A DNA stretch of 64,000 nt from Bacteroidota bacterium (GTDB taxonomy: Bacteria > Bacteroidota > Bacteroidia > Chitinophagales > Chitinophagaceae), in contig CANFXV010000010.1 in NCBI GenBank assembly GCA_947451115.1, positions 1 through 64,000 of the forward strand. The letters are read 5' to 3'. A program made the position numbers and the translations under genes. This document shows, one piece after another, positions 1 through 64,000 of this stretch. Numbering within the stretch: the stretch's first letter is position 1; each line of letters starts with the position of its first letter. The notes beneath the pieces are model-generated. The model was not told where the DNA came from and did no database searches. It worked only from the letters and a program-made list of their open reading frames with translations.

Positions 1-149
1 AAGATGCCATCGGAACGCCATTTTGCGTCACCATCGATCATCAAACCAAAGAGGACGGCACTGCTACCATTCGCTACCGCGATAGTATGCTGCAAGAGCG
101 TATTGCATTAAGTAAAATTAAGGAGTTGGTCTTAGCGCATATTAATTAA
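1..149 (+). CDS. glyS: Glycine--tRNA ligase, C-terminal end (partial)
   Basis: Only the last 48 codons are present, read in frame from base 3 to the TAA at 147-149. The segment starts DAIGTPFCVTIDH and continues through DGTATIRYRD and LQERI, which is the end of the anticodon-binding domain of class II glycyl-tRNA synthetases (single-chain bacterial/eukaryal type). The enzyme charges tRNA-Gly in the cytoplasm. The gene overlaps the convergent FNR gene by 4 bases. The catalytic domain lies outside the window, so identification rests on this C-terminal signature alone. Confidence 0.8.
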   Translation, partial: DAIGTPFCVTIDHQTKEDGTATIRYRDSMLQERIALSKIKELVLAHIN

Positions 150-874
150 CCAAAAGATTCAAAGTGCACTTGCTTTTTATCCAACCCTAAGTCGGTCATA
201 TTTTTACGTGCATCATCAATCATAGCTTTCCAACCGCATAACCAAACATGGGCAGTCTCTTTGTTCTCTTTCAATAATTCTTGGTACACGGGATGCACAT
301 ATCCTTTATGGGAGCCCACTGGCACTTCGGTTTCTCTGGAATAGCAAGGGTGAAAATGAAAGCCAGGTTCTTTGTTTTCTAATTCTTTTAATTCATCAAT
401 GTATAAACCATCTTCGAATTTACGGCAACCAAAAATGAGGTGAATATTATTGTGTGCAATCTTATGTTCATGTATGTAACGAATCATAGACCTGAATGGA
501 GCAATGCCAGTACCGGTACAAATAAAATAAACATCGTGCTCGAAATTCTTAGGAAGTACAAATACGCCTTGTGGTCCTCTTAAAGTTACTTTAGTCCCCA
601 CTTTAGCTTCATTGAATAAATAAGTGGTACCTAGGCCACCTTCCAATAAAACAATGACCAATTCAAAAGTATTGGTACCATTGGGTGCCGAAGCAATGGA
701 GTAACTTCTCCATCTTTTATTTTTTTGCTCATGAATGGGCAAGTCTAATGTTACAAATTGGCCAGGAATGAAATCAAATTTCTCTAGGCTGGGTATTTCA
801 AAATAAAATCTTTTCGTATTAGAGGTTTCATCGACAATCTTTGTCAGTATACCTTCCATCCATTCTAGTGCCAT
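146..874 (-). CDS. FAD/NAD(P)-binding ferredoxin reductase-like oxidoreductase
   Basis: This 242-residue protein has the two-domain layout of the ferredoxin-NADP+ reductase family. An N-terminal flavin-binding barrel carries R-S-Y-S at 56-59, and a nucleotide-binding domain has G-T-G-I-A-P-F at 121-127 and the W-L-C-G-W segment near 211. It should move electrons between NAD(P)H and a soluble redox partner in the cytoplasm. No iron-sulfur or membrane segment is fused to it, so the partner is unknown. It starts 11 bases after the stop of the S8 protease gene on the same strand, so the two are probably cotranscribed, although no functional link is evident. The family assignment is firm; the substrate is open. 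Confidence 0.85.
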   Translation of the reverse strand: MALEWMEGILTKIVDETSNTKRFYFEIPSLEKFDFIPGQFVTLDLPIHEQKNKRWRSYSIASAPNGTNTFELVIVLLEGGLGTTYLFNEAKVGTKVTLRGPQGVFVLPKNFEHDVYFICTGTGIAPFRSMIRYIHEHKIAHNNIHLIFGCRKFEDGLYIDELKELENKEPGFHFHPCYSRETEVPVGSHKGYVHPVYQELLKENKETAHVWLCGWKAMIDDARKNMTDLGLDKKQVHFESFG

Positions 875-885
875 AGTTTTAAATT

Positions 886-3800
886 TTAATTGTTGGTGAT
901 GAAAACACGTTGAACATATACTTTTTTATTGGCGTAAATTTTTACAAAATAAACGCCAGTGCTTAAGTTTCCGGTAGTGATTTTTTGTGGTGCTTGTTGG
1001 TTGATTAAATTTTCAATTTGAAACACCTTATTTCCAACCGCATTAACAATTTCTAGGGAGATACCTTCGGTTTGTATTTTGCTAAATTGAACATAGAAGG
1101 AGTTGCCTTTTATTAGATTGTCAATATTAGCCTCAGAACTAATTTTAAGGCTAATTTCTTTTGGATTGCTTTCTTGCACATCGGTAATTACATTGCCACT
1201 TGGATCCCTAACTAATACCAGTAAGTTAGGTGAAGTTGTTTGACAATCGCCAACAAAGGTAGATATTTTATACAGTCCATTTTGTGTGGCTCTATAGGAT
1301 TTGGAGTTGGCGCCTTGCAAGGTAGTATCGTTTAAATACCATTGATACACATTGGCGGCACTTGAGGTTAAGCTATCGCCTACTCTTGTGATGCTCGGAT
1401 TGGCTATGGTTTGCACCGGAATGGTTGCAGCGGCACTTAAACAATCTGTGGTACTTACTTGTGTATTGTAAAAAAAGTACCAATAGTTTTGGTAACTACT
1501 ACTTGAACTAGTAGGAACACTATTGCCTATAAAACTAAATACTTTTGCTGGTCCACTAGGATAGGTAGTAGAGGTTAAGGCATTATTTCTAAATAAGGTG
1601 GCACTGTCGCAGGCAACCACAAGGATATAATCTCCAGGTGTTTGAATGTTAAAGTTGAGCGCATATACTTTACCACTATCTCCACTTACATAAGGTGTAG
1701 GTGTATTCACTTTATTGACAGAGTCGTAGGTGGGAAATGCAGGACTTGGGCTGCTCGCCTCCACATTTAAGTTGACCGTTTGTAAAGCGTAATAGGAATA
1801 AGTCACCCCATTATCAGAAACCAATGTACCTAAAGTAAAACTGAGTTTTCCTGGGTAGCCGGTATACAGCTTGGTAGTTTCTATATTAATAGGCCTGGTG
1901 GTATTTATTTTAATATAATTGCCACTAAAATTATTGTAGCCGCCTGTAGTGGCCAAGCTGCTGTTGCTAATAGGTCCTGCTGTCCCTTGATAACCTTGAG
2001 TTAAATAAATTGGATTCATTGATGAGGTTAAAACAACATTGGTTCCGTTGGCAATTGGATTTAATAAGTTTGAACTATCATACCATAAATAGCTAGTGGA
2101 CGCAATAGGGTTGGTTACCGCTAATTTTAATTGACCACTACAAGCGCTAGCCGTACCCGATGGAGTAGCCGGTGTTGCTGCACTTGAAAAAGAAGCTGTT
2201 AAACTATTATTGCTTTTTTGTTGATCGTTGGAAATATTGACAGCGGCTGTTATGGTATAAGATTTACTGGCATCTACACTCATTGGTTTTTGGAAAGTAT
2301 AATTCATACTTTCATACCCAAGAAGTCTGCCTTTGAAGATTTCATTAACAGATAATATAGTGGTAGCCCCATCTTTCACCAATAAACTTAAGGGCAAATT
2401 ACTTTGCGTTGAAGACCCATTGTTGACAATTTTTACCGTGATGTATTGCACTGCCTTTTTACAAATACTTCCTGTTGGACTGATTAAGTCAGAGATGGCT
2501 AGGTCGGTAGAAGGGTTGGTGATTTTTAAAGTATAGTCTTGTGTTTCACCAATGAGGTAACTGCCACAAGCTTTAACATTGCTGCTGCTATTGGTTTCCA
2601 TGGCAACTATGCGCAATTTAGTAAAACTGCCCGCTTTCAAATTAGCAGGCAAAGTAATATTCGTACTGTATATTCCATTTTTTAAAGCAATGCTCGTAGC
2701 AACGGTTTCGCTGTCTTCAAAATTGCCATTGTTGTTGTAGTCGATAAATATTTTTACAAAACGGCTAGCATTGCTAGTGTCGCTACTGCCTATTTTAAGC
2801 GTGACACTTAAATTGCCATTGGCTTCTCCCAAAACATTGTATTTGCTATTGTCAATGTATTGATTGGTGGTAGTATTAGTGAATTGAATGTTATTGATGC
2901 TGGTACTATCTATTTTTGTACCCGCTGCAGTGCTTGCTGTAGAGCTGCAATATACATTTCCACCTGCTCCACTGATAATTAAGGAATAGTCTTGTTTGCC
3001 TCTTTCTAAATTTCCTTTATGAGTGACTGTTATAGTATAGGTATTGCCAATAAAACTGGTATCTAGTTCTACTTTCTCTACATTGTCCAATCTATTGTTG
3101 GCTTTAATGGCTGGGCTATCTGGCTTAGCAGCACTTAAAGTCCAGGGTAAAAAATTAGTATTGGCGCTGCTAATTTTTAGATCCAAATCGTTCACCAATT
3201 TAGGGGTAGTATCATTGAGCGTAGTTTCAACACTACCTTTTACATCTGTCCAAACAAGGGTGGCTTTTACAGGTTTTATGCCAGAGGCTACAATGGTATA
3301 GGTGTCGCTTTGTTTGTTTTGTAAAGTTTTTTCATAAACAAGGTCTGTGCTTGAACTATTGTTATTAGAAGTAAGTGCATTGCTTAAAACATTGGCAGCC
3401 TCACTTAAATTAAGTAATCCCCAACCAAATTTAAAGTCAGGACCAGGATATAGTCCAGCTTCATTGGCGGTATGTATGGCTAAGGCTTTGACCGTGGCAG
3501 CGCGTATAAATTTCTTTGGGCTTAATTGTTGACTTAATTCTTGCAATAAAAGTAGCGAACCTGCTACATCTGGAGCGGCCATCGAAGTGCCACTCAAATA
3601 ACCATAACTAGAATCGTTGGTACTAATGGAGGATAATACTTGGTAACCATCTCCTACTAAATCAGGTTTTATTCTTCCATCATCTGTAGGTCCCCAGCTA
3701 CTAAAACTCGTCATGAGTACATCTTCTTTTTTAGAATAACCTGCAGCAATACCATAAACGGCCCCAATGGTCAATAAATTTTTAGCATTCACGTCTGTGG

Positions 3801-4710
3801 GTATAATGCCATAACCATTGTTGCTGCTTAAACTATCTGGCCTAGCACCTGCATCGTACCATTTCCCATTTTGATCCCTTCTCCAATAATCTTGTCCAAC
3901 ATCTGGTCCATTGGTAGAGCGATTGTTCCCAGCAGATTTTACAATTAAGTAATTGGGTGCATTGTAGGCGATGGAATCAAATCTTTGTGCATCAATATCA
4001 TACAATCCAAAATTGAGGTCTTCTTTTTCATTCCATCTACCATTGTATTCCCAACGACTTGAATCGGAATTATAATCCCAGCCACTAACAATTCCATAGG
4101 AATGATTGGAGATTAATAAACCATTGGAAGCTGCTAAAGACATTTCAGAGGCATCGTTATTCCAATCATAAGAATAAGCGCCCTTTAATCCATAGGCCAT
4201 TCCTTTGGCCGATGGATTAATTCCGGTATTCATCATGATGCCTAAGGCATGGGTGCTATGATCTACGGTATTGTTGGCATTGTCTTTTTGAGTAATCCTG
4301 CCTGCCAATTCGCGATGGGTAAGTTTTGGTTTGCCTTCATCCCAAATGCCTAATTTATTGGTAAGGCTATCATTGCTTCCATTTAAACTTAAGCCAGCAA
4401 TGCCACCGGGCCAAACCTTATTGGTATTTATAGTCGTGGCTTGCACAGGATCTGTAAATCCAACTTTATACCTTGGTTGACCATACGCATCAACACCTAT
4501 TAAACTAGCAATGGAATTATTTTTTGATCTATAAAAAAGGGGCCAACCTTTTTCTTTGGCTAAAATTAGGGCAGCAGAATAACTGGCTCTTGATTCTTGT
4601 TCCAATGTTTTGGCGGTATTGATTAACACCAATTTATTGGTTTGGTTTTGAGCCAAGGAAACAGCATATAGGGCAAGTAAAAAAAAGAGAAATAAGACTG
4701 TTTTTTTCAT
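886..4710 (-). CDS. Secreted S8 (subtilisin-like) protease with GEVED domain and T9SS sorting domain
   Basis: A 1274-residue exported protease. It starts with a signal peptide (KK then a hydrophobic run ending A-Q near 21). The S8 domain shows a likely catalytic Asp124 (I-W-D-E-G), His151 in H-S-T-H-A-L-G, oxyanion Asn262 (S-A-G-N-N) and Ser376 in L-S-G-T-S-M-A-A-P. Around 590-735 lies a GEVED-type domain with F-I-D-Y-N-N-N-G-N-F-E-D, followed by Ig-like and PKD-like segments. The last ~85 residues form a type A T9SS C-terminal domain ending in G-V-Y-F-V-K-I and V-Q-R-V-F. It is therefore probably carried across the outer membrane by the type IX system and processed by a PorU-type sortase such as the one encoded at 24.9 kb. 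The substrate cannot be told. Confidence 0.88.
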   Translation of the reverse strand: MKKTVLFLFFLLALYAVSLAQNQTNKLVLINTAKTLEQESRASYSAALILAKEKGWPLFYRSKNNSIASLIGVDAYGQPRYKVGFTDPVQATTINTNKVWPGGIAGLSLNGSNDSLTNKLGIWDEGKPKLTHRELAGRITQKDNANNTVDHSTHALGIMMNTGINPSAKGMAYGLKGAYSYDWNNDASEMSLAASNGLLISNHSYGIVSGWDYNSDSSRWEYNGRWNEKEDLNFGLYDIDAQRFDSIAYNAPNYLIVKSAGNNRSTNGPDVGQDYWRRDQNGKWYDAGARPDSLSSNNGYGIIPTDVNAKNLLTIGAVYGIAAGYSKKEDVLMTSFSSWGPTDDGRIKPDLVGDGYQVLSSISTNDSSYGYLSGTSMAAPDVAGSLLLLQELSQQLSPKKFIRAATVKALAIHTANEAGLYPGPDFKFGWGLLNLSEAANVLSNALTSNNNSSSTDLVYEKTLQNKQSDTYTIVASGIKPVKATLVWTDVKGSVETTLNDTTPKLVNDLDLKISSANTNFLPWTLSAAKPDSPAIKANNRLDNVEKVELDTSFIGNTYTITVTHKGNLERGKQDYSLIISGAGGNVYCSSTASTAAGTKIDSTSINNIQFTNTTTNQYIDNSKYNVLGEANGNLSVTLKIGSSDTSNASRFVKIFIDYNNNGNFEDSETVATSIALKNGIYSTNITLPANLKAGSFTKLRIVAMETNSSSNVKACGSYLIGETQDYTLKITNPSTDLAISDLISPTGSICKKAVQYITVKIVNNGSSTQSNLPLSLLVKDGATTILSVNEIFKGRLLGYESMNYTFQKPMSVDASKSYTITAAVNISNDQQKSNNSLTASFSSAATPATPSGTASACSGQLKLAVTNPIASTSYLWYDSSNLLNPIANGTNVVLTSSMNPIYLTQGYQGTAGPISNSSLATTGGYNNFSGNYIKINTTRPINIETTKLYTGYPGKLSFTLGTLVSDNGVTYSYYALQTVNLNVEASSPSPAFPTYDSVNKVNTPTPYVSGDSGKVYALNFNIQTPGDYILVVACDSATLFRNNALTSTTYPSGPAKVFSFIGNSVPTSSSSSYQNYWYFFYNTQVSTTDCLSAAATIPVQTIANPSITRVGDSLTSSAANVYQWYLNDTTLQGANSKSYRATQNGLYKISTFVGDCQTTSPNLLVLVRDPSGNVITDVQESNPKEISLKISSEANIDNLIKGNSFYVQFSKIQTEGISLEIVNAVGNKVFQIENLINQQAPQKITTGNLSTGVYFVKIYANKKVYVQRVFITNN

Positions 4711-4857
4711 TGAGCGTACTGGGATTGAAAGCCTAAAATTAGACGGTATAAAATTACAATGAATTCCTCATATTTTTTAAGTTAGTAAGATAAAAAAGCA
4801 GATGAATAAAGGGGATTGGCTAGGTATTGCTGTAATTTTAAGTAAATATTTAGGCAG

Positions 4858-5325
4858 ATGAAATGGACGATACGTTTTTATCTTTGTACCTTATTTGGAT
4901 TAAGTCTAATGTCTTGCCAAGACTTGATACTATTGGCTAAAATTCAGAAAGATGCTGTTCTTGAAGGAGTGGTTACAGAACAGCGGGGCAATGCAATGCC
5001 CATTAAAGGAAAATCTAGCAGTAATGGACTAGCCATAAATACCAAAATTTACATTTACAAAGCACTTAATTTGGCGCAATTAGAAAATCAAAATGGGAAT
5101 ATTTGTGCTAAAATTAATGGAGATTTAATAGGAACTACTACCACTGATTCTTTGGGGCATTACTATTTTCATTTACCAGCAGGGTCCTATAGCCTAGTGG
5201 TAGCCTACGAAAAAGGTTTTTTTATTCCTTATTTTTCTGGGAATGATGGCGTCGCAATCTTTAAGGTGGCGCCACAAAAAACAACTATTTTGAACATCAT
5301 GCTAAATCAAAAAGCAAGTTATTAG
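4858..5325 (+). CDS. Lipoprotein with carboxypeptidase-regulatory-like fold
   Basis: A 155-residue predicted lipoprotein. The N-terminus is hydrophobic and ends in L-M-S-C with the lipidated cysteine at residue 20. The second half (T-D-S-L-G-H-Y-Y-F-H-L-P-A-G-S-Y-S-L) matches the beta-sandwich pattern of carboxypeptidase regulatory-like or transthyretin-like domains, common in Bacteroidota surface proteins. There is no catalytic motif. A TAnnTTTG-like word (TATCTTTG) falls inside the signal-peptide codons at about 4879, but a start after it would remove the signal peptide, so I keep the ATG at 4858. It lies directly upstream of mfd, which has its own promoter. Function unknown. Confidence 0.65.
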   Translation: MKWTIRFYLCTLFGLSLMSCQDLILLAKIQKDAVLEGVVTEQRGNAMPIKGKSSSNGLAINTKIYIYKALNLAQLENQNGNICAKINGDLIGTTTTDSLGHYYFHLPAGSYSLVVAYEKGFFIPYFSGNDGVAIFKVAPQKTTILNIMLNQKASY

Positions 5326-5335
5326 CTACAGCTTG

Positions 5336-5343
5336 TATCTTTG
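5336..5343 (+). promoter_or_regulatory. -7 promoter element (TATCTTTG) of mfd
   Basis: TATCTTTG matches the Bacteroidota -7 consensus TAnnTTTG exactly and ends 12 nt before the mfd ATG at 5356. It implies a leader of only a few nucleotides and transcription independent of the upstream lipoprotein gene. Confidence 0.6.
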
Positions 5344-5355
5344 TGGGGTTGATGT

Positions 5356-8300
5356 ATGAATGAGCAATCTCTGTTTGAACGTTTTCGCAATTCCCCCCTC
5401 CTAAATAATTTGGCGGACAGGATAGCTATGTCCAAACTAGAAAATAAGCCTTATCAAGTCTTTTTACAAAATTTACATGGGTCGGCTGCTGCCTTTGTTT
5501 TACAAACTATTTTTACGCATCCCAAAACTGAGCAGTTCAATCATATAGTAGTACTCAATGATGCCGAAGAAGCTGCTTATTTTTTCAATTCTATCGAGAG
5601 TGTTACGGAAGCAATGGATTTGTTTTATTTTCCTTCTTCCTACAAAACACCACAGAATTTTAGTTTGTTGAATCCTTCTCATGTCATGCTGCGCACCGAG
5701 GCTTTGACTAAAATTTCCATGGGGGGCAATAAAAAAATTATAGTTACCTATCCAGAAGCTTTGTTTGAAAAAGTAATCATGCCCAATACTTTGCAGCAAA
5801 ATATGATTCAAATTAAAACCAACGACAGTGTAAATTTGAATGAACTAATGCAAAGCCTTATTGGTTATGGGTTTGAGCGCACCGATTTTGTATACGAGCC
5901 AGGGCAGTTTGCTTTGCGCGGAGGTATTTTTGATATTTATTCTTTTGGCAATGAACAGCCCTATCGTATTGAATTGTTTGGAGAGGAAGTGGACAGTATT
6001 AGATTGTTTGATCCTGCCACTCAATTAAGTGAAAGAAAATTATTGCTAGTCAATATCATTCCTAATGTAACTACGCAATTTGAGGACACCCAAAAAATTC
6101 CTTTATTGACTTTTATGGCCCATGATACCTTGGTTTGGTTGAAAGATTGGAATGTCATTGAGCAAAGAGGCAATGATCAATTCGAGGCCTTGGTAGATTT
6201 TATTGAACATCATGCCAGTGCCAATACCACCGATGAGCAGGATGCCCACAAAAGGCAGAGTGTATTGGATGATTTTGTTACGGTAGAAGCTACCCAAAAG
6301 CAGTTGGCCACCAAGTCCATCATAGAATGGGGTTTTCATGCACAACTGGCCAAAGAAAATATTGCTTTCAATACCCAAGTGCAGCCTTCTTTTAATAGAA
6401 GGTTTGAATTGTTAATTGACAATCTACAGTCTTTTGAAAAAAAGGGGTATGCTGTATTTATATTTGCTGAACAAGCAAAGCAATTGGAACGATTGCATGC
6501 CATATTTACCGATTTAAAAACCGAGATACAATTTACCCCCATTGTAAAAAATATTCACGAAGGTTTTATCGATCATGACCATCAAATTATTTGCTATACC
6601 GATCACCAAATTTTTCAACGTTACCATAAGTATAAAGTAAAACAAGCCTATAGTAAAAGCAAGGCCATTACCCTAAGAACCTTGCGTGACTTGCTTCCTG
6701 GCGATTATGTGACGCATATTGATCATGGGGTAGGTGTGTACAGTGGCTTACAAAAAATCGAAGTCAATGGACGTTGGCAGGAGGCAGTGAGAATTATTTA
6801 CAAGGACAGTGATATTTTATATGTGAATATTAATTCACTCCATAAAATTTCAAAATATACGGGCAAGGAAGGAACGCCACCAAAAGTGAATAAATTAGGA
6901 TCGGATGTTTGGGTAAAATTAAAAGACAAAACAAAGGCCAAAGTAAAATCGATAGCTTTTGATTTAATTAAATTGTATGCCCAAAGAAAAGCGCAAGTAG
7001 GTTTTGCTTTTTCACCCGACAATTATATGTTGCATGAATTGGAAGCTTCTTTTATTTATGAAGAAACCTTAGATCAAGCCAAGGCCATTGCAGATGTCAA
7101 AAAAGACATGGAAGCACCGGCACCCATGGATAGATTGGTTTGTGGAGATGTGGGCTTTGGTAAGACCGAAGTGGCTGTGCGTGCGGCTTTCAAGGCAGCT
7201 ATTGATGGCAAGCAAGTGGCGGTTTTGGTGCCTACCACCATTTTGGCATTTCAACATTTTAAAACTTTTAGTGAACGTTTGAAAGATTTTCCGATCACCA
7301 TTGATTTTTTAAATCGGTTCAAATCTGCAGCGCAGAAAAAAGAAACTATAGAAAAAGTAAAACAAGGAAAGATTGATATTTTAGTAGGTACCCATGGCAT
7401 TTTAGGCAAGGAAGTAAATTTTAAAGATTTAGGATTAATGGTGATTGATGAGGAGCAAAAATTTGGCGTCGGGCATAAGGAAAAATTAAAAACTTTGCGT
7501 ACAAATGTGGATTGCTTGACTTTAACAGCGACGCCTATACCAAGGACTTTGCATTTTAGTTTAATGGGGGCAAGAGATTTAAGTATTATTAATACAGCCC
7601 CTGCGAATAGACAACCCATACATACCGAAGTGCAAGTGTTTAATGAAGATACCATTCGAGAAGCCATCTATTATGAAACAGAGCGAGGAGGTCAAGTATT
7701 CTTTATCCATAACAGGGTGCAAGGCTTGGCGGAAATGTGTGCAACCATTCAGCGTTTATGTCCGGACATTAGCATTGGCTATGCACACGGCCAATTAGAA
7801 GGCCATCAATTGGAAGAAAAAATATTAGATTTTATTGAAAGAAGGTACGATGTTTTGGTATGTACCAATATTGTAGAAAGCGGCGTGGACATTCCCAATG
7901 TAAATACCATTATAGTAAACAATGCGCATCAATTTGGCTTGAGCGATTTACATCAATTAAGAGGAAGGGTAGGGCGTAGCAATAAAAAAGCTTTTTGTTA
8001 TTTATTGGCACCACCCATGAGTACCTTACCCGATGATTCTAGAAAAAGATTACAAACACTCGAGCAGTTTAGTGAGTTGGGTAGTGGGTTTCAGATTGCC
8101 ATGCGCGATTTAGACATACGCGGAGCGGGCAATTTGTTAGGAGGAGAACAAAGTGGATTTATGGCCGAAATTGGTTTTGAGATGTATCAAAAAATATTGG
8201 CCGAAGCAGTAAGAGAATTAAAACGTTCCGACTTTAAAGAATTATTTGAAGAAGAAATAAGCAAACAGGATGATTTTGTACAAGACTGCACCATTGATAC

Positions 8301-8751
8301 CGATTTAGAAATTATGATTCCAGATACTTATGTAGAAAGTATTGGAGAAAGACTTTCTTTGTATACAAGGATGGATCAAACTGAAAATGATGAAGAGTTG
8401 GCCTTGATGGAAACGGAGTTAGCAGATCGATTTGGTCCTATTCCTAATTCGGTGAATGATTTATTTATTACCATTCGTTGTCGTCGCATTGCCATTGCCT
8501 TGGGTTTTGAAAAAATGACCTTGAAGGACGATACCTTAAGATGCTTTTTCATCAACCGACCCGATTCACCTTATTTTGAAAGCAATACTTTTAAACAGTT
8601 ATTAGACTATGCGCAAAAGAACATGAATAAAGCGCATTTTAAACAAGTGGGTCGAAGCTTTGTTTTGATCATCAAAGAGGTAAAAAATATGGAGCAGTGC
8701 TTTGCCTTGTTGGAGAAAATAAAACAGGGGGTGTTTGCCAACTTGGCTTAA
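5356..8751 (+). CDS. mfd: Transcription-repair coupling factor Mfd
   Basis: An 1131-residue superfamily 2 translocase. It displaces RNA polymerase stalled at DNA lesions and recruits UvrA. In order: an N-terminal UvrB-like module (R-G-G-I-F-D-I-Y-S near 190), an RNA-polymerase-interacting CarD-like domain from about 445 (L-L-P-G-D-Y-V-T-H-I-D-H-G-V-G), a helicase core with Walker A G-D-V-G-F-G-K-T (597-604) and a Walker B box D-E-E-Q (698-701), then R-G-R-V-G-R and the C-terminal TRCF domain. The length is normal for the family. It converges on a 68-codon gene, with a hairpin between them. Confidence 0.97.
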   Translation: MNEQSLFERFRNSPLLNNLADRIAMSKLENKPYQVFLQNLHGSAAAFVLQTIFTHPKTEQFNHIVVLNDAEEAAYFFNSIESVTEAMDLFYFPSSYKTPQNFSLLNPSHVMLRTEALTKISMGGNKKIIVTYPEALFEKVIMPNTLQQNMIQIKTNDSVNLNELMQSLIGYGFERTDFVYEPGQFALRGGIFDIYSFGNEQPYRIELFGEEVDSIRLFDPATQLSERKLLLVNIIPNVTTQFEDTQKIPLLTFMAHDTLVWLKDWNVIEQRGNDQFEALVDFIEHHASANTTDEQDAHKRQSVLDDFVTVEATQKQLATKSIIEWGFHAQLAKENIAFNTQVQPSFNRRFELLIDNLQSFEKKGYAVFIFAEQAKQLERLHAIFTDLKTEIQFTPIVKNIHEGFIDHDHQIICYTDHQIFQRYHKYKVKQAYSKSKAITLRTLRDLLPGDYVTHIDHGVGVYSGLQKIEVNGRWQEAVRIIYKDSDILYVNINSLHKISKYTGKEGTPPKVNKLGSDVWVKLKDKTKAKVKSIAFDLIKLYAQRKAQVGFAFSPDNYMLHELEASFIYEETLDQAKAIADVKKDMEAPAPMDRLVCGDVGFGKTEVAVRAAFKAAIDGKQVAVLVPTTILAFQHFKTFSERLKDFPITIDFLNRFKSAAQKKETIEKVKQGKIDILVGTHGILGKEVNFKDLGLMVIDEEQKFGVGHKEKLKTLRTNVDCLTLTATPIPRTLHFSLMGARDLSIINTAPANRQPIHTEVQVFNEDTIREAIYYETERGGQVFFIHNRVQGLAEMCATIQRLCPDISIGYAHGQLEGHQLEEKILDFIERRYDVLVCTNIVESGVDIPNVNTIIVNNAHQFGLSDLHQLRGRVGRSNKKAFCYLLAPPMSTLPDDSRKRLQTLEQFSELGSGFQIAMRDLDIRGAGNLLGGEQSGFMAEIGFEMYQKILAEAVRELKRSDFKELFEEEISKQDDFVQDCTIDTDLEIMIPDTYVESIGERLSLYTRMDQTENDEELALMETELADRFGPIPNSVNDLFITIRCRRIAIALGFEKMTLKDDTLRCFFINRPDSPYFESNTFKQLLDYAQKNMNKAHFKQVGRSFVLIIKEVKNMEQCFALLEKIKQGVFANLA

Positions 8752-8771
8752 GCCAGAATTCCAACCACTAA

Positions 8772-8801
8772 AAAGCCCTCTCGAATGAACGAAAGGGCTT
8801 T
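8772..8801. terminator. Bidirectional terminator between mfd and the 68-codon gene
   Basis: AAAGCCCTCTCG (8772-8783) pairs with CGAAAGGGCTTT (8790-8801), with one mismatch and a 6-nt loop. It sits between convergent stop codons and has A/T on both flanks, so it can serve both strands. Confidence 0.7.
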
Positions 8802-8847
8802 AAATAAGATTGAAATTTTACTAAGAATCTATTGTAAACGAAGTTTA

Positions 8848-9054
8848 CTAGAATCCTTTTTTAGCAACTCCATCAGCGATTGCCTTAAGGGCATTGGTTT
8901 CGCTTAAAATAGCTGCCATTTTATTTCCTTTACCATCATTACCACCTGCCATATAACCGCCTCTAGCAGTTTTAGTGATGACAGCGTCATGCATTGGTAC
9001 GTTTTTTTCTTTTGTTTTTAAGCAATACGCTTTAATCATTTTTGAAGTGTCCAT
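8848..9054 (-). CDS. Small conserved protein, 68 aa (DUF5679-like without the usual cysteines)
   Basis: A 68-residue basic protein beginning M-D-T-S-K-M-I-K-A-Y-C-L-K-T-K-E-K. It has a glycine-rich centre (A-R-G-G-Y-M-A-G-G) and an alanine/lysine-rich end. The K-A-Y-C-x-K-x-K-x-K start and the following threonine-rich strand resemble DUF5679 mini-proteins, which normally carry several cysteines, but only one cysteine is present here. I recall similar short proteins in Bacteroidota, but no function. The terminator on one side and 117 bp to gyrB on the other fit a separately expressed gene. The alternative is a chance ORF, which the orderly composition makes unlikely. Confidence 0.6.
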   Translation of the reverse strand: MDTSKMIKAYCLKTKEKNVPMHDAVITKTARGGYMAGGNDGKGNKMAAILSETNALKAIADGVAKKGF

Positions 9055-9171
9055 TTTGTATAAATTTTAAAGTGAATATTTCTAATTGAAAGTAGGTCAT
9101 TTATCGGGATTCATTTACGGAAAGGCTTGATTTTTTGCTAAATCGGCCAAAAAACGTAGAAAACCCTGGTT

Positions 9172-11205
<2,034 letters not shown>

Positions 11206-11304
11206 AGATAATTAAGGGTTTAAAGCCTGTTTTGAGGCCAATTTAGTTATCCCCAATTTTGCCATTTTGTGCATAGTTTTTAAGCCCAAAATTGGGCTAA
11301 TTTC

Positions 11305-11322
11305 TAGGTCATTTTTAGGTCA
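11305..11322 (+). promoter_or_regulatory. Direct repeat TAGGTCA x2, 11-bp period, candidate operator
   Basis: TAGGTCA occurs at 11305-11311 and 11316-11322, one helical turn apart. It is flanked by AGCCCAA at 11283-11289 (whose inverted copy is 11292-11298) and again at 11331-11337. The set lies about 50-90 bp upstream of the predicted start of the AraC-type regulator gene, a usual place for an activator or autoregulatory site. Confidence 0.4.
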
Positions 11323-11360
11323 AATTTTTTAGCCCAATAGTTGCTTTAGGGTTTATGTCT

Positions 11361-11368
11361 TAATTTTG
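11361..11368 (+). promoter_or_regulatory. -7 promoter element (TAATTTTG) of the AraC-family gene
   Basis: TAATTTTG matches TAnnTTTG. A TTG at 11341-11343 lies 17 nt upstream, a plausible -33 element. The ATG at 11374 is only 5 nt after the element, so the transcript is probably leaderless. Confidence 0.6.
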
Positions 11369-11373
11369 TATCC

Positions 11374-12297
11374 ATGACACAGGTACAAGAACTCTTAATG
11401 CAGGAAAATGCCCCCCAAGGTTTTAGTGGGATGGCATTGCTCTACAGCAAAGAACAGCGTATTCCTGGGTCTACTCAATATCAGATTAAAAGATACCAAG
11501 CCCAAGTGCCCTGGGGGGCGGAAGATACGGGTATGTTTGTCTACCATTACAATGCAAGCCAACCTAAGGAAAACTACCTTGAATTGAGGTTTTGTATTTC
11601 TGGTAATAGATACTGCGACAATAAAGTTTGTGGTGGATGCAATCAATTGCCCACCGCAGAATGTATGGGGCCATTAAAAACCATCGATGTTTTCTCTTTT
11701 CATTTCACGGCTACTTTTTTACATCAGTTTGTACACAATGTAAAAACCAATACTAAAAAAGATGAGCTCTTAGCTTTTAAACATACCGATAACTTTACCA
11801 AAACATTTCCTTTAAGTGTAAAGAAGAGAGTCACCCTAGATGCCTTGTTGAATCATAGCTACAGCGGTTCTTTGGAAAATATTTTTGTGAATGCAAAAAT
11901 TCACGAGTTGTTGGTGTACAGTTTAGAAAGCATCATCGAAGAAAAAGAAATGGTCTTTACTTGTAAGTTTTTAGCAGATGAAAGAGGCAAAGAAAGCATT
12001 TATCAAGCACGTGAATTTTTATTACAACATATTGGCGATCCTATTACCATCAAGGAATTGAGCCGTAAAGTAGCCATGAATGAATGCTACTTAAAGAAAG
12101 GGTTTAAGGAAGTATACGGCACCACTATTTTTGATTTTTACCAACAACAAAGAATGGAGCACGCTAAATATTTGTTGTATGAAAAATCATTGAGTGTCAC
12201 CGATGTTTCTGCCTTGTTGGGTTATTCTTCTATCTCTCATTTTTCTGCGGCTTTTAAAAAACATACCGGATTGAAGCCTTGTGAGTTATTGAACTAA
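11374..12297 (+). CDS. AraC-family transcriptional regulator with cysteine-rich sensor segment
   Basis: A 307-residue regulator. The last ~105 residues form the double helix-turn-helix AraC/XylS DNA-binding domain (I-T-I-K-E-L-S-R-K-V-A-M-N near 220, then L-G-Y-S-S-I-S-H-F-S-A-A-F-K-K-H-T-G-L-K-P). The N-terminal domain lacks a cupin signature that I recognise but has five cysteines in 24 residues (74, 81, 86, 89 and 97), which suggests metal or redox sensing; this is inference. It is divergent from gyrB and followed 68 bp later by an amidohydrolase lipoprotein gene. The regulated genes cannot be told from the sequence. Confidence 0.85.
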   Translation: MTQVQELLMQENAPQGFSGMALLYSKEQRIPGSTQYQIKRYQAQVPWGAEDTGMFVYHYNASQPKENYLELRFCISGNRYCDNKVCGGCNQLPTAECMGPLKTIDVFSFHFTATFLHQFVHNVKTNTKKDELLAFKHTDNFTKTFPLSVKKRVTLDALLNHSYSGSLENIFVNAKIHELLVYSLESIIEEKEMVFTCKFLADERGKESIYQAREFLLQHIGDPITIKELSRKVAMNECYLKKGFKEVYGTTIFDFYQQQRMEHAKYLLYEKSLSVTDVSALLGYSSISHFSAAFKKHTGLKPCELLN

Positions 12298-12365
12298 TGC
12301 ATTTGTCCACTTTGGTTTTTAGTAGCTGATTTTTTTACTTACTTTTATTTTTCAAAACCTTAATT

Positions 12366-13991
12366 ATGCGTTTATTATTTGCATTCGCCTTCATGCTGTT
12401 GTTTAGTGCTTGTATCAATCAAAGAGTAGATTTAATTGTACATCATGCGCAAATTTATACAGTGAATAATGAGTTTACAATGGCGGAGGCCATGGCCATA
12501 CAAGATGGTAAAATAGTAGCCGTAGGTTCGAATGATGATATATTAAAGGAATATCAATCGGATAGTATGGTGAATGCAAATGAGGCCATTATTTATCCTG
12601 GTTTTATAGATGCGCATGCGCATTTCTTAGGATATGGGCAGTCTTTATATGCGGTGGATTTAATGTTTGTGCCAAGTTGGTTTGAAGCCATTGAAAGAGT
12701 GAAAGCCTTTGCAGCCAATCATCCTGGCAAAGGATGGATCAAAGGAAGAGGCTGGGATCAGAATCGTTTTCCAGGAAAAGAATTTCCTACCAATGCCGAA
12801 TTAAATATTTTATTTCCAGATAGACCCGTTATTTTAGAAAGGGTAGATGGTCACGCCAGCATTGCGAATGATTATGCTTTAGCACTCGCAGGTGTGAAAG
12901 CAGGACAAACCATGGAAGGAGGTTTATTCACCACTCAAAATGGGAAATTAACAGGTTTATTAATTGACAATGCTGTGGGGGTAGTTGAGAAAAAAATCCC
13001 TGATGCAACAAATGAAGACTATAAAAATTGGTTGACTGCTGCACAACAAAATTGTTTTGCTACTGGACTAACTACCATTACCGACTGCGGGTTGAGTCCT
13101 GAGGAGGTAGATAGAGTAGACGCTTTGCAAAAATCCAATGATTTAAAAATGCGTTTGTATGTGATGTTAAGCGATAAGCCAATTACCTATACTTCAAAAT
13201 ATTTTACTAGTGGCGGTTATGTAACTGATAAATTAATGGTCAAAGGAATTAAAGTATATGGAGATGGCGCCTTAGGATCACGTGGTGCTTGTTTGAATCA
13301 AGCTTACGCCGATAAAGCAGGCTGGTCGGGCTTTTTATTAAGTAGTCCTGCGCATTTTGATAGTGTGGCTGCTACATTAATTAGTACTGATTTTCAAATG
13401 TGCACCCATGCCATTGGAGACAGTGCCAACAGAACTATTTTAAAAGTGTATGCTAAATATTTAAAAGGCAAGAATGATAAAAGATGGAGAATTGAGCATG
13501 CACAAATTATTGATCCATCAGACTTACATTATTTTGGAGACAACAATATTATTCCATCTGTACAACCCACCCATGGCACTAGCGATATGTATTGGGCGGG
13601 TGCAAGATTGGGGGCGCAAAGATTAAAAACAGGGTATGCTTTTAAACAATTGTTGGAACAAAATAATTGGTTGCCCTTGGGTACCGATTTTCCTGTAGAA
13701 GAAATTAATCCATTTAAAACTTTTTTAGCCGCTGTGGCAAGACAGGATAGCAAAGGCTTTCCTGCAGGTGGTTTTCAAATGGAAAACGCTTTAACGCGTG
13801 AGCAAACCATTCGTGGCATGACCATTTGGGCAGCCAAGGCCAATCGTATGGAAAAGCAAGTGGGTAGTATTGAAGTAGGTAAAAAAGCCGACTTTATTAT
13901 CCTTGATAAAGACTTAATGAAAGTGCCTACCGATAGTATTTTACACGTTAAAGTATTGAAGACTTATTTGAACGGTGAAAGAGTATTCTAA
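12366..13991 (+). CDS. Amidohydrolase-family lipoprotein (YtcJ-like, Amidohydro_3)
   Basis: A 541-residue metal-dependent hydrolase predicted to be lipid-anchored: M-R-L-L-F then a hydrophobic run ending F-S-A-C with Cys16. The TIM-barrel motifs are Y-P-G-F-I-D-A-H-A-H-F (metal-binding HxH), the G-D-G-A-L-G-S-R-G segment, T-H-A-I-G-D, I-E-H-A-Q and G-T-D-F-P-V. The C-terminus returns to the small beta domain with G-S-I-E-V-G-K-K-A-D-F-I-I-L-D. The family hydrolyses amide bonds in varied small molecules and the substrate is unknown. It converges on fumC across a 150-bp gap that holds an inverted repeat. Confidence 0.85.
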   Translation: MRLLFAFAFMLLFSACINQRVDLIVHHAQIYTVNNEFTMAEAMAIQDGKIVAVGSNDDILKEYQSDSMVNANEAIIYPGFIDAHAHFLGYGQSLYAVDLMFVPSWFEAIERVKAFAANHPGKGWIKGRGWDQNRFPGKEFPTNAELNILFPDRPVILERVDGHASIANDYALALAGVKAGQTMEGGLFTTQNGKLTGLLIDNAVGVVEKKIPDATNEDYKNWLTAAQQNCFATGLTTITDCGLSPEEVDRVDALQKSNDLKMRLYVMLSDKPITYTSKYFTSGGYVTDKLMVKGIKVYGDGALGSRGACLNQAYADKAGWSGFLLSSPAHFDSVAATLISTDFQMCTHAIGDSANRTILKVYAKYLKGKNDKRWRIEHAQIIDPSDLHYFGDNNIIPSVQPTHGTSDMYWAGARLGAQRLKTGYAFKQLLEQNNWLPLGTDFPVEEINPFKTFLAAVARQDSKGFPAGGFQMENALTREQTIRGMTIWAAKANRMEKQVGSIEVGKKADFIILDKDLMKVPTDSILHVKVLKTYLNGERVF

Positions 13992-14034
13992 TTAGTTCAT
14001 TTATGAATATTATATTTCATCCTTCTGCGCTATC

Positions 14035-14108
14035 AAGAGAATAAATACCTATTTCTCACTCTCAATTGCTTCGCTCAAATGTTCGTTCGAAATAGTATTA
14101 ATTCTCTT
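14035..14108. repeat. Long imperfect inverted repeat between convergent genes
   Basis: An arm at 14035-14055 (AAGAGAATAAATACCTATTTC) is nearly complementary to 14089-14108, with single-base bulges. A 33-nt loop contains TTCGCTC and GTTCGTTCG. It lies between the ends of the amidohydrolase gene and fumC and may act as a bidirectional terminator or be a remnant of a dispersed repeat. Confidence 0.5.
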
Positions 14109-14141
14109 TCTGCCCCTAACTATATAAAGAATCTTCTAAAG

Positions 14142-15536
14142 CTACAAACCGACCATGTCTTTAGGAATCACCCATGCATCAAACTCTTCTGGAGTGACAT
14201 AGCCTAATTTCACCGCCATTTCTTTTAAAGTGGTTCCTTCTTTATGGGCTTTCTGTGCAATTTCAGCAGCTTTGTAATAACCAATTTTGGTATTCAGTGC
14301 GGTCACTAACATTAAACTATTGTTCACGTGTTTGTTGATATTGGCTTCTATCGGCGCTAATCCTACAGCACATTTTTCATTAAAGCTTACGCAACCATCG
14401 CCAATTAAACGAGCACTGTGTAAGAAATTATAAATCATCACTGGTTTGAATACATTCAATTCAAAATGTCCCATAGAACCACCAATATTAATAGCTACAT
14501 CATTGCCCATTACTTGCGCAGCAATCATGGTTAAGGCTTCAGATTGAGTAGGGTTTACTTTACCTGGCATGATAGAAGAACCTGGCTCATTGTCTGGAAT
14601 AAAAATTTCTCCAATACCGCTGCGTGGTCCAGAGGAAAGCATGCGCACATCGTTCGCAATTTTCATTAAACTAACTGCCACTGTTTTTAAAGCGCCATGT
14701 GCTTCCACAATAGCGTCATGCGCAGCCAATGCCTCAAATTTATTTTCAGCAGTGATAAAAGGAAGGCCAGTTAATTTGGCAATATGCTTGGCCACATTTA
14801 CTGAATAATCTTTAGGTGTATTAATACCTGTTCCAACTGCAGTACCTCCTAAGGCTAGTTCACTTACATGTGCTAAGGTATTATGAATAGCTTTTAAGCC
14901 ATGACTTAATTGACTTACATACCCACTTATTTCTTGGCCTAAGGTTAAAGGAGTGGCATCCATAAAATGGGTACGACCTATTTTAACAATATGCATAAAA
15001 TCCTTGCTCTTGGCCTCTAAAGTATTTTTTAATGCAGTGATACCTGGAATAGTGGTCTCCGTTAATATTTGATAGGCTGCAATATGCATCGCCGTTGGAA
15101 AGGTATCGTTAGAGGATTGTGACTTGTTTACATCATCGTTAGGATGTAAGAACTTTTCTTTATCGCTTAAGCTTCCACCTTTAATGACATGTGCACGGTA
15201 AGCAATCACTTCATTTAAATTCATATTGCTTTGCGTACCACTTCCTGTTTGCCAAACCACTAAAGGGAATTGGTCGTCTAATTTGCCTGCAATAATTTCA
15301 TCGCAAACTTGACCAATTAAATCCGATTTTTCTTTAGGTAAAACACCTGCATCAAAATTGGTCAGGGCAGCTGCTTTTTTTAAATAGGCGAATGCTTTAA
15401 TGATTTCCTTAGGCATTCGGTTAATATCCTGCGCTATTTTAAAATTGTCAATACTTCTTTGTGTTTGAGCACCCCAATAAACATGGGCTGGTACTTTTAC
15501 TTCACCCATCGTGTCTTTCTCAATTCTGTATTCCAT
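14142..15536 (-). CDS. fumC: Fumarate hydratase class II
   Basis: A 464-residue enzyme for the reversible hydration of fumarate to malate in the TCA cycle. It has the fumarase/aspartase signature [13 protein letters not shown], the [10 protein letters not shown] segment and the [10 protein letters not shown] segment, at normal length for the oxygen-stable homotetrameric class. I chose the ATG at 15536 (M-E-Y-R-I-E) over a GTG at 15554: the TACCTTTG promoter element occupies 15556-15563 on the minus strand, so transcription should begin downstream of the GTG. Aspartase is the main alternative, but the sequence fits FumC better. Confidence 0.95.
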
Positions 15537-15555
15537 AGTGTAAAATTTAATCACA

Positions 15556-15563
15556 CAAAGGTA
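15556..15563 (-). promoter_or_regulatory. -7 promoter element (TACCTTTG) of fumC
   Basis: On the minus strand TACCTTTG matches TAnnTTTG and ends 19 nt before the fumC ATG at 15536. It rules out the upstream GTG as a start if transcription begins the usual few bases after the element. Confidence 0.6.
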
Positions 15564-15575
15564 AGAAAGGGGCGA

Positions 15576-16358
15576 TTAATTCCCTTTGAATTCAGGCTTT
15601 CTTTTCTCTATAAATGCAGTAATGCCTTCCTTGGCATCATGGGTGGTAAAGCATTCTCCAAATAATTTGGCTTCTACATCATAGCCATTTTCTGCTTCGT
15701 TCCAAGCAGCATTCACAGCCTTGATGGAATTACCCACAGACTTAGGTGCTTTTTCATGCACTACGCTTAATATAGAGAAGGCTTTATCTAATAATTCAGT
15801 TTGAGGCACTACATAGTTCACTAGTCCATAATTCATGGCTTGGGTAGCATTGATGGTTTTGCCTGTAATCACTAATTCCATGGCCCTGCCTTTGCCCACT
15901 CTTTGGGTGAGTCTTTGTGAGCCACCATAACCCACCATAATACCTAGGTTTACTTCTGGTTGTCCAAAGACAGCACTTTCAGAAGCAATAATAAAATGAC
16001 AGGCCATGGCTAGTTCGCAACCACCGCCTAGAGCAAATCCATTCACACAAGCAATGACTGGTTTAGGGGAATGTTCTATTTTAAAAAACACCTCTTGTCC
16101 TCTTTTAGCAAGGGCAGTAGCCTCTTCTTTAGATAAGGATTCAAATTCTTTAACATCGGCACCTGCTACAAAACTTTTTAATCCTGCACCCGTTATGATT
16201 ACACTTTTAATTTCAGGAAATTTATATACCCTGTCCATGACTGCATCAAGGTCTTTCATCACTTGCTGATTCAATGCATTTAATTTGTCAGGACGATTAA
16301 TGGTAATGATCAAAGTGTGATCTTCCATTTTTGTAAATAAAGTTTGGAATGATGACAT
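15576..16358 (-). CDS. Enoyl-CoA hydratase/isomerase family protein (crotonase)
   Basis: A 260-residue crotonase-fold protein. Visible are the N-terminal I-T-I-N-R-P-D-K-L-N-A-L strand, the oxyanion-hole segment S-F-V-A-G-A-D-V-K-E-F, and the second one A-L-G-G-G-C-E-L-A-M-A-C. Further on, F-G-Q-P-E-V-N-L-G-I carries the likely catalytic glutamate and G-G-S-Q-R-L is typical. It probably hydrates short-chain enoyl-CoA such as crotonyl-CoA in fatty-acid or amino-acid breakdown. It is the last gene of a leftward group after gltX and a B12-binding protein (31-bp gap). Methylmalonyl-CoA decarboxylase is a related alternative given that neighbour, but I cannot separate the two. Confidence 0.85.
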   Translation of the reverse strand: MSSFQTLFTKMEDHTLIITINRPDKLNALNQQVMKDLDAVMDRVYKFPEIKSVIITGAGLKSFVAGADVKEFESLSKEEATALAKRGQEVFFKIEHSPKPVIACVNGFALGGGCELAMACHFIIASESAVFGQPEVNLGIMVGYGGSQRLTQRVGKGRAMELVITGKTINATQAMNYGLVNYVVPQTELLDKAFSILSVVHEKAPKSVGNSIKAVNAAWNEAENGYDVEAKLFGECFTTHDAKEGITAFIEKRKPEFKGN

Positions 16359-16389
16359 AGAGTTGCAATTTATAAATTAAAAAAGCAGA

Positions 16390-16791
16390 TTACTTTTGAT
16401 AAGTGGCCACCCAATCTTTTATATAGCGCGCAATATCGGCTGTGTTGGTACCTGGCGCAAACAAAGTACCAATACCCATTGCGCGCAAGGTACTACTGTC
16501 TTCTTCTGGGATAATGCCACCCCCAGTTAATAGCACATTCGTTAATCCTTTTTCTTGCATCAACTGATACACTTTTGGAAATACCGTCATGTGCGCGCCA
16601 GATAAAATACTAATACCAATCGCATCCACGTCTTCTTGTAAAGCAGCTTGCACCACCATCTCAGGGCTTTGACGTAGGCCAGTATAAATTACTTCCATGC
16701 CTGCATCACGCAGTGCAGTGGCAATAATTTTAGCCCCACGGTCATGGCCGTCCAATCCAACTTTTGCTACTAATACTCTAATGGGTTTCAT
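16390..16791 (-). CDS. Stand-alone cobalamin-binding domain (methylmalonyl-CoA mutase C-terminal type)
   Basis: A 133-residue protein equal to just the B12-binding domain of acyl-CoA mutases. It has the D-x-H-x-x-G motif (Asp14, His16, Gly19; His16 is the lower cobalt ligand), then S-I-L-S-G-A-H and the T-G-G-G-I-I-P loop. In the family this domain carries adenosylcobalamin for radical carbon-skeleton rearrangement, with the TIM-barrel subunit usually fused or adjacent. No such subunit lies in this window. It sits 15 bp after gltX and before a crotonase. A cobalamin adenosyltransferase at 60.5 kb would supply the cofactor. It could be the small part of a split mutase or a B12 chaperone. Confidence 0.85.
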
Positions 16792-16806
16792 TGCTATTAA
16801 GTTACA

Positions 16807-18342
16807 TTATTTTCCTGATAGTAATTGCAAAGCATGTTGAATTCTTGCGTTCGTATCAGAAAGTTCAATTGATTCAATGATCTCAAATACGCCAGGTCCA
16901 AATTTTCCACCCACCAACATAATTCTCAGGGGCAACATTAAATCACCTGTTTTTAATTCATGCGCAGCGGCTAATTCTTTAAAACCTGCTTCCAGGTTTG
17001 CTGCTGGCATTGTTTTGATACCTTCTGCAATTTGTTGAGCATATAGTTTTACTAATGCATCAAAGAAGCCCTGCTTCTTTTCTTCCCATTTAGGCAAGAT
17101 GGCTGCTGTGTCAATGGTCGTAGGTGCGGCAAAAAAGAATTGGCTTTGTGGTATAAAATCGGCCAACAAATGACAACGGTCTTTCACGAGTCCAATTACT
17201 TTTACTAAATAAGGTGCTTCATGTACTTCAATTTTTGCAGCCTCTAAAAAGGGTTGAAGTAAGGTGGCTAATACTTTGTTGTTTGTTCTTTTAATCCATT
17301 CTTGGTTGAACCATTTTGCTTTTTCATAATCAAATTTAGCACCGCCTTTGTGTACTCTTTCCAAATCAAAGTTTGCAATCAATTCATCAATGGTAAAAAT
17401 TTCTTTATCGGTACCATCATTCCAGCCCAACATCGCTAAAAAATTTATAAAAGCTTCTGGTAAAAATCCTTTCTCTTTAAAACCGATGGTGGTTTCTTTG
17501 GTGTTAGGGTCGCTCCAATCCATGGCAAATACTGGAAAGCCTAAACGCTCTCCATCACGCTTACTTAATTTACCACTACCTTCTGGTTTTAAAATCAAAG
17601 GCAAATGCGCCCACTTAGGCATTTGATCTAGTCCAAATAAATATTTCCATAATAAGATATGTACTGGAGCACTGGGTAGCCACTCTTCTCCTCTAAAGGC
17701 ATGGGTAATTTTCATTAAATAATCATCCACCACCACGGCTAAATGATAAGTAGGCATACCATCTGCCTTTAATAAAACTTTATCATCAACGGTACTCACT
17801 TCAAAACGTACTTCCCCTCTAATCATATCTGTAAAAACCACTTCTTCTTCATCGGGTATTTTAATACGTACCACATGCGGTGTGCCTTTTTTCAATAGTT
17901 CAGTCACTTCATTTTCGCTTAATGAAATGGAGTTTTTCATCTCCATTCTGTACGCACGACTGTATTGAAAATTGGGAATTTCTTTTCTTTTTGTGTCTAA
18001 ATCTTCAGGGGTATCAAAAGCATAATACGCAAAGCCTTTTTCAATTAAGCTTTGTGCATATTGGGCATAAATGGCCTTGCGTTCGCTTTGTCTGTAAGGG
18101 CCATAAGCGCCACCATGCAAAGGGCTTTCGTCTGGGGTAAGTCCACACCAGTTCAAAGTGTCAATAATGTATTGTTCGGCACCTGCTACAAAACGGGTTT
18201 GATCGGTGTCTTCTATTCTTAAAATAAACTCCCCGCCATGATGTTTGGCGAATAAATAATTAAATAAAACTGTTCTTACTCCACCTAAGTGTAAACCGCC
18301 TGTAGGGGAGGGTGCAAACCTTACTCTAACCTTTGAATCCAT
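16807..18342 (-). CDS. gltX: Glutamate--tRNA ligase
   Basis: A 511-residue class I aminoacyl-tRNA synthetase that charges tRNA-Glu (and possibly tRNA-Gln, later amidated by GatCAB; gatC is at 59.4 kb). The HIGH-like motif is in F-A-P-S-P-T-G-G-L-H-L-G-G (9-21) and the KMSKS-like motif is K-L-S-K-R-D-G near 258. The length is normal. A TATCTTTG element on the minus strand (18360-18367) precedes the ATG by 17 nt and is mirrored by the promoter of the divergent deacetylase gene. It heads a leftward group with the B12-binding protein and the crotonase. Confidence 0.96.
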   Translation of the reverse strand: MDSKVRVRFAPSPTGGLHLGGVRTVLFNYLFAKHHGGEFILRIEDTDQTRFVAGAEQYIIDTLNWCGLTPDESPLHGGAYGPYRQSERKAIYAQYAQSLIEKGFAYYAFDTPEDLDTKRKEIPNFQYSRAYRMEMKNSISLSENEVTELLKKGTPHVVRIKIPDEEEVVFTDMIRGEVRFEVSTVDDKVLLKADGMPTYHLAVVVDDYLMKITHAFRGEEWLPSAPVHILLWKYLFGLDQMPKWAHLPLILKPEGSGKLSKRDGERLGFPVFAMDWSDPNTKETTIGFKEKGFLPEAFINFLAMLGWNDGTDKEIFTIDELIANFDLERVHKGGAKFDYEKAKWFNQEWIKRTNNKVLATLLQPFLEAAKIEVHEAPYLVKVIGLVKDRCHLLADFIPQSQFFFAAPTTIDTAAILPKWEEKKQGFFDALVKLYAQQIAEGIKTMPAANLEAGFKELAAAHELKTGDLMLPLRIMLVGGKFGPGVFEIIESIELSDTNARIQHALQLLSGK

Positions 18343-18359
18343 GCTCTTTTTTATTTATA

Positions 18360-18401
18360 CAAAGATAATATTCAAATGGGCAAAAGAACTATTTATCTTT
18401 G
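18360..18401. promoter_or_regulatory. Mirrored divergent promoters TATCTTTG for gltX and the deacetylase gene
   Basis: CAAAGATA at 18360-18367 (TATCTTTG on the minus strand, for gltX) and TATCTTTG at 18394-18401 (plus strand) form an inverted pair separated by 26 bp. The plus-strand element ends 3 nt before the ATG at 18405. No other room for promoters exists between these divergent genes. Confidence 0.6.
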
Positions 18402-18404
18402 GGT

Positions 18405-19028
18405 ATGTATTTAGTAAAAACACCTTTTTGGCTAAGGGCTTTATATCCTGGTTGTACCTGGAAAATGCCCGCAAATGAAAAGGTGATTTATTTAAGTTTT
18501 GACGATGGCCCACATCCAGAGGCCACGCCCTTTGTTTTAGCGGAATTAAAAAAATACAAGGCCAAGGCCAGCTTTTTTTGTATTGGAAAAAATGTACTTT
18601 CCTATGCCAATATTTATGAAGCAATCCTACAGGAGGGGCATGCAGTGGGCAACCATACCTATGATCATTTGAATGGATGGAAAACACCAACGCAAATTTA
18701 TATTGAAAACATTATAAGCGCTAAGAATTTAATTGATTCAAATTTATTTCGACCGCCCTATGGAAGAATAAGTGCTGCGCAATTAAGAAAAATAAAAGCT
18801 CACAAAACCTTGCCCCAGCAAATTATAATGTGGGATGTTTTAAGTGGCGATTTTGATTTGCATTTAACGGGCGCGGATTGCGCAAAAAATGTAATCAACA
18901 ATGCTGGCCCAGGTTCCATTGTGGTATTTCATGATAGTGCCAAGGCCTGGGAAAGATTGCAAGTGGCCCTGCCCCAAGTTTTGGCTTATTTTTCCAATTT
19001 GGGCTATCGTTTTGAAGTCATTCAATGA
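18405..19028 (+). CDS. Polysaccharide deacetylase family protein (NodB homology domain)
   Basis: A 207-residue carbohydrate esterase family 4 protein with the motifs in order: S-F-D-D-G-P-H-P-E (catalytic Asp and metal-binding Asp), H-T-Y-D-H (metal-binding His pair), R-P-P-Y-G, and W-D-V-L-S-G-D-F-D. The family removes acetyl groups from N-acetylglucosamine polymers such as peptidoglycan or chitin. There is no clear signal peptide, only a short N-terminal extension (M-Y-L-V-K-T-P-F-W-L). I prefer the ATG at 18405 to the in-frame TTG at 18399, which lies inside the promoter element. The transcript is predicted to be leaderless. Confidence 0.88.
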   Translation: MYLVKTPFWLRALYPGCTWKMPANEKVIYLSFDDGPHPEATPFVLAELKKYKAKASFFCIGKNVLSYANIYEAILQEGHAVGNHTYDHLNGWKTPTQIYIENIISAKNLIDSNLFRPPYGRISAAQLRKIKAHKTLPQQIIMWDVLSGDFDLHLTGADCAKNVINNAGPGSIVVFHDSAKAWERLQVALPQVLAYFSNLGYRFEVIQ

Positions 19029-19235
19029 TTTGAACAGGAGGGTTTTAGGGCAAAAAAAAGGCCAAGGTAGAAACCTCAGCCGGTATAATCCGTACCCTAT
19101 AAAAAACAAAGTTTAATGTCTGTACTAATAAGACCATTGTTGTCTACATAGCTTAAACGACTTATTGTAGGTATTATTATGTAAAACGTGAAAAATAGCC
19201 TTTTTTTGTAGGGATTAAACTAAGATTTAGCCTTT
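19029..19235 (+). other. 207-bp gap before tatD, no gene recognised
   Basis: It holds short complementary words (AGGT-AGAA-ACCT near 19064-19075; GGTA/TACC around 19082-19095) and a T-rich run before tatD, but no clean TAnnTTTG element and no ORF. It could be a structured leader or terminator debris; I cannot assign it. Confidence 0.3.
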
Positions 19236-20003
19236 ATGCGCTTTATAGACACCCATGCTCATCTCTACTCAGATCCAATTAAAGACAATTTAACAGGGGT
19301 GCTCAAAAATGCTTTGGACAGTGGCATAGATACCATTCTAATGCCTGCGGTGGATAGTGCAAGTTTGGAAGCCATGTTGGCTGTGGAAGCAGCTTATCCA
19401 AAGAATTGTATGGCCATGATGGGTTTGCATCCCTGTTCGGTGAAAGAAAATGTAGAAGAAGAGCTGGCGATGGTGAAAGCGCAATTAGCAAAAAGAAAAT
19501 TTATTGCAGTAGGGGAGATAGGGTTGGATTTTTATTGGGACAAAACATTTACTGCTCAACAAATGCATGCTTTTGAAAAACAAATGAGCTGGGCTTTGGA
19601 ATATAATTTACCCATAGTGATTCATACACGCAATGCGATGGGCGAGACCATTGAAGCAGTCAAGCCTTTTGCAAAAAAAGGATTGCGGGGCATTTTTCAC
19701 TGCTTTAGTGGAAGTAAAGAATCGGCCGAACAAATTACTGCCATGGGCTTTCATTTAGGTTTAGGCGGTGTGCTTACCTATAAAAATGCAGGCGTAGCAG
19801 AAGCCATTAAAGACATTCCTATGCAATGGTTGGTGTTGGAAACCGATGCGCCTTATTTATCGCCTGTGCCTTATCGTGGTAAATCCAATGAGCCTGCTTA
19901 TATGATTCAAGTGGCCATGAAATTGTCAGCGCTTAAAAATATACCGCTGCATGAAGTGGCGGAGCTAACTACACAAAATGCAATGAGAGTGTTTGGTTTG
20001 TAG
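19236..20003 (+). CDS. tatD: TatD family metal-dependent hydrolase (DNase)
   Basis: A 255-residue TIM-barrel hydrolase. It begins M-R-F-I-D-T-H-A-H-L with the HxH metal ligands at 7 and 9. Then come G-E-I-G-L-D-F-Y-W-D (bridging glutamate), V-I-H-T-R-N-A, F-H-C-F-S-G-S and E-T-D-A-P-Y-L-S-P. TatD proteins are 3'-5' nucleases linked to DNA repair, and also act on D-aminoacyl substrates in some species. Length is typical. Despite the name the gene is not near Tat genes. It is followed 45 bp later by an outer-membrane protein gene. Confidence 0.93.
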   Translation: MRFIDTHAHLYSDPIKDNLTGVLKNALDSGIDTILMPAVDSASLEAMLAVEAAYPKNCMAMMGLHPCSVKENVEEELAMVKAQLAKRKFIAVGEIGLDFYWDKTFTAQQMHAFEKQMSWALEYNLPIVIHTRNAMGETIEAVKPFAKKGLRGIFHCFSGSKESAEQITAMGFHLGLGGVLTYKNAGVAEAIKDIPMQWLVLETDAPYLSPVPYRGKSNEPAYMIQVAMKLSALKNIPLHEVAELTTQNAMRVFGL

Positions 20004-20048
20004 AAAAAAACTAATAATAAATACATTAAAAGAAATACAATAATAGGA

Positions 20049-20765
20049 ATGATTAAAAAGCGAATAATACCTATTTTATTTTTAATGCTACCTTGTTTTG
20101 CTTTTGCGCAAAACCTAAGCCTTTTGGATTATAGAGGGGAATGGGGTGGCCATATTGGTAGTACCAGCTATTTTGGTCAGCTAGGAAGCGGTGTAAATAA
20201 TTTCAGACCTAATTTTGGTATCTTTTATAGAAAAAATTTATTACCCAATTTAACCTTGAGTATGAATTACGAATACATTCCTTTGGGTGCCAATGATACT
20301 TTGTCTAATAATTATGAAACTTTTCAAAGAGGCTTTGAATTTTTTAGAACTTTTCATGAAATAAGTTTTGGGATAGAATATTTTTTTTATGAGAATCATC
20401 CTTATAGCTTTCACAAAGTAAATTTTAATCCTTATGTGGGTATTGGCATGGGCTATATCTTAAATGTACCTAAGGATGAAAATAATTTTAAAACCTATTT
20501 TTATCCGTATGTTCAAGTTATTGATCAGTTTATTCCCATTGCTACTATTCCTATTCATGTTGGCTTACAATACAATTACAATCAGAATCTTCGTTTTTTT
20601 GGGGAGATTGATTATAGGTTTACTAGTTCTGATGTCATTGATCATTTTGGTAATGAGGAAGTGGAGAAAACTTTACACGGAAATTTTACGCCGGCTAATA
20701 ATGGGAATGACCGTTTTGTAAGTTTTAAACTAGGGGTTTCTAAGTTGATTGTTTATAGGTATTAA
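20049..20765 (+). CDS. Outer-membrane beta-barrel protein, DUF6089-like
   Basis: A 238-residue exported protein: K-K-R, a hydrophobic run, then C-F-A-F-A-Q as a likely signal-peptidase I site near residue 21. The mature part alternates aromatic and polar residues in beta-strands (G-E-W-G-G-H-I-G-S-T-S-Y-F-G; N-P-Y-V-G-I-G-M-G-Y). This pattern and the opening resemble DUF6089, a Bacteroidota outer-membrane family of unknown role. It ends in aromatic Y-R-Y, close to a barrel insertion signal. A terminator hairpin lies 97 bp downstream. Function unknown. Confidence 0.7.
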   Translation: MIKKRIIPILFLMLPCFAFAQNLSLLDYRGEWGGHIGSTSYFGQLGSGVNNFRPNFGIFYRKNLLPNLTLSMNYEYIPLGANDTLSNNYETFQRGFEFFRTFHEISFGIEYFFYENHPYSFHKVNFNPYVGIGMGYILNVPKDENNFKTYFYPYVQVIDQFIPIATIPIHVGLQYNYNQNLRFFGEIDYRFTSSDVIDHFGNEEVEKTLHGNFTPANNGNDRFVSFKLGVSKLIVYRY

Positions 20766-20790
20766 GTATTTCGGATTGCCAGCGCTTTGC

Positions 20791-20844
20791 GCAGAACCCC
20801 ACGGATGGCCGACTTCACTTCGTTCGTCGGCATCCCGGGTGGTA
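20791..20844. repeat. GC-rich nested inverted repeat
   Basis: ACCCCACGGATGGCCGAC (from about 20796) pairs imperfectly with GTCGGCATCCCGGGTGGT (ending about 20843) around a loop containing TTCGTTCG. It is much richer in GC than its surroundings. It may be a terminator/attenuator or a dispersed intergenic repeat. Confidence 0.5.
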
Positions 20845-20861
20845 TGAAAATAAAATAAATT

Positions 20862-20892
20862 AAACTATGGGCTTTTTTGAAGCCCATAGTTT
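20862..20892 (+). terminator. Rho-independent terminator after the outer-membrane protein gene
   Basis: AAACTATGGGCTT (20862-20874) and AAGCCCATAGTTT (20880-20892) form a perfect 13-bp stem with a 5-nt loop. A short T-run continues on the plus strand. Confidence 0.75.
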
Positions 20893-20947
20893 TGTAGCAG
20901 CCAACGGCGAGATTGAAACAAGTTTCATCTCTTGTTACCTACTACAA

Positions 20948-20975
20948 AAAACGTCCCGAATTTTCGGGACGTTTT
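20948..20975 (-). terminator. Terminator of the gldJ...tRNA-Ser group
   Basis: AAAACGTCCCGAA (20948-20960) and TTCGGGACGTTTT (20963-20975) form a perfect 13-bp stem with a 2-nt loop, followed on the minus strand by a T-run. It lies 17 nt after the 3' end of tRNA-Ser on that strand. Confidence 0.8.
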
Positions 20976-20992
20976 AATTTATTTCTATTTTG

Positions 20993-21077
20993 CAGAGAGG
21001 AAGGGATTCGAACCCCCGATACGTTGCCGTATACACGCTTTCCAAGCGTGCTCCTTAAACCACTCGGACACCTCTCT
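20993..21077 (-). tRNA. tRNA-Ser(GGA)
   Basis: An 85-nt cloverleaf on the minus strand. The acceptor stem AGAGAGG/CCTCTCT has discriminator G at 20993. The anticodon stem CACGC/GCGTG holds the loop TTGGAAA, giving anticodon GGA. A long variable arm (TATAC-GGCAAC-GTAT region) marks a class II serine tRNA, and the T-loop is TTCGAAT. The 3' CCA is not encoded. It follows the DUF983 gene by 44 bp on the same strand and precedes a terminator. Confidence 0.95.
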
Positions 21078-21121
21078 ATTGGGGCAGCGAAGTTAAAATA
21101 AATACTTGATTTTGAGTGCGA

Positions 21122-21562
21122 TTAGAGCTCTTTTCTGTTATGATCCATGCGCTCATTGTATTCCAATGGCTCGTTTTTCCAGTTCTTATTGTAGGAAACA
21201 AACCAGCCCAACCAAATGGATCTGGATAAACGCATAATTAAGGGTTGAATAAACAACAAAAGCACAATGGCCGTGCCCATCCAATAAAAAATTCGATTGT
21301 CGTCCAAGCCAAAGGTCATACCTAACAATACTTTCCAAGCCACAAAAGTGGATACAAAATAAGCCACGGTTAAGGCATAACTCACATAGCCTGTACCATA
21401 ATAAAAGCCCAATTCAATTTCAGTGGGTTGTCCGCAAACTGGACAATTTTCATTCATTTTAGTTATCGTTGATAAATTGTAAGGATTGCTGGAAATGAAT
21501 AATTTACCTTCTCTGCACCTTGGACATCGGTTATTGAGTGTACTCCACAAATAATTTGGCAT
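21122..21562 (-). CDS. DUF983 family membrane protein
   Basis: A 146-residue protein with an N-terminal zinc-ribbon-like module: C-P-R-C-R-E-G-K-L-F (from residue 13) and C-P-V-C-G near 40. Two hydrophobic segments follow (about 58-80 and 92-112), then a basic tail. This is the DUF983 layout, widespread in Proteobacteria and Bacteroidota and of unknown function. The N-terminus was probably kept at the first methionine because the cysteine pair lies right behind it. It is the last protein gene of the leftward group after murF (23-bp gap). Confidence 0.85.
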   Translation of the reverse strand: MPNYLWSTLNNRCPRCREGKLFISSNPYNLSTITKMNENCPVCGQPTEIELGFYYGTGYVSYALTVAYFVSTFVAWKVLLGMTFGLDDNRIFYWMGTAIVLLLFIQPLIMRLSRSIWLGWFVSYNKNWKNEPLEYNERMDHNRKEL

Positions 21563-21585
21563 GGCGCAAAGATATCAAATAAATA

Positions 21586-22905
21586 TTATTCTGCTGCAAT
21601 TAGCTTTTCCATCTGAATGCCCCTAGATCCCTTGATTAAAAAATAATGGGCAGTATAATTTTGTTGGTCTAACCAAGCCTTAGCGGCTTGTGTAGTTTCA
21701 AAATAGTTAAATGGGTGCTGGCAATTTTCAAATTCTTTGCCTACCAAAACAACTTCTTTGAAAGCATAGGCTTTAATAATTTCAATTAAGACTTGATGTT
21801 CTTGCTGGCTGCTTGTACCTAATTCTCTCATGCCACCCAAGCATAAAATTTTTGATTTATTTTCAATAAGCGCAAAATTTTCTACTGCCACTTTCATACT
21901 GCTTGGATTGGCATTGTAAGCATCTAGTATCACTTGGTTATTTTTCCATGTAGTTAATTGTGATCGGCTATTGCTAGGTATATAATTTTCAATGGCAGCA
22001 ACAATTTTTTCAGCAGGCACATTAAATTCAAGTCCAATACTGATGGCGGCAAGTACATTGGGTAAATTATAGGCGCCTACCAATTGAGTTTGGATGGTTT
22101 TATTTTGTAAAAAATTATTGGTGCACTTTGTAATGTTTACTTGTAATAAGCCACCATCCTGCTTGACTTCTTTTCCTTGTAGTTGGCCAGTCGATTGTCC
22201 ATAGCTGATGATGTTTGTAATGCCCTTACTCATCGAAACTAAATAGTCTAAATCGCTATTGATAAAAGCGCTGCCTTGATTTTGTTTTAAATATTCAAAC
22301 AATTCTCCCTTGCCTTTTTTTACGCCTTCTTCTCCACCAAAGCCTTCTAGATGGGCCTTGCCACAATTGTTAATTAAACCATGGGTGGGTAAAGTATAAC
22401 TGCAATAAGATTCAATTTCTTTTAAATGATTCGCACCCATTTCGATGATGGCGTATTGCGCGTCTTTTTTTATACTTAATAAAGTAAGGGGTACGCCAAT
22501 ATGGTTATTTAAATTTCCTTGAGTAGTATAAATAGCATAATGACTGCTTAATACGGCGGCTACTAGTTCCTTGGTAGTAGTTTTTCCATTGCTACCAGTG
22601 ATGGCGATAAATGGAATGGTGAATTGTTCGCGATGGTATTTGGCCAATGCTTGCAAACTAGTCAACACATCATCCACTAAAATAATTCTTTCAAGAAATT
22701 CAGCATTGGCTTGAATGGGTTCATCTACAATACAATAAGCAGCACCTATTTCCAATGCCTTTAGGGCAAATTCATTGCCATTAAAATTGGGCCCTTTTAA
22801 GGCAAAATACAGATCACCTTTTTGTAATTTTCTGGTATCGGTTTGCACTTGTGGGTGCAATTTAAAAATTTCATATAAAGAAGAAATGGAATCAAGCTGC
22901 TTCAT
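21586..22905 (-). CDS. murF: UDP-N-acetylmuramoyl-tripeptide--D-alanyl-D-alanine ligase
   Basis: A 439-residue Mur ligase that adds D-Ala-D-Ala to the UDP-MurNAc tripeptide, the last cytoplasmic step before MraY. The ATP-binding P-loop is G-S-N-G-K-T-T-T-K-E near 110, followed by T-Q-G-N-L-N-N-H-I-G-V-P-L, a MurF hallmark. I-I-E-M-G-A-N-H and D-A-Y-N-A-N-P-S-S-M come next. In many bacteria murF lies within the dcw cluster. Here it is 17 kb away from mraZ, between ispF (12-bp gap) and DUF983, and so under separate control. Confidence 0.95.
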   Translation of the reverse strand: MKQLDSISSLYEIFKLHPQVQTDTRKLQKGDLYFALKGPNFNGNEFALKALEIGAAYCIVDEPIQANAEFLERIILVDDVLTSLQALAKYHREQFTIPFIAITGSNGKTTTKELVAAVLSSHYAIYTTQGNLNNHIGVPLTLLSIKKDAQYAIIEMGANHLKEIESYCSYTLPTHGLINNCGKAHLEGFGGEEGVKKGKGELFEYLKQNQGSAFINSDLDYLVSMSKGITNIISYGQSTGQLQGKEVKQDGGLLQVNITKCTNNFLQNKTIQTQLVGAYNLPNVLAAISIGLEFNVPAEKIVAAIENYIPSNSRSQLTTWKNNQVILDAYNANPSSMKVAVENFALIENKSKILCLGGMRELGTSSQQEHQVLIEIIKAYAFKEVVLVGKEFENCQHPFNYFETTQAAKAWLDQQNYTAHYFLIKGSRGIQMEKLIAAE

Positions 22906-22917
22906 AAGGTAGCAGTT

Positions 22918-23403
22918 TTAACTATTTGACGAGCTTAACAAACAAGTGGCCAAGGCGACTAAACCTTCTCCTCTTCCAGTGAAACCCATGGTTTCGGTAG
23001 TGGTTGCTTTGATAGAAATATCTTTATTTCCTATGTGTAAAATACCTGCAATACATTCTTGCATGGCCAGCACATAAGGTTTTATTTTTGGTGCTTCTAA
23101 ACACAAAGTAGCATCAATATTTAAAATTTGATAGCCTTGGGCAGTAATGAGTTCGTATGTTTTTTGCAGTAAAATTTTACTGTCAATATTTTTGTAAGCC
23201 GCATCTGTGTCTGGGAAATGAGTACCGATATCTCCTAAACTTAAAGCGCCCAATAAGGCATCACAAATGGCATGTAATAAAACATCTGCATCGCTGTGTC
23301 CCAAAGCACCCTTGGTATGAGGAATTTTAATTCCTCCAATCCATAGATCTCGGCCTTCTACTAATTGATGAAAATCGATACCTGAGCCAATGCGTAGTTT
23401 CAT
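22918..23403 (-). CDS. ispF: 2-C-methyl-D-erythritol 2,4-cyclodiphosphate synthase
   Basis: A 161-residue enzyme of the non-mevalonate (MEP) isoprenoid pathway. It cyclises CDP-methylerythritol phosphate. The zinc-binding G-S-G-I-D-F-H-Q-L starts at residue 6; then G-H-S-D-A-D-V-L-L-H-A and T-T-T-E-x-M-G-F-T-G-R-G-E-G near the end, all family signatures. Length is typical of the homotrimer subunit. It starts 8 bp after gldJ on the same strand and is followed by murF. Isoprenoids feed undecaprenyl phosphate for wall synthesis, which may explain the pairing. Confidence 0.96.
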   Translation of the reverse strand: MKLRIGSGIDFHQLVEGRDLWIGGIKIPHTKGALGHSDADVLLHAICDALLGALSLGDIGTHFPDTDAAYKNIDSKILLQKTYELITAQGYQILNIDATLCLEAPKIKPYVLAMQECIAGILHIGNKDISIKATTTETMGFTGRGEGLVALATCLLSSSNS

Positions 23404-23411
23404 TCTACTTA

Positions 23412-24776
23412 TTATTTAAATAAGTTAAAGGGATTCCACCAATGCTTTTTTTCTTCTGATGCAGCAGGCGTGTCAATACCAAAGGCAGATACAGCACATC
23501 TAAATCCAATGGTGTTGGAAGATTTGTCCTGGTCTAAAAATCTTCTGGTACCTGGGTTTAACCAATAGGGGCGATCTTTCCAACTTCCTCCTTTGTAAAC
23601 TCTAGATTTATTAGAAATTAAAGTATTGGTACCAGACTCATAACTTGCTGTGTTGTTGTCATCTCCATCTAATGTGTTGTTGCGTCTGTAGGGATTAAAA
23701 TCGTCCATGTCTACAGAGTTCATGGGTCGATACAAATCGGCCACCCACTCATTCACATTGCCACTAATATTGTATAGCCCAATTTGATTTTGTAAAAAAC
23801 TATTTACTTTAGAAGGGAAACCTGCGCCATCATTGGAATAACCCACCATACCCATATAATCACCACTTCCATTTTTAAAATTGGCTAAGAACATTCCCTT
23901 GCTTCCTTTCTTTTTTCCAGTAGTTGCATTTCTTAAACCATCGTTGCCATTGGAGCTCCAAGGATATGGACTATCAGAGGTCACCACACTCGCATTGGGG
24001 TGTTTTGAATTGCTTCCTGATTTAGGCAGATTAAAATTAGAGATGTAATTTTTTCCACTAGATACTTTTGCTGCATATTCCCATTCTGCTTCGGTAGGCA
24101 ATCTGAAATCAGGAATCATTACATAATCGTCAATATTTTTTGATCTACTAAATCCTGTTGCAGTACCAGTGGAGGTAACTCCTTTTCCATTGGAAGAATC
24201 TACTAAATCATTGATGATACCCATTTTTCCAACATAGGGTTTTTTGGGATCGATCAAATTGTATTTTAATAAAGTTTGTTCGTTAGAGCGGTCTGTTTTC
24301 CATCTGCAATAATCATTGGCTTGTTCCCAAGTAACACCCACCACAGGATAATCATTGAATACAGAAGATCTAAAATAACCTTCCACCATGGGGTCGTTGT
24401 AGGACAAATCTGTTTTCCAAACCGTAGTATCTGGTAAAGCAGCGCGAACTATTGAATCTCTTCCAATTGGAATGAATATTTTTTCTAACCAATGTATATA
24501 GCTGCGGTATTTCTTATTGCTTACTTCAAATTGATCAATTCTAAAAGAACTCACGGTCACTCTTCTTAAGCTATTGTTCCAATCGCCCATGATGTTTTCT
24601 TGGTTCATACCCATGGCAAAAGTACCCCCACGAATCAGTACCGTTTCGGCATAAGGATCAGTGGTTTTAGCCTCCACTCTAATAAAATTGTTTGCTTTCT
24701 GATCGGCGTTAGACAATAAAGCAGGCCCTAATAACAATAGAGCAAAAAACAGTAAAATACTATTTATAAAATGCAT
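23412..24776 (-). CDS. gldJ: Gliding motility / T9SS protein GldJ (sulfatase-modifying-factor fold)
   Basis: A 454-residue exported protein with a formylglycine-generating-enzyme-like domain: V-L-I-R-G-G-T-F-A-M-G-M near 46, V-T-W-E-Q-A-N-D-Y-C-R-W, R-L-P-T-E-A-E-W-E-Y-A-A, N-E-W-V-A-D-L-Y and K-G-G-S-W-K-D-R at the end. GldJ and GldK share this fold. Position, divergent from porU-porV, matches the gldJ-porU-porV neighbourhood known in Flavobacterium johnsoniae, hence GldJ. GldJ stabilises other T9SS proteins there. Oddly, the N-terminus has a hydrophobic run but no lipobox cysteine, whereas the known GldJ is a lipoprotein. The start is limited by the short gap to porU. Confidence 0.82.
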   Translation of the reverse strand: MHFINSILLFFALLLLGPALLSNADQKANNFIRVEAKTTDPYAETVLIRGGTFAMGMNQENIMGDWNNSLRRVTVSSFRIDQFEVSNKKYRSYIHWLEKIFIPIGRDSIVRAALPDTTVWKTDLSYNDPMVEGYFRSSVFNDYPVVGVTWEQANDYCRWKTDRSNEQTLLKYNLIDPKKPYVGKMGIINDLVDSSNGKGVTSTGTATGFSRSKNIDDYVMIPDFRLPTEAEWEYAAKVSSGKNYISNFNLPKSGSNSKHPNASVVTSDSPYPWSSNGNDGLRNATTGKKKGSKGMFLANFKNGSGDYMGMVGYSNDGAGFPSKVNSFLQNQIGLYNISGNVNEWVADLYRPMNSVDMDDFNPYRRNNTLDGDDNNTASYESGTNTLISNKSRVYKGGSWKDRPYWLNPGTRRFLDQDKSSNTIGFRCAVSAFGIDTPAASEEKKHWWNPFNLFK

Positions 24777-24890
24777 AGTAATTATTTATACAAAAATGGG
24801 GTTAAGTGATAGTGCGAATATAGCTTGTTTTTTAATCATTTATTCACTTGTAATTATATTCTTATGTTAGTAAAACCCTAATTTTAGTGT

Positions 24891-27800
24891 ATGGTTAGGC
24901 TCTTGCTCCTTTATTTTTTTAGTATGGTGTTTTTTCCCTCCAATTTAAACGGGCAAAACTCCCCGTTTTCAAATGGGAAATGGGTCAAAATTGCAGTCAC
25001 CAAACAGGGTATGTTTCAGCTCACTGGTACACAGCTGAAAGCCATGGGATTTAGTTTGCCTTTTCCCTCTAGCCAAGCGCAATTGTTTAATTATAATTTG
25101 TCTAATTTAAACGATAAAGTGTCTGCCAATCCTTTGACAGGGGTGGTCGAAAATTCTATTCAAGTAAATGATGGGGGGGACAATCAATTTGATGAAAAAG
25201 ATTTTTTATTGTTTTATAGCGAGGGCCCCATTCAATGGAAGTATGAGGAAACAACAGCATTGCCGGTGCATTATAAAAATGCAAGCGCCGATTCTATTTT
25301 TTATTTTATTACCACCCAAGGTAGCAATGGGAAGAGAATTTTACCAGTAGCTAAAATAAATACTGCGCAACAAAGTACAGATGTTTTTGACGACCGGTGG
25401 TTGATAGAAAAAGACAGTGTTTCGCTTTTAAACAGTGGAAAATTATTATTGGGAACACCCATGGGGCAGGGAACAGGAAAACAAGCTCAATTAAATTATA
25501 CTTTTTCTATGGAGGGTGTAGTATTGAGTAGCCCTTTAAAAATAATAAGCCAATTTGCAGCCACCGCTTATCAAAGCAAGGCCAATTTTAATTTATTCAT
25601 CAATACGAATTTGGCTAGAACTAGTTCGATAGATCCTGTATCTGGATTTTTGTACCAAGAGTCGGCCAATCTATTTAAAGATTATTTTTCTTATACATTG
25701 AATGCCAATACGAGTTTGACAAGTCCTGTAAATTTGGCGATTGCATTTTCAAGTGACAATACCACCTCAACGGGTTGGATAGATTTTATTGAAATCAATG
25801 CCAGAAGAAAGATTGGATTTTGGGGCACGAATGCATTTGGGTTTAGAAATTTTAGTATTGCAATCAATGGACGCCCCACCCAATATCAATTGCAGCATAT
25901 CGATACGACCACCATGGTATGGGATGTAACGCATCCAGAAACGCCTTTGTTAATGCCCCTTAATTTTCAAAGTTCAAATACAGGAAATTTTATTCAAACG
26001 GCAGATACCCTTCGCGAATTTTTTGCCCTCCAACAAGCCAGTTTTGAAACCCCTGTTTTTGTTGCCAATCTGCAGAATCAAAATTTGGTAGGGACTACAG
26101 TGCCGGATTATATTTTCATTACTGCGGGTAATTTTTTAAATGCAGCAAAAAAATTAAGCAGTTTTCATGCAACCGCGCATGGCTTAAAAGGGCAGGTGTA
26201 CCAGGTGAATGAAATTTTTAATGAATTTTCTGGAGGACAGCCAAGTGCCACAGGCATTAGAAATTTTATTCAATATTTATTTAATCAAGCTACTTTAAAA
26301 AATCAAGCAGCGCCCAAATATTTATTATTGATGGGCATGGCAAACTATAGTTACAAAAACTACAATAGCGCCAATCAAATTCCGGTCTTTGAAAGTGCTG
26401 CCTCCACTGGTATTTTAACCTCCTATCCAGCCGATGATTATTATACTATTTTAAATGAAGGCGATGACATCAATGTACCCAATGCAATTCGAAAAATTGC
26501 TTTGGCCATTGGCAGGCTTCCTTTAAGAACAGTGGCAGAAGCAGATACAGCAGTGGAAAAAATCATCAATTACCAGAAAATAAACAATGGGGGCGCTTGG
26601 AAAAATCAGTTGACTTGGGTGGCAGATGATGGCGATTACAATTTGCATTTACAAGACGCAGAAGATATTTCAACTAATTTACAGAAGAAGGTGTCTACAT
26701 GGAATCAGAAAAAAATATATTTAGATTTATATCCTGTGACTAAAAACATTGCAGGCAATACTTATCCATTGGTCAATGCCAGCATCAATCAAGCCGTCAA
26801 TAATGGAACCTTAATTTTAAATTATACTGGCCACGGAAATTATTTAAGGTTGACAGAGGAGGCGGTGATTGCGCAACCTGATATGCAACAATGGAACAAT
26901 GCTGGTAAACTTCCTTTGATGATTACCGCCTCCTGCGATTTCGCTCCCTATGATCAACCCCAATTAAGTCCGATTGGTTTTGATGCACTCTTAAAAAATT
27001 CAAAAGGGGTGGTGGCCTTAGTGGCAGCCAGTAGATTGGTAGATGCCTACAGCAACAAACAAATCAATGATCAATTCATACAAAAATTATTGGTGCCAGA
27101 CAGTGCGGGTCGTTTTCTAAGCATTGGCTCGGCACTGCAAAAGGCAAAGATGGCGGCCTGGGCGCAGGGCGAAGACCATGTGAATACTTTTAAGTTTACT
27201 TTATTGGGCGACCCTGCCATGTATTTGGCCAAGCCCAATGATCAAGTGGTGCTTAGCGCCATTAATGGAAAAGCGTTTATGGGTAAGGATAGTTTGCAAG
27301 CAGGAGGTAAATATACCATGAGTGGATGGGTGCAATCCAATGGGCAAACAAAAAATAATTTTAATGGCTTGGTGGAAATGACCCTTTATGATGCGGTCAA
27401 TCTTAAAAAAACATTGGGTAATATTCCAGCGAGCATGCCGGTGAATGTAAGCGTACAAGAAAATATTTTATTCAAGGGTACCGCCACTGTGAATGCTGGA
27501 AAATTCAATATTGATTTTATATTGCCTAAAGAAGTCACCATCAATCAAGGGGCATTAAAATTACAATTGAACGCTTACAATGACAGTTCAGATGCCATGG
27601 GTATTTATACGCAATTATTTTCCAAGTCAGCAATGACTCAAAATTTTTCAGACAGTTTAGGACCATCCATGCAATTGTATTTAAATGACACTAATTTTAT
27701 CAATGGTGGATGGGCGCCCGCCAATTCAACCTTGCTGGTACATTTAAAAGATGAAGCAGGTATTCAAACTTCTGGCAATTCTTTAGGACATGACCTTAGT

Positions 27801-28304
27801 TTACTTATTGATGGAGATGCCAAAAATGAAATCCTATTGAACAATTATTATACAGCAGCCATCAATACTTATCAATCGGGTAGTGTTCAATTTGCCTTGC
27901 CCAATTTGTCTGTGGGTGCGCATCAAGTAGTGGTCAAGGCTTGGGACTTATTGGGAAATTCAAACAAAGACACGCTCAATTTTATTGTGCCAGACACCTC
28001 CAATTTGTTGTTGAATAAAGTGAATAATTTCCCCAATCCATTTACACAATTTACTTATTTTAGTTTCGAGCAAAATCAATTAGGCAATTCTTTAGAGGTT
28101 AATCTAAGCTTATATGACAACAATGGGCAACTGCTATTTACCAGGCCTTTAAGTGCTGAGTATAAAGCCAATAGAGTTATTTCTTATTGGGATGGAGCCA
28201 ATGCAGGTGGTGGTTTTTTAAATCCAGGTATTTACTTTTATAAAATTACTTTGTCTAATGGCCAACAGACCAAGGTCTTGACCAATAAATTAGTTAAATT
28301 TTAA
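24891..28304 (+). CDS. porU: Type IX secretion system sortase PorU
   Basis: A 1137-residue C25 (gingipain-family) cysteine protease that removes the C-terminal signal of T9SS cargo at the cell surface and attaches the cargo to its anchor. It has a signal peptide ending near N-L-N-G-Q (22). The C25 domain has catalytic His648 in Y-T-G-H-G-N and Cys682 in T-A-S-C-D-F. The end carries a CTD-like beta-sandwich (N-N-F-P-N-P-F; G-I-Y-F-Y-K-I). porV follows after 12 bp and gldJ is divergent 114 bp away. The probable client in this window is the S8 protease at 0.9-4.7 kb. Confidence 0.93.
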   Translation: MVRLLLLYFFSMVFFPSNLNGQNSPFSNGKWVKIAVTKQGMFQLTGTQLKAMGFSLPFPSSQAQLFNYNLSNLNDKVSANPLTGVVENSIQVNDGGDNQFDEKDFLLFYSEGPIQWKYEETTALPVHYKNASADSIFYFITTQGSNGKRILPVAKINTAQQSTDVFDDRWLIEKDSVSLLNSGKLLLGTPMGQGTGKQAQLNYTFSMEGVVLSSPLKIISQFAATAYQSKANFNLFINTNLARTSSIDPVSGFLYQESANLFKDYFSYTLNANTSLTSPVNLAIAFSSDNTTSTGWIDFIEINARRKIGFWGTNAFGFRNFSIAINGRPTQYQLQHIDTTTMVWDVTHPETPLLMPLNFQSSNTGNFIQTADTLREFFALQQASFETPVFVANLQNQNLVGTTVPDYIFITAGNFLNAAKKLSSFHATAHGLKGQVYQVNEIFNEFSGGQPSATGIRNFIQYLFNQATLKNQAAPKYLLLMGMANYSYKNYNSANQIPVFESAASTGILTSYPADDYYTILNEGDDINVPNAIRKIALAIGRLPLRTVAEADTAVEKIINYQKINNGGAWKNQLTWVADDGDYNLHLQDAEDISTNLQKKVSTWNQKKIYLDLYPVTKNIAGNTYPLVNASINQAVNNGTLILNYTGHGNYLRLTEEAVIAQPDMQQWNNAGKLPLMITASCDFAPYDQPQLSPIGFDALLKNSKGVVALVAASRLVDAYSNKQINDQFIQKLLVPDSAGRFLSIGSALQKAKMAAWAQGEDHVNTFKFTLLGDPAMYLAKPNDQVVLSAINGKAFMGKDSLQAGGKYTMSGWVQSNGQTKNNFNGLVEMTLYDAVNLKKTLGNIPASMPVNVSVQENILFKGTATVNAGKFNIDFILPKEVTINQGALKLQLNAYNDSSDAMGIYTQLFSKSAMTQNFSDSLGPSMQLYLNDTNFINGGWAPANSTLLVHLKDEAGIQTSGNSLGHDLSLLIDGDAKNEILLNNYYTAAINTYQSGSVQFALPNLSVGAHQVVVKAWDLLGNSNKDTLNFIVPDTSNLLLNKVNNFPNPFTQFTYFSFEQNQLGNSLEVNLSLYDNNGQLLFTRPLSAEYKANRVISYWDGANAGGGFLNPGIYFYKITLSNGQQTKVLTNKLVKF

Positions 28305-28316
28305 CCAGTCCTTTAA

Positions 28317-29483
28317 ATGAAATTAGTACCTTTAATTTTCTCAAGTTCAAATAATCGTATGATGCAGTCCAAGTTTAAAATAGGTGTTTTTTTATTGATG
28401 GCTTTATTTTTATCTCCATCTACTTGGGCGCAAATTAATATTCAAAGTACGGCGGTTCCTTTCATGCTTATTTCTCCAGATGCACGTTCGGGTGGAATGG
28501 GCAATTTATCATTGGCCATGTCTCCGGAGTCCAATGATCTTTTTGGGAACACGGCAAAGCTGCCTTATATGGAAGAAAAGCAAGGCTTCTTAATTAACTA
28601 TACCCCTTGGCTGAAAGATTTGGGATTGACAGATGTGTATTTGGCTAGTGCAGGTTATTATAAAAAATTAAACAACATCAGTGCCATTAATAGTTCCTTA
28701 CGTTTTTTTAGTTTGGGTAATATTGATTTTACAGATGAATCGGGCAATACTTCGCTCCCTTCACAAAGGCCTTCGGAGTATAGTTATGATTTTGGCTATA
28801 GTATTTTACTCACAGATAAGCTTAGCATGGGGGTTACTTTAAGGTACATTCACTCTAAATTAGTCACAGGCTCATTCATTAACAACCCTGTCAATTACAG
28901 AGCAGGCAATACTTTGTCAGGAGACATTAGTTTGTTTTACAAACAACATGAAAACCTACAAGGATTTCATGCGGGTTTATTACTTTCTAATTTAGGCGGT
29001 AAGATTAGTTATACTGATAATTCAAAAAAATATTTTATTCCAGCGAATATGGGCTTGGGTATTGGCTATTTAAATAAATTAGATGCAGAAAATTCTATAG
29101 AATTTGGGGTAGATGTGAATCGTTTGATGGTACCCGTTAGTCCTAATAATTCTGATGCAGAATCGGTGAATCATTATTTTTCTCAGTCTGTGGTTTCGAG
29201 TTGGTTCAATTCTTTTAATGGGAAAGACGGCATGCCCATTGGTGAATCCATCAAGGCATCAACCGGTTTGGAATACAACTACATCAACCGTTTTTATTTA
29301 AGAGCAGGCTACTACCTAGACAACAATAAGAACCTAGGCAACATGCAATATTTTACCATTGGTGCTAGTTTCCAATACCAGCAGTCTAAGTTCAATATTT
29401 CTTATTTGGTTCCTTCTGGTGGTGGTATCACCAAAAATCCACTTTCCAATACCATTCGTTTTGGTAGTATATTTTACTTCTAG
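28317..29483 (+). CDS. porV: Type IX secretion system outer-membrane channel protein PorV
   Basis: A 388-residue outer-membrane barrel protein that binds T9SS cargo at the SprA translocon and delivers it to PorU. The mature start is the PorV hallmark: [17 protein letters not shown], followed by N-T-A-K-L-P-Y. Most of the rest is beta-strand, ending [10 protein letters not shown] with a terminal aromatic. The signal peptide fits better if translation starts at the ATG pair at 28359/28362 ([11 protein letters not shown]), since the 14 residues before them are not signal-like. I give the longest frame. Confidence 0.92.
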
Positions 29484-29495
29484 TTCTAATTTACC

Positions 29496-29503
29496 TATTT
29501 TTG
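29496..29503 (+). promoter_or_regulatory. -7 promoter element (TATTTTTG) of dut
   Basis: TATTTTTG matches TAnnTTTG and ends 6 nt before the dut ATG at 29510, indicating a leaderless or nearly leaderless transcript that starts after the porV stop. Confidence 0.55.
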
Positions 29504-29509
29504 TGGACC

Positions 29510-29950
29510 ATGTCTATTGCGATCCAAATTGTAAACAAAAGTCATCATCCATTGCCGCAGTATGCTACGATAGGCGCTTCGGGTATGGACTTAAGGGCTA
29601 ATTTAGATACACCAATGATACTTGAACCCATGGATCGAGTATTGGTTCCTACTGGTTTATTTTTAGCCATTCCAGAAAATTTTGAAGCGCAAATCAGACC
29701 CAGGTCTGGCTTGGCCATTAAGCAAGGGCTTACCTGTTTAAATACCCCGGGCACCATTGATGCAGATTATAGAGGGGAGCTCAAGGTTATCCTAATCAAT
29801 TTATCCAAAGAAACACAAACCATCAACGACGGCGACCGTATTGCGCAAATGGTTTTTTGTGCAGTAGACAAAGCAATTTTTGAAACAGTCATTGAATTAG
29901 ATACTACCATCAGAGGCGCAGGTGGCTTTGGTCATACGGGCAAACAATAA
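29510..29950 (+). CDS. dut: dUTP diphosphatase
   Basis: A 146-residue trimeric dUTPase that hydrolyses dUTP to dUMP and pyrophosphate, keeping uracil out of DNA. The family motifs are in order: [34 protein letters not shown], and the C-terminal lid [11 protein letters not shown] use the ATG at 29510 rather than an in-frame TTG at 29501, which lies within the promoter element. It leads a group with a DUF4292 lipoprotein and an EnvC-like gene, an order I recognise from Bacteroidota. Confidence 0.96.
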
Positions 29951-29957
29951 ACCTAGC

Positions 29958-30785
29958 ATGAAAAAAATAATCTTCTTTATTGTTTCGTTGGCCTTAGTAG
30001 CTTCCTGTACCACTTTTAAAAAAGTGCAAGTAATCAAAGAAGCACTTTCTAAAAAAGATACTAGCTCGGTTCAATTGATTTCAGAAAAATCTAAAGTGGA
30101 TTCCTCTTCCATTGTTAAAAATATCGTGGACAAATTAGCGCAAACAAAAATAGATTTTAACACCATGAATGCGCGTTTGAAAGTAGATTATGAATCGGCC
30201 AACAATGCCGATAATTATATTGTCAACTTAAGCTTAGTTAAAGATTCAGCTATTTACATTACCATAAGAGGTGCCATGGGGGTAATAGGATTGAAAGCCT
30301 TAGTGAATAAGGATAGTGTGGTTTTAATTTATCCCTTGAGGAAAAATAAAAATATAGAGCGTAAGTCTTTGAGCTATTTGCAAGAAGTACTAAAAATACC
30401 TTTTTCTTTTACTACTCTTCAGGATTTATTGATTGGCAATCCCATCTACATGGACAAGGCTAAGTTGGTTTCCTATAAAGTCAATAACAACAAGTTGGAA
30501 GTTGGCTTGATTGGGGATTTATTTAAATATCTAATTGTCTTAAATGAGGATCATACAAAAATTCTACAACTAAAATTGGACGACATTGATATAACGCAAC
30601 ACCGCACCTGTGCTATTTCTTATAGCAATCACGTGACCGTCAATCAGTACCAATTTCCATTGAATAGGGAGTTGATTATTTCTGCACAATCTCGTTTGGA
30701 ACTACATATGGAAGTGAAGGAATTTAATTTTAATGAGCCTTTAAAATATACCTTTGGGGTGCCAAGGCCAGGGAAAAGAAAATAA
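29958..30785 (+). CDS. DUF4292 family lipoprotein
   Basis: A 275-residue predicted lipoprotein with K-K-I-I-F-F-I and a lipobox V-A-S-C (Cys17). The mature part has beta-rich features of DUF4292: N-A-R-L-K-V-D-Y near 70, then I-Y-I-T-I-R-G-A-M-G and D-L-L-I-G-N-P. These recall the LolA/LolB-like fold, which suggests lipoprotein or lipid handling; this is inference. I place the start at 29958 because the lipobox sits at the right distance. It follows dut after 7 bp and precedes the EnvC-like gene by 10 bp, so the three are probably one operon. Confidence 0.85.
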   Translation: MKKIIFFIVSLALVASCTTFKKVQVIKEALSKKDTSSVQLISEKSKVDSSSIVKNIVDKLAQTKIDFNTMNARLKVDYESANNADNYIVNLSLVKDSAIYITIRGAMGVIGLKALVNKDSVVLIYPLRKNKNIERKSLSYLQEVLKIPFSFTTLQDLLIGNPIYMDKAKLVSYKVNNNKLEVGLIGDLFKYLIVLNEDHTKILQLKLDDIDITQHRTCAISYSNHVTVNQYQFPLNRELIISAQSRLELHMEVKEFNFNEPLKYTFGVPRPGKRK

Positions 30786-30795
30786 TTTATAAAAG

Positions 30796-32157
30796 ATGAT
30801 GTTAAAAAGAGGGATACTGTTTATTTTTTTATTGACCATCTTGTCTATGCCCGCAATGGCACAAGACAATCTGTCTCGTGAAGATTTGCAAAAAGAAACA
30901 CAAGCCATTCGCAAGGAGATAGATGAATTGAATTTATTATTAGACCAAACTAAAAAGAACAAGAAAAATTCTTTAGGTCAATTGGCGGTGATCCAAAGTA
31001 AGATTGCCAAAAGAGAAGCCTTAATTAAAGGTATTGCCAAACAGGTAAAAATTTTAGACGATGCCATTTACACCAATCAGTTAGATGTCCAAAGATTAAA
31101 TAAGGATTTAGATACTTTAAAATCTAAATACCAAAAGAGTATTGTCTTTGCCTACAAAAGTAGAAGTGGTTACGAGTACCTTAATTTTTTATTTTCTGCC
31201 AATAGCTTTAATGATGCAGTAAAGAGAATCACTTATTTAAAAAGTTACAGACAAAATAGAGAAGCACAAGCCAATGCCATTGATTTGTCACAACAAGATT
31301 TGAATGGTAAAATCACTCAATTGGGGTCCAATAAAAAAGATCGATTGAAAACATTAACGGTACAGAGTGATCAGTTAAAAGTATTAGTGGATGATCGTAA
31401 GGAGCAAGATAAAATCGTCAATCAATTAAAAAATAAAGAACAAGAAATTAGTGCACAAGTGCGTCAAAAAGAAGCGCAAAGAAGAAAAATGCAATCTGCT
31501 TTATTGACCATTATTAAAAGAGAAACATTAGAAGCGGAGCGAAAAGAAAAAGAAAGACTGGCCAAGGCAAAAGCGGCTAGTGATGCGGCCAAAGCCAGTG
31601 CCAAAGCCAATACAGAGTCGGCTGCGCCAGCAAAATCAAGTGTAAAAAACAAGAAAGAAATTAATGCAGATGGTGGCTTAACTAGTACCACCGACAATCG
31701 TCCTTATTCGGCATTAGAAACTACAGAAGAAGGTAGAGAGGCTTCTATTTCTTTTGAAAATAACAAAGGAAGTTTACCTTGGCCTGTTGATAAAGGAAAT
31801 GTGTACATACATTTTGGGGTGGAGAATATTCCTGGTACTAAATTGAATCGAAAAAGTGATGGCATTGAATTGGCCTTGCCCAAAGGAAGTGCTGTTAAAA
31901 GTTTGGCCAATGGTATTGTCAAATATACAGGAGACATCAATGGAGATTTAACTGTATTTGTACAACATGGAAAATATTTTTCTACGTATACCCATTTGAG
32001 CAGTATCAATGTATCTGTGGGCCAGGAAGTAAGAGCAGGCACTTTACTAGGAAAATCAGGCATCAATTTAGATGGGGAAGGGGCTTTGTTAATTATGATC
32101 AACAATGAGAAAGGTGTTTTCTTAGATCCCGAAAACTGGTTGAAAAATAGAAGATAA
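30796..32157 (+). CDS. EnvC-like murein hydrolase activator with degenerate LytM domain
   Basis: A 453-residue exported protein: signal peptide ending M-A-M-A-Q (~23), a long coiled coil (~25-255), an Ala/Lys/Ser linker, and a LytM/M23 domain from about 330. The zinc-site motif H-x-G-x-D reads S-D-G-I-E (354-358), and the C-terminal H-x-H is replaced by L-I-M; only the H of Y-T-H-L-S remains. The domain therefore cannot bind zinc normally and is probably not a protease. This matches E. coli EnvC, which activates amidases during daughter-cell separation. It is the third gene of the dut group. Confidence 0.87.
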   Translation: MMLKRGILFIFLLTILSMPAMAQDNLSREDLQKETQAIRKEIDELNLLLDQTKKNKKNSLGQLAVIQSKIAKREALIKGIAKQVKILDDAIYTNQLDVQRLNKDLDTLKSKYQKSIVFAYKSRSGYEYLNFLFSANSFNDAVKRITYLKSYRQNREAQANAIDLSQQDLNGKITQLGSNKKDRLKTLTVQSDQLKVLVDDRKEQDKIVNQLKNKEQEISAQVRQKEAQRRKMQSALLTIIKRETLEAERKEKERLAKAKAASDAAKASAKANTESAAPAKSSVKNKKEINADGGLTSTTDNRPYSALETTEEGREASISFENNKGSLPWPVDKGNVYIHFGVENIPGTKLNRKSDGIELALPKGSAVKSLANGIVKYTGDINGDLTVFVQHGKYFSTYTHLSSINVSVGQEVRAGTLLGKSGINLDGEGALLIMINNEKGVFLDPENWLKNRR

Positions 32158-32181
32158 ATTTTGCGATTCTTTTTTTATATT

Positions 32182-33687
<1,506 letters not shown>

Positions 33688-33739
33688 CTTATCCATATTT
33701 TCTTTAACTTAATTTATTATTTATCTAAAATAAAAACAC

Positions 33740-34450
33740 ATGACAGCTTTTGTAGCAGAATTACTAGGCACCGCTTTGGTGGTCACCATTGGAGATGGTG
33801 TAGTTGCCAACAATATTTTACCTAATACCAAAGGCGCAAATGGCGGATTAATTACCATTGTCCTAGGCTGGGTCATCGCAGTTTTTATTGGGGTATATGC
33901 TACCAGTGGCATTAGCGGTGGACATTTAAATCCTGCTGTAACCATTGCTTTTGCAGCAGCAGGAAAATTTAGTTGGGCCTTGGTGCCTGCTTATATTTTA
34001 GCGCAAATTTTGGGTGCCATGTTGGGCGCGCTCATCGTTTGGATGATTTATAAAGATCAATTCAATGAGTCCAAAGACCAGGCGGCTCAGTTGGCTGTTT
34101 TTTCAACGGGCCCCTCTATTCGAAATTTACCACAAAACTTTATCGTTGAAACCTTGGCTACCTTGGTCTTTTTGCTAGGGATCTTTTTCATCAAACCCGC
34201 CAGTACCGATTTGGGGGCCTTGTCTGCATTGCCAGTGGCTTTATTGGTGGGTGGAATTGGCTTTGGCCTAGGTGGACCCACGGGTTGGGCCATCAATCCA
34301 GCTAGGGATTTAGGGCCTAGAATCATGCATTTTGTCCTGCCTATCAAGGGAAAAGGGAGCAGCGATTGGGGTTATGCGGCTGTCCCTGTAATTGGCCCCA
34401 TTGTGGGGGGAATTTTAGCTGCGATTATCTACGTACAATTTTTGCAATAA
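33740..34450 (+). CDS. glpF: Glycerol uptake facilitator (MIP/aquaporin family)
   Basis: A 236-residue six-helix channel with both NPA motifs: G-G-H-L-N-P-A-V-T (NPA 64-66) and G-W-A-I-N-P-A-R-D-L-G-P-R (NPA 186-188). The aspartate directly after the second N-P-A-R is typical of glyceroporins rather than pure water channels. The gene lies directly behind glpK, so uptake and trapping of glycerol are probably coexpressed. The start falls close before the first transmembrane helix. Confidence 0.92.
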   Translation: MTAFVAELLGTALVVTIGDGVVANNILPNTKGANGGLITIVLGWVIAVFIGVYATSGISGGHLNPAVTIAFAAAGKFSWALVPAYILAQILGAMLGALIVWMIYKDQFNESKDQAAQLAVFSTGPSIRNLPQNFIVETLATLVFLLGIFFIKPASTDLGALSALPVALLVGGIGFGLGGPTGWAINPARDLGPRIMHFVLPIKGKGSSDWGYAAVPVIGPIVGGILAAIIYVQFLQ

Positions 34451-34463
34451 AGTGACAAAGCCT

Positions 34464-34471
34464 TACCTTTG
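34464..34471 (+). promoter_or_regulatory. -7 promoter element (TACCTTTG) of atpD-atpC
   Basis: TACCTTTG matches TAnnTTTG and ends 18 nt before the atpD ATG, indicating a promoter separate from glpKF. Confidence 0.6.
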
Positions 34472-34483
34472 CAGCCGAAATAG

Positions 34484-35989
<1,506 letters not shown>

Positions 35990-36019
35990 TTATAAACTTC
36001 GATTACTTAAACAGCTTTC

Positions 36020-36265
36020 ATGTTATTGGAAATATTAACACCAGAAAAAAAACTATTCAGTGGCGATGTACAAGGCGTTCAGTTGCCAGGCATTGATGGT
36101 TTATTTGAAGTCTTAGACAAGCATGCGCCACTAGTGAGTGCCTTGGGTGTGGGACAGGTAAAAGTGTTAAAGAAAGGAATGGCTTCAGAAACCTATGCTA
36201 TCCAAGGTGGATTTGTAGAAGTCATCAACAACAAAGCCACCGTATTGGTGGAGGGTGTTTTGTAG
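36020..36265 (+). CDS. atpC: ATP synthase F1 subunit epsilon
   Basis: An 81-residue epsilon subunit containing only the N-terminal beta-sandwich: L-L-E-I-L-T-P-E-K-K-L-F, then V-Q-L-P-G-I-D-G-L-F-E-V-L and H-A-P-L-V-S-A-L-G-V-G. The regulatory C-terminal helical hairpin found in E. coli (about 50 further residues) is absent, as in other Bacteroidota. It follows atpD after 30 bp and ends before a strong terminator. It links the rotor to the catalytic head. Confidence 0.93.
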   Translation: MLLEILTPEKKLFSGDVQGVQLPGIDGLFEVLDKHAPLVSALGVGQVKVLKKGMASETYAIQGGFVEVINNKATVLVEGVL

Positions 36266-36307
36266 TTGCACAATCAATAAATACAGCTCAAAAATTTAAA
36301 TAATTGT

Positions 36308-36339
36308 CCCGGTTGCCTCAGGTAGCCGGGATTTTTTTT
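36308..36339 (+). terminator. Rho-independent terminator of atpD-atpC
   Basis: CCCGGTTGCC (36308-36317) pairs with GGTAGCCGGG (36321-36330), a 10-bp stem with two G-U pairs and a TCA loop, followed by eight T residues. It makes starts of the next gene upstream of 36340 unlikely. Confidence 0.9.
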
Positions 36340-36375
36340 ATATTCACCTACCAAAACGAGGTAGCTATTGCTTCT

Positions 36376-37689
36376 ATGAAAAAAACATTGCCAGTCATAT
36401 TTACCCTCATCGGCCTTTCCATTTTGGGCATCTTGTTTATTCAAATCACTTGGTTGCAAGGTTTGATGATTCTTTCTAAGAACCAATTGGCCGACAGGCT
36501 GAATCAATCGGGTGTGATTGTATCCAATGAAATTGCAAAAAAAATGAATAGCGGCATGTCTTTTCATTTGCCTAAAAAAGCATTGGGCTTAAACGACGAT
36601 TATCATTTACATAATTTTGGAGAAACCACTATCTCGGATATTTACACCTACCAAGAAGTTGATCAGAAAATAAAAGTTGCTTTAGAAAAGTATGGATTGG
36701 GGGATGTTAAATTTGAGTTTGCGGTGGCAGACAAAAAAGGGAATGTAGAATTTAAGAGTAAAAAATTTGAAGATGTTTTTTCGGATGAGCTTAATACTTT
36801 GCAGAGCAGGGTGTCGGTGATTCCTCAGGATGTAATTGAACCTTCGGGTCCATTTGAGTCTATTATTATTGTGATGCCTAATGTGCGTCTATATCTTTTG
36901 CATTCCTTGCAGTGGGTAATTGTAGGGGTAGTCTTGTTTATACTAGTGGTATTGGCGGCCTTCTTTATTACCATACGGTCTTTAATTTACCAAAGGAAGT
37001 TAGTAGATATTAAAAGAGATTTTATCAACAACATGACGCATGAATTAAAAACTCCTTTGGCCACCATTTCATTGGCGGTAGATGCATTGAAAAGTTCAAA
37101 AGTAAATACAGATGCAAAGTCGGTGGAATATTTCAGCAATATTATCAAGGAAGAAAATGTGCGCATGAACAAGCATGTGGAAACCATTTTGCAGGCAGCA
37201 CAATTAGACAAAAAAGAAAATGAGTTAAATAAGCAACCCACCGATATTCACGATTTAATTCAAGGGGTGGTGGAAAGTTTTAAATTACAATTAGAGGGTA
37301 AGCCATCAGAAGTAGAAACTCTATTAGAAGCCCATCCTTCAGTCATTGAAGTGGATGAAGAGCATTTATTGCATGTACTTTCTAATTTAATTGACAATGC
37401 CATTAAATATTCTAAAGCGTCCATTCACATCATTATTAAAACCAAGTTGCAAAACAATAAAATGTCCATTACAATTGAGGACAAAGGCATTGGTATGAAT
37501 GCGGATGCCATCAAACATATATTTGAAAAATTTTATCGTGCTCAGTCAGGCAATGTGCATGATGTAAAGGGCTATGGCCTAGGCATGAGTTATGTAAAGT
37601 GGGTTTTAGATGCGCACAAGGGTACCATACAGGTTAAAAGCGAAGTAGACAAAGGGACCAGTATCGAAATTGCACTACCCCTTAGCTAG
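36376..37689 (+). CDS. Membrane sensor histidine kinase (orphan)
   Basis: A 437-residue kinase. The first TM helix is at about 5-25, followed by a ~150-residue periplasmic domain and a second TM helix at about 170-200. The HisKA domain holds the phospho-acceptor His222 in M-T-H-E-L-K-T-P-L-A. The HATPase domain shows the N box (H-V-L-S-N-L-I-D-N-A-I-K-Y), G1 (E-D-K-G-I-G-M) and G2 (G-Y-G-L-G-M-S-Y). I take the ATG at 36376, since the longer frame begins inside the ATP synthase terminator. No response regulator gene adjoins; the signal is unknown. Confidence 0.9.
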   Translation: MKKTLPVIFTLIGLSILGILFIQITWLQGLMILSKNQLADRLNQSGVIVSNEIAKKMNSGMSFHLPKKALGLNDDYHLHNFGETTISDIYTYQEVDQKIKVALEKYGLGDVKFEFAVADKKGNVEFKSKKFEDVFSDELNTLQSRVSVIPQDVIEPSGPFESIIIVMPNVRLYLLHSLQWVIVGVVLFILVVLAAFFITIRSLIYQRKLVDIKRDFINNMTHELKTPLATISLAVDALKSSKVNTDAKSVEYFSNIIKEENVRMNKHVETILQAAQLDKKENELNKQPTDIHDLIQGVVESFKLQLEGKPSEVETLLEAHPSVIEVDEEHLLHVLSNLIDNAIKYSKASIHIIIKTKLQNNKMSITIEDKGIGMNADAIKHIFEKFYRAQSGNVHDVKGYGLGMSYVKWVLDAHKGTIQVKSEVDKGTSIEIALPLS

Positions 37690-38993
37690 TTGATCCAAAA
37701 CAAAGAACCATCACCATAACTTAAAAAACGATAATGCTGGTCAATGGCATGCTGATAAATATTTTTCCATTGAGCTCCAGTAATGGCAGCAATAATTAAC
37801 AATAAGGTGGATTTAGGTTGATGGAAATTGGTGACCAAGCCATTGCAAAGTTTAAAAGTATAGCCTGGAACAATCATTAGTTGTGTGCTTGTAATTAAAG
37901 TTTCCATTTTATTGGATGCCATCCAGGAAAGCAGTGCAGTTAGTGCCTCTTGCTGACTGATTTCAAATGGCTGCAATTCATAAGCGTCCCATTGCAATAA
38001 TTTTAATTCTAGGACAGACGCCATTGTTTCCTCTTTAGATTTTTTTATTTGAATTAATTTCACCCCCAACCAGTACAAAGATTCAATGGCTCTAAGCGAA
38101 GTGGTACCCACCGCAATCACTGGTCCAGAATTTTTTTGATGTGCTGATTCAGCTGCTTTGTTTAATAAAAGTTCAATCACTTTTTTAGGTACTTCAAAAA
38201 ATTCTGCATGCATGGGATGATCGTCAATATGGGCCGTTTTTACGGGCAAAAAAGTGCCCGCACCTACATGTAAACTCAGAAATTGACAATCAATATTTTT
38301 AGCGGCTAAGGATTCAAATATTTTTTCATTAAAATGTAAGCCCGCAGTGGGGGCTGCTACCGAGCCTTCCTCTTTGGCATAAGTAGTTTGATATCTTTCT
38401 TTATCCTCTGTATTAGCAGCTCTCTGAATATAGGGCGGAAGTGGAATGTTTCCAATATGTTCAATGATTTCAGAAAAATGAAAATCTTCTGCCCAAGAAA
38501 ATTCAATTAAAAATTTTCCTTCAATAGCTGCTATTTTTTTTGCATACACTGAAAAAGATTTTCCCTGCAGCATTATTTTTTTTTCAAGTAAACCTTCTTT
38601 CCATTTTTTTGCACCACCCACCAAACAGATCCATTCTACTTTTTTAGTGGCTTGCATGGCCATCGCCACAGGACTATAGTTGACACTAGGTTCCAAGCAA
38701 AAAACTTCTATCTGAGATTCGTTATTACTTGAATCAATTGAAGAAGTTGAATTATTTATTTTATTTTTTTCAAAAAATATTCTTGCTGCAATTACTTTAC
38801 TGTTGTTAAATAAGAGGGTTGAATTTGCTGGAATAAAATCAGCAATCTGTGCATAGTTGGTTTCTGCCATGATCTTTTCTTTCCAAACCAATAGCTTACT
38901 TTCTGCTCTATCCTTGGCAGGGGTGTAGGCGATACACTCATTAGGTAAATAATAGTCAAATGCTTCAATGGGGAGCTTTTCGCGTTTCATCAT
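37686..38993 (-). CDS. queA: tRNA preQ1(34) S-adenosylmethionine ribosyltransferase-isomerase
   Basis: A 435-residue enzyme that transfers and isomerises the ribosyl part of SAM to preQ1 in tRNA, forming epoxyqueuosine. Family motifs: F-D-Y-Y-L-P-N-E-C-I-A near the start, G-N-I-P-L-P-P-Y-I, E-G-S-V-A-A-P-T-A-G-L-H-F, H-V-G-A-G-T-F-L-P-V and T-N-F-H-Q-P-K-S-T-L near the end. It is longer than E. coli QueA (~356), partly through a Ser/Asn-rich insert near 85-100. I use the first ATG of the pair at 38993/38990 because TACCTTTG lies 4 nt before it. Confidence 0.93.
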   Translation of the reverse strand: MMKREKLPIEAFDYYLPNECIAYTPAKDRAESKLLVWKEKIMAETNYAQIADFIPANSTLLFNNSKVIAARIFFEKNKINNSTSSIDSSNNESQIEVFCLEPSVNYSPVAMAMQATKKVEWICLVGGAKKWKEGLLEKKIMLQGKSFSVYAKKIAAIEGKFLIEFSWAEDFHFSEIIEHIGNIPLPPYIQRAANTEDKERYQTTYAKEEGSVAAPTAGLHFNEKIFESLAAKNIDCQFLSLHVGAGTFLPVKTAHIDDHPMHAEFFEVPKKVIELLLNKAAESAHQKNSGPVIAVGTTSLRAIESLYWLGVKLIQIKKSKEETMASVLELKLLQWDAYELQPFEISQQEALTALLSWMASNKMETLITSTQLMIVPGYTFKLCNGLVTNFHQPKSTLLLIIAAITGAQWKNIYQHAIDQHYRFLSYGDGSLFWIN

Positions 38994-38997
38994 GGCC

Positions 38998-39005
38998 CAA
39001 AGGTA
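38998..39005 (-). promoter_or_regulatory. -7 promoter element (TACCTTTG) of queA
   Basis: On the minus strand TACCTTTG matches TAnnTTTG and ends 4 nt before the first ATG of queA, implying a leaderless mRNA. Confidence 0.6.
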
Positions 39006-39038
39006 CATATTGCCTTGATTTTCATGCTAATTCACCTG

Positions 39039-39161
39039 TTTTTCACATAAAAAAGGGGCTTTTCCACAGGTTTGCACAGCATCCACGAGCAAAACTTAGA
39101 ATTTATGCTATGAATGCCCTTACTGCATTGATTTTCAGCTTGGTTTATTACTTGTGGAAAA
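39039..39161. promoter_or_regulatory. DnaA-box-like words upstream of mraZ
   Basis: TTTTTCACA (39039-39047), TTTTCCACA (39060-39068), GTTTGCACA (39070-39078) and the inverse-oriented TGTGGAAAA (39153-39161) each differ by one or two bases from TTATNCACA. They cluster in the 238-bp gap between queA and mraZ. Significance is uncertain in AT-rich DNA. Confidence 0.3.
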
Positions 39162-39186
39162 CTAGAACCCCTGTTTTAGCCTTTGA

Positions 39187-39222
39187 AAGTGGTAAAATGT
39201 GTTAATTTGTGTGAACAAGTGG
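39187..39222 (+). promoter_or_regulatory. MraZ-type operator: four direct repeats at 10-bp period
   Basis: The words GTGG, GTGT, GTGT and GTGG begin at 39189, 39199, 39209 and 39219, exactly one helical turn apart. Read as 7-mers they are AAGTGG-type repeats with TAA/TAA/GAA spacers. This fits the known MraZ binding mode (direct GTG-containing repeats at 10-bp spacing upstream of mraZ). The array ends 25 bp before the mraZ ATG. Confidence 0.75.
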
Positions 39223-39246
39223 TAAAAATCACTTCAATTATTAACA

Positions 39247-39705
39247 ATGACAGGCTTTCACGGAGAATATCAATCAACCATCGACGCAAAAGGGCGGTTT
39301 CACTTACCTGGCAGTCTTAAAAAACAGCTAGCCGAAGGGGAGAATCGTTTTATTGTGAGCCGAGGCTTTGAGAAGTGTTTGACGCTTTATCCAATGAAAA
39401 GCTGGCAAGGGATCTTAGATCGTATTAGTCAATTGAATGATTTTGATCCAAAAGTGCGTCAGTTTAGACGACAATTTTTAGGGGGAGCAACAGAAGTGGA
39501 ATTAGATGGAGCTGGCCGTATTTTATTGCCACCCACTTTAAGAGAGTTTGCTTTACCTGGAAAAGAAATTGTTTTAGCTGCAGCATTAGATCGTTTCGAA
39601 ATATGGGATGCAAGTAAGTACAAACAGCTCTTTGAGGATTTCTCTGCAGATGAATTTAGCAATTTGGCTCAGGAAGTAATGGCAGGAATTAAAAAACAAG
39701 ATTAA
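39247..39705 (+). CDS. mraZ: Transcriptional regulator MraZ
   Basis: A 152-residue protein made of two AbrB-like (SpoVT/MraZ) halves: F-H-G-E-Y-Q-S-T-I-D-A-K-G-R-F-H-L-P near the start and V-E-L-D-G-A-G-R-I-L-L-P in the middle, each with the D-x-K/A-G-R core. MraZ binds repeats upstream of its own gene and controls the dcw cluster in several bacteria. The array at 39187-39222 is the likely target, so autoregulation is expected. rsmH follows after 9 bp. Confidence 0.95.
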   Translation: MTGFHGEYQSTIDAKGRFHLPGSLKKQLAEGENRFIVSRGFEKCLTLYPMKSWQGILDRISQLNDFDPKVRQFRRQFLGGATEVELDGAGRILLPPTLREFALPGKEIVLAAALDRFEIWDASKYKQLFEDFSADEFSNLAQEVMAGIKKQD

Positions 39706-39714
39706 GTAAACAAG

Positions 39715-40659
39715 ATGCAAAATCAACCGATTGATTCCACCGCATCTCAAGCATTTGCTTCTTCTTACCACATCCCCGTCTTATTTCATGAAACCATGGA
39801 ATATTTAAATATTCAACCAGAAGGCATTTATGTGGATGCTACTTTTGGTGGAGGTGGGCATAGCAAGGGCATCTTAGCACAATTGGGACCCAAGGGTCGA
39901 TTGATCGCTTTTGATCAGGATGCTGATGCAAAAAATAATTTACCCAAGGATGCACGTTTATTATTTATTCCAGAAAATTTCAAATACTTACAACGTTTTT
40001 TACGCTTACATCAGATCACGCAAGTAGATGGTGTATTAGCAGATTTAGGGGTAAGCAGTCATCAATTTGACGAAGGCAGTAGAGGCTTTTCCACCAGGTA
40101 TGATGGCCCTTTTGACATGAGAATGGACCAGCGTGCTACGACTACCGCTGCTACTATCATTGAAAGTTTTAGTGAAGCCGAATTGCATAAAATGTTTGAA
40201 CAATATGGTGAAGTAACCAATTCTAAAACTTTAGCCAAACACATTGCTACGCAACGTAAGCATGTAAAATTAAATACCGTTCAAGATTTTAAAACTTTCA
40301 TAGCTCCTGTAGTTAAAGGAAATCCCAACAAATATTGGGCACAAGTTTTTCAAGCCATAAGAATAGTAGTGAATGAAGAAATGGAAGTGTTAAAAGAATT
40401 TTTAGCGCAGTTGCCTTTAGTCATTAAACCAGGAGGCAGAGCGGTAATTATCACTTTTCATTCTATCGAAGATCGTTTAGTTAAAAACGCTTTTCGTGTG
40501 TCGCAAGAAGATCAAAAAGATGCCCATCCTTTTCTTTCGCCAGAAAGAGAAGTTTTTTGGAAAATCATTACAAAAAAACCTGTAGTGGCTTCTGAAAAAG
40601 AAATGAATCAAAACAATCGAAGCAGGAGTGCAAAATTGCGCGCTGCGGAAAGATTATAA
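39715..40659 (+). CDS. rsmH: 16S rRNA (cytosine(1402)-N4)-methyltransferase
   Basis: A 314-residue SAM-dependent methyltransferase (formerly MraW) that modifies C1402 of 16S rRNA. Motifs: H-I-P-V-L-F-H-E-T-M near 20, Y-V-D-A-T-F-G-G-G-G-H-S (SAM-binding), A-D-L-G-V-S-S-H-Q-F-D, F-D-M-R-M-D and the C-terminal N-N-R-S-R-S-A-K-L-R-A-A-E-R. Second gene of the dcw cluster and cotranscribed with mraZ and the ftsL-like gene (5-bp gap). Confidence 0.96.
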   Translation: MQNQPIDSTASQAFASSYHIPVLFHETMEYLNIQPEGIYVDATFGGGGHSKGILAQLGPKGRLIAFDQDADAKNNLPKDARLLFIPENFKYLQRFLRLHQITQVDGVLADLGVSSHQFDEGSRGFSTRYDGPFDMRMDQRATTTAATIIESFSEAELHKMFEQYGEVTNSKTLAKHIATQRKHVKLNTVQDFKTFIAPVVKGNPNKYWAQVFQAIRIVVNEEMEVLKEFLAQLPLVIKPGGRAVIITFHSIEDRLVKNAFRVSQEDQKDAHPFLSPEREVFWKIITKKPVVASEKEMNQNNRSRSAKLRAAERL

Positions 40660-40664
40660 GTTGT

Positions 40665-41024
40665 ATGACCGAACCTATTAACCCTACCACTAAGTCTACT
40701 TTAAAAAGTATACTTAACTATCAGTGGATTGTCATGAACATTAGTTTCTTTTTGTTCCTGGCACTGATCGCTATCTTATACATAGCGAATGGGCATTTGA
40801 CCGACAAAACCATTCGAAAAATAAATACTACACAACACGAGCTTAAAGAATTGCAATTCGAATACAAAACTTTAAAGTCCGAATTGATGCGTCGCAGCAG
40901 GGCCGTAGAGATTCAAGATAAAGTGGCGCCTTATGGTTTAGTGGTGGCCAAGGAAATGCCTATTCGATTGGTGAAAGAAAATAGAATTCAAAATCAGTCT
41001 CAAAATAATTCTCAAAACAAATAA
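40665..41024 (+). CDS. ftsL: FtsL-like cell division protein
   Basis: A 119-residue bitopic membrane protein: a cytoplasmic N-terminus of ~25 residues, one TM helix (~26-46, I-S-F-F-L-F-L-A-L-I-A-I-L-Y-I), then a periplasmic coiled coil and a Gln/Asn-rich tail. Its sequence is not diagnostic, but topology, size and place between rsmH and the PBP gene are those of FtsL, which joins FtsB and FtsQ and activates septal wall synthesis. The stop overlaps the PBP start by one base. Confidence 0.8.
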   Translation: MTEPINPTTKSTLKSILNYQWIVMNISFFLFLALIAILYIANGHLTDKTIRKINTTQHELKELQFEYKTLKSELMRRSRAVEIQDKVAPYGLVVAKEMPIRLVKENRIQNQSQNNSQNK

Positions 41025-43138
41025 TGGACGTAAAACGCGACATATTATGGAGGGTTTATTTAAGCTACATCATCATGGTGTTAGTTTGTATACTCATCTT
41101 GGGTAAGGCTTTTTACATTCAACAAGTACAAGGAAAATATTGGAGAGGACTCAGCGATAGCTTGCATCAAAGAATTGTAGACATCCCCGCAGCAAGAGGG
41201 ACTATTTATAGTGAAGATGGCCAAATGCTAAGCACCAATATTCCTCAATTTGACATTTCAATTGACTTTAGAGTAACCCCCTTACATGAAAAATCTGGCT
41301 TATTGTTTAGAAGCAATATAGATTCTTTAAGTATTTGTTTGGCCAATTTGTTCAAAGATCAATCTGCAGAAAAATATAAAAATGATTTGACCGCTGCTTA
41401 TGAGGCTAGCGTTGGTAATTATGAGCTTAGAAAAAAAATAACTTATCGTCAATATTTGTCTTTAGCTAAATTCCCTTTATTCAAATTGGGTAGGTACAAA
41501 AGTGGAATGATTGCCGAAGAAAAAAATATCCGCTTAAATCCTTATGAAAATATTGGCTATAGAACCATTGGACTAGCCAGAGATGAAAATAAAGTTGGCT
41601 TAGAAAAATCTTATGATACGGTTTTAAATGGACGCAATGGTCGTCAATTGGTGCGTGCCATTGCAGGTGGGGTTACAGTTCCTGTGGAGGAAGGCTTGTT
41701 TGAAATTGAACCGGAAACAGGTAAGGATATTGTAAGTACCATTGATGTATTTATCCAAGAAGTAACAGAGAACGCGTTGAAAAAAATGATGATTCAAAAT
41801 GATGCGCGTACTGGAGTGGCCATGGTGATGGAAGTAAAAACAGGAAAAATTAAAGCCATTGCCAATCTAGGTAAAGTGGGAGAGGGCATGTATACGGAAG
41901 ATTTAAATTATGCAACAAGGGTCACTGAGCCAGGTTCAACTTTTAAATTAGTTACCTTATTGTCGGCCTTAGATGATAAAAAAGTTACGCTTAATTCCAA
42001 AGTAAATTTGGAAGGAGGTACTTGGGGATATGCAGGCCGTGTAGTAAGAGATGCGGAAAATCATGGCAAACATGAGGCTACAGTTTTAGAAGCTTTTGAG
42101 GAAAGTTCAAATGTAGGCATGGCTAAATTAGCCGTTACTTATTTCAATGATAATCCGCAAGCTTATTTTAAACATATTTCTAGACTAAGAATTGATAGTA
42201 CTTCTGGGATTGATTTAATGGGAGAAGGCAATCCATTATTAATTAAACCTAATAGTAAGCGATGGGGCCCAACTACACTTCCTTGGATGGCTTTTGGATA
42301 CAATATTGCTATTGCACCTATCCAAACCCTAACTATGTACAATAGTATTGCCAATAATGGCGTAATGATGCGTCCTTATTTAGTTAACGCCATTAAAGAA
42401 GAAGGGAAGATTCTTAAAACTATCAGTCCTAAAGCCTATGATGGAATGGTTTGTTCTCCTTCTACGGTGAAGGATTTGCATACTGCTTTAGAAGGGGTCT
42501 GTACCAATGGCACTGCTAAAAAATTATTTGCAGGTAGTTTGTATAAAGTGGGAGGCAAAACTGGTACCGCCTTGGTGGCCGATGGTAATAGAGGATATGC
42601 AGATAATATTTTTCAGTCTTCCTTTGTAGGGTATTTCCCAGCAGACAATCCACAATACACCATTGCGGTAATTATCATCAATCATCCACATGCGGCCAAT
42701 CATTTTGGGGCTTCGGTGGCTGGCCCAGTATTTAAAGAAATTGCTGATCGTTTGTATTCTACCTATATCCAAAATAAAAGAGGGGTGACACCAAACTTTT
42801 CGCTTAAAGACAGTCAAGTATTTAATTATAGTCTTTCTAAAATAGCGCTTCAAACCATTGCAAAAAATTTAGCCCTTCCTTATCAGGATTCAACGGAGGC
42901 GCGCAATGAATGGGTGCAATTAAAAGGGAAGGGAAAAAATTTGAAAGCAGCACAAGCCATTCTTTCAGATAGTACCATGCCCAATATTAGTGGAATGAAA
43001 TTAAAAGATGCATTATGGATTTGTGAGCAAAAGGGCTTGTTGGTAAAATTTGTAGGTAAAGGAAAAGTAATCAGACAAAGCATTGCACAAGGAGAATACA
43101 TTGCTAAAGGACAACAAATTCAAATAGATCTAAATTAA
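41024..43138 (+). CDS. ftsI: Septal penicillin-binding protein (FtsI/PBP3 type) with C-terminal PASTA domain
   Basis: A 704-residue class B transpeptidase that crosslinks septal peptidoglycan. TM helix at ~9-29; a dimerisation domain; a transpeptidase domain with catalytic Ser305 in P-G-S-T-F-K (S-x-x-K to Lys308), an S-S-N motif in E-E-S-S-N-V-G-M-A, and K-T-G-T in G-G-K-T-G-T-A. A PASTA-like domain at the end (M-P-N-I-S-G-M-K-L-K-D-A-L) is lacking in E. coli FtsI but common in Firmicutes and Bacteroidota division PBPs. Its stop shares bases with the murE start. Confidence 0.93.
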   Translation: MDVKRDILWRVYLSYIIMVLVCILILGKAFYIQQVQGKYWRGLSDSLHQRIVDIPAARGTIYSEDGQMLSTNIPQFDISIDFRVTPLHEKSGLLFRSNIDSLSICLANLFKDQSAEKYKNDLTAAYEASVGNYELRKKITYRQYLSLAKFPLFKLGRYKSGMIAEEKNIRLNPYENIGYRTIGLARDENKVGLEKSYDTVLNGRNGRQLVRAIAGGVTVPVEEGLFEIEPETGKDIVSTIDVFIQEVTENALKKMMIQNDARTGVAMVMEVKTGKIKAIANLGKVGEGMYTEDLNYATRVTEPGSTFKLVTLLSALDDKKVTLNSKVNLEGGTWGYAGRVVRDAENHGKHEATVLEAFEESSNVGMAKLAVTYFNDNPQAYFKHISRLRIDSTSGIDLMGEGNPLLIKPNSKRWGPTTLPWMAFGYNIAIAPIQTLTMYNSIANNGVMMRPYLVNAIKEEGKILKTISPKAYDGMVCSPSTVKDLHTALEGVCTNGTAKKLFAGSLYKVGGKTGTALVADGNRGYADNIFQSSFVGYFPADNPQYTIAVIIINHPHAANHFGASVAGPVFKEIADRLYSTYIQNKRGVTPNFSLKDSQVFNYSLSKIALQTIAKNLALPYQDSTEARNEWVQLKGKGKNLKAAQAILSDSTMPNISGMKLKDALWICEQKGLLVKFVGKGKVIRQSIAQGEYIAKGQQIQIDLN

Positions 43139-44601
43139 TGAAAGCACTACAAAATATATTATTTGGTGTTAAGTTAAGAGAAGTGATTGGCAGCACGCAG
43201 CAAAACATTGCAGCCATTCAAATTGATTCTAGAAAAGTCGAAAAGGAGGGGGTATTTGTTGCCATCAAAGGAGTAAAGTCGGATGGACATGCATTTATTG
43301 ATACCGCTATTGAAAACGGAGCAACCGTGATTGTTTGCGAGCAAAAGCCAACTACATTAAATAGTGCTATTACCTATATTATTGTAGAAAATGCGCAAGA
43401 AGCGGTTGCGATTATGGCGCATCAATTTTATGATGAGCCTTCTACCAAATTAAAATTAGTAGGGGTAACTGGCACCAACGGAAAAACAACGGTGGCTACT
43501 TTGTTATTTAAATTGTTCAATGCATTAGGGTATACCTGTGGTTTAATCAGCACCATCGAAAATCATATTGGAAAAAACATTGTGCCTTCTACCCATACTA
43601 CCCCCGATCCAATTCAATTGAATGCATTATTACAGCAGATGGTTTTAGCGGGTTGCACACATGTATTTATGGAAGTAAGTAGCCATGCCATTCATCAACA
43701 CCGTATTACTGGTTTACAATTTGTGGGCGGTGCTTTTACCAATATCACCCATGACCATTTAGATTACCACCAAACATTTGAAGCCTATCTAGAAGTCAAA
43801 AAAACTTTCTTTGATCAATTGCCTAGTGCTGCATTTGCCTTAAGCAATTTGGATGATAAGAATGGGTCTAAAATGTTATTGCATACCAAGGCAAAAAAAT
43901 TAAGCTACGCTTTACATGCGCCTGCGAATTACAAAGGAAAAATTTTAGAAAATCTTTTGAGTGGATTAGTGATGAATATTAATGATATCGAAGTGCATTG
44001 TCGTTTGATTGGAACTTTCAATGCCTATAATTTATTGGCTGTGTATGGTATTGCGATTGAATTGGGAGAGCAACCACAAGAGGTATTGGTAGTTTTAAGT
44101 GCATTGACTGGTGCAGAAGGCAGATTTGATTATATCGTAAGTAAAGAAAATATCATTGGCATTGTTGATTATGCACATACACCAGACGCCTTAGAGAATG
44201 TATTAACCACCATTGCTAAATTAAGAAAAGGCAATGAGACAGTGATTACGGTGGTGGGTTGTGGAGGAGATAGAGATAAAACTAAGAGACCCATCATGGC
44301 GCAAGTAGCCTGTGATTTAAGCAATAAAGTATTTTTTACCAGTGACAATCCTCGTTCTGAAGATCCTAATGAAATCATTAAGGACATGGAACAAGGCTTA
44401 TCTAGTGCCGCTAAAAGAAAGTACATCAACATTGTAGATCGTAAAGAGGCCATTAAAGCAGCCATCAGTTTTGCCAAAGCGGGAGACATTATTTTAATCG
44501 CAGGAAAGGGACACGAGAAATACCAAGATATTCAAGGCGTAAAACATGATTTTGATGACAAGCAAATATTAGAAAACCTATTTAACGACTTAGCTAAATA
44601 A
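43138..44601 (+). CDS. murE: UDP-MurNAc-L-Ala-D-Glu--meso-diaminopimelate ligase
   Basis: A 487-residue Mur ligase for the third residue of the stem peptide. P-loop [13 protein letters not shown] near 112; T-T-P-D-P-I; E-V-S-S-H-A; and D-N-P-R (403-406) in [10 protein letters not shown]. The D-N-P-R motif is the known marker of meso-diaminopimelate specificity, as against lysine. It lies tightly between the PBP and mraY genes (one-base overlap, 7-bp gap). Confidence 0.96.
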
Positions 44602-44608
44602 TTCAATT

Positions 44609-45922
44609 ATGTTGTATCAATTATTTTCATGGGTGGACAAACAATTTCATATTCCAGGCTTGGGCGTATTCCAGTTTCTTACTTCTAGAATTGCCATGGC
44701 TATTTTGTTGTCACTTTTTATTGCTACAGTCTATGGTAAAAAAATGATCTTGTTTTTGCAGAAAAAACAAATAGGAGAATCGGTAAGAGATTTAGGATTG
44801 GCAGGAGAGCAACAAAAAAAAGGTACCCCTACCATGGGTGGCATTATTATCTTATTAAGTATTTTAATTCCAACCTTATTGTTTGCCAACTTAGATAAAG
44901 TGTACATCCGTTTAATGATACTTTGTACCGTTTGGTTGGGCATGATTGGATTTTTAGATGATTATTTTAAAATTAAAGCAAGAAAACAAGCGCAAGCACA
45001 AGGGGCAGCCTATAAAAAACAGAACAGCGATGGTTTGGCAGGTATTTCAAAAATTATTGGTCAAATTGGCTTGGGCATTATCATTGGGGTCACCCTTTAT
45101 TTTAGCAATGCAGTAACCGTGGAAAGAGAAATCATTGCTTCATCTGTTAGTGCAAGTTTGCAAAAAGGAGAAAAAATTGCCAAGGGGGCTGATATCGTAG
45201 TAAGAAAAATCAATGGAGAAGAAAGACGTTTTGTAAAAGTAAAAACACCAATCACGACTATTCCATTTGTAAAAAATCATGAATTTAACTACAGTAAAAT
45301 AATAAGTTGGATAGGTCCTGGCGCAGAAAAATATACTTGGATTGTGTACATTCTTATTGTCACTTTTATTATCACCGCGGTTTCTAATGGCGCTAATTTA
45401 ACCGATGGCTTAGATGGGCTAGCAGCGGGTGTAAGTGCCATCATTGGTGCGGCATTGGGCATCTTTATCTATGTAAGTGGTAACTATGTATTTGCCGATT
45501 ACTTGAATGTGATGTATATTCCTAATTTAGGGGAGTTGTCCATTTTTGTAGGAGCCTTTGTAGGTGCCTGTATTGGATTTTTATGGTACAATGCCTATCC
45601 AGCGCAGGTTTTCATGGGCGATACAGGTAGTTTGGCCTTGGGAGGAATTATTGCCTCATTGGCCATCATTGTAAGAAAAGAATTGTTAATTCCAATTTTT
45701 TGCGGTGTGTTTTTAATTGAAAACTTATCTGTGATTATACAAGTAAGTTATTTCAAGTACACCAAGAAAAAATTTGGAGAAGGCAGAAGAGTGTTTTTAA
45801 TGAGCCCACTACATCATCATTATCAAAAGAAAGGATTTCATGAAAGTAAGATAGCTGTTCGTTTTTGGATCATCACCATCTTACTAGTCGTGGTTTCTAT
45901 TTTAACCTTAAAGACAAGATAA
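44609..45922 (+). CDS. mraY: Phospho-N-acetylmuramoyl-pentapeptide transferase
   Basis: A 437-residue polytopic membrane enzyme that makes lipid I from UDP-MurNAc-pentapeptide and undecaprenyl phosphate. Signatures: K-G-T-P-T-M-G-G (71-78), L-D-D-Y (116-119), [10 protein letters not shown] (from 263), [11 protein letters not shown] and S-P-L-H-H-H-Y near the end. It is ~75 residues longer than E. coli MraY (360). A charged stretch at ~169-212 after a TM helix accounts for much of this and probably forms an extracytoplasmic loop. Confidence 0.96.
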
Positions 45923-45925
45923 ACA

Positions 45926-47266
45926 TTGGCAAAAAAATTAGTCATATTAGGTGCAGGTGAAAGCGGAATAGGTACTGCTTTGTTGGCCAAGCAAAAAGGT
46001 TACGATGTATTCGTATCAGATGGTGGCGCGATCAAGCCTAATTTTCAAAAAGAATTAGAGGAAAATAATATTGAATTTGAAGCAGGTACACATAGTGTAG
46101 AAAGAATATTAGCAGCGGATGAAATAATGAAAAGCCCAGGCATACCAGAAAAAAATGAAATGGTGAAAGCCATTCGTGCCAAAGGTATTCCGGTCATTAG
46201 TGAAATCGAATTTGGCTATAGGTATAAGGGCAATAGCAAAATTGCGGCTATTACAGGCAGCAATGGCAAGAGTACTACCACTGCTTTATTGTATCATATT
46301 TGCCAATTGGTGAATGATGATGTGGCCATGGTAGGGAACATTGGTTTTTCATTTGCACGTCAAATAGCACAAGCGCCCAAGGCTTTGTATATTATTGAAG
46401 TAAGTTCTTTTCAACTAGATGACATTCAATATTTCAAACCAGAGATTGCCATTTTATTAAATATCACAGAAGATCATTTAGACAGATACAATTATCAATT
46501 CGAAAACTACATTAAGAGCAAGTTTCGTGTGATTGAAAACCAAACCCCAGCAGATTATTTTATTTATTGTATTGATGATGAAGTCATCGTAAAACATCTA
46601 GAACTACTAACTACTAATACTAACCCACTACCATTTTCTATGAAACAAGAAGTAAAAAAAGGAGGCTACATCAAGAACGATCAAATGATGTTAAAAATCC
46701 AAGAAGAACGCGTGACCATGAGCATTTATGATTTTGCCTTAAAGGGAAAACATAATGCCTACAACACCATGGCCGCAAGTATTGCTGCCACCACCTTAGG
46801 CATCCGAAAAGAAAAAATTCGCGAAGCAGTAAGCAATTTCCATAGTCTAGAACACAGAATGGAATTTGTGGCTACGGTGAGAGGCGTTGATTTTGTCAAT
46901 GACAGTAAAGCCACTAATGTAAACAGTACTTGGTATGCTTTAGAAAGCATGCAAAAGAAAACAGTTTTAATCCTAGGAGGCGTGGACAAAGGCAACGACT
47001 ATGAATTAATTGCAGAATTAGTTAAAGAAAAAGTAAAAGCCATTGTATGTATGGGCACTGACAATAAAAAAATTATCGATTTCTTTAAAGGCATCGTACC
47101 TATTATTATCGAAACAGATACTGCAAAAAAGGCAGTGAATGCTTCTTTTAAATTGGCAGAGAAGGGAGAGTTAGTTTTGATGAGCCCTGCTTGTGCAAGT
47201 TTTGATTTGTTTAAAAATTACGAAGACAGAGGTCGTCAATTTAAAGAGTCAGTTAAAGAATTGTAA
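45926..47266 (+). CDS. murD: UDP-N-acetylmuramoyl-L-alanine--D-glutamate ligase
   Basis: A 446-residue Mur ligase that adds D-glutamate. The N-terminal Rossmann motif L-V-I-L-G-A-G-E-S-G-I-G begins at residue 5, the P-loop is A-I-T-G-S-N-G-K-S-T-T-T, and E-V-S-S-F-Q-L-D and N-D-S-K-A-T-N follow. The start must be the TTG at 45926: an in-frame stop lies directly before it, and later ATGs would remove the glycine-rich loop. TTG starts are uncommon in this window, so translation may be kept low or coupled to mraY, whose stop is 3 bp away. Confidence 0.95.
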   Translation: MAKKLVILGAGESGIGTALLAKQKGYDVFVSDGGAIKPNFQKELEENNIEFEAGTHSVERILAADEIMKSPGIPEKNEMVKAIRAKGIPVISEIEFGYRYKGNSKIAAITGSNGKSTTTALLYHICQLVNDDVAMVGNIGFSFARQIAQAPKALYIIEVSSFQLDDIQYFKPEIAILLNITEDHLDRYNYQFENYIKSKFRVIENQTPADYFIYCIDDEVIVKHLELLTTNTNPLPFSMKQEVKKGGYIKNDQMMLKIQEERVTMSIYDFALKGKHNAYNTMAASIAATTLGIRKEKIREAVSNFHSLEHRMEFVATVRGVDFVNDSKATNVNSTWYALESMQKKTVLILGGVDKGNDYELIAELVKEKVKAIVCMGTDNKKIIDFFKGIVPIIIETDTAKKAVNASFKLAEKGELVLMSPACASFDLFKNYEDRGRQFKESVKEL

Positions 47267-47268
47267 TT

Positions 47269-48582
47269 ATGTTTAACGAAACCACTGATAAGCTATTTTC
47301 TCAAATGCCCAGTATTGGTGGCATGAAGGAACATTTGGATCAAAGGACCAGAGGTGATAAATATATATGGGGGTTGGTTATTATTTTATCATTGATATCT
47401 ATATTAGTAGTATATAGTGCTACTGGTTCTTTGGCTTATAAAATGTATCGAGGCAATACCAGTGTGTATTTGTTCAAGCAAGTGGTTTTTACTTTAATAG
47501 GGCTCTTGGTGATATTTGGGTTACACCGCATCAACTATACAGTTTTTTCAAGAATAGCCACCATTATGTTCATGTTGTCTATTCCGCTTTTAATTTATAC
47601 ATTATTTTTTGGTGCTAAAATTAATGAAGGCAGCAGATGGATCAAATTGCCCATTATTAATTTAACCATACAAACCAGTGACTTGGCCAAATTGGCTTTG
47701 TTCATGTATTTGTCAAGAATGCTGAGTAAAAAACAAGAAGTAATTAAGGATTTTAAAAAAGGATTCTTGCCTGTTATAACACCAGTGCTAATTATTTGTG
47801 CTTTGATTATGCCGGCCAACTTATCCAATGCCTTATTAACAGGAGCCACCTCTTTGTTGTTGATGTTTATTGGAAGAGTGAGCATTAAGCATATTTTATT
47901 GACCATACTAGTAGCCATGATTCCTATTGTGCTTATTATTAGTGTAGCGATGGCCACCCATAGCAATAGCATGGTGGCAGGCAAACCAAAAGTGGCCGAG
48001 AAATTAAAAGGCTTTGGACGTTTTGGAACTTGGGTGAGTAGAGTACAAGATTTTATGTATGATGGGGAACGGGAAGTGCCTTATCAAGTGCAACAGGCAA
48101 AAATTGCCATTGCCAATGGAGGAATTTTTGTAGGTCTAGGCCCAGGCAATAGTAGACAAAGAAATTTTTTACCACAGGCCTACAATGATTTTATTTATTC
48201 AGTGATTATTGAAGAATATGGATTGTTGGGTGGGGCCTTTATTATATTTATCTATTTAGTTTTTTTATTTAGATGTATTCGAATTTTTAGAAGGTGCCCC
48301 TATGCATTTGGTGCCTTCTTAGCTTTAGGCTTAAGTTTCACTTTAATCATTCAAGCCATTGCAAATATGGCGGTGAATGTAAACATCGTACCAGTAACGG
48401 GTGTGACCTTGCCCTTGGTGAGTATGGGCGGAAGCTCCTTTATTTTTACTTGTTGTTCTATTGGCTTGATATTAAGTGTGGCAAGAAATGTAGAACAAAT
48501 GGAAGGTAGGGCGCCGCTTGAAACAGAAATTGAAATTCCAAACGAAACCGATACAGAAAACAATGAGCTTGAACCAGCCTAA
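47269..48582 (+). CDS. ftsW: Septal peptidoglycan polymerase FtsW (SEDS family)
   Basis: A 437-residue SEDS glycosyltransferase with about ten TM helices. It extends glycan strands from lipid II together with the septal PBP. Visible SEDS features: an initial basic region, Y-S-A-T-G-S near 54, G-S-R-W-I-K in the first large loop, N-L-S-N-A near 170, and P-V-T-G-V-T-L-P-L-V-S-M-G-G-S-S near the end. The loop with Y-D-G-E-R-E-V-P-Y-Q-V-Q-Q-A matches the G-x-x-x-Y-Q-x-x-Q-A pattern. Position between murD and murG supports FtsW over RodA. Its end overlaps murG. Confidence 0.94.
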   Translation: MFNETTDKLFSQMPSIGGMKEHLDQRTRGDKYIWGLVIILSLISILVVYSATGSLAYKMYRGNTSVYLFKQVVFTLIGLLVIFGLHRINYTVFSRIATIMFMLSIPLLIYTLFFGAKINEGSRWIKLPIINLTIQTSDLAKLALFMYLSRMLSKKQEVIKDFKKGFLPVITPVLIICALIMPANLSNALLTGATSLLLMFIGRVSIKHILLTILVAMIPIVLIISVAMATHSNSMVAGKPKVAEKLKGFGRFGTWVSRVQDFMYDGEREVPYQVQQAKIAIANGGIFVGLGPGNSRQRNFLPQAYNDFIYSVIIEEYGLLGGAFIIFIYLVFLFRCIRIFRRCPYAFGAFLALGLSFTLIIQAIANMAVNVNIVPVTGVTLPLVSMGGSSFIFTCCSIGLILSVARNVEQMEGRAPLETEIEIPNETDTENNELEPA

Positions 48583-49678
48583 TCAACAATTGCGCATCAT
48601 CATTGCAGGTGGTGGGACTGGAGGACATATCTTCCCAGCATTTGCTGTGGCGCAAGCCATACAGGAATTGGCGCCGGAGGCTGCTATTTTATTTGTAGGG
48701 GCTTTAGGTAAAATGGAAATGGAAAAAATTCCAAAAGCAGGCTATGCCATCAAAGGCATCACCATTGCAGGTTTTAATAGATCCAATTATTTTAAAAATA
48801 TCTCCCTTCCTTGGAAATTACTAAAAAGCTATTTTCAAGTAAAGGCCATCTTTAAAAAATTTAAACCCAATGCGGCATTTGGTGTGGGAGGTTATTCAAG
48901 TTTTCCTGTATTAAAATATGCGCAAACTAAAGGCATCCCTACTTTTTTACATGAGTCCAATGCATTTGCGGGTAAGGCCAATATTTGGTTAGGCAAAAAT
49001 GCCACTCAAGTATTTACGGGAACCAAGGGTATGGAACAATTTTTTCCAGCAGCTAAAGTTTTAGTGACAGGAAATCCCATCAGAAAAAATATCATCCAAC
49101 ACAGTTATACCAAGGCTTCTGCTTTAAAAGAATTTGGCTTAGTGGATACGATGAAAACGGTATTGATTGTGGGCGGAAGTTTAGGTGCCAACTCAATCAA
49201 TCAAGTCATAAAAAATAACGTGGTTAATTTTTTTGAAAAAAATATTCAATTAATTTGGCAAACAGGAAGTTCAGACGTGAGTACCTTTTACAGAGCAGCA
49301 GAAGGCTTTTCCAATGTATTTGTTAATTCCTTTATCGATAATATGAGTGCGGCTTATGCAGCGGCAGACATGGTCATCAGCAGATCTGGTGCCATGGCGG
49401 TAGCAGAAATAAGTACCACAGGCAAAGCATGCATTTTTGTACCTTATCCATTTGCAGCCGAAGATCATCAAACCTTCAATGCCCTTGCCTTGGTTCATCA
49501 GCAGGCGGCATTAATGGTCACAGACAAAGAAGTGAATGAAAAATTATTACCCACACTTTTTAGTGCATTGAACAATGAGGATTTGATAAAAAATATGGAA
49601 AACAAAGTAAAGACCTTCGCTTTCTTAGAGGCAGATAAAACCATTGCAGCAGAAATTTTAAAAAATAGTAGACCTTAA
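48563..49678 (+). CDS. murG: UDP-N-acetylglucosamine--lipid I GlcNAc transferase
   Basis: A 371-residue GT28 glycosyltransferase at the inner membrane face, converting lipid I to lipid II. N-terminal I-I-I-A-G-G-G-T-G-G-H-I-F-P-A is the G-loop; the second domain has I-V-G-G-S-L-G-A-N-S-I-N, S-R-S-G-A-M-A-V-A-E and P-Y-P-F-A-A-E-D-H-Q-T. I prefer the ATG at 48563 (M-S-L-N-Q-P): it places the G-loop near residue 15 and gives a 20-bp overlap with ftsW. A longer frame from 48518 is less likely. Confidence 0.95.
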   Translation: MSLNQPNQQLRIIIAGGGTGGHIFPAFAVAQAIQELAPEAAILFVGALGKMEMEKIPKAGYAIKGITIAGFNRSNYFKNISLPWKLLKSYFQVKAIFKKFKPNAAFGVGGYSSFPVLKYAQTKGIPTFLHESNAFAGKANIWLGKNATQVFTGTKGMEQFFPAAKVLVTGNPIRKNIIQHSYTKASALKEFGLVDTMKTVLIVGGSLGANSINQVIKNNVVNFFEKNIQLIWQTGSSDVSTFYRAAEGFSNVFVNSFIDNMSAAYAAADMVISRSGAMAVAEISTTGKACIFVPYPFAAEDHQTFNALALVHQQAALMVTDKEVNEKLLPTLFSALNNEDLIKNMENKVKTFAFLEADKTIAAEILKNSRP

Positions 49679-49690
49679 TTTATAGTTTAT

Positions 49691-51055
49691 ATGAATCCCT
49701 TATCTAATTGTAAAAATATTTATTTCATCGGCATTGGAGGTATTGGCATGAGTGCCTTGGCCAGGTATTTTAATACACAAGGGGTCGTCGTATCTGGCTA
49801 TGATAAAACACCTACGGAATTAACCCATGCTTTAGAAGCGGAAGGAATAAAAATTCATTTTGAAGATGATTTAACTAAAATAGATAAAGAAGCTACCGTA
49901 GTTGTATATACGCCTGCCATACCAGCCAATCATGGTGAATTAAATTATTACAAGGACAATGGTTATTTAGTGGTCAAAAGAAGTGATGTATTGCAATGGA
50001 TTACAGAAAATGCTTTTACCATTGCCATTGCAGGCACGCATGGAAAAACTACAACAACCTCCATGACGGCGCATATCTTACGTCATACAGGCTATGGCTG
50101 CAATGCTTTCCTAGGTGGAATTGCCAGCAATTATGGCACCAATTTTTGGAGCCATGAGAAAAATGTAGTGGTGGTAGAAGCGGATGAATACGATAGAAGC
50201 TTTTTAAAATTAGCACCCAATATTGCGGTGATTACTGCAGTGGATCCAGACCATTTAGATATTTATGGTACTGCCGAAGAAGTGGTGAAAGCCTTTGGTG
50301 AATTTTCAGATAAAATAAAACCAGGCGGTGCTTTGATACAGAAAAAAGGTACCCATTTTATTACCAATGCCACCAATAAAAATGTGTTTACCTATGCTTA
50401 TGATCAATTAACGGCTTCCTTTCATACAATCAATTTAAAGGTAGTGGATGGCTCCTATCATTTTGACTTAGTGCATCCCAAAGGAGTTTTAAAAAATATT
50501 GTTTTAAATATGGGCGGCTTACACAATGTGGAAAATGCCACTGCGGCTATTTCCATCGCCCTTAGTTTAGACATTGAGGAAGATAAAATTATTCAAGCTG
50601 TAGCAGCTTTTGCAGGCGTAAAAAGAAGATTTGAATACAAAGTAAAAACGCCTACTAAGGTATTGATTGATGATTACGCGCATCATCCAGAAGAATTAAA
50701 TGCACTCATCACAGGCATCAGAAGTATATTTCCTGGTGAAAAAATGGTTTTGGTTTTTCAACCGCATTTGTACAGTAGAACCAAGGACCAATGCGATGGA
50801 TTTGTTTCCACCCTAGACAAAGCAGATGAAGTTATTTTATTACCCATTTATCCAGCAAGGGAATTACCCATGGAAGGGGTGAGTAGTGAAATGCTTTTAA
50901 ATAAAATGAGTTTGACGAATAAAAAAATAATGAGCAAGGAGCAGCTGTTTGATTGGGCTGCTCATACCAAGGATAAATTAGTAGTGATGGCAGGCGCAGG
51001 AGACATTGATGTTTGTATTACCAAAGTTCAAGAAATTTTTACCCAAAAAGCATGA
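49691..51055 (+). CDS. murC: UDP-N-acetylmuramate--L-alanine ligase
   Basis: A 454-residue Mur ligase, adding the first residue of the stem peptide. Rossmann motif F-I-G-I-G-G-I-G-M-S-A-L-A near 14; P-loop A-G-T-H-G-K-T-T-T-T-S-M; E-A-D-E-Y-D-R-S-F; D-D-Y-A-H-H-P-E-E, all MurC hallmarks. In many genomes murB follows; here ftsQ follows with an ATGA overlap, so murB must be elsewhere. Confidence 0.96.
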   Translation: MNPLSNCKNIYFIGIGGIGMSALARYFNTQGVVVSGYDKTPTELTHALEAEGIKIHFEDDLTKIDKEATVVVYTPAIPANHGELNYYKDNGYLVVKRSDVLQWITENAFTIAIAGTHGKTTTTSMTAHILRHTGYGCNAFLGGIASNYGTNFWSHEKNVVVVEADEYDRSFLKLAPNIAVITAVDPDHLDIYGTAEEVVKAFGEFSDKIKPGGALIQKKGTHFITNATNKNVFTYAYDQLTASFHTINLKVVDGSYHFDLVHPKGVLKNIVLNMGGLHNVENATAAISIALSLDIEEDKIIQAVAAFAGVKRRFEYKVKTPTKVLIDDYAHHPEELNALITGIRSIFPGEKMVLVFQPHLYSRTKDQCDGFVSTLDKADEVILLPIYPARELPMEGVSSEMLLNKMSLTNKKIMSKEQLFDWAAHTKDKLVVMAGAGDIDVCITKVQEIFTQKA

Positions 51056-52215
51056 GGAACTGGAAACAAATAGTAGGTAATATTTTATGGAGCATCGCTG
51101 CTGTCCTATTGGTATTGCTATTTATAATTTCCTGGAAAGCAAAGGAAGTAAAAACATGTGCCAGTGTAAATGTGGAATTGGTAGGCCAAAATACCGTGGC
51201 GCTTTTTATGGATGAAAAAGAAATTCTACAAATCATCAACGACAAAGGCATCAAAGCGGGCCTACCCGTTGAGTCGGTTAATTTAAATGAATTAGAAAAG
51301 AATTTACAAAGTATTAAATGGGTAAAGCATGCGGAAATGTTTTTGGACAACCAACAAGCATTGCAAATTAAAATTGAACAAAGAATTCCAATTGCCAGAA
51401 TATTCACTTCCTCAGGGAACTCTTTTTACATTGACAAAGAAGGGTGGAAGCTTCCGTTAAAACAGTTGACCGTACTACGTTTGCCTGTATTTACAGGTTT
51501 CCCTTCTGACCAAGAAAAACTGTCTATTCCTGACAGCCTGCTTCTTCAAGATATTCTACATTTTACCAAGGCCATTCAACAAGATTCTTTTTTTATGGCT
51601 CAAATTGCCCAAATCAATATAGCCTCCAATGGGGATTTTGAAATGGTGCCAAGTATTGGTGAGCATATGGTTTTAATAGGCGCAGTTGATCATATTGAAG
51701 ACAAATTAAATAGGTTATATAGTTTTTATAAACAAGTTTGGGTGCAAAGTGGTTTGAATGCTTATCAGGTATTGGACTGCAGATTTGACCATCAAATTGT
51801 AGCCTTGAAAAAAGGCATGCAACCCATTCAATTTTCTAGCAGCATTTTGACTCCGGACCCGCTAGATGATTTTGCAATTCCGGCCCTAGATACCGCTAAA
51901 AAAATAGATACCATAGGCCCTAAAAAAAGCTTGGCATTGCCAGCTACTAACCTAGCCAAAAAAGAGCCTTTAGCACCAGTAAAAAATACTACCTCAAAAC
52001 CAGCCAATCCAAGCCCGGCCAATGCGGGTAAATCGGCCATAAAATCAGCGCCAAAACCAACGTTAAAACCAACGCAAAAAGCAAAGCTCAAAACAAAGGC
52101 AAAAACAACGGTAAAAACAAACAATAAAACGAGCAATAAATCGTTAAATAATGAGAAGAAGTCCGCAAAGGCCCTAATGCCTAAAAAGACCGAAGCTAAA
52201 ACAACTAACAACTAA
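51052..52215 (+). CDS. ftsQ: Cell division protein FtsQ with long lysine-rich C-terminal tail
   Basis: A 387-residue bitopic protein. A TM helix at ~11-30 is followed by a POTRA-like domain (I-N-D-K-G-I-K-A-G-L-P) and the beta domain (K-W-V-K-H-A-E-M; R-I-P-I-A-R). Place between murC and ftsA fits FtsQ, the hub of the FtsQLB complex. The last ~109 residues (~279-387) are an unusual low-complexity tail: 26 lysines, no arginine, only 5 acidic residues, and many Ala/Pro/Thr/Asn. By topology it lies in the periplasm. The start is the ATG overlapping the murC stop (ATGA). Confidence 0.88.
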   Translation: MRNWKQIVGNILWSIAAVLLVLLFIISWKAKEVKTCASVNVELVGQNTVALFMDEKEILQIINDKGIKAGLPVESVNLNELEKNLQSIKWVKHAEMFLDNQQALQIKIEQRIPIARIFTSSGNSFYIDKEGWKLPLKQLTVLRLPVFTGFPSDQEKLSIPDSLLLQDILHFTKAIQQDSFFMAQIAQINIASNGDFEMVPSIGEHMVLIGAVDHIEDKLNRLYSFYKQVWVQSGLNAYQVLDCRFDHQIVALKKGMQPIQFSSSILTPDPLDDFAIPALDTAKKIDTIGPKKSLALPATNLAKKEPLAPVKNTTSKPANPSPANAGKSAIKSAPKPTLKPTQKAKLKTKAKTTVKTNNKTSNKSLNNEKKSAKALMPKKTEAKTTNN

Positions 52216-52225
52216 AAAAAACAAA

Positions 52226-53623
52226 ATGAGTCAGCACGATTCTCCAATCATTGTAGGTCTAGACATTGGGACTACTAAAATTGCGGCCATTGCAGGTAGA
52301 AAAAACGAGTTTGGCAAATTAGAAATCTTAGGGTTTGGCCGTGCCAACAGCAATGGAGTTCAACATGGTCAAGTGTTAAACATTGATCAAACCATCAAAG
52401 CCATTCAGCAAGCACTTCAAAACTGTCAATTGAGTAACCCCGATTTAGAGGTGAACGAAGTGTATGTGGGCATTGCAGGTCATCATATCAAAAGTTTGCA
52501 AACCAGGGGCGATCAAGTACGTCAAGATGCAGAGAATGAAATTCAAGCTTGGGAAATTGAGCAACTGATCAATAATCAAAGAAAAACATTTATTCCTGCA
52601 GGAGATCAAATCATTGATGTCATTCCACAAGAGTTTCATGTAGACAATAACCAAAACATCAAAGATCCAATTGGGGTGAATGGTGTAAAAGTGGGTGCTA
52701 ATTTTTTAATTCTTACTGGAGATAGAAACGCCATCAGAAACATCAATCGTTCTGTGGAAAGAAGTGGGTTGGTGACCAAGGACTTGGTTTTACAACCTTT
52801 GGCTTCTGCCAGTGCGGTTATGAGTGATATTGATTTGGAAGCAGGGGTAGCTATTTTAGATATTGGTGGTGGTACTTCCGACCTTGCTGTATTTTATGAA
52901 GGCATATTAAAACATACGGCGGTGATTCCTTTTGGTGGTGAGAACATTACCAATGACATTAGAATGGGCTTGGGTGTATTGAAAAGTCAGGCCGAAGCCA
53001 TGAAAGTACAATTTGGTAGCGCTTTAGCGGATGAAGCAAAAGCCAATGCTTATGTGACTATTCCGGGTTTAAAAGGTATGCCTGCCAAAGAAATAAGTGT
53101 AAAAAGTTTAGCTGGAATTATACAAGCTAGAATGAGTGAGATATTGGATTTTGTTACGTATCATTTAAAACAAGTGGGCATGGATAGCCGAATGTTAAAT
53201 GGGGGTATTATTTTAACAGGGGGTGGCTCTCAATTGAAGCACTTGATTCAATTAACAGAATACATTACTGGTTTAAATGCAAGAATTGGTTTGCCTAATG
53301 AACATTTAGCACCCAACCATATTGAGGAATTGAAAAAGCCAATGTATTCTACCTGCATTGGTTTAATCTTAAAAGGGTACAACGATTACGAGCAAAATTA
53401 TAAAGTGTTTGCAGAAACTTTCAAGAAGGTAGAAGTGCCTAAATCATTGACAGTTGCTGGCACAGGCAATGGCTTGAGCAGCGAGAAAGTGGAAGTAAAA
53501 GCACCAGTAGTCACTACTTTGACAGCAGAACAAATCGAAAAAAGAAAGAGTAAATTCTGGGATCGTTTCAAGAATAATTTGATTGAAATTTTCAGTGAGG
53601 AAGAAGACAAATTATTGCCTTAA
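52226..53623 (+). CDS. ftsA: Cell division protein FtsA
   Basis: A 465-residue actin-like ATPase that tethers FtsZ to the membrane and recruits the divisome. N-terminal phosphate-1 motif G-L-D-I-G-T-T-K-I-A, the 1C subdomain (V-Y-V-G-I-A-G-H-H-I-K-S), phosphate-2 L-D-I-G-G-G-T-S-D-L-A, and the adenosine motif I-I-L-T-G-G-G-S-Q-L. The C-terminal helix F-W-D-R-F-K-N-N-L-I-E-I-F is a plausible amphipathic membrane anchor. It starts 10 bp after ftsQ. A 112-bp G-poor gap leads to ftsZ. Confidence 0.95.
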   Translation: MSQHDSPIIVGLDIGTTKIAAIAGRKNEFGKLEILGFGRANSNGVQHGQVLNIDQTIKAIQQALQNCQLSNPDLEVNEVYVGIAGHHIKSLQTRGDQVRQDAENEIQAWEIEQLINNQRKTFIPAGDQIIDVIPQEFHVDNNQNIKDPIGVNGVKVGANFLILTGDRNAIRNINRSVERSGLVTKDLVLQPLASASAVMSDIDLEAGVAILDIGGGTSDLAVFYEGILKHTAVIPFGGENITNDIRMGLGVLKSQAEAMKVQFGSALADEAKANAYVTIPGLKGMPAKEISVKSLAGIIQARMSEILDFVTYHLKQVGMDSRMLNGGIILTGGGSQLKHLIQLTEYITGLNARIGLPNEHLAPNHIEELKKPMYSTCIGLILKGYNDYEQNYKVFAETFKKVEVPKSLTVAGTGNGLSSEKVEVKAPVVTTLTAEQIEKRKSKFWDRFKNNLIEIFSEEEDKLLP

Positions 53624-53735
53624 TATTTACCCACATGCTGGTTATAAAAAACAAAAAGTATACACTAGATAAGCGGTAATTTCTACATAACTAACTAAGA
53701 ACTAACATCTAACTAACCCATCTAAAAACAAAAAA

Positions 53736-55814
53736 ATGATTCAATTTGACTTGCCAAAGCAAAAATCATCCATCATCAAGGTCCTAGGCGTAGGCGGTGG
53801 CGGCAGTAATGCTGTAAACTTTATGTTCAATCAAGACATCGAAGGCGTTGACTTTATTATATGTAATACAGATTCTAAAGCCATTGAACAAAGCACGGTG
53901 CCCAATAAGATTCAATTAGGACCACATTTGACACAAGGTTTAGGGGCGGGTGCCGATCCTTCTGTGGGAAAATTAGCGACAGAAGAATCTTTAGATGAAA
54001 TCAGAAAAATTTTAGAAGTGAATACCCGCATGGCCTTTATCACCGTGGGTATGGGTGGCGGAACAGGAACTGGTGGTGCACCCATCATTGCAAAAATTTG
54101 TAAAGATTTAGGCATTTTAACTGTAGGTATAGTAACTACTCCTTTTGGTTTTGAAGGACCACGCAGACAAGCACAGGCCGAAGAAGGAATCAAGCAATTA
54201 AAGCCATTAGTAGATACATTACTTGTTATATCAAACGATAAATTACGTGTTCAATACGGTAATTTAAAAATGAAAGAGGCTTTCACTAAGGCCGATAACG
54301 TTTTAGCTACTGCAGCAAAATGTATCACCGATGTTATTAATAGCCGTGGACATATCATTGTAGATTTTGCGGATGTATGTACCGTAATGAAAAATGGCGG
54401 TGTCGCTATCTTAGGTAAAGCGGAAGTAGAAGGAGAAAACAGAGCACAAAGAGCCATTGAAGAAGCCTTGAATTCACCTTTATTAAATGACAATGACATT
54501 AAAGGCGCAAAATGGATCTTATTAAATATCAATAGTGCAGAAGGGGATCATGAATGTACCATGGATGAATTAGAAACCATCAATAATTTCTTACGTGAAC
54601 GCACAGGGGAGCATTCAGATGTCATAATGGGTATGGGTTACGATCCAACATTAGGTCAAAAAATAGGTATTACTTTGATTGCCACTGGATTTGAAGGCAA
54701 AGACCCTTTCCAAAAAGAAACACCAAAAAAAGTGGAGGCTCCTATTGAGGAAAAAATTGTGATGACATTGGTTTCAGAGGATGTGCTGAATGATGCAAGC
54801 AATAAAATAACTGCAGCTACCGAAGAGGTAGTAGAGAAAATAGAAGCCCAAGAAATGAGTGACAGTTATTTTACTTTAGGCGATGCCCCTGAAATGCATA
54901 TGGCGGAAGAATCTTTGGAGGCTGAAGAAAATTTTGAGTTGGATGAAATAAGCGAAAAAGAATACGAAGCAGAAATAGATGCTGAAATAAGTATTGCTGC
55001 TAATAGTATGATGGAAGAAATGATTATTCATGAAGTTCCAGTAGTAGCCTTGGTAGAAGAAACCATCGAAGAAGAAGTCATGGTTGAACTTGCTGAACCA
55101 ACTTCTGAAGTTGTTTTATTTGAATTGGCCCCAGAGGAAATTTCAAATCCAAGCGATTTTATATTAAACAAGCCAACCAATATCTACGCTACTGAAGAAG
55201 AAGTTGAAGAAGCGCTAGAAGAGGAAGTTATATTTGAAGAAGCGCCCATGGAGGAGTTTGAGGTAGCATTGGAGGAAGAAGAAATGGTGGAAGAAGAGGA
55301 AATGGAATTAAGTTTTGCAAACATCACTCCAACAGAAGTAGAAGCACCAGCAGCAATAGTGATGGAAGAAATATCGCCAGTAGTAGAAATGGTGGAAGAA
55401 CAAGAAATGGAAGAACCTGCAGCACCAGTAGTAGAATACCAAAGTTCATTCAGCTTACAAGAAGAGCCTACCATGCAATTGGTGATGAGAGAGGAGAGCA
55501 ATGCTCAACCTACAAGACCCGTGCACCCATCTTCTTTAGAAATGCCCATGGATAATGCCGAGGAGCAAAGAAGAAAAGTAGCTGAGCGTATTCAAAAGTT
55601 AAGAAACTTATCTTTCAATATTAACAATGGCCCTGATCCTAATACCGAGTTTGATGCAGTGCCTGCCTATGTTAGAAGAAATTTGGATTTATTTGGCAAT
55701 ACCATGGCTTCTGTAGAAAACTATTACAGTAAGTACACCGTAGAAAAAGATGAGAACAATCAAACGCAAATCTCTACCATCAATACCTTTTTAGACGGCA
55801 AAAAACCAGATTAA
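53736..55814 (+). CDS. ftsZ: Cell division protein FtsZ with very long acidic linker
   Basis: A 692-residue tubulin homologue forming the Z ring; typical FtsZ has about 350-500. The GTPase core (1-322) has G-G-G-G-S-N near 20 and the tubulin signature G-G-G-T-G-T-G-G-A-P (108-116). The T7 loop reads I-I-V-D-F-A-D (207-213), keeping Asp210 and Asp213 but with Ile208 where N-x-D-x-x-D has Asn. A glutamate-rich linker (~330-600) separates it from a C-terminal region with V-P-A-Y-V-R-R-N (642-649) resembling the conserved tail that binds FtsA; ~43 more residues follow. Last gene of dcw, before a strong terminator. Confidence 0.95.
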   Translation: MIQFDLPKQKSSIIKVLGVGGGGSNAVNFMFNQDIEGVDFIICNTDSKAIEQSTVPNKIQLGPHLTQGLGAGADPSVGKLATEESLDEIRKILEVNTRMAFITVGMGGGTGTGGAPIIAKICKDLGILTVGIVTTPFGFEGPRRQAQAEEGIKQLKPLVDTLLVISNDKLRVQYGNLKMKEAFTKADNVLATAAKCITDVINSRGHIIVDFADVCTVMKNGGVAILGKAEVEGENRAQRAIEEALNSPLLNDNDIKGAKWILLNINSAEGDHECTMDELETINNFLRERTGEHSDVIMGMGYDPTLGQKIGITLIATGFEGKDPFQKETPKKVEAPIEEKIVMTLVSEDVLNDASNKITAATEEVVEKIEAQEMSDSYFTLGDAPEMHMAEESLEAEENFELDEISEKEYEAEIDAEISIAANSMMEEMIIHEVPVVALVEETIEEEVMVELAEPTSEVVLFELAPEEISNPSDFILNKPTNIYATEEEVEEALEEEVIFEEAPMEEFEVALEEEEMVEEEEMELSFANITPTEVEAPAAIVMEEISPVVEMVEEQEMEEPAAPVVEYQSSFSLQEEPTMQLVMREESNAQPTRPVHPSSLEMPMDNAEEQRRKVAERIQKLRNLSFNINNGPDPNTEFDAVPAYVRRNLDLFGNTMASVENYYSKYTVEKDENNQTQISTINTFLDGKKPD

Positions 55815-55849
55815 ACTAGTTTTTTTTATGTTCAGTTGATTTTAGTTGT

Positions 55850-55878
55850 AACCCCGCCCCATAAAGGCGGGGTTTTTT
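55850..55878 (+). terminator. Rho-independent terminator of the dcw cluster
   Basis: AACCCCGCC (55850-55858) and GGCGGGGTT (55866-55874) form a perfect 9-bp stem with a 7-nt loop, followed by a T-run. It lies 36 bp after the ftsZ stop. Confidence 0.9.
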
Positions 55879-55908
55879 GTACAAAATAAAAAACACTAGT
55901 TTTACACC

Positions 55909-56829
55909 ATGCAAACTGTATTAATTACTGGCGGTACTGGAATGATTGGCAAAGCCTTAACTACTTTATTTTTAGAGAAGGGGTATAAGGTGATTGTGTT
56001 AACTCGAAAAGTAAAAAAAACACATCGATTGAATTTAAATTTTGCAAAATGGGATGTTGATAAAGGAGAGATAGACCTAGATGCAGTAAAAGCAGCGGAT
56101 ACTATAGTGCATTTAGCAGGAGAGGGGGTGGCCGATAAAAGATGGACGATAAAAAGAAAGCAAGCCATTGTGGATAGTAGGGTGAACTCGGGTAATTTAT
56201 TGGTGAAGGCCTTAAGCGAAAACAAACATCAAGTAAAAACATTCATAGCTGCATCTGCCATTGGCTGGTATGGTCCGGATACAGACAAAAGTTTAGCCCA
56301 TGGGTTTGTAGAGACCGACCCTGCAGATAATTCTTATTTAGGTAATACTTGTCAGTTATGGGAGCAAAGCACAGCTGCTATTGGCAGCATGGGTATTCGT
56401 TTGGTGTGCTTAAGAATTGGTATTGTATTTAATAATAAAGGAGGTGCTTTGGCTGAATTTTTAAAACCAGCCAAATTTGGCTTGGCCACCATTTTAGGCA
56501 ATGGCAAACAAATCGTGAGTTGGATACACCATAAAGATTTATGTAGAATGATTCAATTTGCTATTGAAAATACAGCTATACAAGGTACTTACAATGCAGT
56601 AGCACCAGAGCCAGTGAGCAATAAAAAATTAGTATTGACCATTGCTAAAAATAAATACCCTATTTATTTTCCTTCTTTTGTTCCTGCCTTTTTACTTAAA
56701 ATAATTTTGGGAGAAATGAGCATAGAAGTATTGAAAAGCGCCAATGTGAGTGCGCAAAAAATACAGGACGCAGGTTTTACATTTGATTATCCAACAGTAG
56801 AAGAAGCAATAGTTAACTTAATGAAATAA
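55909..56829 (+). CDS. TIGR01777 family NAD(P)-dependent epimerase
   Basis: A 306-residue extended short-chain dehydrogenase. N-terminal T-G-G-T-G-M-I-G-K-A-L dinucleotide motif; V-H-L-A-G-E-G-V-A-D-K-R-W is the TIGR01777 hallmark; then A-S-A-I-G-W-Y-G and the H-H-K-D-L-C segment, and a C-terminal DUF1731-like part (P-A-F-L-L-K-I-I-L-G-E-M). The family includes E. coli YfcH; activity is not established. It stands alone behind the dcw terminator and converges on the fadN-like gene with only 14 bp between stops. Confidence 0.88.
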   Translation: MQTVLITGGTGMIGKALTTLFLEKGYKVIVLTRKVKKTHRLNLNFAKWDVDKGEIDLDAVKAADTIVHLAGEGVADKRWTIKRKQAIVDSRVNSGNLLVKALSENKHQVKTFIAASAIGWYGPDTDKSLAHGFVETDPADNSYLGNTCQLWEQSTAAIGSMGIRLVCLRIGIVFNNKGGALAEFLKPAKFGLATILGNGKQIVSWIHHKDLCRMIQFAIENTAIQGTYNAVAPEPVSNKKLVLTIAKNKYPIYFPSFVPAFLLKIILGEMSIEVLKSANVSAQKIQDAGFTFDYPTVEEAIVNLMK

Positions 56830-56843
56830 GTGCGCTAGAAAAA

Positions 56844-59234
56844 CTAGTTTCTTATGGGCCTTCCTGCAGTGATGACCGATTGTATTCTTTCCAAAGTTTT
56901 TTTCTCTCCACATAAACTTAAAAAGGCTTCTCGTTCTAAATCCAATAAGTATTGTTCATTCACTAAACTTGGTTCACTTAAATCTCCACCGCACATTACA
57001 AAGGCTAATTTTTTTGCCACCAACACATCGTGGTCAGTCGCATAACCGCCTTTCCACATTCCATTGATACCAGCGTAGAGTGCCCCTAGGCCTGCTTTTC
57101 CGAGCACCTTAATATCCTTTCTTTGTTGAGCTTGAGTATAGCCAGCTTTATGTAATTGAAGTACTTTTTCTTTTGCATTGGCAATGCGACGAGATTGATT
57201 CAATACAACTTCATCCTGTCCTTTTCTAAAAATACCCATGTCCATGGCTTCCTGCGCAGAGGTGGCTACTTTTGCAGTAGCAATTTGCATAAATCTTCTA
57301 TTGAGTGTAATGGTTTCTGGTTCATCGGCATGCATTTCATCAGATGCGCGCAACACTAATTCCTTGGTACCACCGCCACCAGGAATCACTCCAATGCCTA
57401 ATTCTACTAGTCCAATATAGGTTTCCGCAGCCGCGGCAATACTGTCGGCATGTAAATTCATTTCACATCCACCACCCAAGGTTAAACCATGGGGCGCAAC
57501 CACTACTGGTACCGATGAATACCTTACGCGCATCATGGAATTTTGAAAAGTACGAATGGCCATGTCTAATTCTTCATAGTCTTGTTCAATGGCCAACATA
57601 AAGATCATGCCCACATTAGCGCCAGCACTAAATAAATTACCCTCATTAGCAATGACTAAGCCGTTGAATTTTTCTTCGGCAAGGGCAATAGATTTATTCA
57701 ATCCTTCTAATACTTCGCCTCCAATGCTATTCATTTTTGTGTTCCAACTAAATCCTGCTACGCCATCGCCCATATCTACCAAGCGACTGCCTGCATTTTT
57801 CCAAATGGTTTTTTCTTGGTAATCGGATAAAATAATAAAAGATTCCGCACCTGGTATTAACTTATAATTTTCAGTGGCTACATCATAATAATATCTTTTT
57901 CCATCCTGTATTTTGTAAAAGCTACAACCCTTTGCTACCATGGTTTCTACCCAAGGGGCGACCAATCCACCTGCGGCTTTAATATTTTTAATAACTTCCC
58001 CAACCCCTAAAGTATCCCAGGTTTCAAAAGCACCAATCTCCCAACCAAAACCTGCTTTTAGCGCATCATCCAATCGGTACAATTCATCACTAATTTCTGG
58101 AATACGGTTACTTACATAGGCAAATAGAGCATGATGAAATTCGCGAACAAATGTTTGGCCTTTATCAATTGCTTTGGCACCCTCTGCCACCGTATATAAA
58201 TTTTTCAAACGTGCTGGCAAAGATTCGATGGCTTTGGCGGCACCAATAGATGCCATTTTAGTTTTTACGCGTGGCTCGTAGTCAAATGTTTTTAAGTTAA
58301 GCGTTAAAATTTCTTTGGAGTTAGCGGTTTTTATTTTCTTAAAAAAACCCTGTCCTGTTTTATCGCCCAACCAATTTTGCGCCACCATTTTTTCCAACCA
58401 AGCAGGTAAGGTAAAAATATTTTTTGCTTCGTCAATAGGACAATTCGCCGCCACCCCTGCTGCCACTTTTACTAAAGTATCAATCCCTACTACATCGGCT
58501 GTTCTAAAAGTTGCCGATTTTGGACGACCCATTAAAGGGCCTGTCAATGCTTCAATTTCATCAATACTTAATTCCAATTTTTCCATGATATGCAATACGC
58601 TCATCATGCTGAAAACCCCAACCCTGTTGGCGATAAAGGCTGGTGTATCTTTACAAAGTACTGTAGTTTTACCTAAAAACACATCTCCATAATGCATATG
58701 AAAATTAATTACCGCCGGATCTGTTTTTGCAGTAGGGATAATTTCTAATAAACGTAAATAACGGGGTGGATTAAAAAAGTGGGTTCCACAAAAATGTTTT
58801 TGAAAATCTTCGCTGCGCCCTTCGGCCATTAAGTGAATAGGGATACCAGAAGTATTAGAACTAATTAAAGTGCCTGGCTTTCTATATTTTTCTACCTCGT
58901 CGTAAATTATTTTTTTAATGTCCAATCTTTCCACCACAACTTCAATGATCCAATCAGCGTTCGCGATTTTGGCAATATCGTCTTTAAAATTACCTGTACT
59001 TATGTTTTGCGCAAACTTGGCTAAGTACAATGGAGATGGATTAGATTTAATCGCAGCCTGCAAAGAATCATTTACTAGTTTGTTTCTCTCTTTTGCAATT
59101 GAACTTGCTTCTGATCCTGGGCTGAGCATGTCCAAAAGCAATACTTCTACACCCACACCAGCAAAGTGACAAGCTATTCTAGAGCCCATTACGCCACTGC
59201 CTAAAACCACTACTTTTTTGATTGAACGTTGCAT
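56844..59234 (-). CDS. 3-hydroxyacyl-CoA dehydrogenase / enoyl-CoA hydratase (FadN-like)
   Basis: A 796-residue two-function beta-oxidation protein. The N-terminal dehydrogenase has V-V-L-G-S-G-V-M-G-S-R-I-A near 8 and the C-terminal 3HCDH domain; G-T-H-F-F-N-P and G-Q-G-F-F-K follow. The crotonase domain is at ~490-640 with S-A-G-A-N-V-G and T-L-G-G-G-C-E-M. Order (dehydrogenase first) matches FadN rather than FadB. It oxidises and hydrates acyl-CoA chains in the cytoplasm. The thiolase and acyl-CoA dehydrogenase partners are not adjacent. Confidence 0.9.
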   Translation of the reverse strand: MQRSIKKVVVLGSGVMGSRIACHFAGVGVEVLLLDMLSPGSEASSIAKERNKLVNDSLQAAIKSNPSPLYLAKFAQNISTGNFKDDIAKIANADWIIEVVVERLDIKKIIYDEVEKYRKPGTLISSNTSGIPIHLMAEGRSEDFQKHFCGTHFFNPPRYLRLLEIIPTAKTDPAVINFHMHYGDVFLGKTTVLCKDTPAFIANRVGVFSMMSVLHIMEKLELSIDEIEALTGPLMGRPKSATFRTADVVGIDTLVKVAAGVAANCPIDEAKNIFTLPAWLEKMVAQNWLGDKTGQGFFKKIKTANSKEILTLNLKTFDYEPRVKTKMASIGAAKAIESLPARLKNLYTVAEGAKAIDKGQTFVREFHHALFAYVSNRIPEISDELYRLDDALKAGFGWEIGAFETWDTLGVGEVIKNIKAAGGLVAPWVETMVAKGCSFYKIQDGKRYYYDVATENYKLIPGAESFIILSDYQEKTIWKNAGSRLVDMGDGVAGFSWNTKMNSIGGEVLEGLNKSIALAEEKFNGLVIANEGNLFSAGANVGMIFMLAIEQDYEELDMAIRTFQNSMMRVRYSSVPVVVAPHGLTLGGGCEMNLHADSIAAAAETYIGLVELGIGVIPGGGGTKELVLRASDEMHADEPETITLNRRFMQIATAKVATSAQEAMDMGIFRKGQDEVVLNQSRRIANAKEKVLQLHKAGYTQAQQRKDIKVLGKAGLGALYAGINGMWKGGYATDHDVLVAKKLAFVMCGGDLSEPSLVNEQYLLDLEREAFLSLCGEKKTLERIQSVITAGRPIRN

Positions 59235-59372
59235 TTTAATCGCGTTTTTGTAAAATTAGTTAGTTATGCAACTATTTTCAAAAAAACTTTAGTTTTTCCG
59301 CTATTTTTTTTGCCACTGGTTGTGCCATTTGACCTTTTAACAAAAGCAGCTTGAGGGTATTGGGCTTTGAAC

Positions 59373-59380
59373 TACATTTG
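59373..59380 (+). promoter_or_regulatory. -7 promoter element (TACATTTG) of gatC
   Basis: TACATTTG matches TAnnTTTG and ends 4 nt before the gatC ATG at 59385, implying a leaderless mRNA. Confidence 0.6.
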
Positions 59381-59384
59381 TACC

Positions 59385-59675
59385 ATGCAAGTAGATAATA
59401 AGTTAGTTGGCCATTTGGCACATTTATCCAAACTAAATGTGGCCCCCGAAAAAATGGACAAACTGGTCGCAGACATGCAGGATTTGGTGGGTTTTGTGGA
59501 AAAGCTAAATGAATTAGATACCACAGGAACCGAACCTTTGAAGCATATGGGCGATGCTTATAATGTATTGCGTAAGGACGAAGTAAATGGATCTATATCA
59601 AGAGAAGAAGCTTTAAAAAATGCGCCTGATGCTGATGGAACATTTTTCAAAGTGCCTAAAGTAATTCGTAAATAA
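59385..59675 (+). CDS. gatC: Asp-tRNA(Asn)/Glu-tRNA(Gln) amidotransferase subunit C
   Basis: A 96-residue GatC subunit, which stabilises GatA in the GatCAB complex converting Glu-tRNA-Gln and Asp-tRNA-Asn. Features: L-V-G-H-L-A-H-L-S-K-L near the start, the repeated L-x-D-x-x-D-L pattern and E-P-L-K-H near 60, then L-R-K-D-E-V. Length is typical. The start at 59385 is set by the promoter element right before it. gatA and gatB are elsewhere; an ABC ATPase gene follows after 6 bp. Confidence 0.92.
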   Translation: MQVDNKLVGHLAHLSKLNVAPEKMDKLVADMQDLVGFVEKLNELDTTGTEPLKHMGDAYNVLRKDEVNGSISREEALKNAPDADGTFFKVPKVIRK

Positions 59676-59681
59676 ATACAC

Positions 59682-60383
59682 ATGTCATCTGTCATTCAAT
59701 TAAGAGATCTTCAGAAAAGCTATTTTATGGCAGGCCAAGCCATTCCAGTATTAAAGGGTATCAACTTGGACATCAATAGAAATGAGTATGTCGCCTTGAT
59801 GGGGCCTTCTGGTAGTGGTAAAAGTACCCTGATGAATATTTTGGGCTGTTTAGATTCGCCTACCAATGGTATGTATAATTTGAATGGGCATGATGTAAGT
59901 AAAATGACCGATGATGAATTAGCGGGTATTAGAAATGTGGAAATCGGTTTCGTATTCCAACAATTTAATTTATTGCCTCGTTTATCTGCTGCAGAAAACG
60001 TAGCACTGCCTTTAGTATATGCGGGTATATCAAAAAAAGACAGATTGGAAAGAGCCATGGTGGCTTTGGAAAAAGTGGGCTTGGCAGAGAGAAGTCATCA
60101 TAAATCCAATGAATTAAGTGGAGGTCAAATTCAACGTGTGGCCATTGCGCGCGCCTTGGTTAATAACCCCTCTATTTTATTAGCAGATGAACCAACAGGT
60201 AACTTGGATTCTAAAACTTCAGTGGAAGTAATGGATCTTTTTGGTAAAATACATTCTTCAGGTAACACCGTTATCTTAGTCACCCACGAGGAAGATATTG
60301 CGCATTATGCCCATAGAGTCGTACGTTTAAGAGACGGAAATATTGAAACCGATACGCTCAATAAGAATGTTTCTCATTTCTAG
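59682..60383 (+). CDS. ABC transporter ATP-binding protein (MacB/LolD type)
   Basis: A 233-residue ABC ATPase: Walker [10 protein letters not shown] (42-50), Q-loop V-F-Q-Q-F-N-L-L-P, signature L-S-G-G-Q-I-Q-R, Walker [13 protein letters not shown] and the H-loop T-H-E. The E-P-T-G-N-L-D segment and its size place it in the MacB/LolD/FtsE group acting with mechanotransmission-type permeases. No permease gene adjoins. It is 6 bp after gatC and probably cotranscribed. Role not determinable. Confidence 0.88.
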
Positions 60384-60408
60384 GGAAGCTAATTGAACTT
60401 TATTTTAT

Positions 60409-60416
60409 TAGTTTTG
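60409..60416 (+). promoter_or_regulatory. -7 promoter element (TAGTTTTG) of the adenosyltransferase gene
   Basis: TAGTTTTG matches TAnnTTTG, 60 nt before the ATG at 60477. The intervening leader has ACCCCAG/CTGGGT arms that could pair. This is too short for a cobalamin riboswitch. Confidence 0.4.
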
Positions 60417-60476
60417 TTAATATCAAAACCCCAGGAGTCTTTTAAAGATTTTTAAAGCTGGGTGGATGAAATCAAC

Positions 60477-61031
60477 ATGAAAATTTATACAAAAGCCGGC
60501 GATTTAGGTAGTACCTCCTTAATAGGTGGCACCCGTGTTCCTAAAAGTCATATTCGAATAGAATCTTATGGCACAGTAGATGAATTAAACTCCTTCATTG
60601 GACTATTGAGTGATTTAGTTTCAGAAGCTGGCATTAAAACCGCTTTGAAAGAAGTACAAGATCGTTTGTTTACTGTTGGTTCTTCCTTGGCCTGTGATCC
60701 TGAAAAAGAACCTGCCTTAAAAATTCCAGATTTAAAAGAAGAAGATATTATTTATCTAGAATCTTTAATGGATCAAATGAATGAGGTCTTGGCGCCAATG
60801 AAATCTTTTATTTTACCAGGTGGGCATCAAGCTATTTCCACTGCACATATTGCACGTTGTGTTTGTCGTCGTGCAGAGCGTTGGTGCGTGAATTTACAAG
60901 AGGAAGACTTATTTGTAGAACCCATGGTGATAAAATATCTAAACAGATTAAGTGATTATCTATTCGTCTTAGCCAGATACATTGGGCATTTAAATGGAAT
61001 CGCAGATGCGCCTTGGAAGCCAAGGGTATAA
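60477..61031 (+). CDS. Cob(I)yrinic acid a,c-diamide adenosyltransferase (PduO type)
   Basis: A 184-residue ATP:cob(I)alamin adenosyltransferase, making the adenosylcobalamin coenzyme. Motifs: K-I-Y-T-K-A-G-D-x-G-S-T (ATP-binding, from residue 2), S-Y-G-T-V-D-E-L-N-S-F-I-G, F-I-L-P-G-G and C-R-R-A-E-R-W near the end. I choose the ATG at 60477 because the family begins with this K-I-Y-T motif; a GTG at 60462 would add five residues. It fits with the B12-binding protein at 16.4 kb. Confidence 0.93.
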   Translation: MKIYTKAGDLGSTSLIGGTRVPKSHIRIESYGTVDELNSFIGLLSDLVSEAGIKTALKEVQDRLFTVGSSLACDPEKEPALKIPDLKEEDIIYLESLMDQMNEVLAPMKSFILPGGHQAISTAHIARCVCRRAERWCVNLQEEDLFVEPMVIKYLNRLSDYLFVLARYIGHLNGIADAPWKPRV

Positions 61032-61040
61032 TTAGATCAA

Positions 61041-61709
61041 TTAAATAAATTTTCCGTCTTTCATCGTCAAGCTTCGATTGCTCATGGCAGCCAATGCTTC
61101 ATTGTGGGTTACAATTAAAAAGCTCTGGTTCAATTCGTTTCTTAATTTGATGAATAGATGATGCAAGGCATTGGCATTTTCACTGTCTAAATTTCCGGTT
61201 GGTTCATCGGCAAAAATTAGGGCGGGGCTATTTAATAAGGCACGTGCCACCGCTACTCTTTGTTGCTCTCCACCAGAAAGGCTATGTGGTTTTTTGTCTA
61301 TTTTATCTGCTAGGCCCATTAAGTCCAATAATTCTTTTGCTTTTTGATCAATTTGCTTTTTGGGCATTTTGGCGATCCATCCTGGAATGGACACGTTTTC
61401 TAGGGCAGTGAATTCAGGCAGTAAATGATGAAATTGAAAAACAAAGCCCATTTTCTGATTTCTGTATTTGGCCACTGCTGTATTGGACAGTTGAGCAATG
61501 TCCTGACCCTCAAAAATAACCTGGCCCTGATCGGCTTTTTCCAAACTGCTTACAATGTACAAAAGGGTCGATTTGCCGGCACCGGAAGGGCCAACAATAC
61601 TTACCAATTCCCCTTTGCTTACCTCTAAGGAAACCCCCTTTAACACCGCTACCGGGCCATATTGCTTCCATAGGTCCTTGGCTACTAGTAGTTTTGGCGA
61701 TTGTTCCAT
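61041..61709 (-). CDS. ABC transporter ATP-binding protein (LolD-like)
   Basis: A 222-residue ABC ATPase with Walker A G-P-S-G-A-G-K-S-T (40-48), Q-loop V-F-Q-F-H-H-L-L-P-E-F, signature L-S-G-G-E-Q-Q-R and Walker [13 protein letters not shown]. The Q-F-H-H-L-L-P-E-F-T-A-L-E-N segment is close to LolD, the ATPase releasing outer-membrane lipoproteins from the inner membrane. LolC/E-type permeases are not adjacent. Convergent with the adenosyltransferase gene and divergent from the DUF2795 gene. Confidence 0.87.
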   Translation of the reverse strand: MEQSPKLLVAKDLWKQYGPVAVLKGVSLEVSKGELVSIVGPSGAGKSTLLYIVSSLEKADQGQVIFEGQDIAQLSNTAVAKYRNQKMGFVFQFHHLLPEFTALENVSIPGWIAKMPKKQIDQKAKELLDLMGLADKIDKKPHSLSGGEQQRVAVARALLNSPALIFADEPTGNLDSENANALHHLFIKLRNELNQSFLIVTHNEALAAMSNRSLTMKDGKFI

Positions 61710-61806
61710 GCTACAAACCTAGCAATTCCAACGGAATTATGTTAAAAATTAAAGATTTGTTTACATCCTGTAGAAAAAACAGATTTGGTTATATCGTTTA
61801 TACGGC

Positions 61807-61814
61807 TACTTTTG
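61807..61814 (+). promoter_or_regulatory. -7 promoter element (TACTTTTG) of the DUF2795 gene
   Basis: TACTTTTG matches TAnnTTTG and ends 14 nt before the ATG at 61829. It excludes the longer reading frame from 61694 as the real start. Confidence 0.55.
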
Positions 61815-61828
61815 CAAAAAATAAAGCT

Positions 61829-62050
61829 ATGTTTTGGACTTTAGAATTAGCCAGCTTTTTAGAAGAAGCTCCATGGCCAGCTACCAAAGATGAATTGATT
61901 GATTATACCATTAGAAGTGGTGCACCCATAGAAGTAGTAGAGAACTTGCAAGAGTTAGAAGACGAAGGGGAAGTGTATGAAAGTATCGAAGACATTTGGC
62001 CGGATTATCCAAGCCATGATGATTTTATGTTTAACGAAGACGAGTATTAA
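61829..62050 (+). CDS. DUF2795 domain protein, 73 aa
   Basis: A 73-residue acidic protein: M-F-W-T-L-E-L-A-S-F-L-E-E-A-P-W-P-A-T-K, then G-A-P-I-E-V-V-E-N-L-Q and an acidic end (D-I-W-P-D-Y-P; F-N-E-D-E-Y). I recognise it as a highly conserved Bacteroidota small protein of the DUF2795 type; function unknown. Translation from the ATG at 61829 fits the promoter element. The stop codon lies inside a 17-bp inverted repeat. Confidence 0.82.
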   Translation: MFWTLELASFLEEAPWPATKDELIDYTIRSGAPIEVVENLQELEDEGEVYESIEDIWPDYPSHDDFMFNEDEY

Positions 62051-62090
62051 TTTTACAAATTTTTATAGAATATAAAATTTGTAAAATTAA
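62047..62090. repeat. Perfect 17-bp AT-rich inverted repeat over a stop codon
   Basis: Arms 62047-62063 (TTAATTTTACAAATTTT) and 62074-62090 are exact reverse complements with a 10-nt loop. The TAA stop of the DUF2795 gene (62048-62050) lies in the left arm. It is too AT-rich for an ordinary terminator, and a proper terminator follows 19 bp later. Confidence 0.65.
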
Positions 62091-62108
62091 TCTCTAATGA
62101 ATTAAATA

Positions 62109-62140
62109 AAAAAAAGGCTAAACTTTGTTAGCCTTTTTTT
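62109..62140. terminator. Bidirectional terminator between DUF2795 and SemiSWEET genes
   Basis: AAAAAAAGGCTAA (62109-62121) and TTAGCCTTTTTTT (62128-62140) form a perfect stem with a 6-nt loop. The A-run on one side and T-run on the other allow termination on both strands. Confidence 0.8.
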
Positions 62141-62187
62141 TATTTAATCGCGAAGAATGAATTTTAAATCTTTTTAAAATAAATTCC

Positions 62188-62460
62188 CTAAAAAGTCAAT
62201 TTAAAATAAAGCAACATCAAGCTTAATATAAGTACAATGGTATTGGCCATCAGTACTGGTTTACTTTTAATTAAAAAGGCATAGGTTAACCATACCATAC
62301 AACTAAAGTTCACAATAAGAATCATAAGTAGGCTAAGGCTTGCTACATTTTTTGTTTGCCAAGTTAAATAAACCTGTGGTACAAAAGTGATGCAGCTAAG
62401 CAGTGAACCAAGGTATCCTATAGCTTCTACTAATTTTGGGTTGATTTCTTTTTTGTTCAT
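62188..62460 (-). CDS. SemiSWEET-type PQ-loop sugar transporter
   Basis: A 90-residue protein of three TM helices (~11-32, 38-60, 65-88), one triple-helix bundle, which dimerises in the SemiSWEET family to transport sugars. The first helix has the PQ-loop motif I-T-F-V-P-Q-V-Y-L-T-W, and the second ends N-F-S-C-M-V-W-L-T-Y-A. The start is the first ATG after an A/T-rich gap. Substrate unknown. The fabI gene lies upstream on the same strand (34-bp gap). Confidence 0.85.
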   Translation of the reverse strand: MNKKEINPKLVEAIGYLGSLLSCITFVPQVYLTWQTKNVASLSLLMILIVNFSCMVWLTYAFLIKSKPVLMANTIVLILSLMLLYFKLTF

Positions 62461-62494
62461 TTTCTTATTTGCTTGAATATGGATCCTGTTAAAA

Positions 62495-63316
62495 TTATCC
62501 TTCGGTAATACCTGCTTTTTGCATAATCAAATCGCTTACGCCTGTGGTAGAGTAACCACCATCATGGAATAAGTTTTGCATGGTCACCATCTTCGTTAAA
62601 TCAGAGAACAAAGTCACGCAATAGTTTGCACAATCTTCAGCACTTGCATTTCCTAAAGGGGCAATCGCATCAGCATAATCAAAGAAGTCGCCGAAGCCTT
62701 TAATGCCAGTTCCTGCGGTTGTTTTAGTAGGCGATTGAGATACGGTATTCACACGCACTTTGTTTCTTAATCCATAATGGTAACCAAAGCTACGGGCAAT
62801 AGATTCCAACAAAGCTTTAATATCAGCCATATCTGTATAAAAAGGGAAGGTTCTTTGTGCTGCTGCATAAGTTAAAGCCACCACACTTGCATGGTCGTTT
62901 AAAGCGTCCATTTTATAGGCCACACTTAGCATTTTATGCAAGCTCATCGCAGACACATCTACTCCTTTGGCATAATAATCATAGTTCAATTCAGGATAAG
63001 CAATTTTCTTTCTAATATTCACGCTCATGCCAATAGAGTGTAATACGAAATCTATTTTTCCGCCTAAAATTTCTTGAGACTGCGTAAATAGATTGGTTAA
63101 CTCTTCAACGCTAGTTGCATCTGCAGGAACAATTTTAGAATTGGTCTTTTCGGCCAGTGCATTAATTTCTCCCATGCGCATCGCAATAGGGGCGTTGGTC
63201 AATACAAAACTAGCACCTTCTTCATGTGCCTTTTCTGCTACTTTCCATGCAATCGAATTACTGTCTAAAGCACCTGTGATAATTCCTCTTTTTCCTTTTA
63301 ATAAATTGTAAGCCAT
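62495..63316 (-). CDS. fabI: Enoyl-[acyl-carrier-protein] reductase (NADH), FabI
   Basis: A 273-residue short-chain-dehydrogenase-type enoyl-ACP reductase, the last step of fatty-acid elongation. Visible: G-I-I-T-G-A near 11 with S-N-S-I-A-W; H-S-I-G-M-S; the catalytic Tyr/Lys pair with F-Y-T-D-M-A-D-I-K (Tyr and Lys seven residues apart); and S-P-T-K-T. The Y-(x)6-K spacing marks FabI rather than other SDRs. It is a usual target of triclosan. SemiSWEET follows on the same strand. Confidence 0.92.
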   Translation of the reverse strand: MAYNLLKGKRGIITGALDSNSIAWKVAEKAHEEGASFVLTNAPIAMRMGEINALAEKTNSKIVPADATSVEELTNLFTQSQEILGGKIDFVLHSIGMSVNIRKKIAYPELNYDYYAKGVDVSAMSLHKMLSVAYKMDALNDHASVVALTYAAAQRTFPFYTDMADIKALLESIARSFGYHYGLRNKVRVNTVSQSPTKTTAGTGIKGFGDFFDYADAIAPLGNASAEDCANYCVTLFSDLTKMVTMQNLFHDGGYSTTGVSDLIMQKAGITEG

Positions 63317-63390
63317 TGTAGATGGTTGATTTAATTGCTGTAAAAATAATTATAATATCTTATAAAAAGACAATATTAAAGCCAATAATA

Positions 63391-64000
63391 CTAGGAAGAC
63401 AATAGTTCTTTGGCATTGTCCATGGCCGATTTGCTTGGCGGATCGCCTCCAATCATTTGAGCAATATGCATTACACGCTCTGTCTTATTTAAAGTTTTCA
63501 AATAAGTATGTGTAGCAGTCCCTTTTTGTTCTTTGTAAACATATAAATGTGCATTGCCTTTGGCTGCAATTTGCGGTTGATGGGTTATGCATAAAACCTG
63601 TCTGGCTTGTCCTAAATTTTGCAACAACAAACCAACTTGTTTGGCAGGCTCTCCTGAAATACCCGTATCGATTTCATCAAAAATCATGGTAGGCAAGTCC
63701 ACCGATTTGGCCACCAATGATTTGATACAAAGCATTAATCTACTTAATTCACCACCGCTAGCCACTTTTTTAATGGGCTCGAATTTATTGGTATTGTTGG
63801 CATCAAATAAAATATCAATTTTATCTTTTCCATAAAAATTATAAGGTACTTCTTCGATGCTTACTTTTATTTTGGCATTGGGCATACCCACTTGATGTAA
63901 TAATTTGTTCACATTAACAGTCAAAGGGCTCATTTCTTTTTCTCTTTTGCTGGTCAATACTTTTGCAAGTGTAACCGACTTGGTTTCGGCATCTTTGACC
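63391..64000 (-). CDS. recN: DNA repair protein RecN, C-terminal part (partial)
   Basis: The reading frame is open from the stop at 63391 to the window edge, covering about 203 C-terminal residues; the 5' part lies outside. The ABC/SMC-type ATPase half shows the signature V-A-S-G-G-E-L-S-R, Walker B M-I-F-D-E-I-D-T-G-I-S-G and the H-loop I-T-H-Q-P-Q-I-A. RecN is a coiled-coil SMC-like protein for double-strand break repair. An internal TTG near 63957 is not the start, since homology continues upstream. Confidence 0.95.
   Translation of the reverse strand, partial: VKDAETKSVTLAKVLTSKREKEMSPLTVNVNKLLHQVGMPNAKIKVSIEEVPYNFYGKDKIDILFDANNTNKFEPIKKVASGGELSRLMLCIKSLVAKSVDLPTMIFDEIDTGISGEPAKQVGLLLQNLGQARQVLCITHQPQIAAKGNAHLYVYKEQKGTATHTYLKTLNKTERVMHIAQMIGGDPPSKSAMDNAKELLSS

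Follow-up and report, generated by a model that had tools for sequence, protein, structure and literature searches.

What governs transcription at the start of the dcw cluster in a member of the Chitinophagaceae, and could the initiator of replication take part in it? The way in which cells couple the initiation of replication to division is a long-standing question, and the short intergenic gap ahead of mraZ, in the 64,000-nucleotide stretch of Bacteroidota DNA analysed here ("the window"), raises it directly. On comparative grounds it is probable that MraZ represses its own dcw promoter while DnaA, at sites a short way upstream, ties division to replication. If true, this would be a direct link from replication to division built into a single promoter. 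The presence of a conserved and precisely placed DnaA-type cluster at the dcw head, beside an MraZ operator, makes one answer to the coupling question directly testable, and it is this DnaA-type architecture, not the ordinary MraZ operator, that is worth an experiment.

The original prediction for this region was a four-repeat MraZ operator with an exact 10-bp period, and direct reading finds the repeats as described: GTGG at 39189, GTGT at 39199, GTGT at 39209 and GTGG at 39219, separated by the spacers TAAAAT, TAATTT and GAACAA. This array of four GTG[GT] boxes (39189..39222, plus strand) is assigned as an MraZ operator from direct reading and conservation. The pattern GTGK(N6)GTGK(N6)GTGK has two overlapping matches in the window, both within the one four-box array, against 0.03 expected, and two three-box matches were reached in none of 100 shuffles of the window. 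The genome to which the window belongs (2.12 Mb in 59 contigs, 89% complete) holds one further three-box match, at C1:45149, with spacers unlike those of the window. The mraZ gene (39247..39705, plus strand; TIGR00242 MraZ, 125.8 bits with a cut-off of 98.35) begins 24 bp downstream of the array and heads the dcw cluster, and four distinct solved MraZ sequences (1n0e, 9qlr, 9qlg and 9sx6) match its product with E <= 1.5e-15. Next come rsmH, an ORF matching FtsL weakly and a penicillin-binding-protein-like ORF whose matches stay below their cut-offs; by our reading of the translations, mur-type genes lie further along. The ORF between rsmH and the penicillin-binding-protein-like gene is small (40665-41024), and its FtsL match, at 19.7 bits, is below the cut-off. 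On the other side lies the divergent queA (37686..39008, minus strand). A search of Rfam gave no match at window positions 38500-40000.

Is such an array kept in relatives? A family sample of 117 genomes yielded an mraZ match in 115, the window's own genome included; the two genomes without a match were dropped, all 115 upstream regions were read, and a further family member (L204) was kept outside the 115. To anchor each region, a core string derived from the alignment of the family itself was placed at its best match, a procedure biased towards the array positions and not towards the elements upstream. GTGs at 0, 10 and 20 are found in 99 of the 115 family loci and in all 77 usable close relatives (80, of which three were dropped for too short an upstream region), these relatives having proteins 75-99% identical and many being labelled Sediminibacterium or Chitinophagaceae, so that their counts overstate independence even more than the family figures. 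The predicted conservation of an MraZ-type operator is therefore found, and its four-repeat form only among close relatives: the fourth GTG is present in 74 of those 77 but in just 11 of the 115 family loci, the window included, which rules it out as a family-wide feature. Three GTGs followed by NTGG at +30 occur at 32 of the 115 loci, and an extra GTG at -10 at 17. Outside the family, an array was accepted at a score of at least 2.5 (GTG counting 1, any other NTGG 0.5), and on this scale the anchored loci with an array number 29 of 33 at the level of the order, 17 of 18 at that of the class and 13 of 33 at that of the phylum. Eight of the 92 outside loci (L243, L244, L245, L247, L254, L267, L273 and L274) were left unanchored by tblastn and dropped, and 36 of 81 phylum-level matches outside the class were fetched. 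The array looks like an MraZ operator of the known kind, real and ordinary, which extends the known system to this Bacteroidota lineage and points to MraZ autoregulation of the dcw operon. Several distant relatives at the phylum level, among L190-L202, carry two GTGGGGAAWW-like boxes after CTTGACTTT-like words, a layout unlike that of the family.

The available text of earlier reports describes Mollicutes MraZ boxes as direct repeats AAAGTG[T/G] before the dcw cluster (PMC8475190), and the Burkholderia cenocepacia site as four 7-nt GTG repeats with 3-nt spacers that overlap the start site (PMC7761207). The present array resembles the operators of E. coli, Mollicutes and B. cenocepacia, as far as these are described there, in placing MraZ boxes before the dcw cluster. 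It differs from them in that a -7 word of the Bacteroidota type lies between the repeats and that, across the family, the fourth GTG is mostly absent.

That word had already been noticed as a weak -7-like sequence inside the array. Its placement at 39202-39209 stands, and it lies in a conserved block, but it is without the A of the TAnnTTTG consensus. The predicted -7 element (39202..39209, plus strand) reads TTAATTTG, one base off TAnnTTTG, and sits between boxes 2 and 3; the family consensus TTATTTTG, which likewise departs from TAnnTTTG at the A, occupies this place in 91 of 115 loci and TNNNTTTG in 109, the block being kept beyond the GTGs themselves. The TAnnTTTG element has its G at -5, and its A is nearly invariant in Flavobacterium johnsoniae, according to the portion of the source available (PMC6847099). 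The transcription start is predicted near 39214. A possible but weak -33 element, TTTG, lies at 39182..39185 (plus strand), with a 16-base gap to the -7 word; TTTG occurs at -16 to -6 in 55 of the 115 family loci, the gap being 21 bases in 37 of them and 16 in one. Exact TAnnTTTG is found in 6 of 115 family loci, the same as in the reversed-letter control (6/115). It is found at 15 of 17 class-level loci (control 0), 14-26 bp past the start of the last box, and at 11 of 29 order-level loci (control 5), mostly just past the last box. Since the exact element follows the last box elsewhere and does not do so in the family, the boxes of other lineages are probably upstream of the -7 word, whereas those of the Chitinophagaceae probably lie on both sides of it. 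A promoter placed further upstream, with TTGTGG as its -33 element and a -7 element near -16, is unsupported, exact TAnnTTTG occurring at -17 to -15 in only 3 of 115 loci.

The original prediction was right about the operator and missed what stands beside it, namely a conserved DnaA-box-like element and a ladder of similar words. In the family upstream profile a second conserved word, TGTGGAWAAA, spans -37 to -28, outside the region used for anchoring. The strict form TGTGGAWAA, the DnaA box TTWTCCACA as it reads on the opposite strand, begins between -38 and -35 in 92 of 115 loci, 76 of them at -37. Within -60..-11 it is present in 95 of 115 loci, against a mean of 0.18 for shuffled motifs, the top shuffle (35) being a near-copy of the motif. 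The E. coli DnaA box consensus is given as TTATCCACA in the accessible part of PMC11317965. In the window the element is a strict match at the conserved position, TTTTCCACA on the minus strand at 39153..39161 (TGTGGAAAA on the plus strand), and its GTG precedes that of box 1 by 35 bp, on roughly the opposite face of the helix. The strict -37 box is lacking in 23 of the 115 family loci, and likewise in L204. Beyond the family, 9 of 33 order-level loci have the strict word in the 60 bp ahead of the first box, against 2 of 18 at class level and none of 33 at phylum level, so that the element is rare outside the order. Of these eleven matches, ten start at -16, -26, -27, -36 or -37 and one at -33, so the distance of the element shifts in steps of about 10 bp. 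A different layout, with TTWTCCACA on the plus strand at -11 or -12, is seen at five loci (L172, L180, L182, L203 and L251).

Further from mraZ, the ladder of the window comprises three words on the plus strand: TTTTTCACA (39039..39047), which matches TTWTNCACA and lies 21 bp before the next; the strict box TTTTCCACA (39060..39068); and GTTTGCACA (39070..39078), 10 bp past the previous box and one mismatch away from TTWTNCACA. Over the whole gap TTWTNCACA is matched three times (39039, 39060 and, on the minus strand, 39153) and once with a single mismatch (39070), and one of the three ladder words is a strict TTWTCCACA. For the family, a relaxed ladder box was any plus-strand word from -175 to -45 that keeps CACA and departs from TTWTNCACA by no more than one base. 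Of the 115 loci, 103 contain such a box, 65 have at least two and 31 at least three, while the reversed-letter and opposite-strand controls give 31 and 8 loci. Of 145 pair distances, 52 fall at 10-12 bp, 44 at 20-23, 17 at 30-34, 16 at 41-44 and 16 elsewhere, placing 129 in the four helical classes; the single-turn steps are of 10 bp (26), 11 bp (21) and 12 bp (5). As background, 2.4 million strand-bases sampled from three family genomes hold two pairs 10-12 bp apart. Strict ladder boxes lie mostly near -117, -128, -139 and -150, and none was found at -122 to -126, -131 to -136 or -142 to -148 in the 115 family loci. The corresponding Rayleigh values, about 2e-13 for strict and 1e-32 for relaxed boxes, overstate independence because the species are related. 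The sequences, positions, conservation and phasing of the boxes are direct observations. In having pairs about one turn apart they are like the double DnaA boxes of E. coli (nrdA, mioC, purH, polA), which, in the text seen of PMC11317965, have a gap of 2-3 bp and hence a step of 11-12; they differ in that steps of 10 and 11 dominate and in their runs of three or more. The words do not belong to queA, being present with or without an upstream queA match: strict plus-strand boxes occur at 21 of 49 loci with such a match and 34 of 66 without, and the -37 box at 42 of 49 and 53 of 66, most regions reaching only about 700 bp upstream.

Does the strict word occur elsewhere in the genome? The own genome holds 31 strict sites, two of them in the 238-bp queA-mraZ gap, against 55 for the reversed-letter control, so the word is not generally common. 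One of the 31 had no locus and was left out; of the remaining 30, 16 fall outside ORFs of at least 90 aa, the mraZ pair among them, although the site at L123 may lie inside a shorter ORF. Neighbouring genes include gyrA, dnaE, a gyrB/parE-like gene, tgt, lpxD, an ECF sigma factor and an ammonium transporter. The family was compared at dnaE, gyrA and the control gene rho, after L323 and L364 had been set aside for their shortness and L305 and L306 as ParC-like. Within 250 bp upstream, the strict word is found at 13 of 29 dnaE loci, always as TGTGGAWAA towards the gene, at 6 of 28 gyrA loci, five times in that orientation, and at 0 of 29 rho loci; shuffled motifs give means below 0.2 and maxima of 7, 2 and 2. 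Most upstream regions are without the word (16 of 29 for dnaE and 22 of 28 for gyrA). The DnaA of the genome is full length and carries GRDHTTV in domain IV, which we take to be the motif that contacts the DnaA box.

Could all of these words be MraZ boxes after all, the TGTGGAWAA element and the ladder being extra or decayed copies, so that only the MraZ operator matters? A GTG is indeed present on one strand of both motifs, and the boxes of MraZ are themselves variable (GTGG, GTGT, ATGG). The spacing speaks otherwise, the MraZ boxes keeping an exact 10-bp step in 99 of 115 loci whereas the ladder steps are distributed over 10 (26), 11 (21), 12 (5) and 20-23 bp (44), for which reason the ladder words are not taken as MraZ boxes; the -37 element, too, is out of the 10-bp register. 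So do the flanking bases, read in fixed columns: GTGG is followed by A at the -37 element and by G at box 1 (96 of 115 loci each), and GTG is preceded by T at the former (95) and by A at the latter (85). The ladder words moreover show all four bases at the would-be fourth GTGN place, a place left free by the search pattern. An operator for MraZ alone thus seems distinctly unlikely. It is also unlikely, if a shade less so, that the boxes bind DnaA for its titration or recharging, as datA and DARS do in E. coli, and do not control dcw. Clustering and phasing of the boxes would suit such a role, but one box keeps a near-fixed distance to the MraZ operator in 92 of 115 loci, other families keep distances near -16, -26 or -36, and boxes are also found upstream of dnaE and gyrA.

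Several tandem DnaA-like boxes within one gap would equally be expected if the region were the chromosome origin oriC or a part of it, with the mraZ promoter merely beside it. GC skew was sampled coarsely, as 20 stretches of 20 kb in each of three genomes, and in all three the estimated skew minimum is no more than about 0.65 Mb from mraZ. In G116 this coarse sampling places the minimum somewhere between 3.7 Mb and a point shortly after the start of the contig, close to mraZ (3.63 Mb). In G022, however, mraZ (41 kb) is inside negative skew and the sign changes at about 0.5-0.7 Mb, and in G018 the sign changes between 2.2 and 2.45 Mb, leaving mraZ (2.76 Mb) where the skew is positive; G018, whose ladder is clear, is the better test because that of G022 is weak. 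GC skew therefore speaks against oriC at mraZ in two of the three sampled genomes, and we regard such an origin as very improbable. At 12 dnaA loci at most one relaxed box each was found, and no oriC was established in any genome examined. A TTATCCACA pair near the skew change of G022, at 672 kb, was dropped as oriC evidence because by our reading it looks like coding sequence; the pair pattern was found in 2 of 12 genomes. Separately, an AT-rich stretch at L161 (G067:C1, about 4,087,500) has several TTATCCACA-type boxes upstream of what we read as a nadA-like ORF, and is a candidate oriC or second DnaA site.

Returning to joint control by MraZ and DnaA, how might the promoter work? We infer that these two proteins are the binders and that the promoter lies within the array. 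An MraZ oligomer would hold three or four GTG boxes along the same side of the helix and, so placed, would cover the -7 element and the start site, repressing its own operon. The putative DnaA sites would form a tandem ladder phased with the helix, most of it at some -160 to -105 relative to box 1, together with a site at about -37 in the opposite orientation and roughly on the other face from MraZ. Bound DnaA could then act through contact with RNA polymerase, or by competing with MraZ or forming a bridge to it, and in this way the transcription of division genes would follow the replication cycle; that its effect is activation, from about -57, is a guess. A more tentative version, to which we give slightly less than an even chance, is that Chitinophagaceae DnaA, on the ladder and the inverted box, sets dcw transcription as the core of a regulon that includes dnaE and gyrA, DnaA and MraZ possibly occupying opposite faces of the same DNA. 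Counting against a role for DnaA, the -37 element consists of one box only, whereas in E. coli most binding by DnaA is to pairs of boxes 2-3 bp apart, as stated in the available portion of PMC11317965.

Precedents for DnaA at division genes come from other bacteria. In the accessible text of PMC8203912, DnaA controls ftsZ in Caulobacter crescentus and is bound at the ftsL promoter region of Bacillus subtilis in vivo, while the DnaA boxes that precede ftsZ in E. coli proved to have no effect on that gene. The arrangement proposed here from sequence is like that of Caulobacter ftsZ in bringing the replication initiator to a division-gene promoter, and unlike it in that the sites are at the dcw head, beside the MraZ operator. 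The B. subtilis case concerns another gene, with no MraZ operator mentioned in that text, and the term "dcw" is absent from the article (PMC8203912). Within the open-licence literature, searched by titles and the starts of abstracts and leaving most subscription journals outside, no link of DnaA to mraZ or dcw was found for this phylum. Binding of another regulator, LexA, at an mraZ homologue appears in gut metagenome data, in the part seen of PMC3998124.

Two smaller observations concern TTTTCCACA-type words beside other genes. In the own genome (L140, G000:C21, about 15,394), TGTGGATAG and TTTTCCACA face each other and precede the gene for an ECF sigma factor. The queuosine genes tgt (L122, G000:C3, about 30-40 bp upstream) and queA (window 39039-39078) also share a nearby upstream TTTTCCACA-type word, possibly by coincidence.
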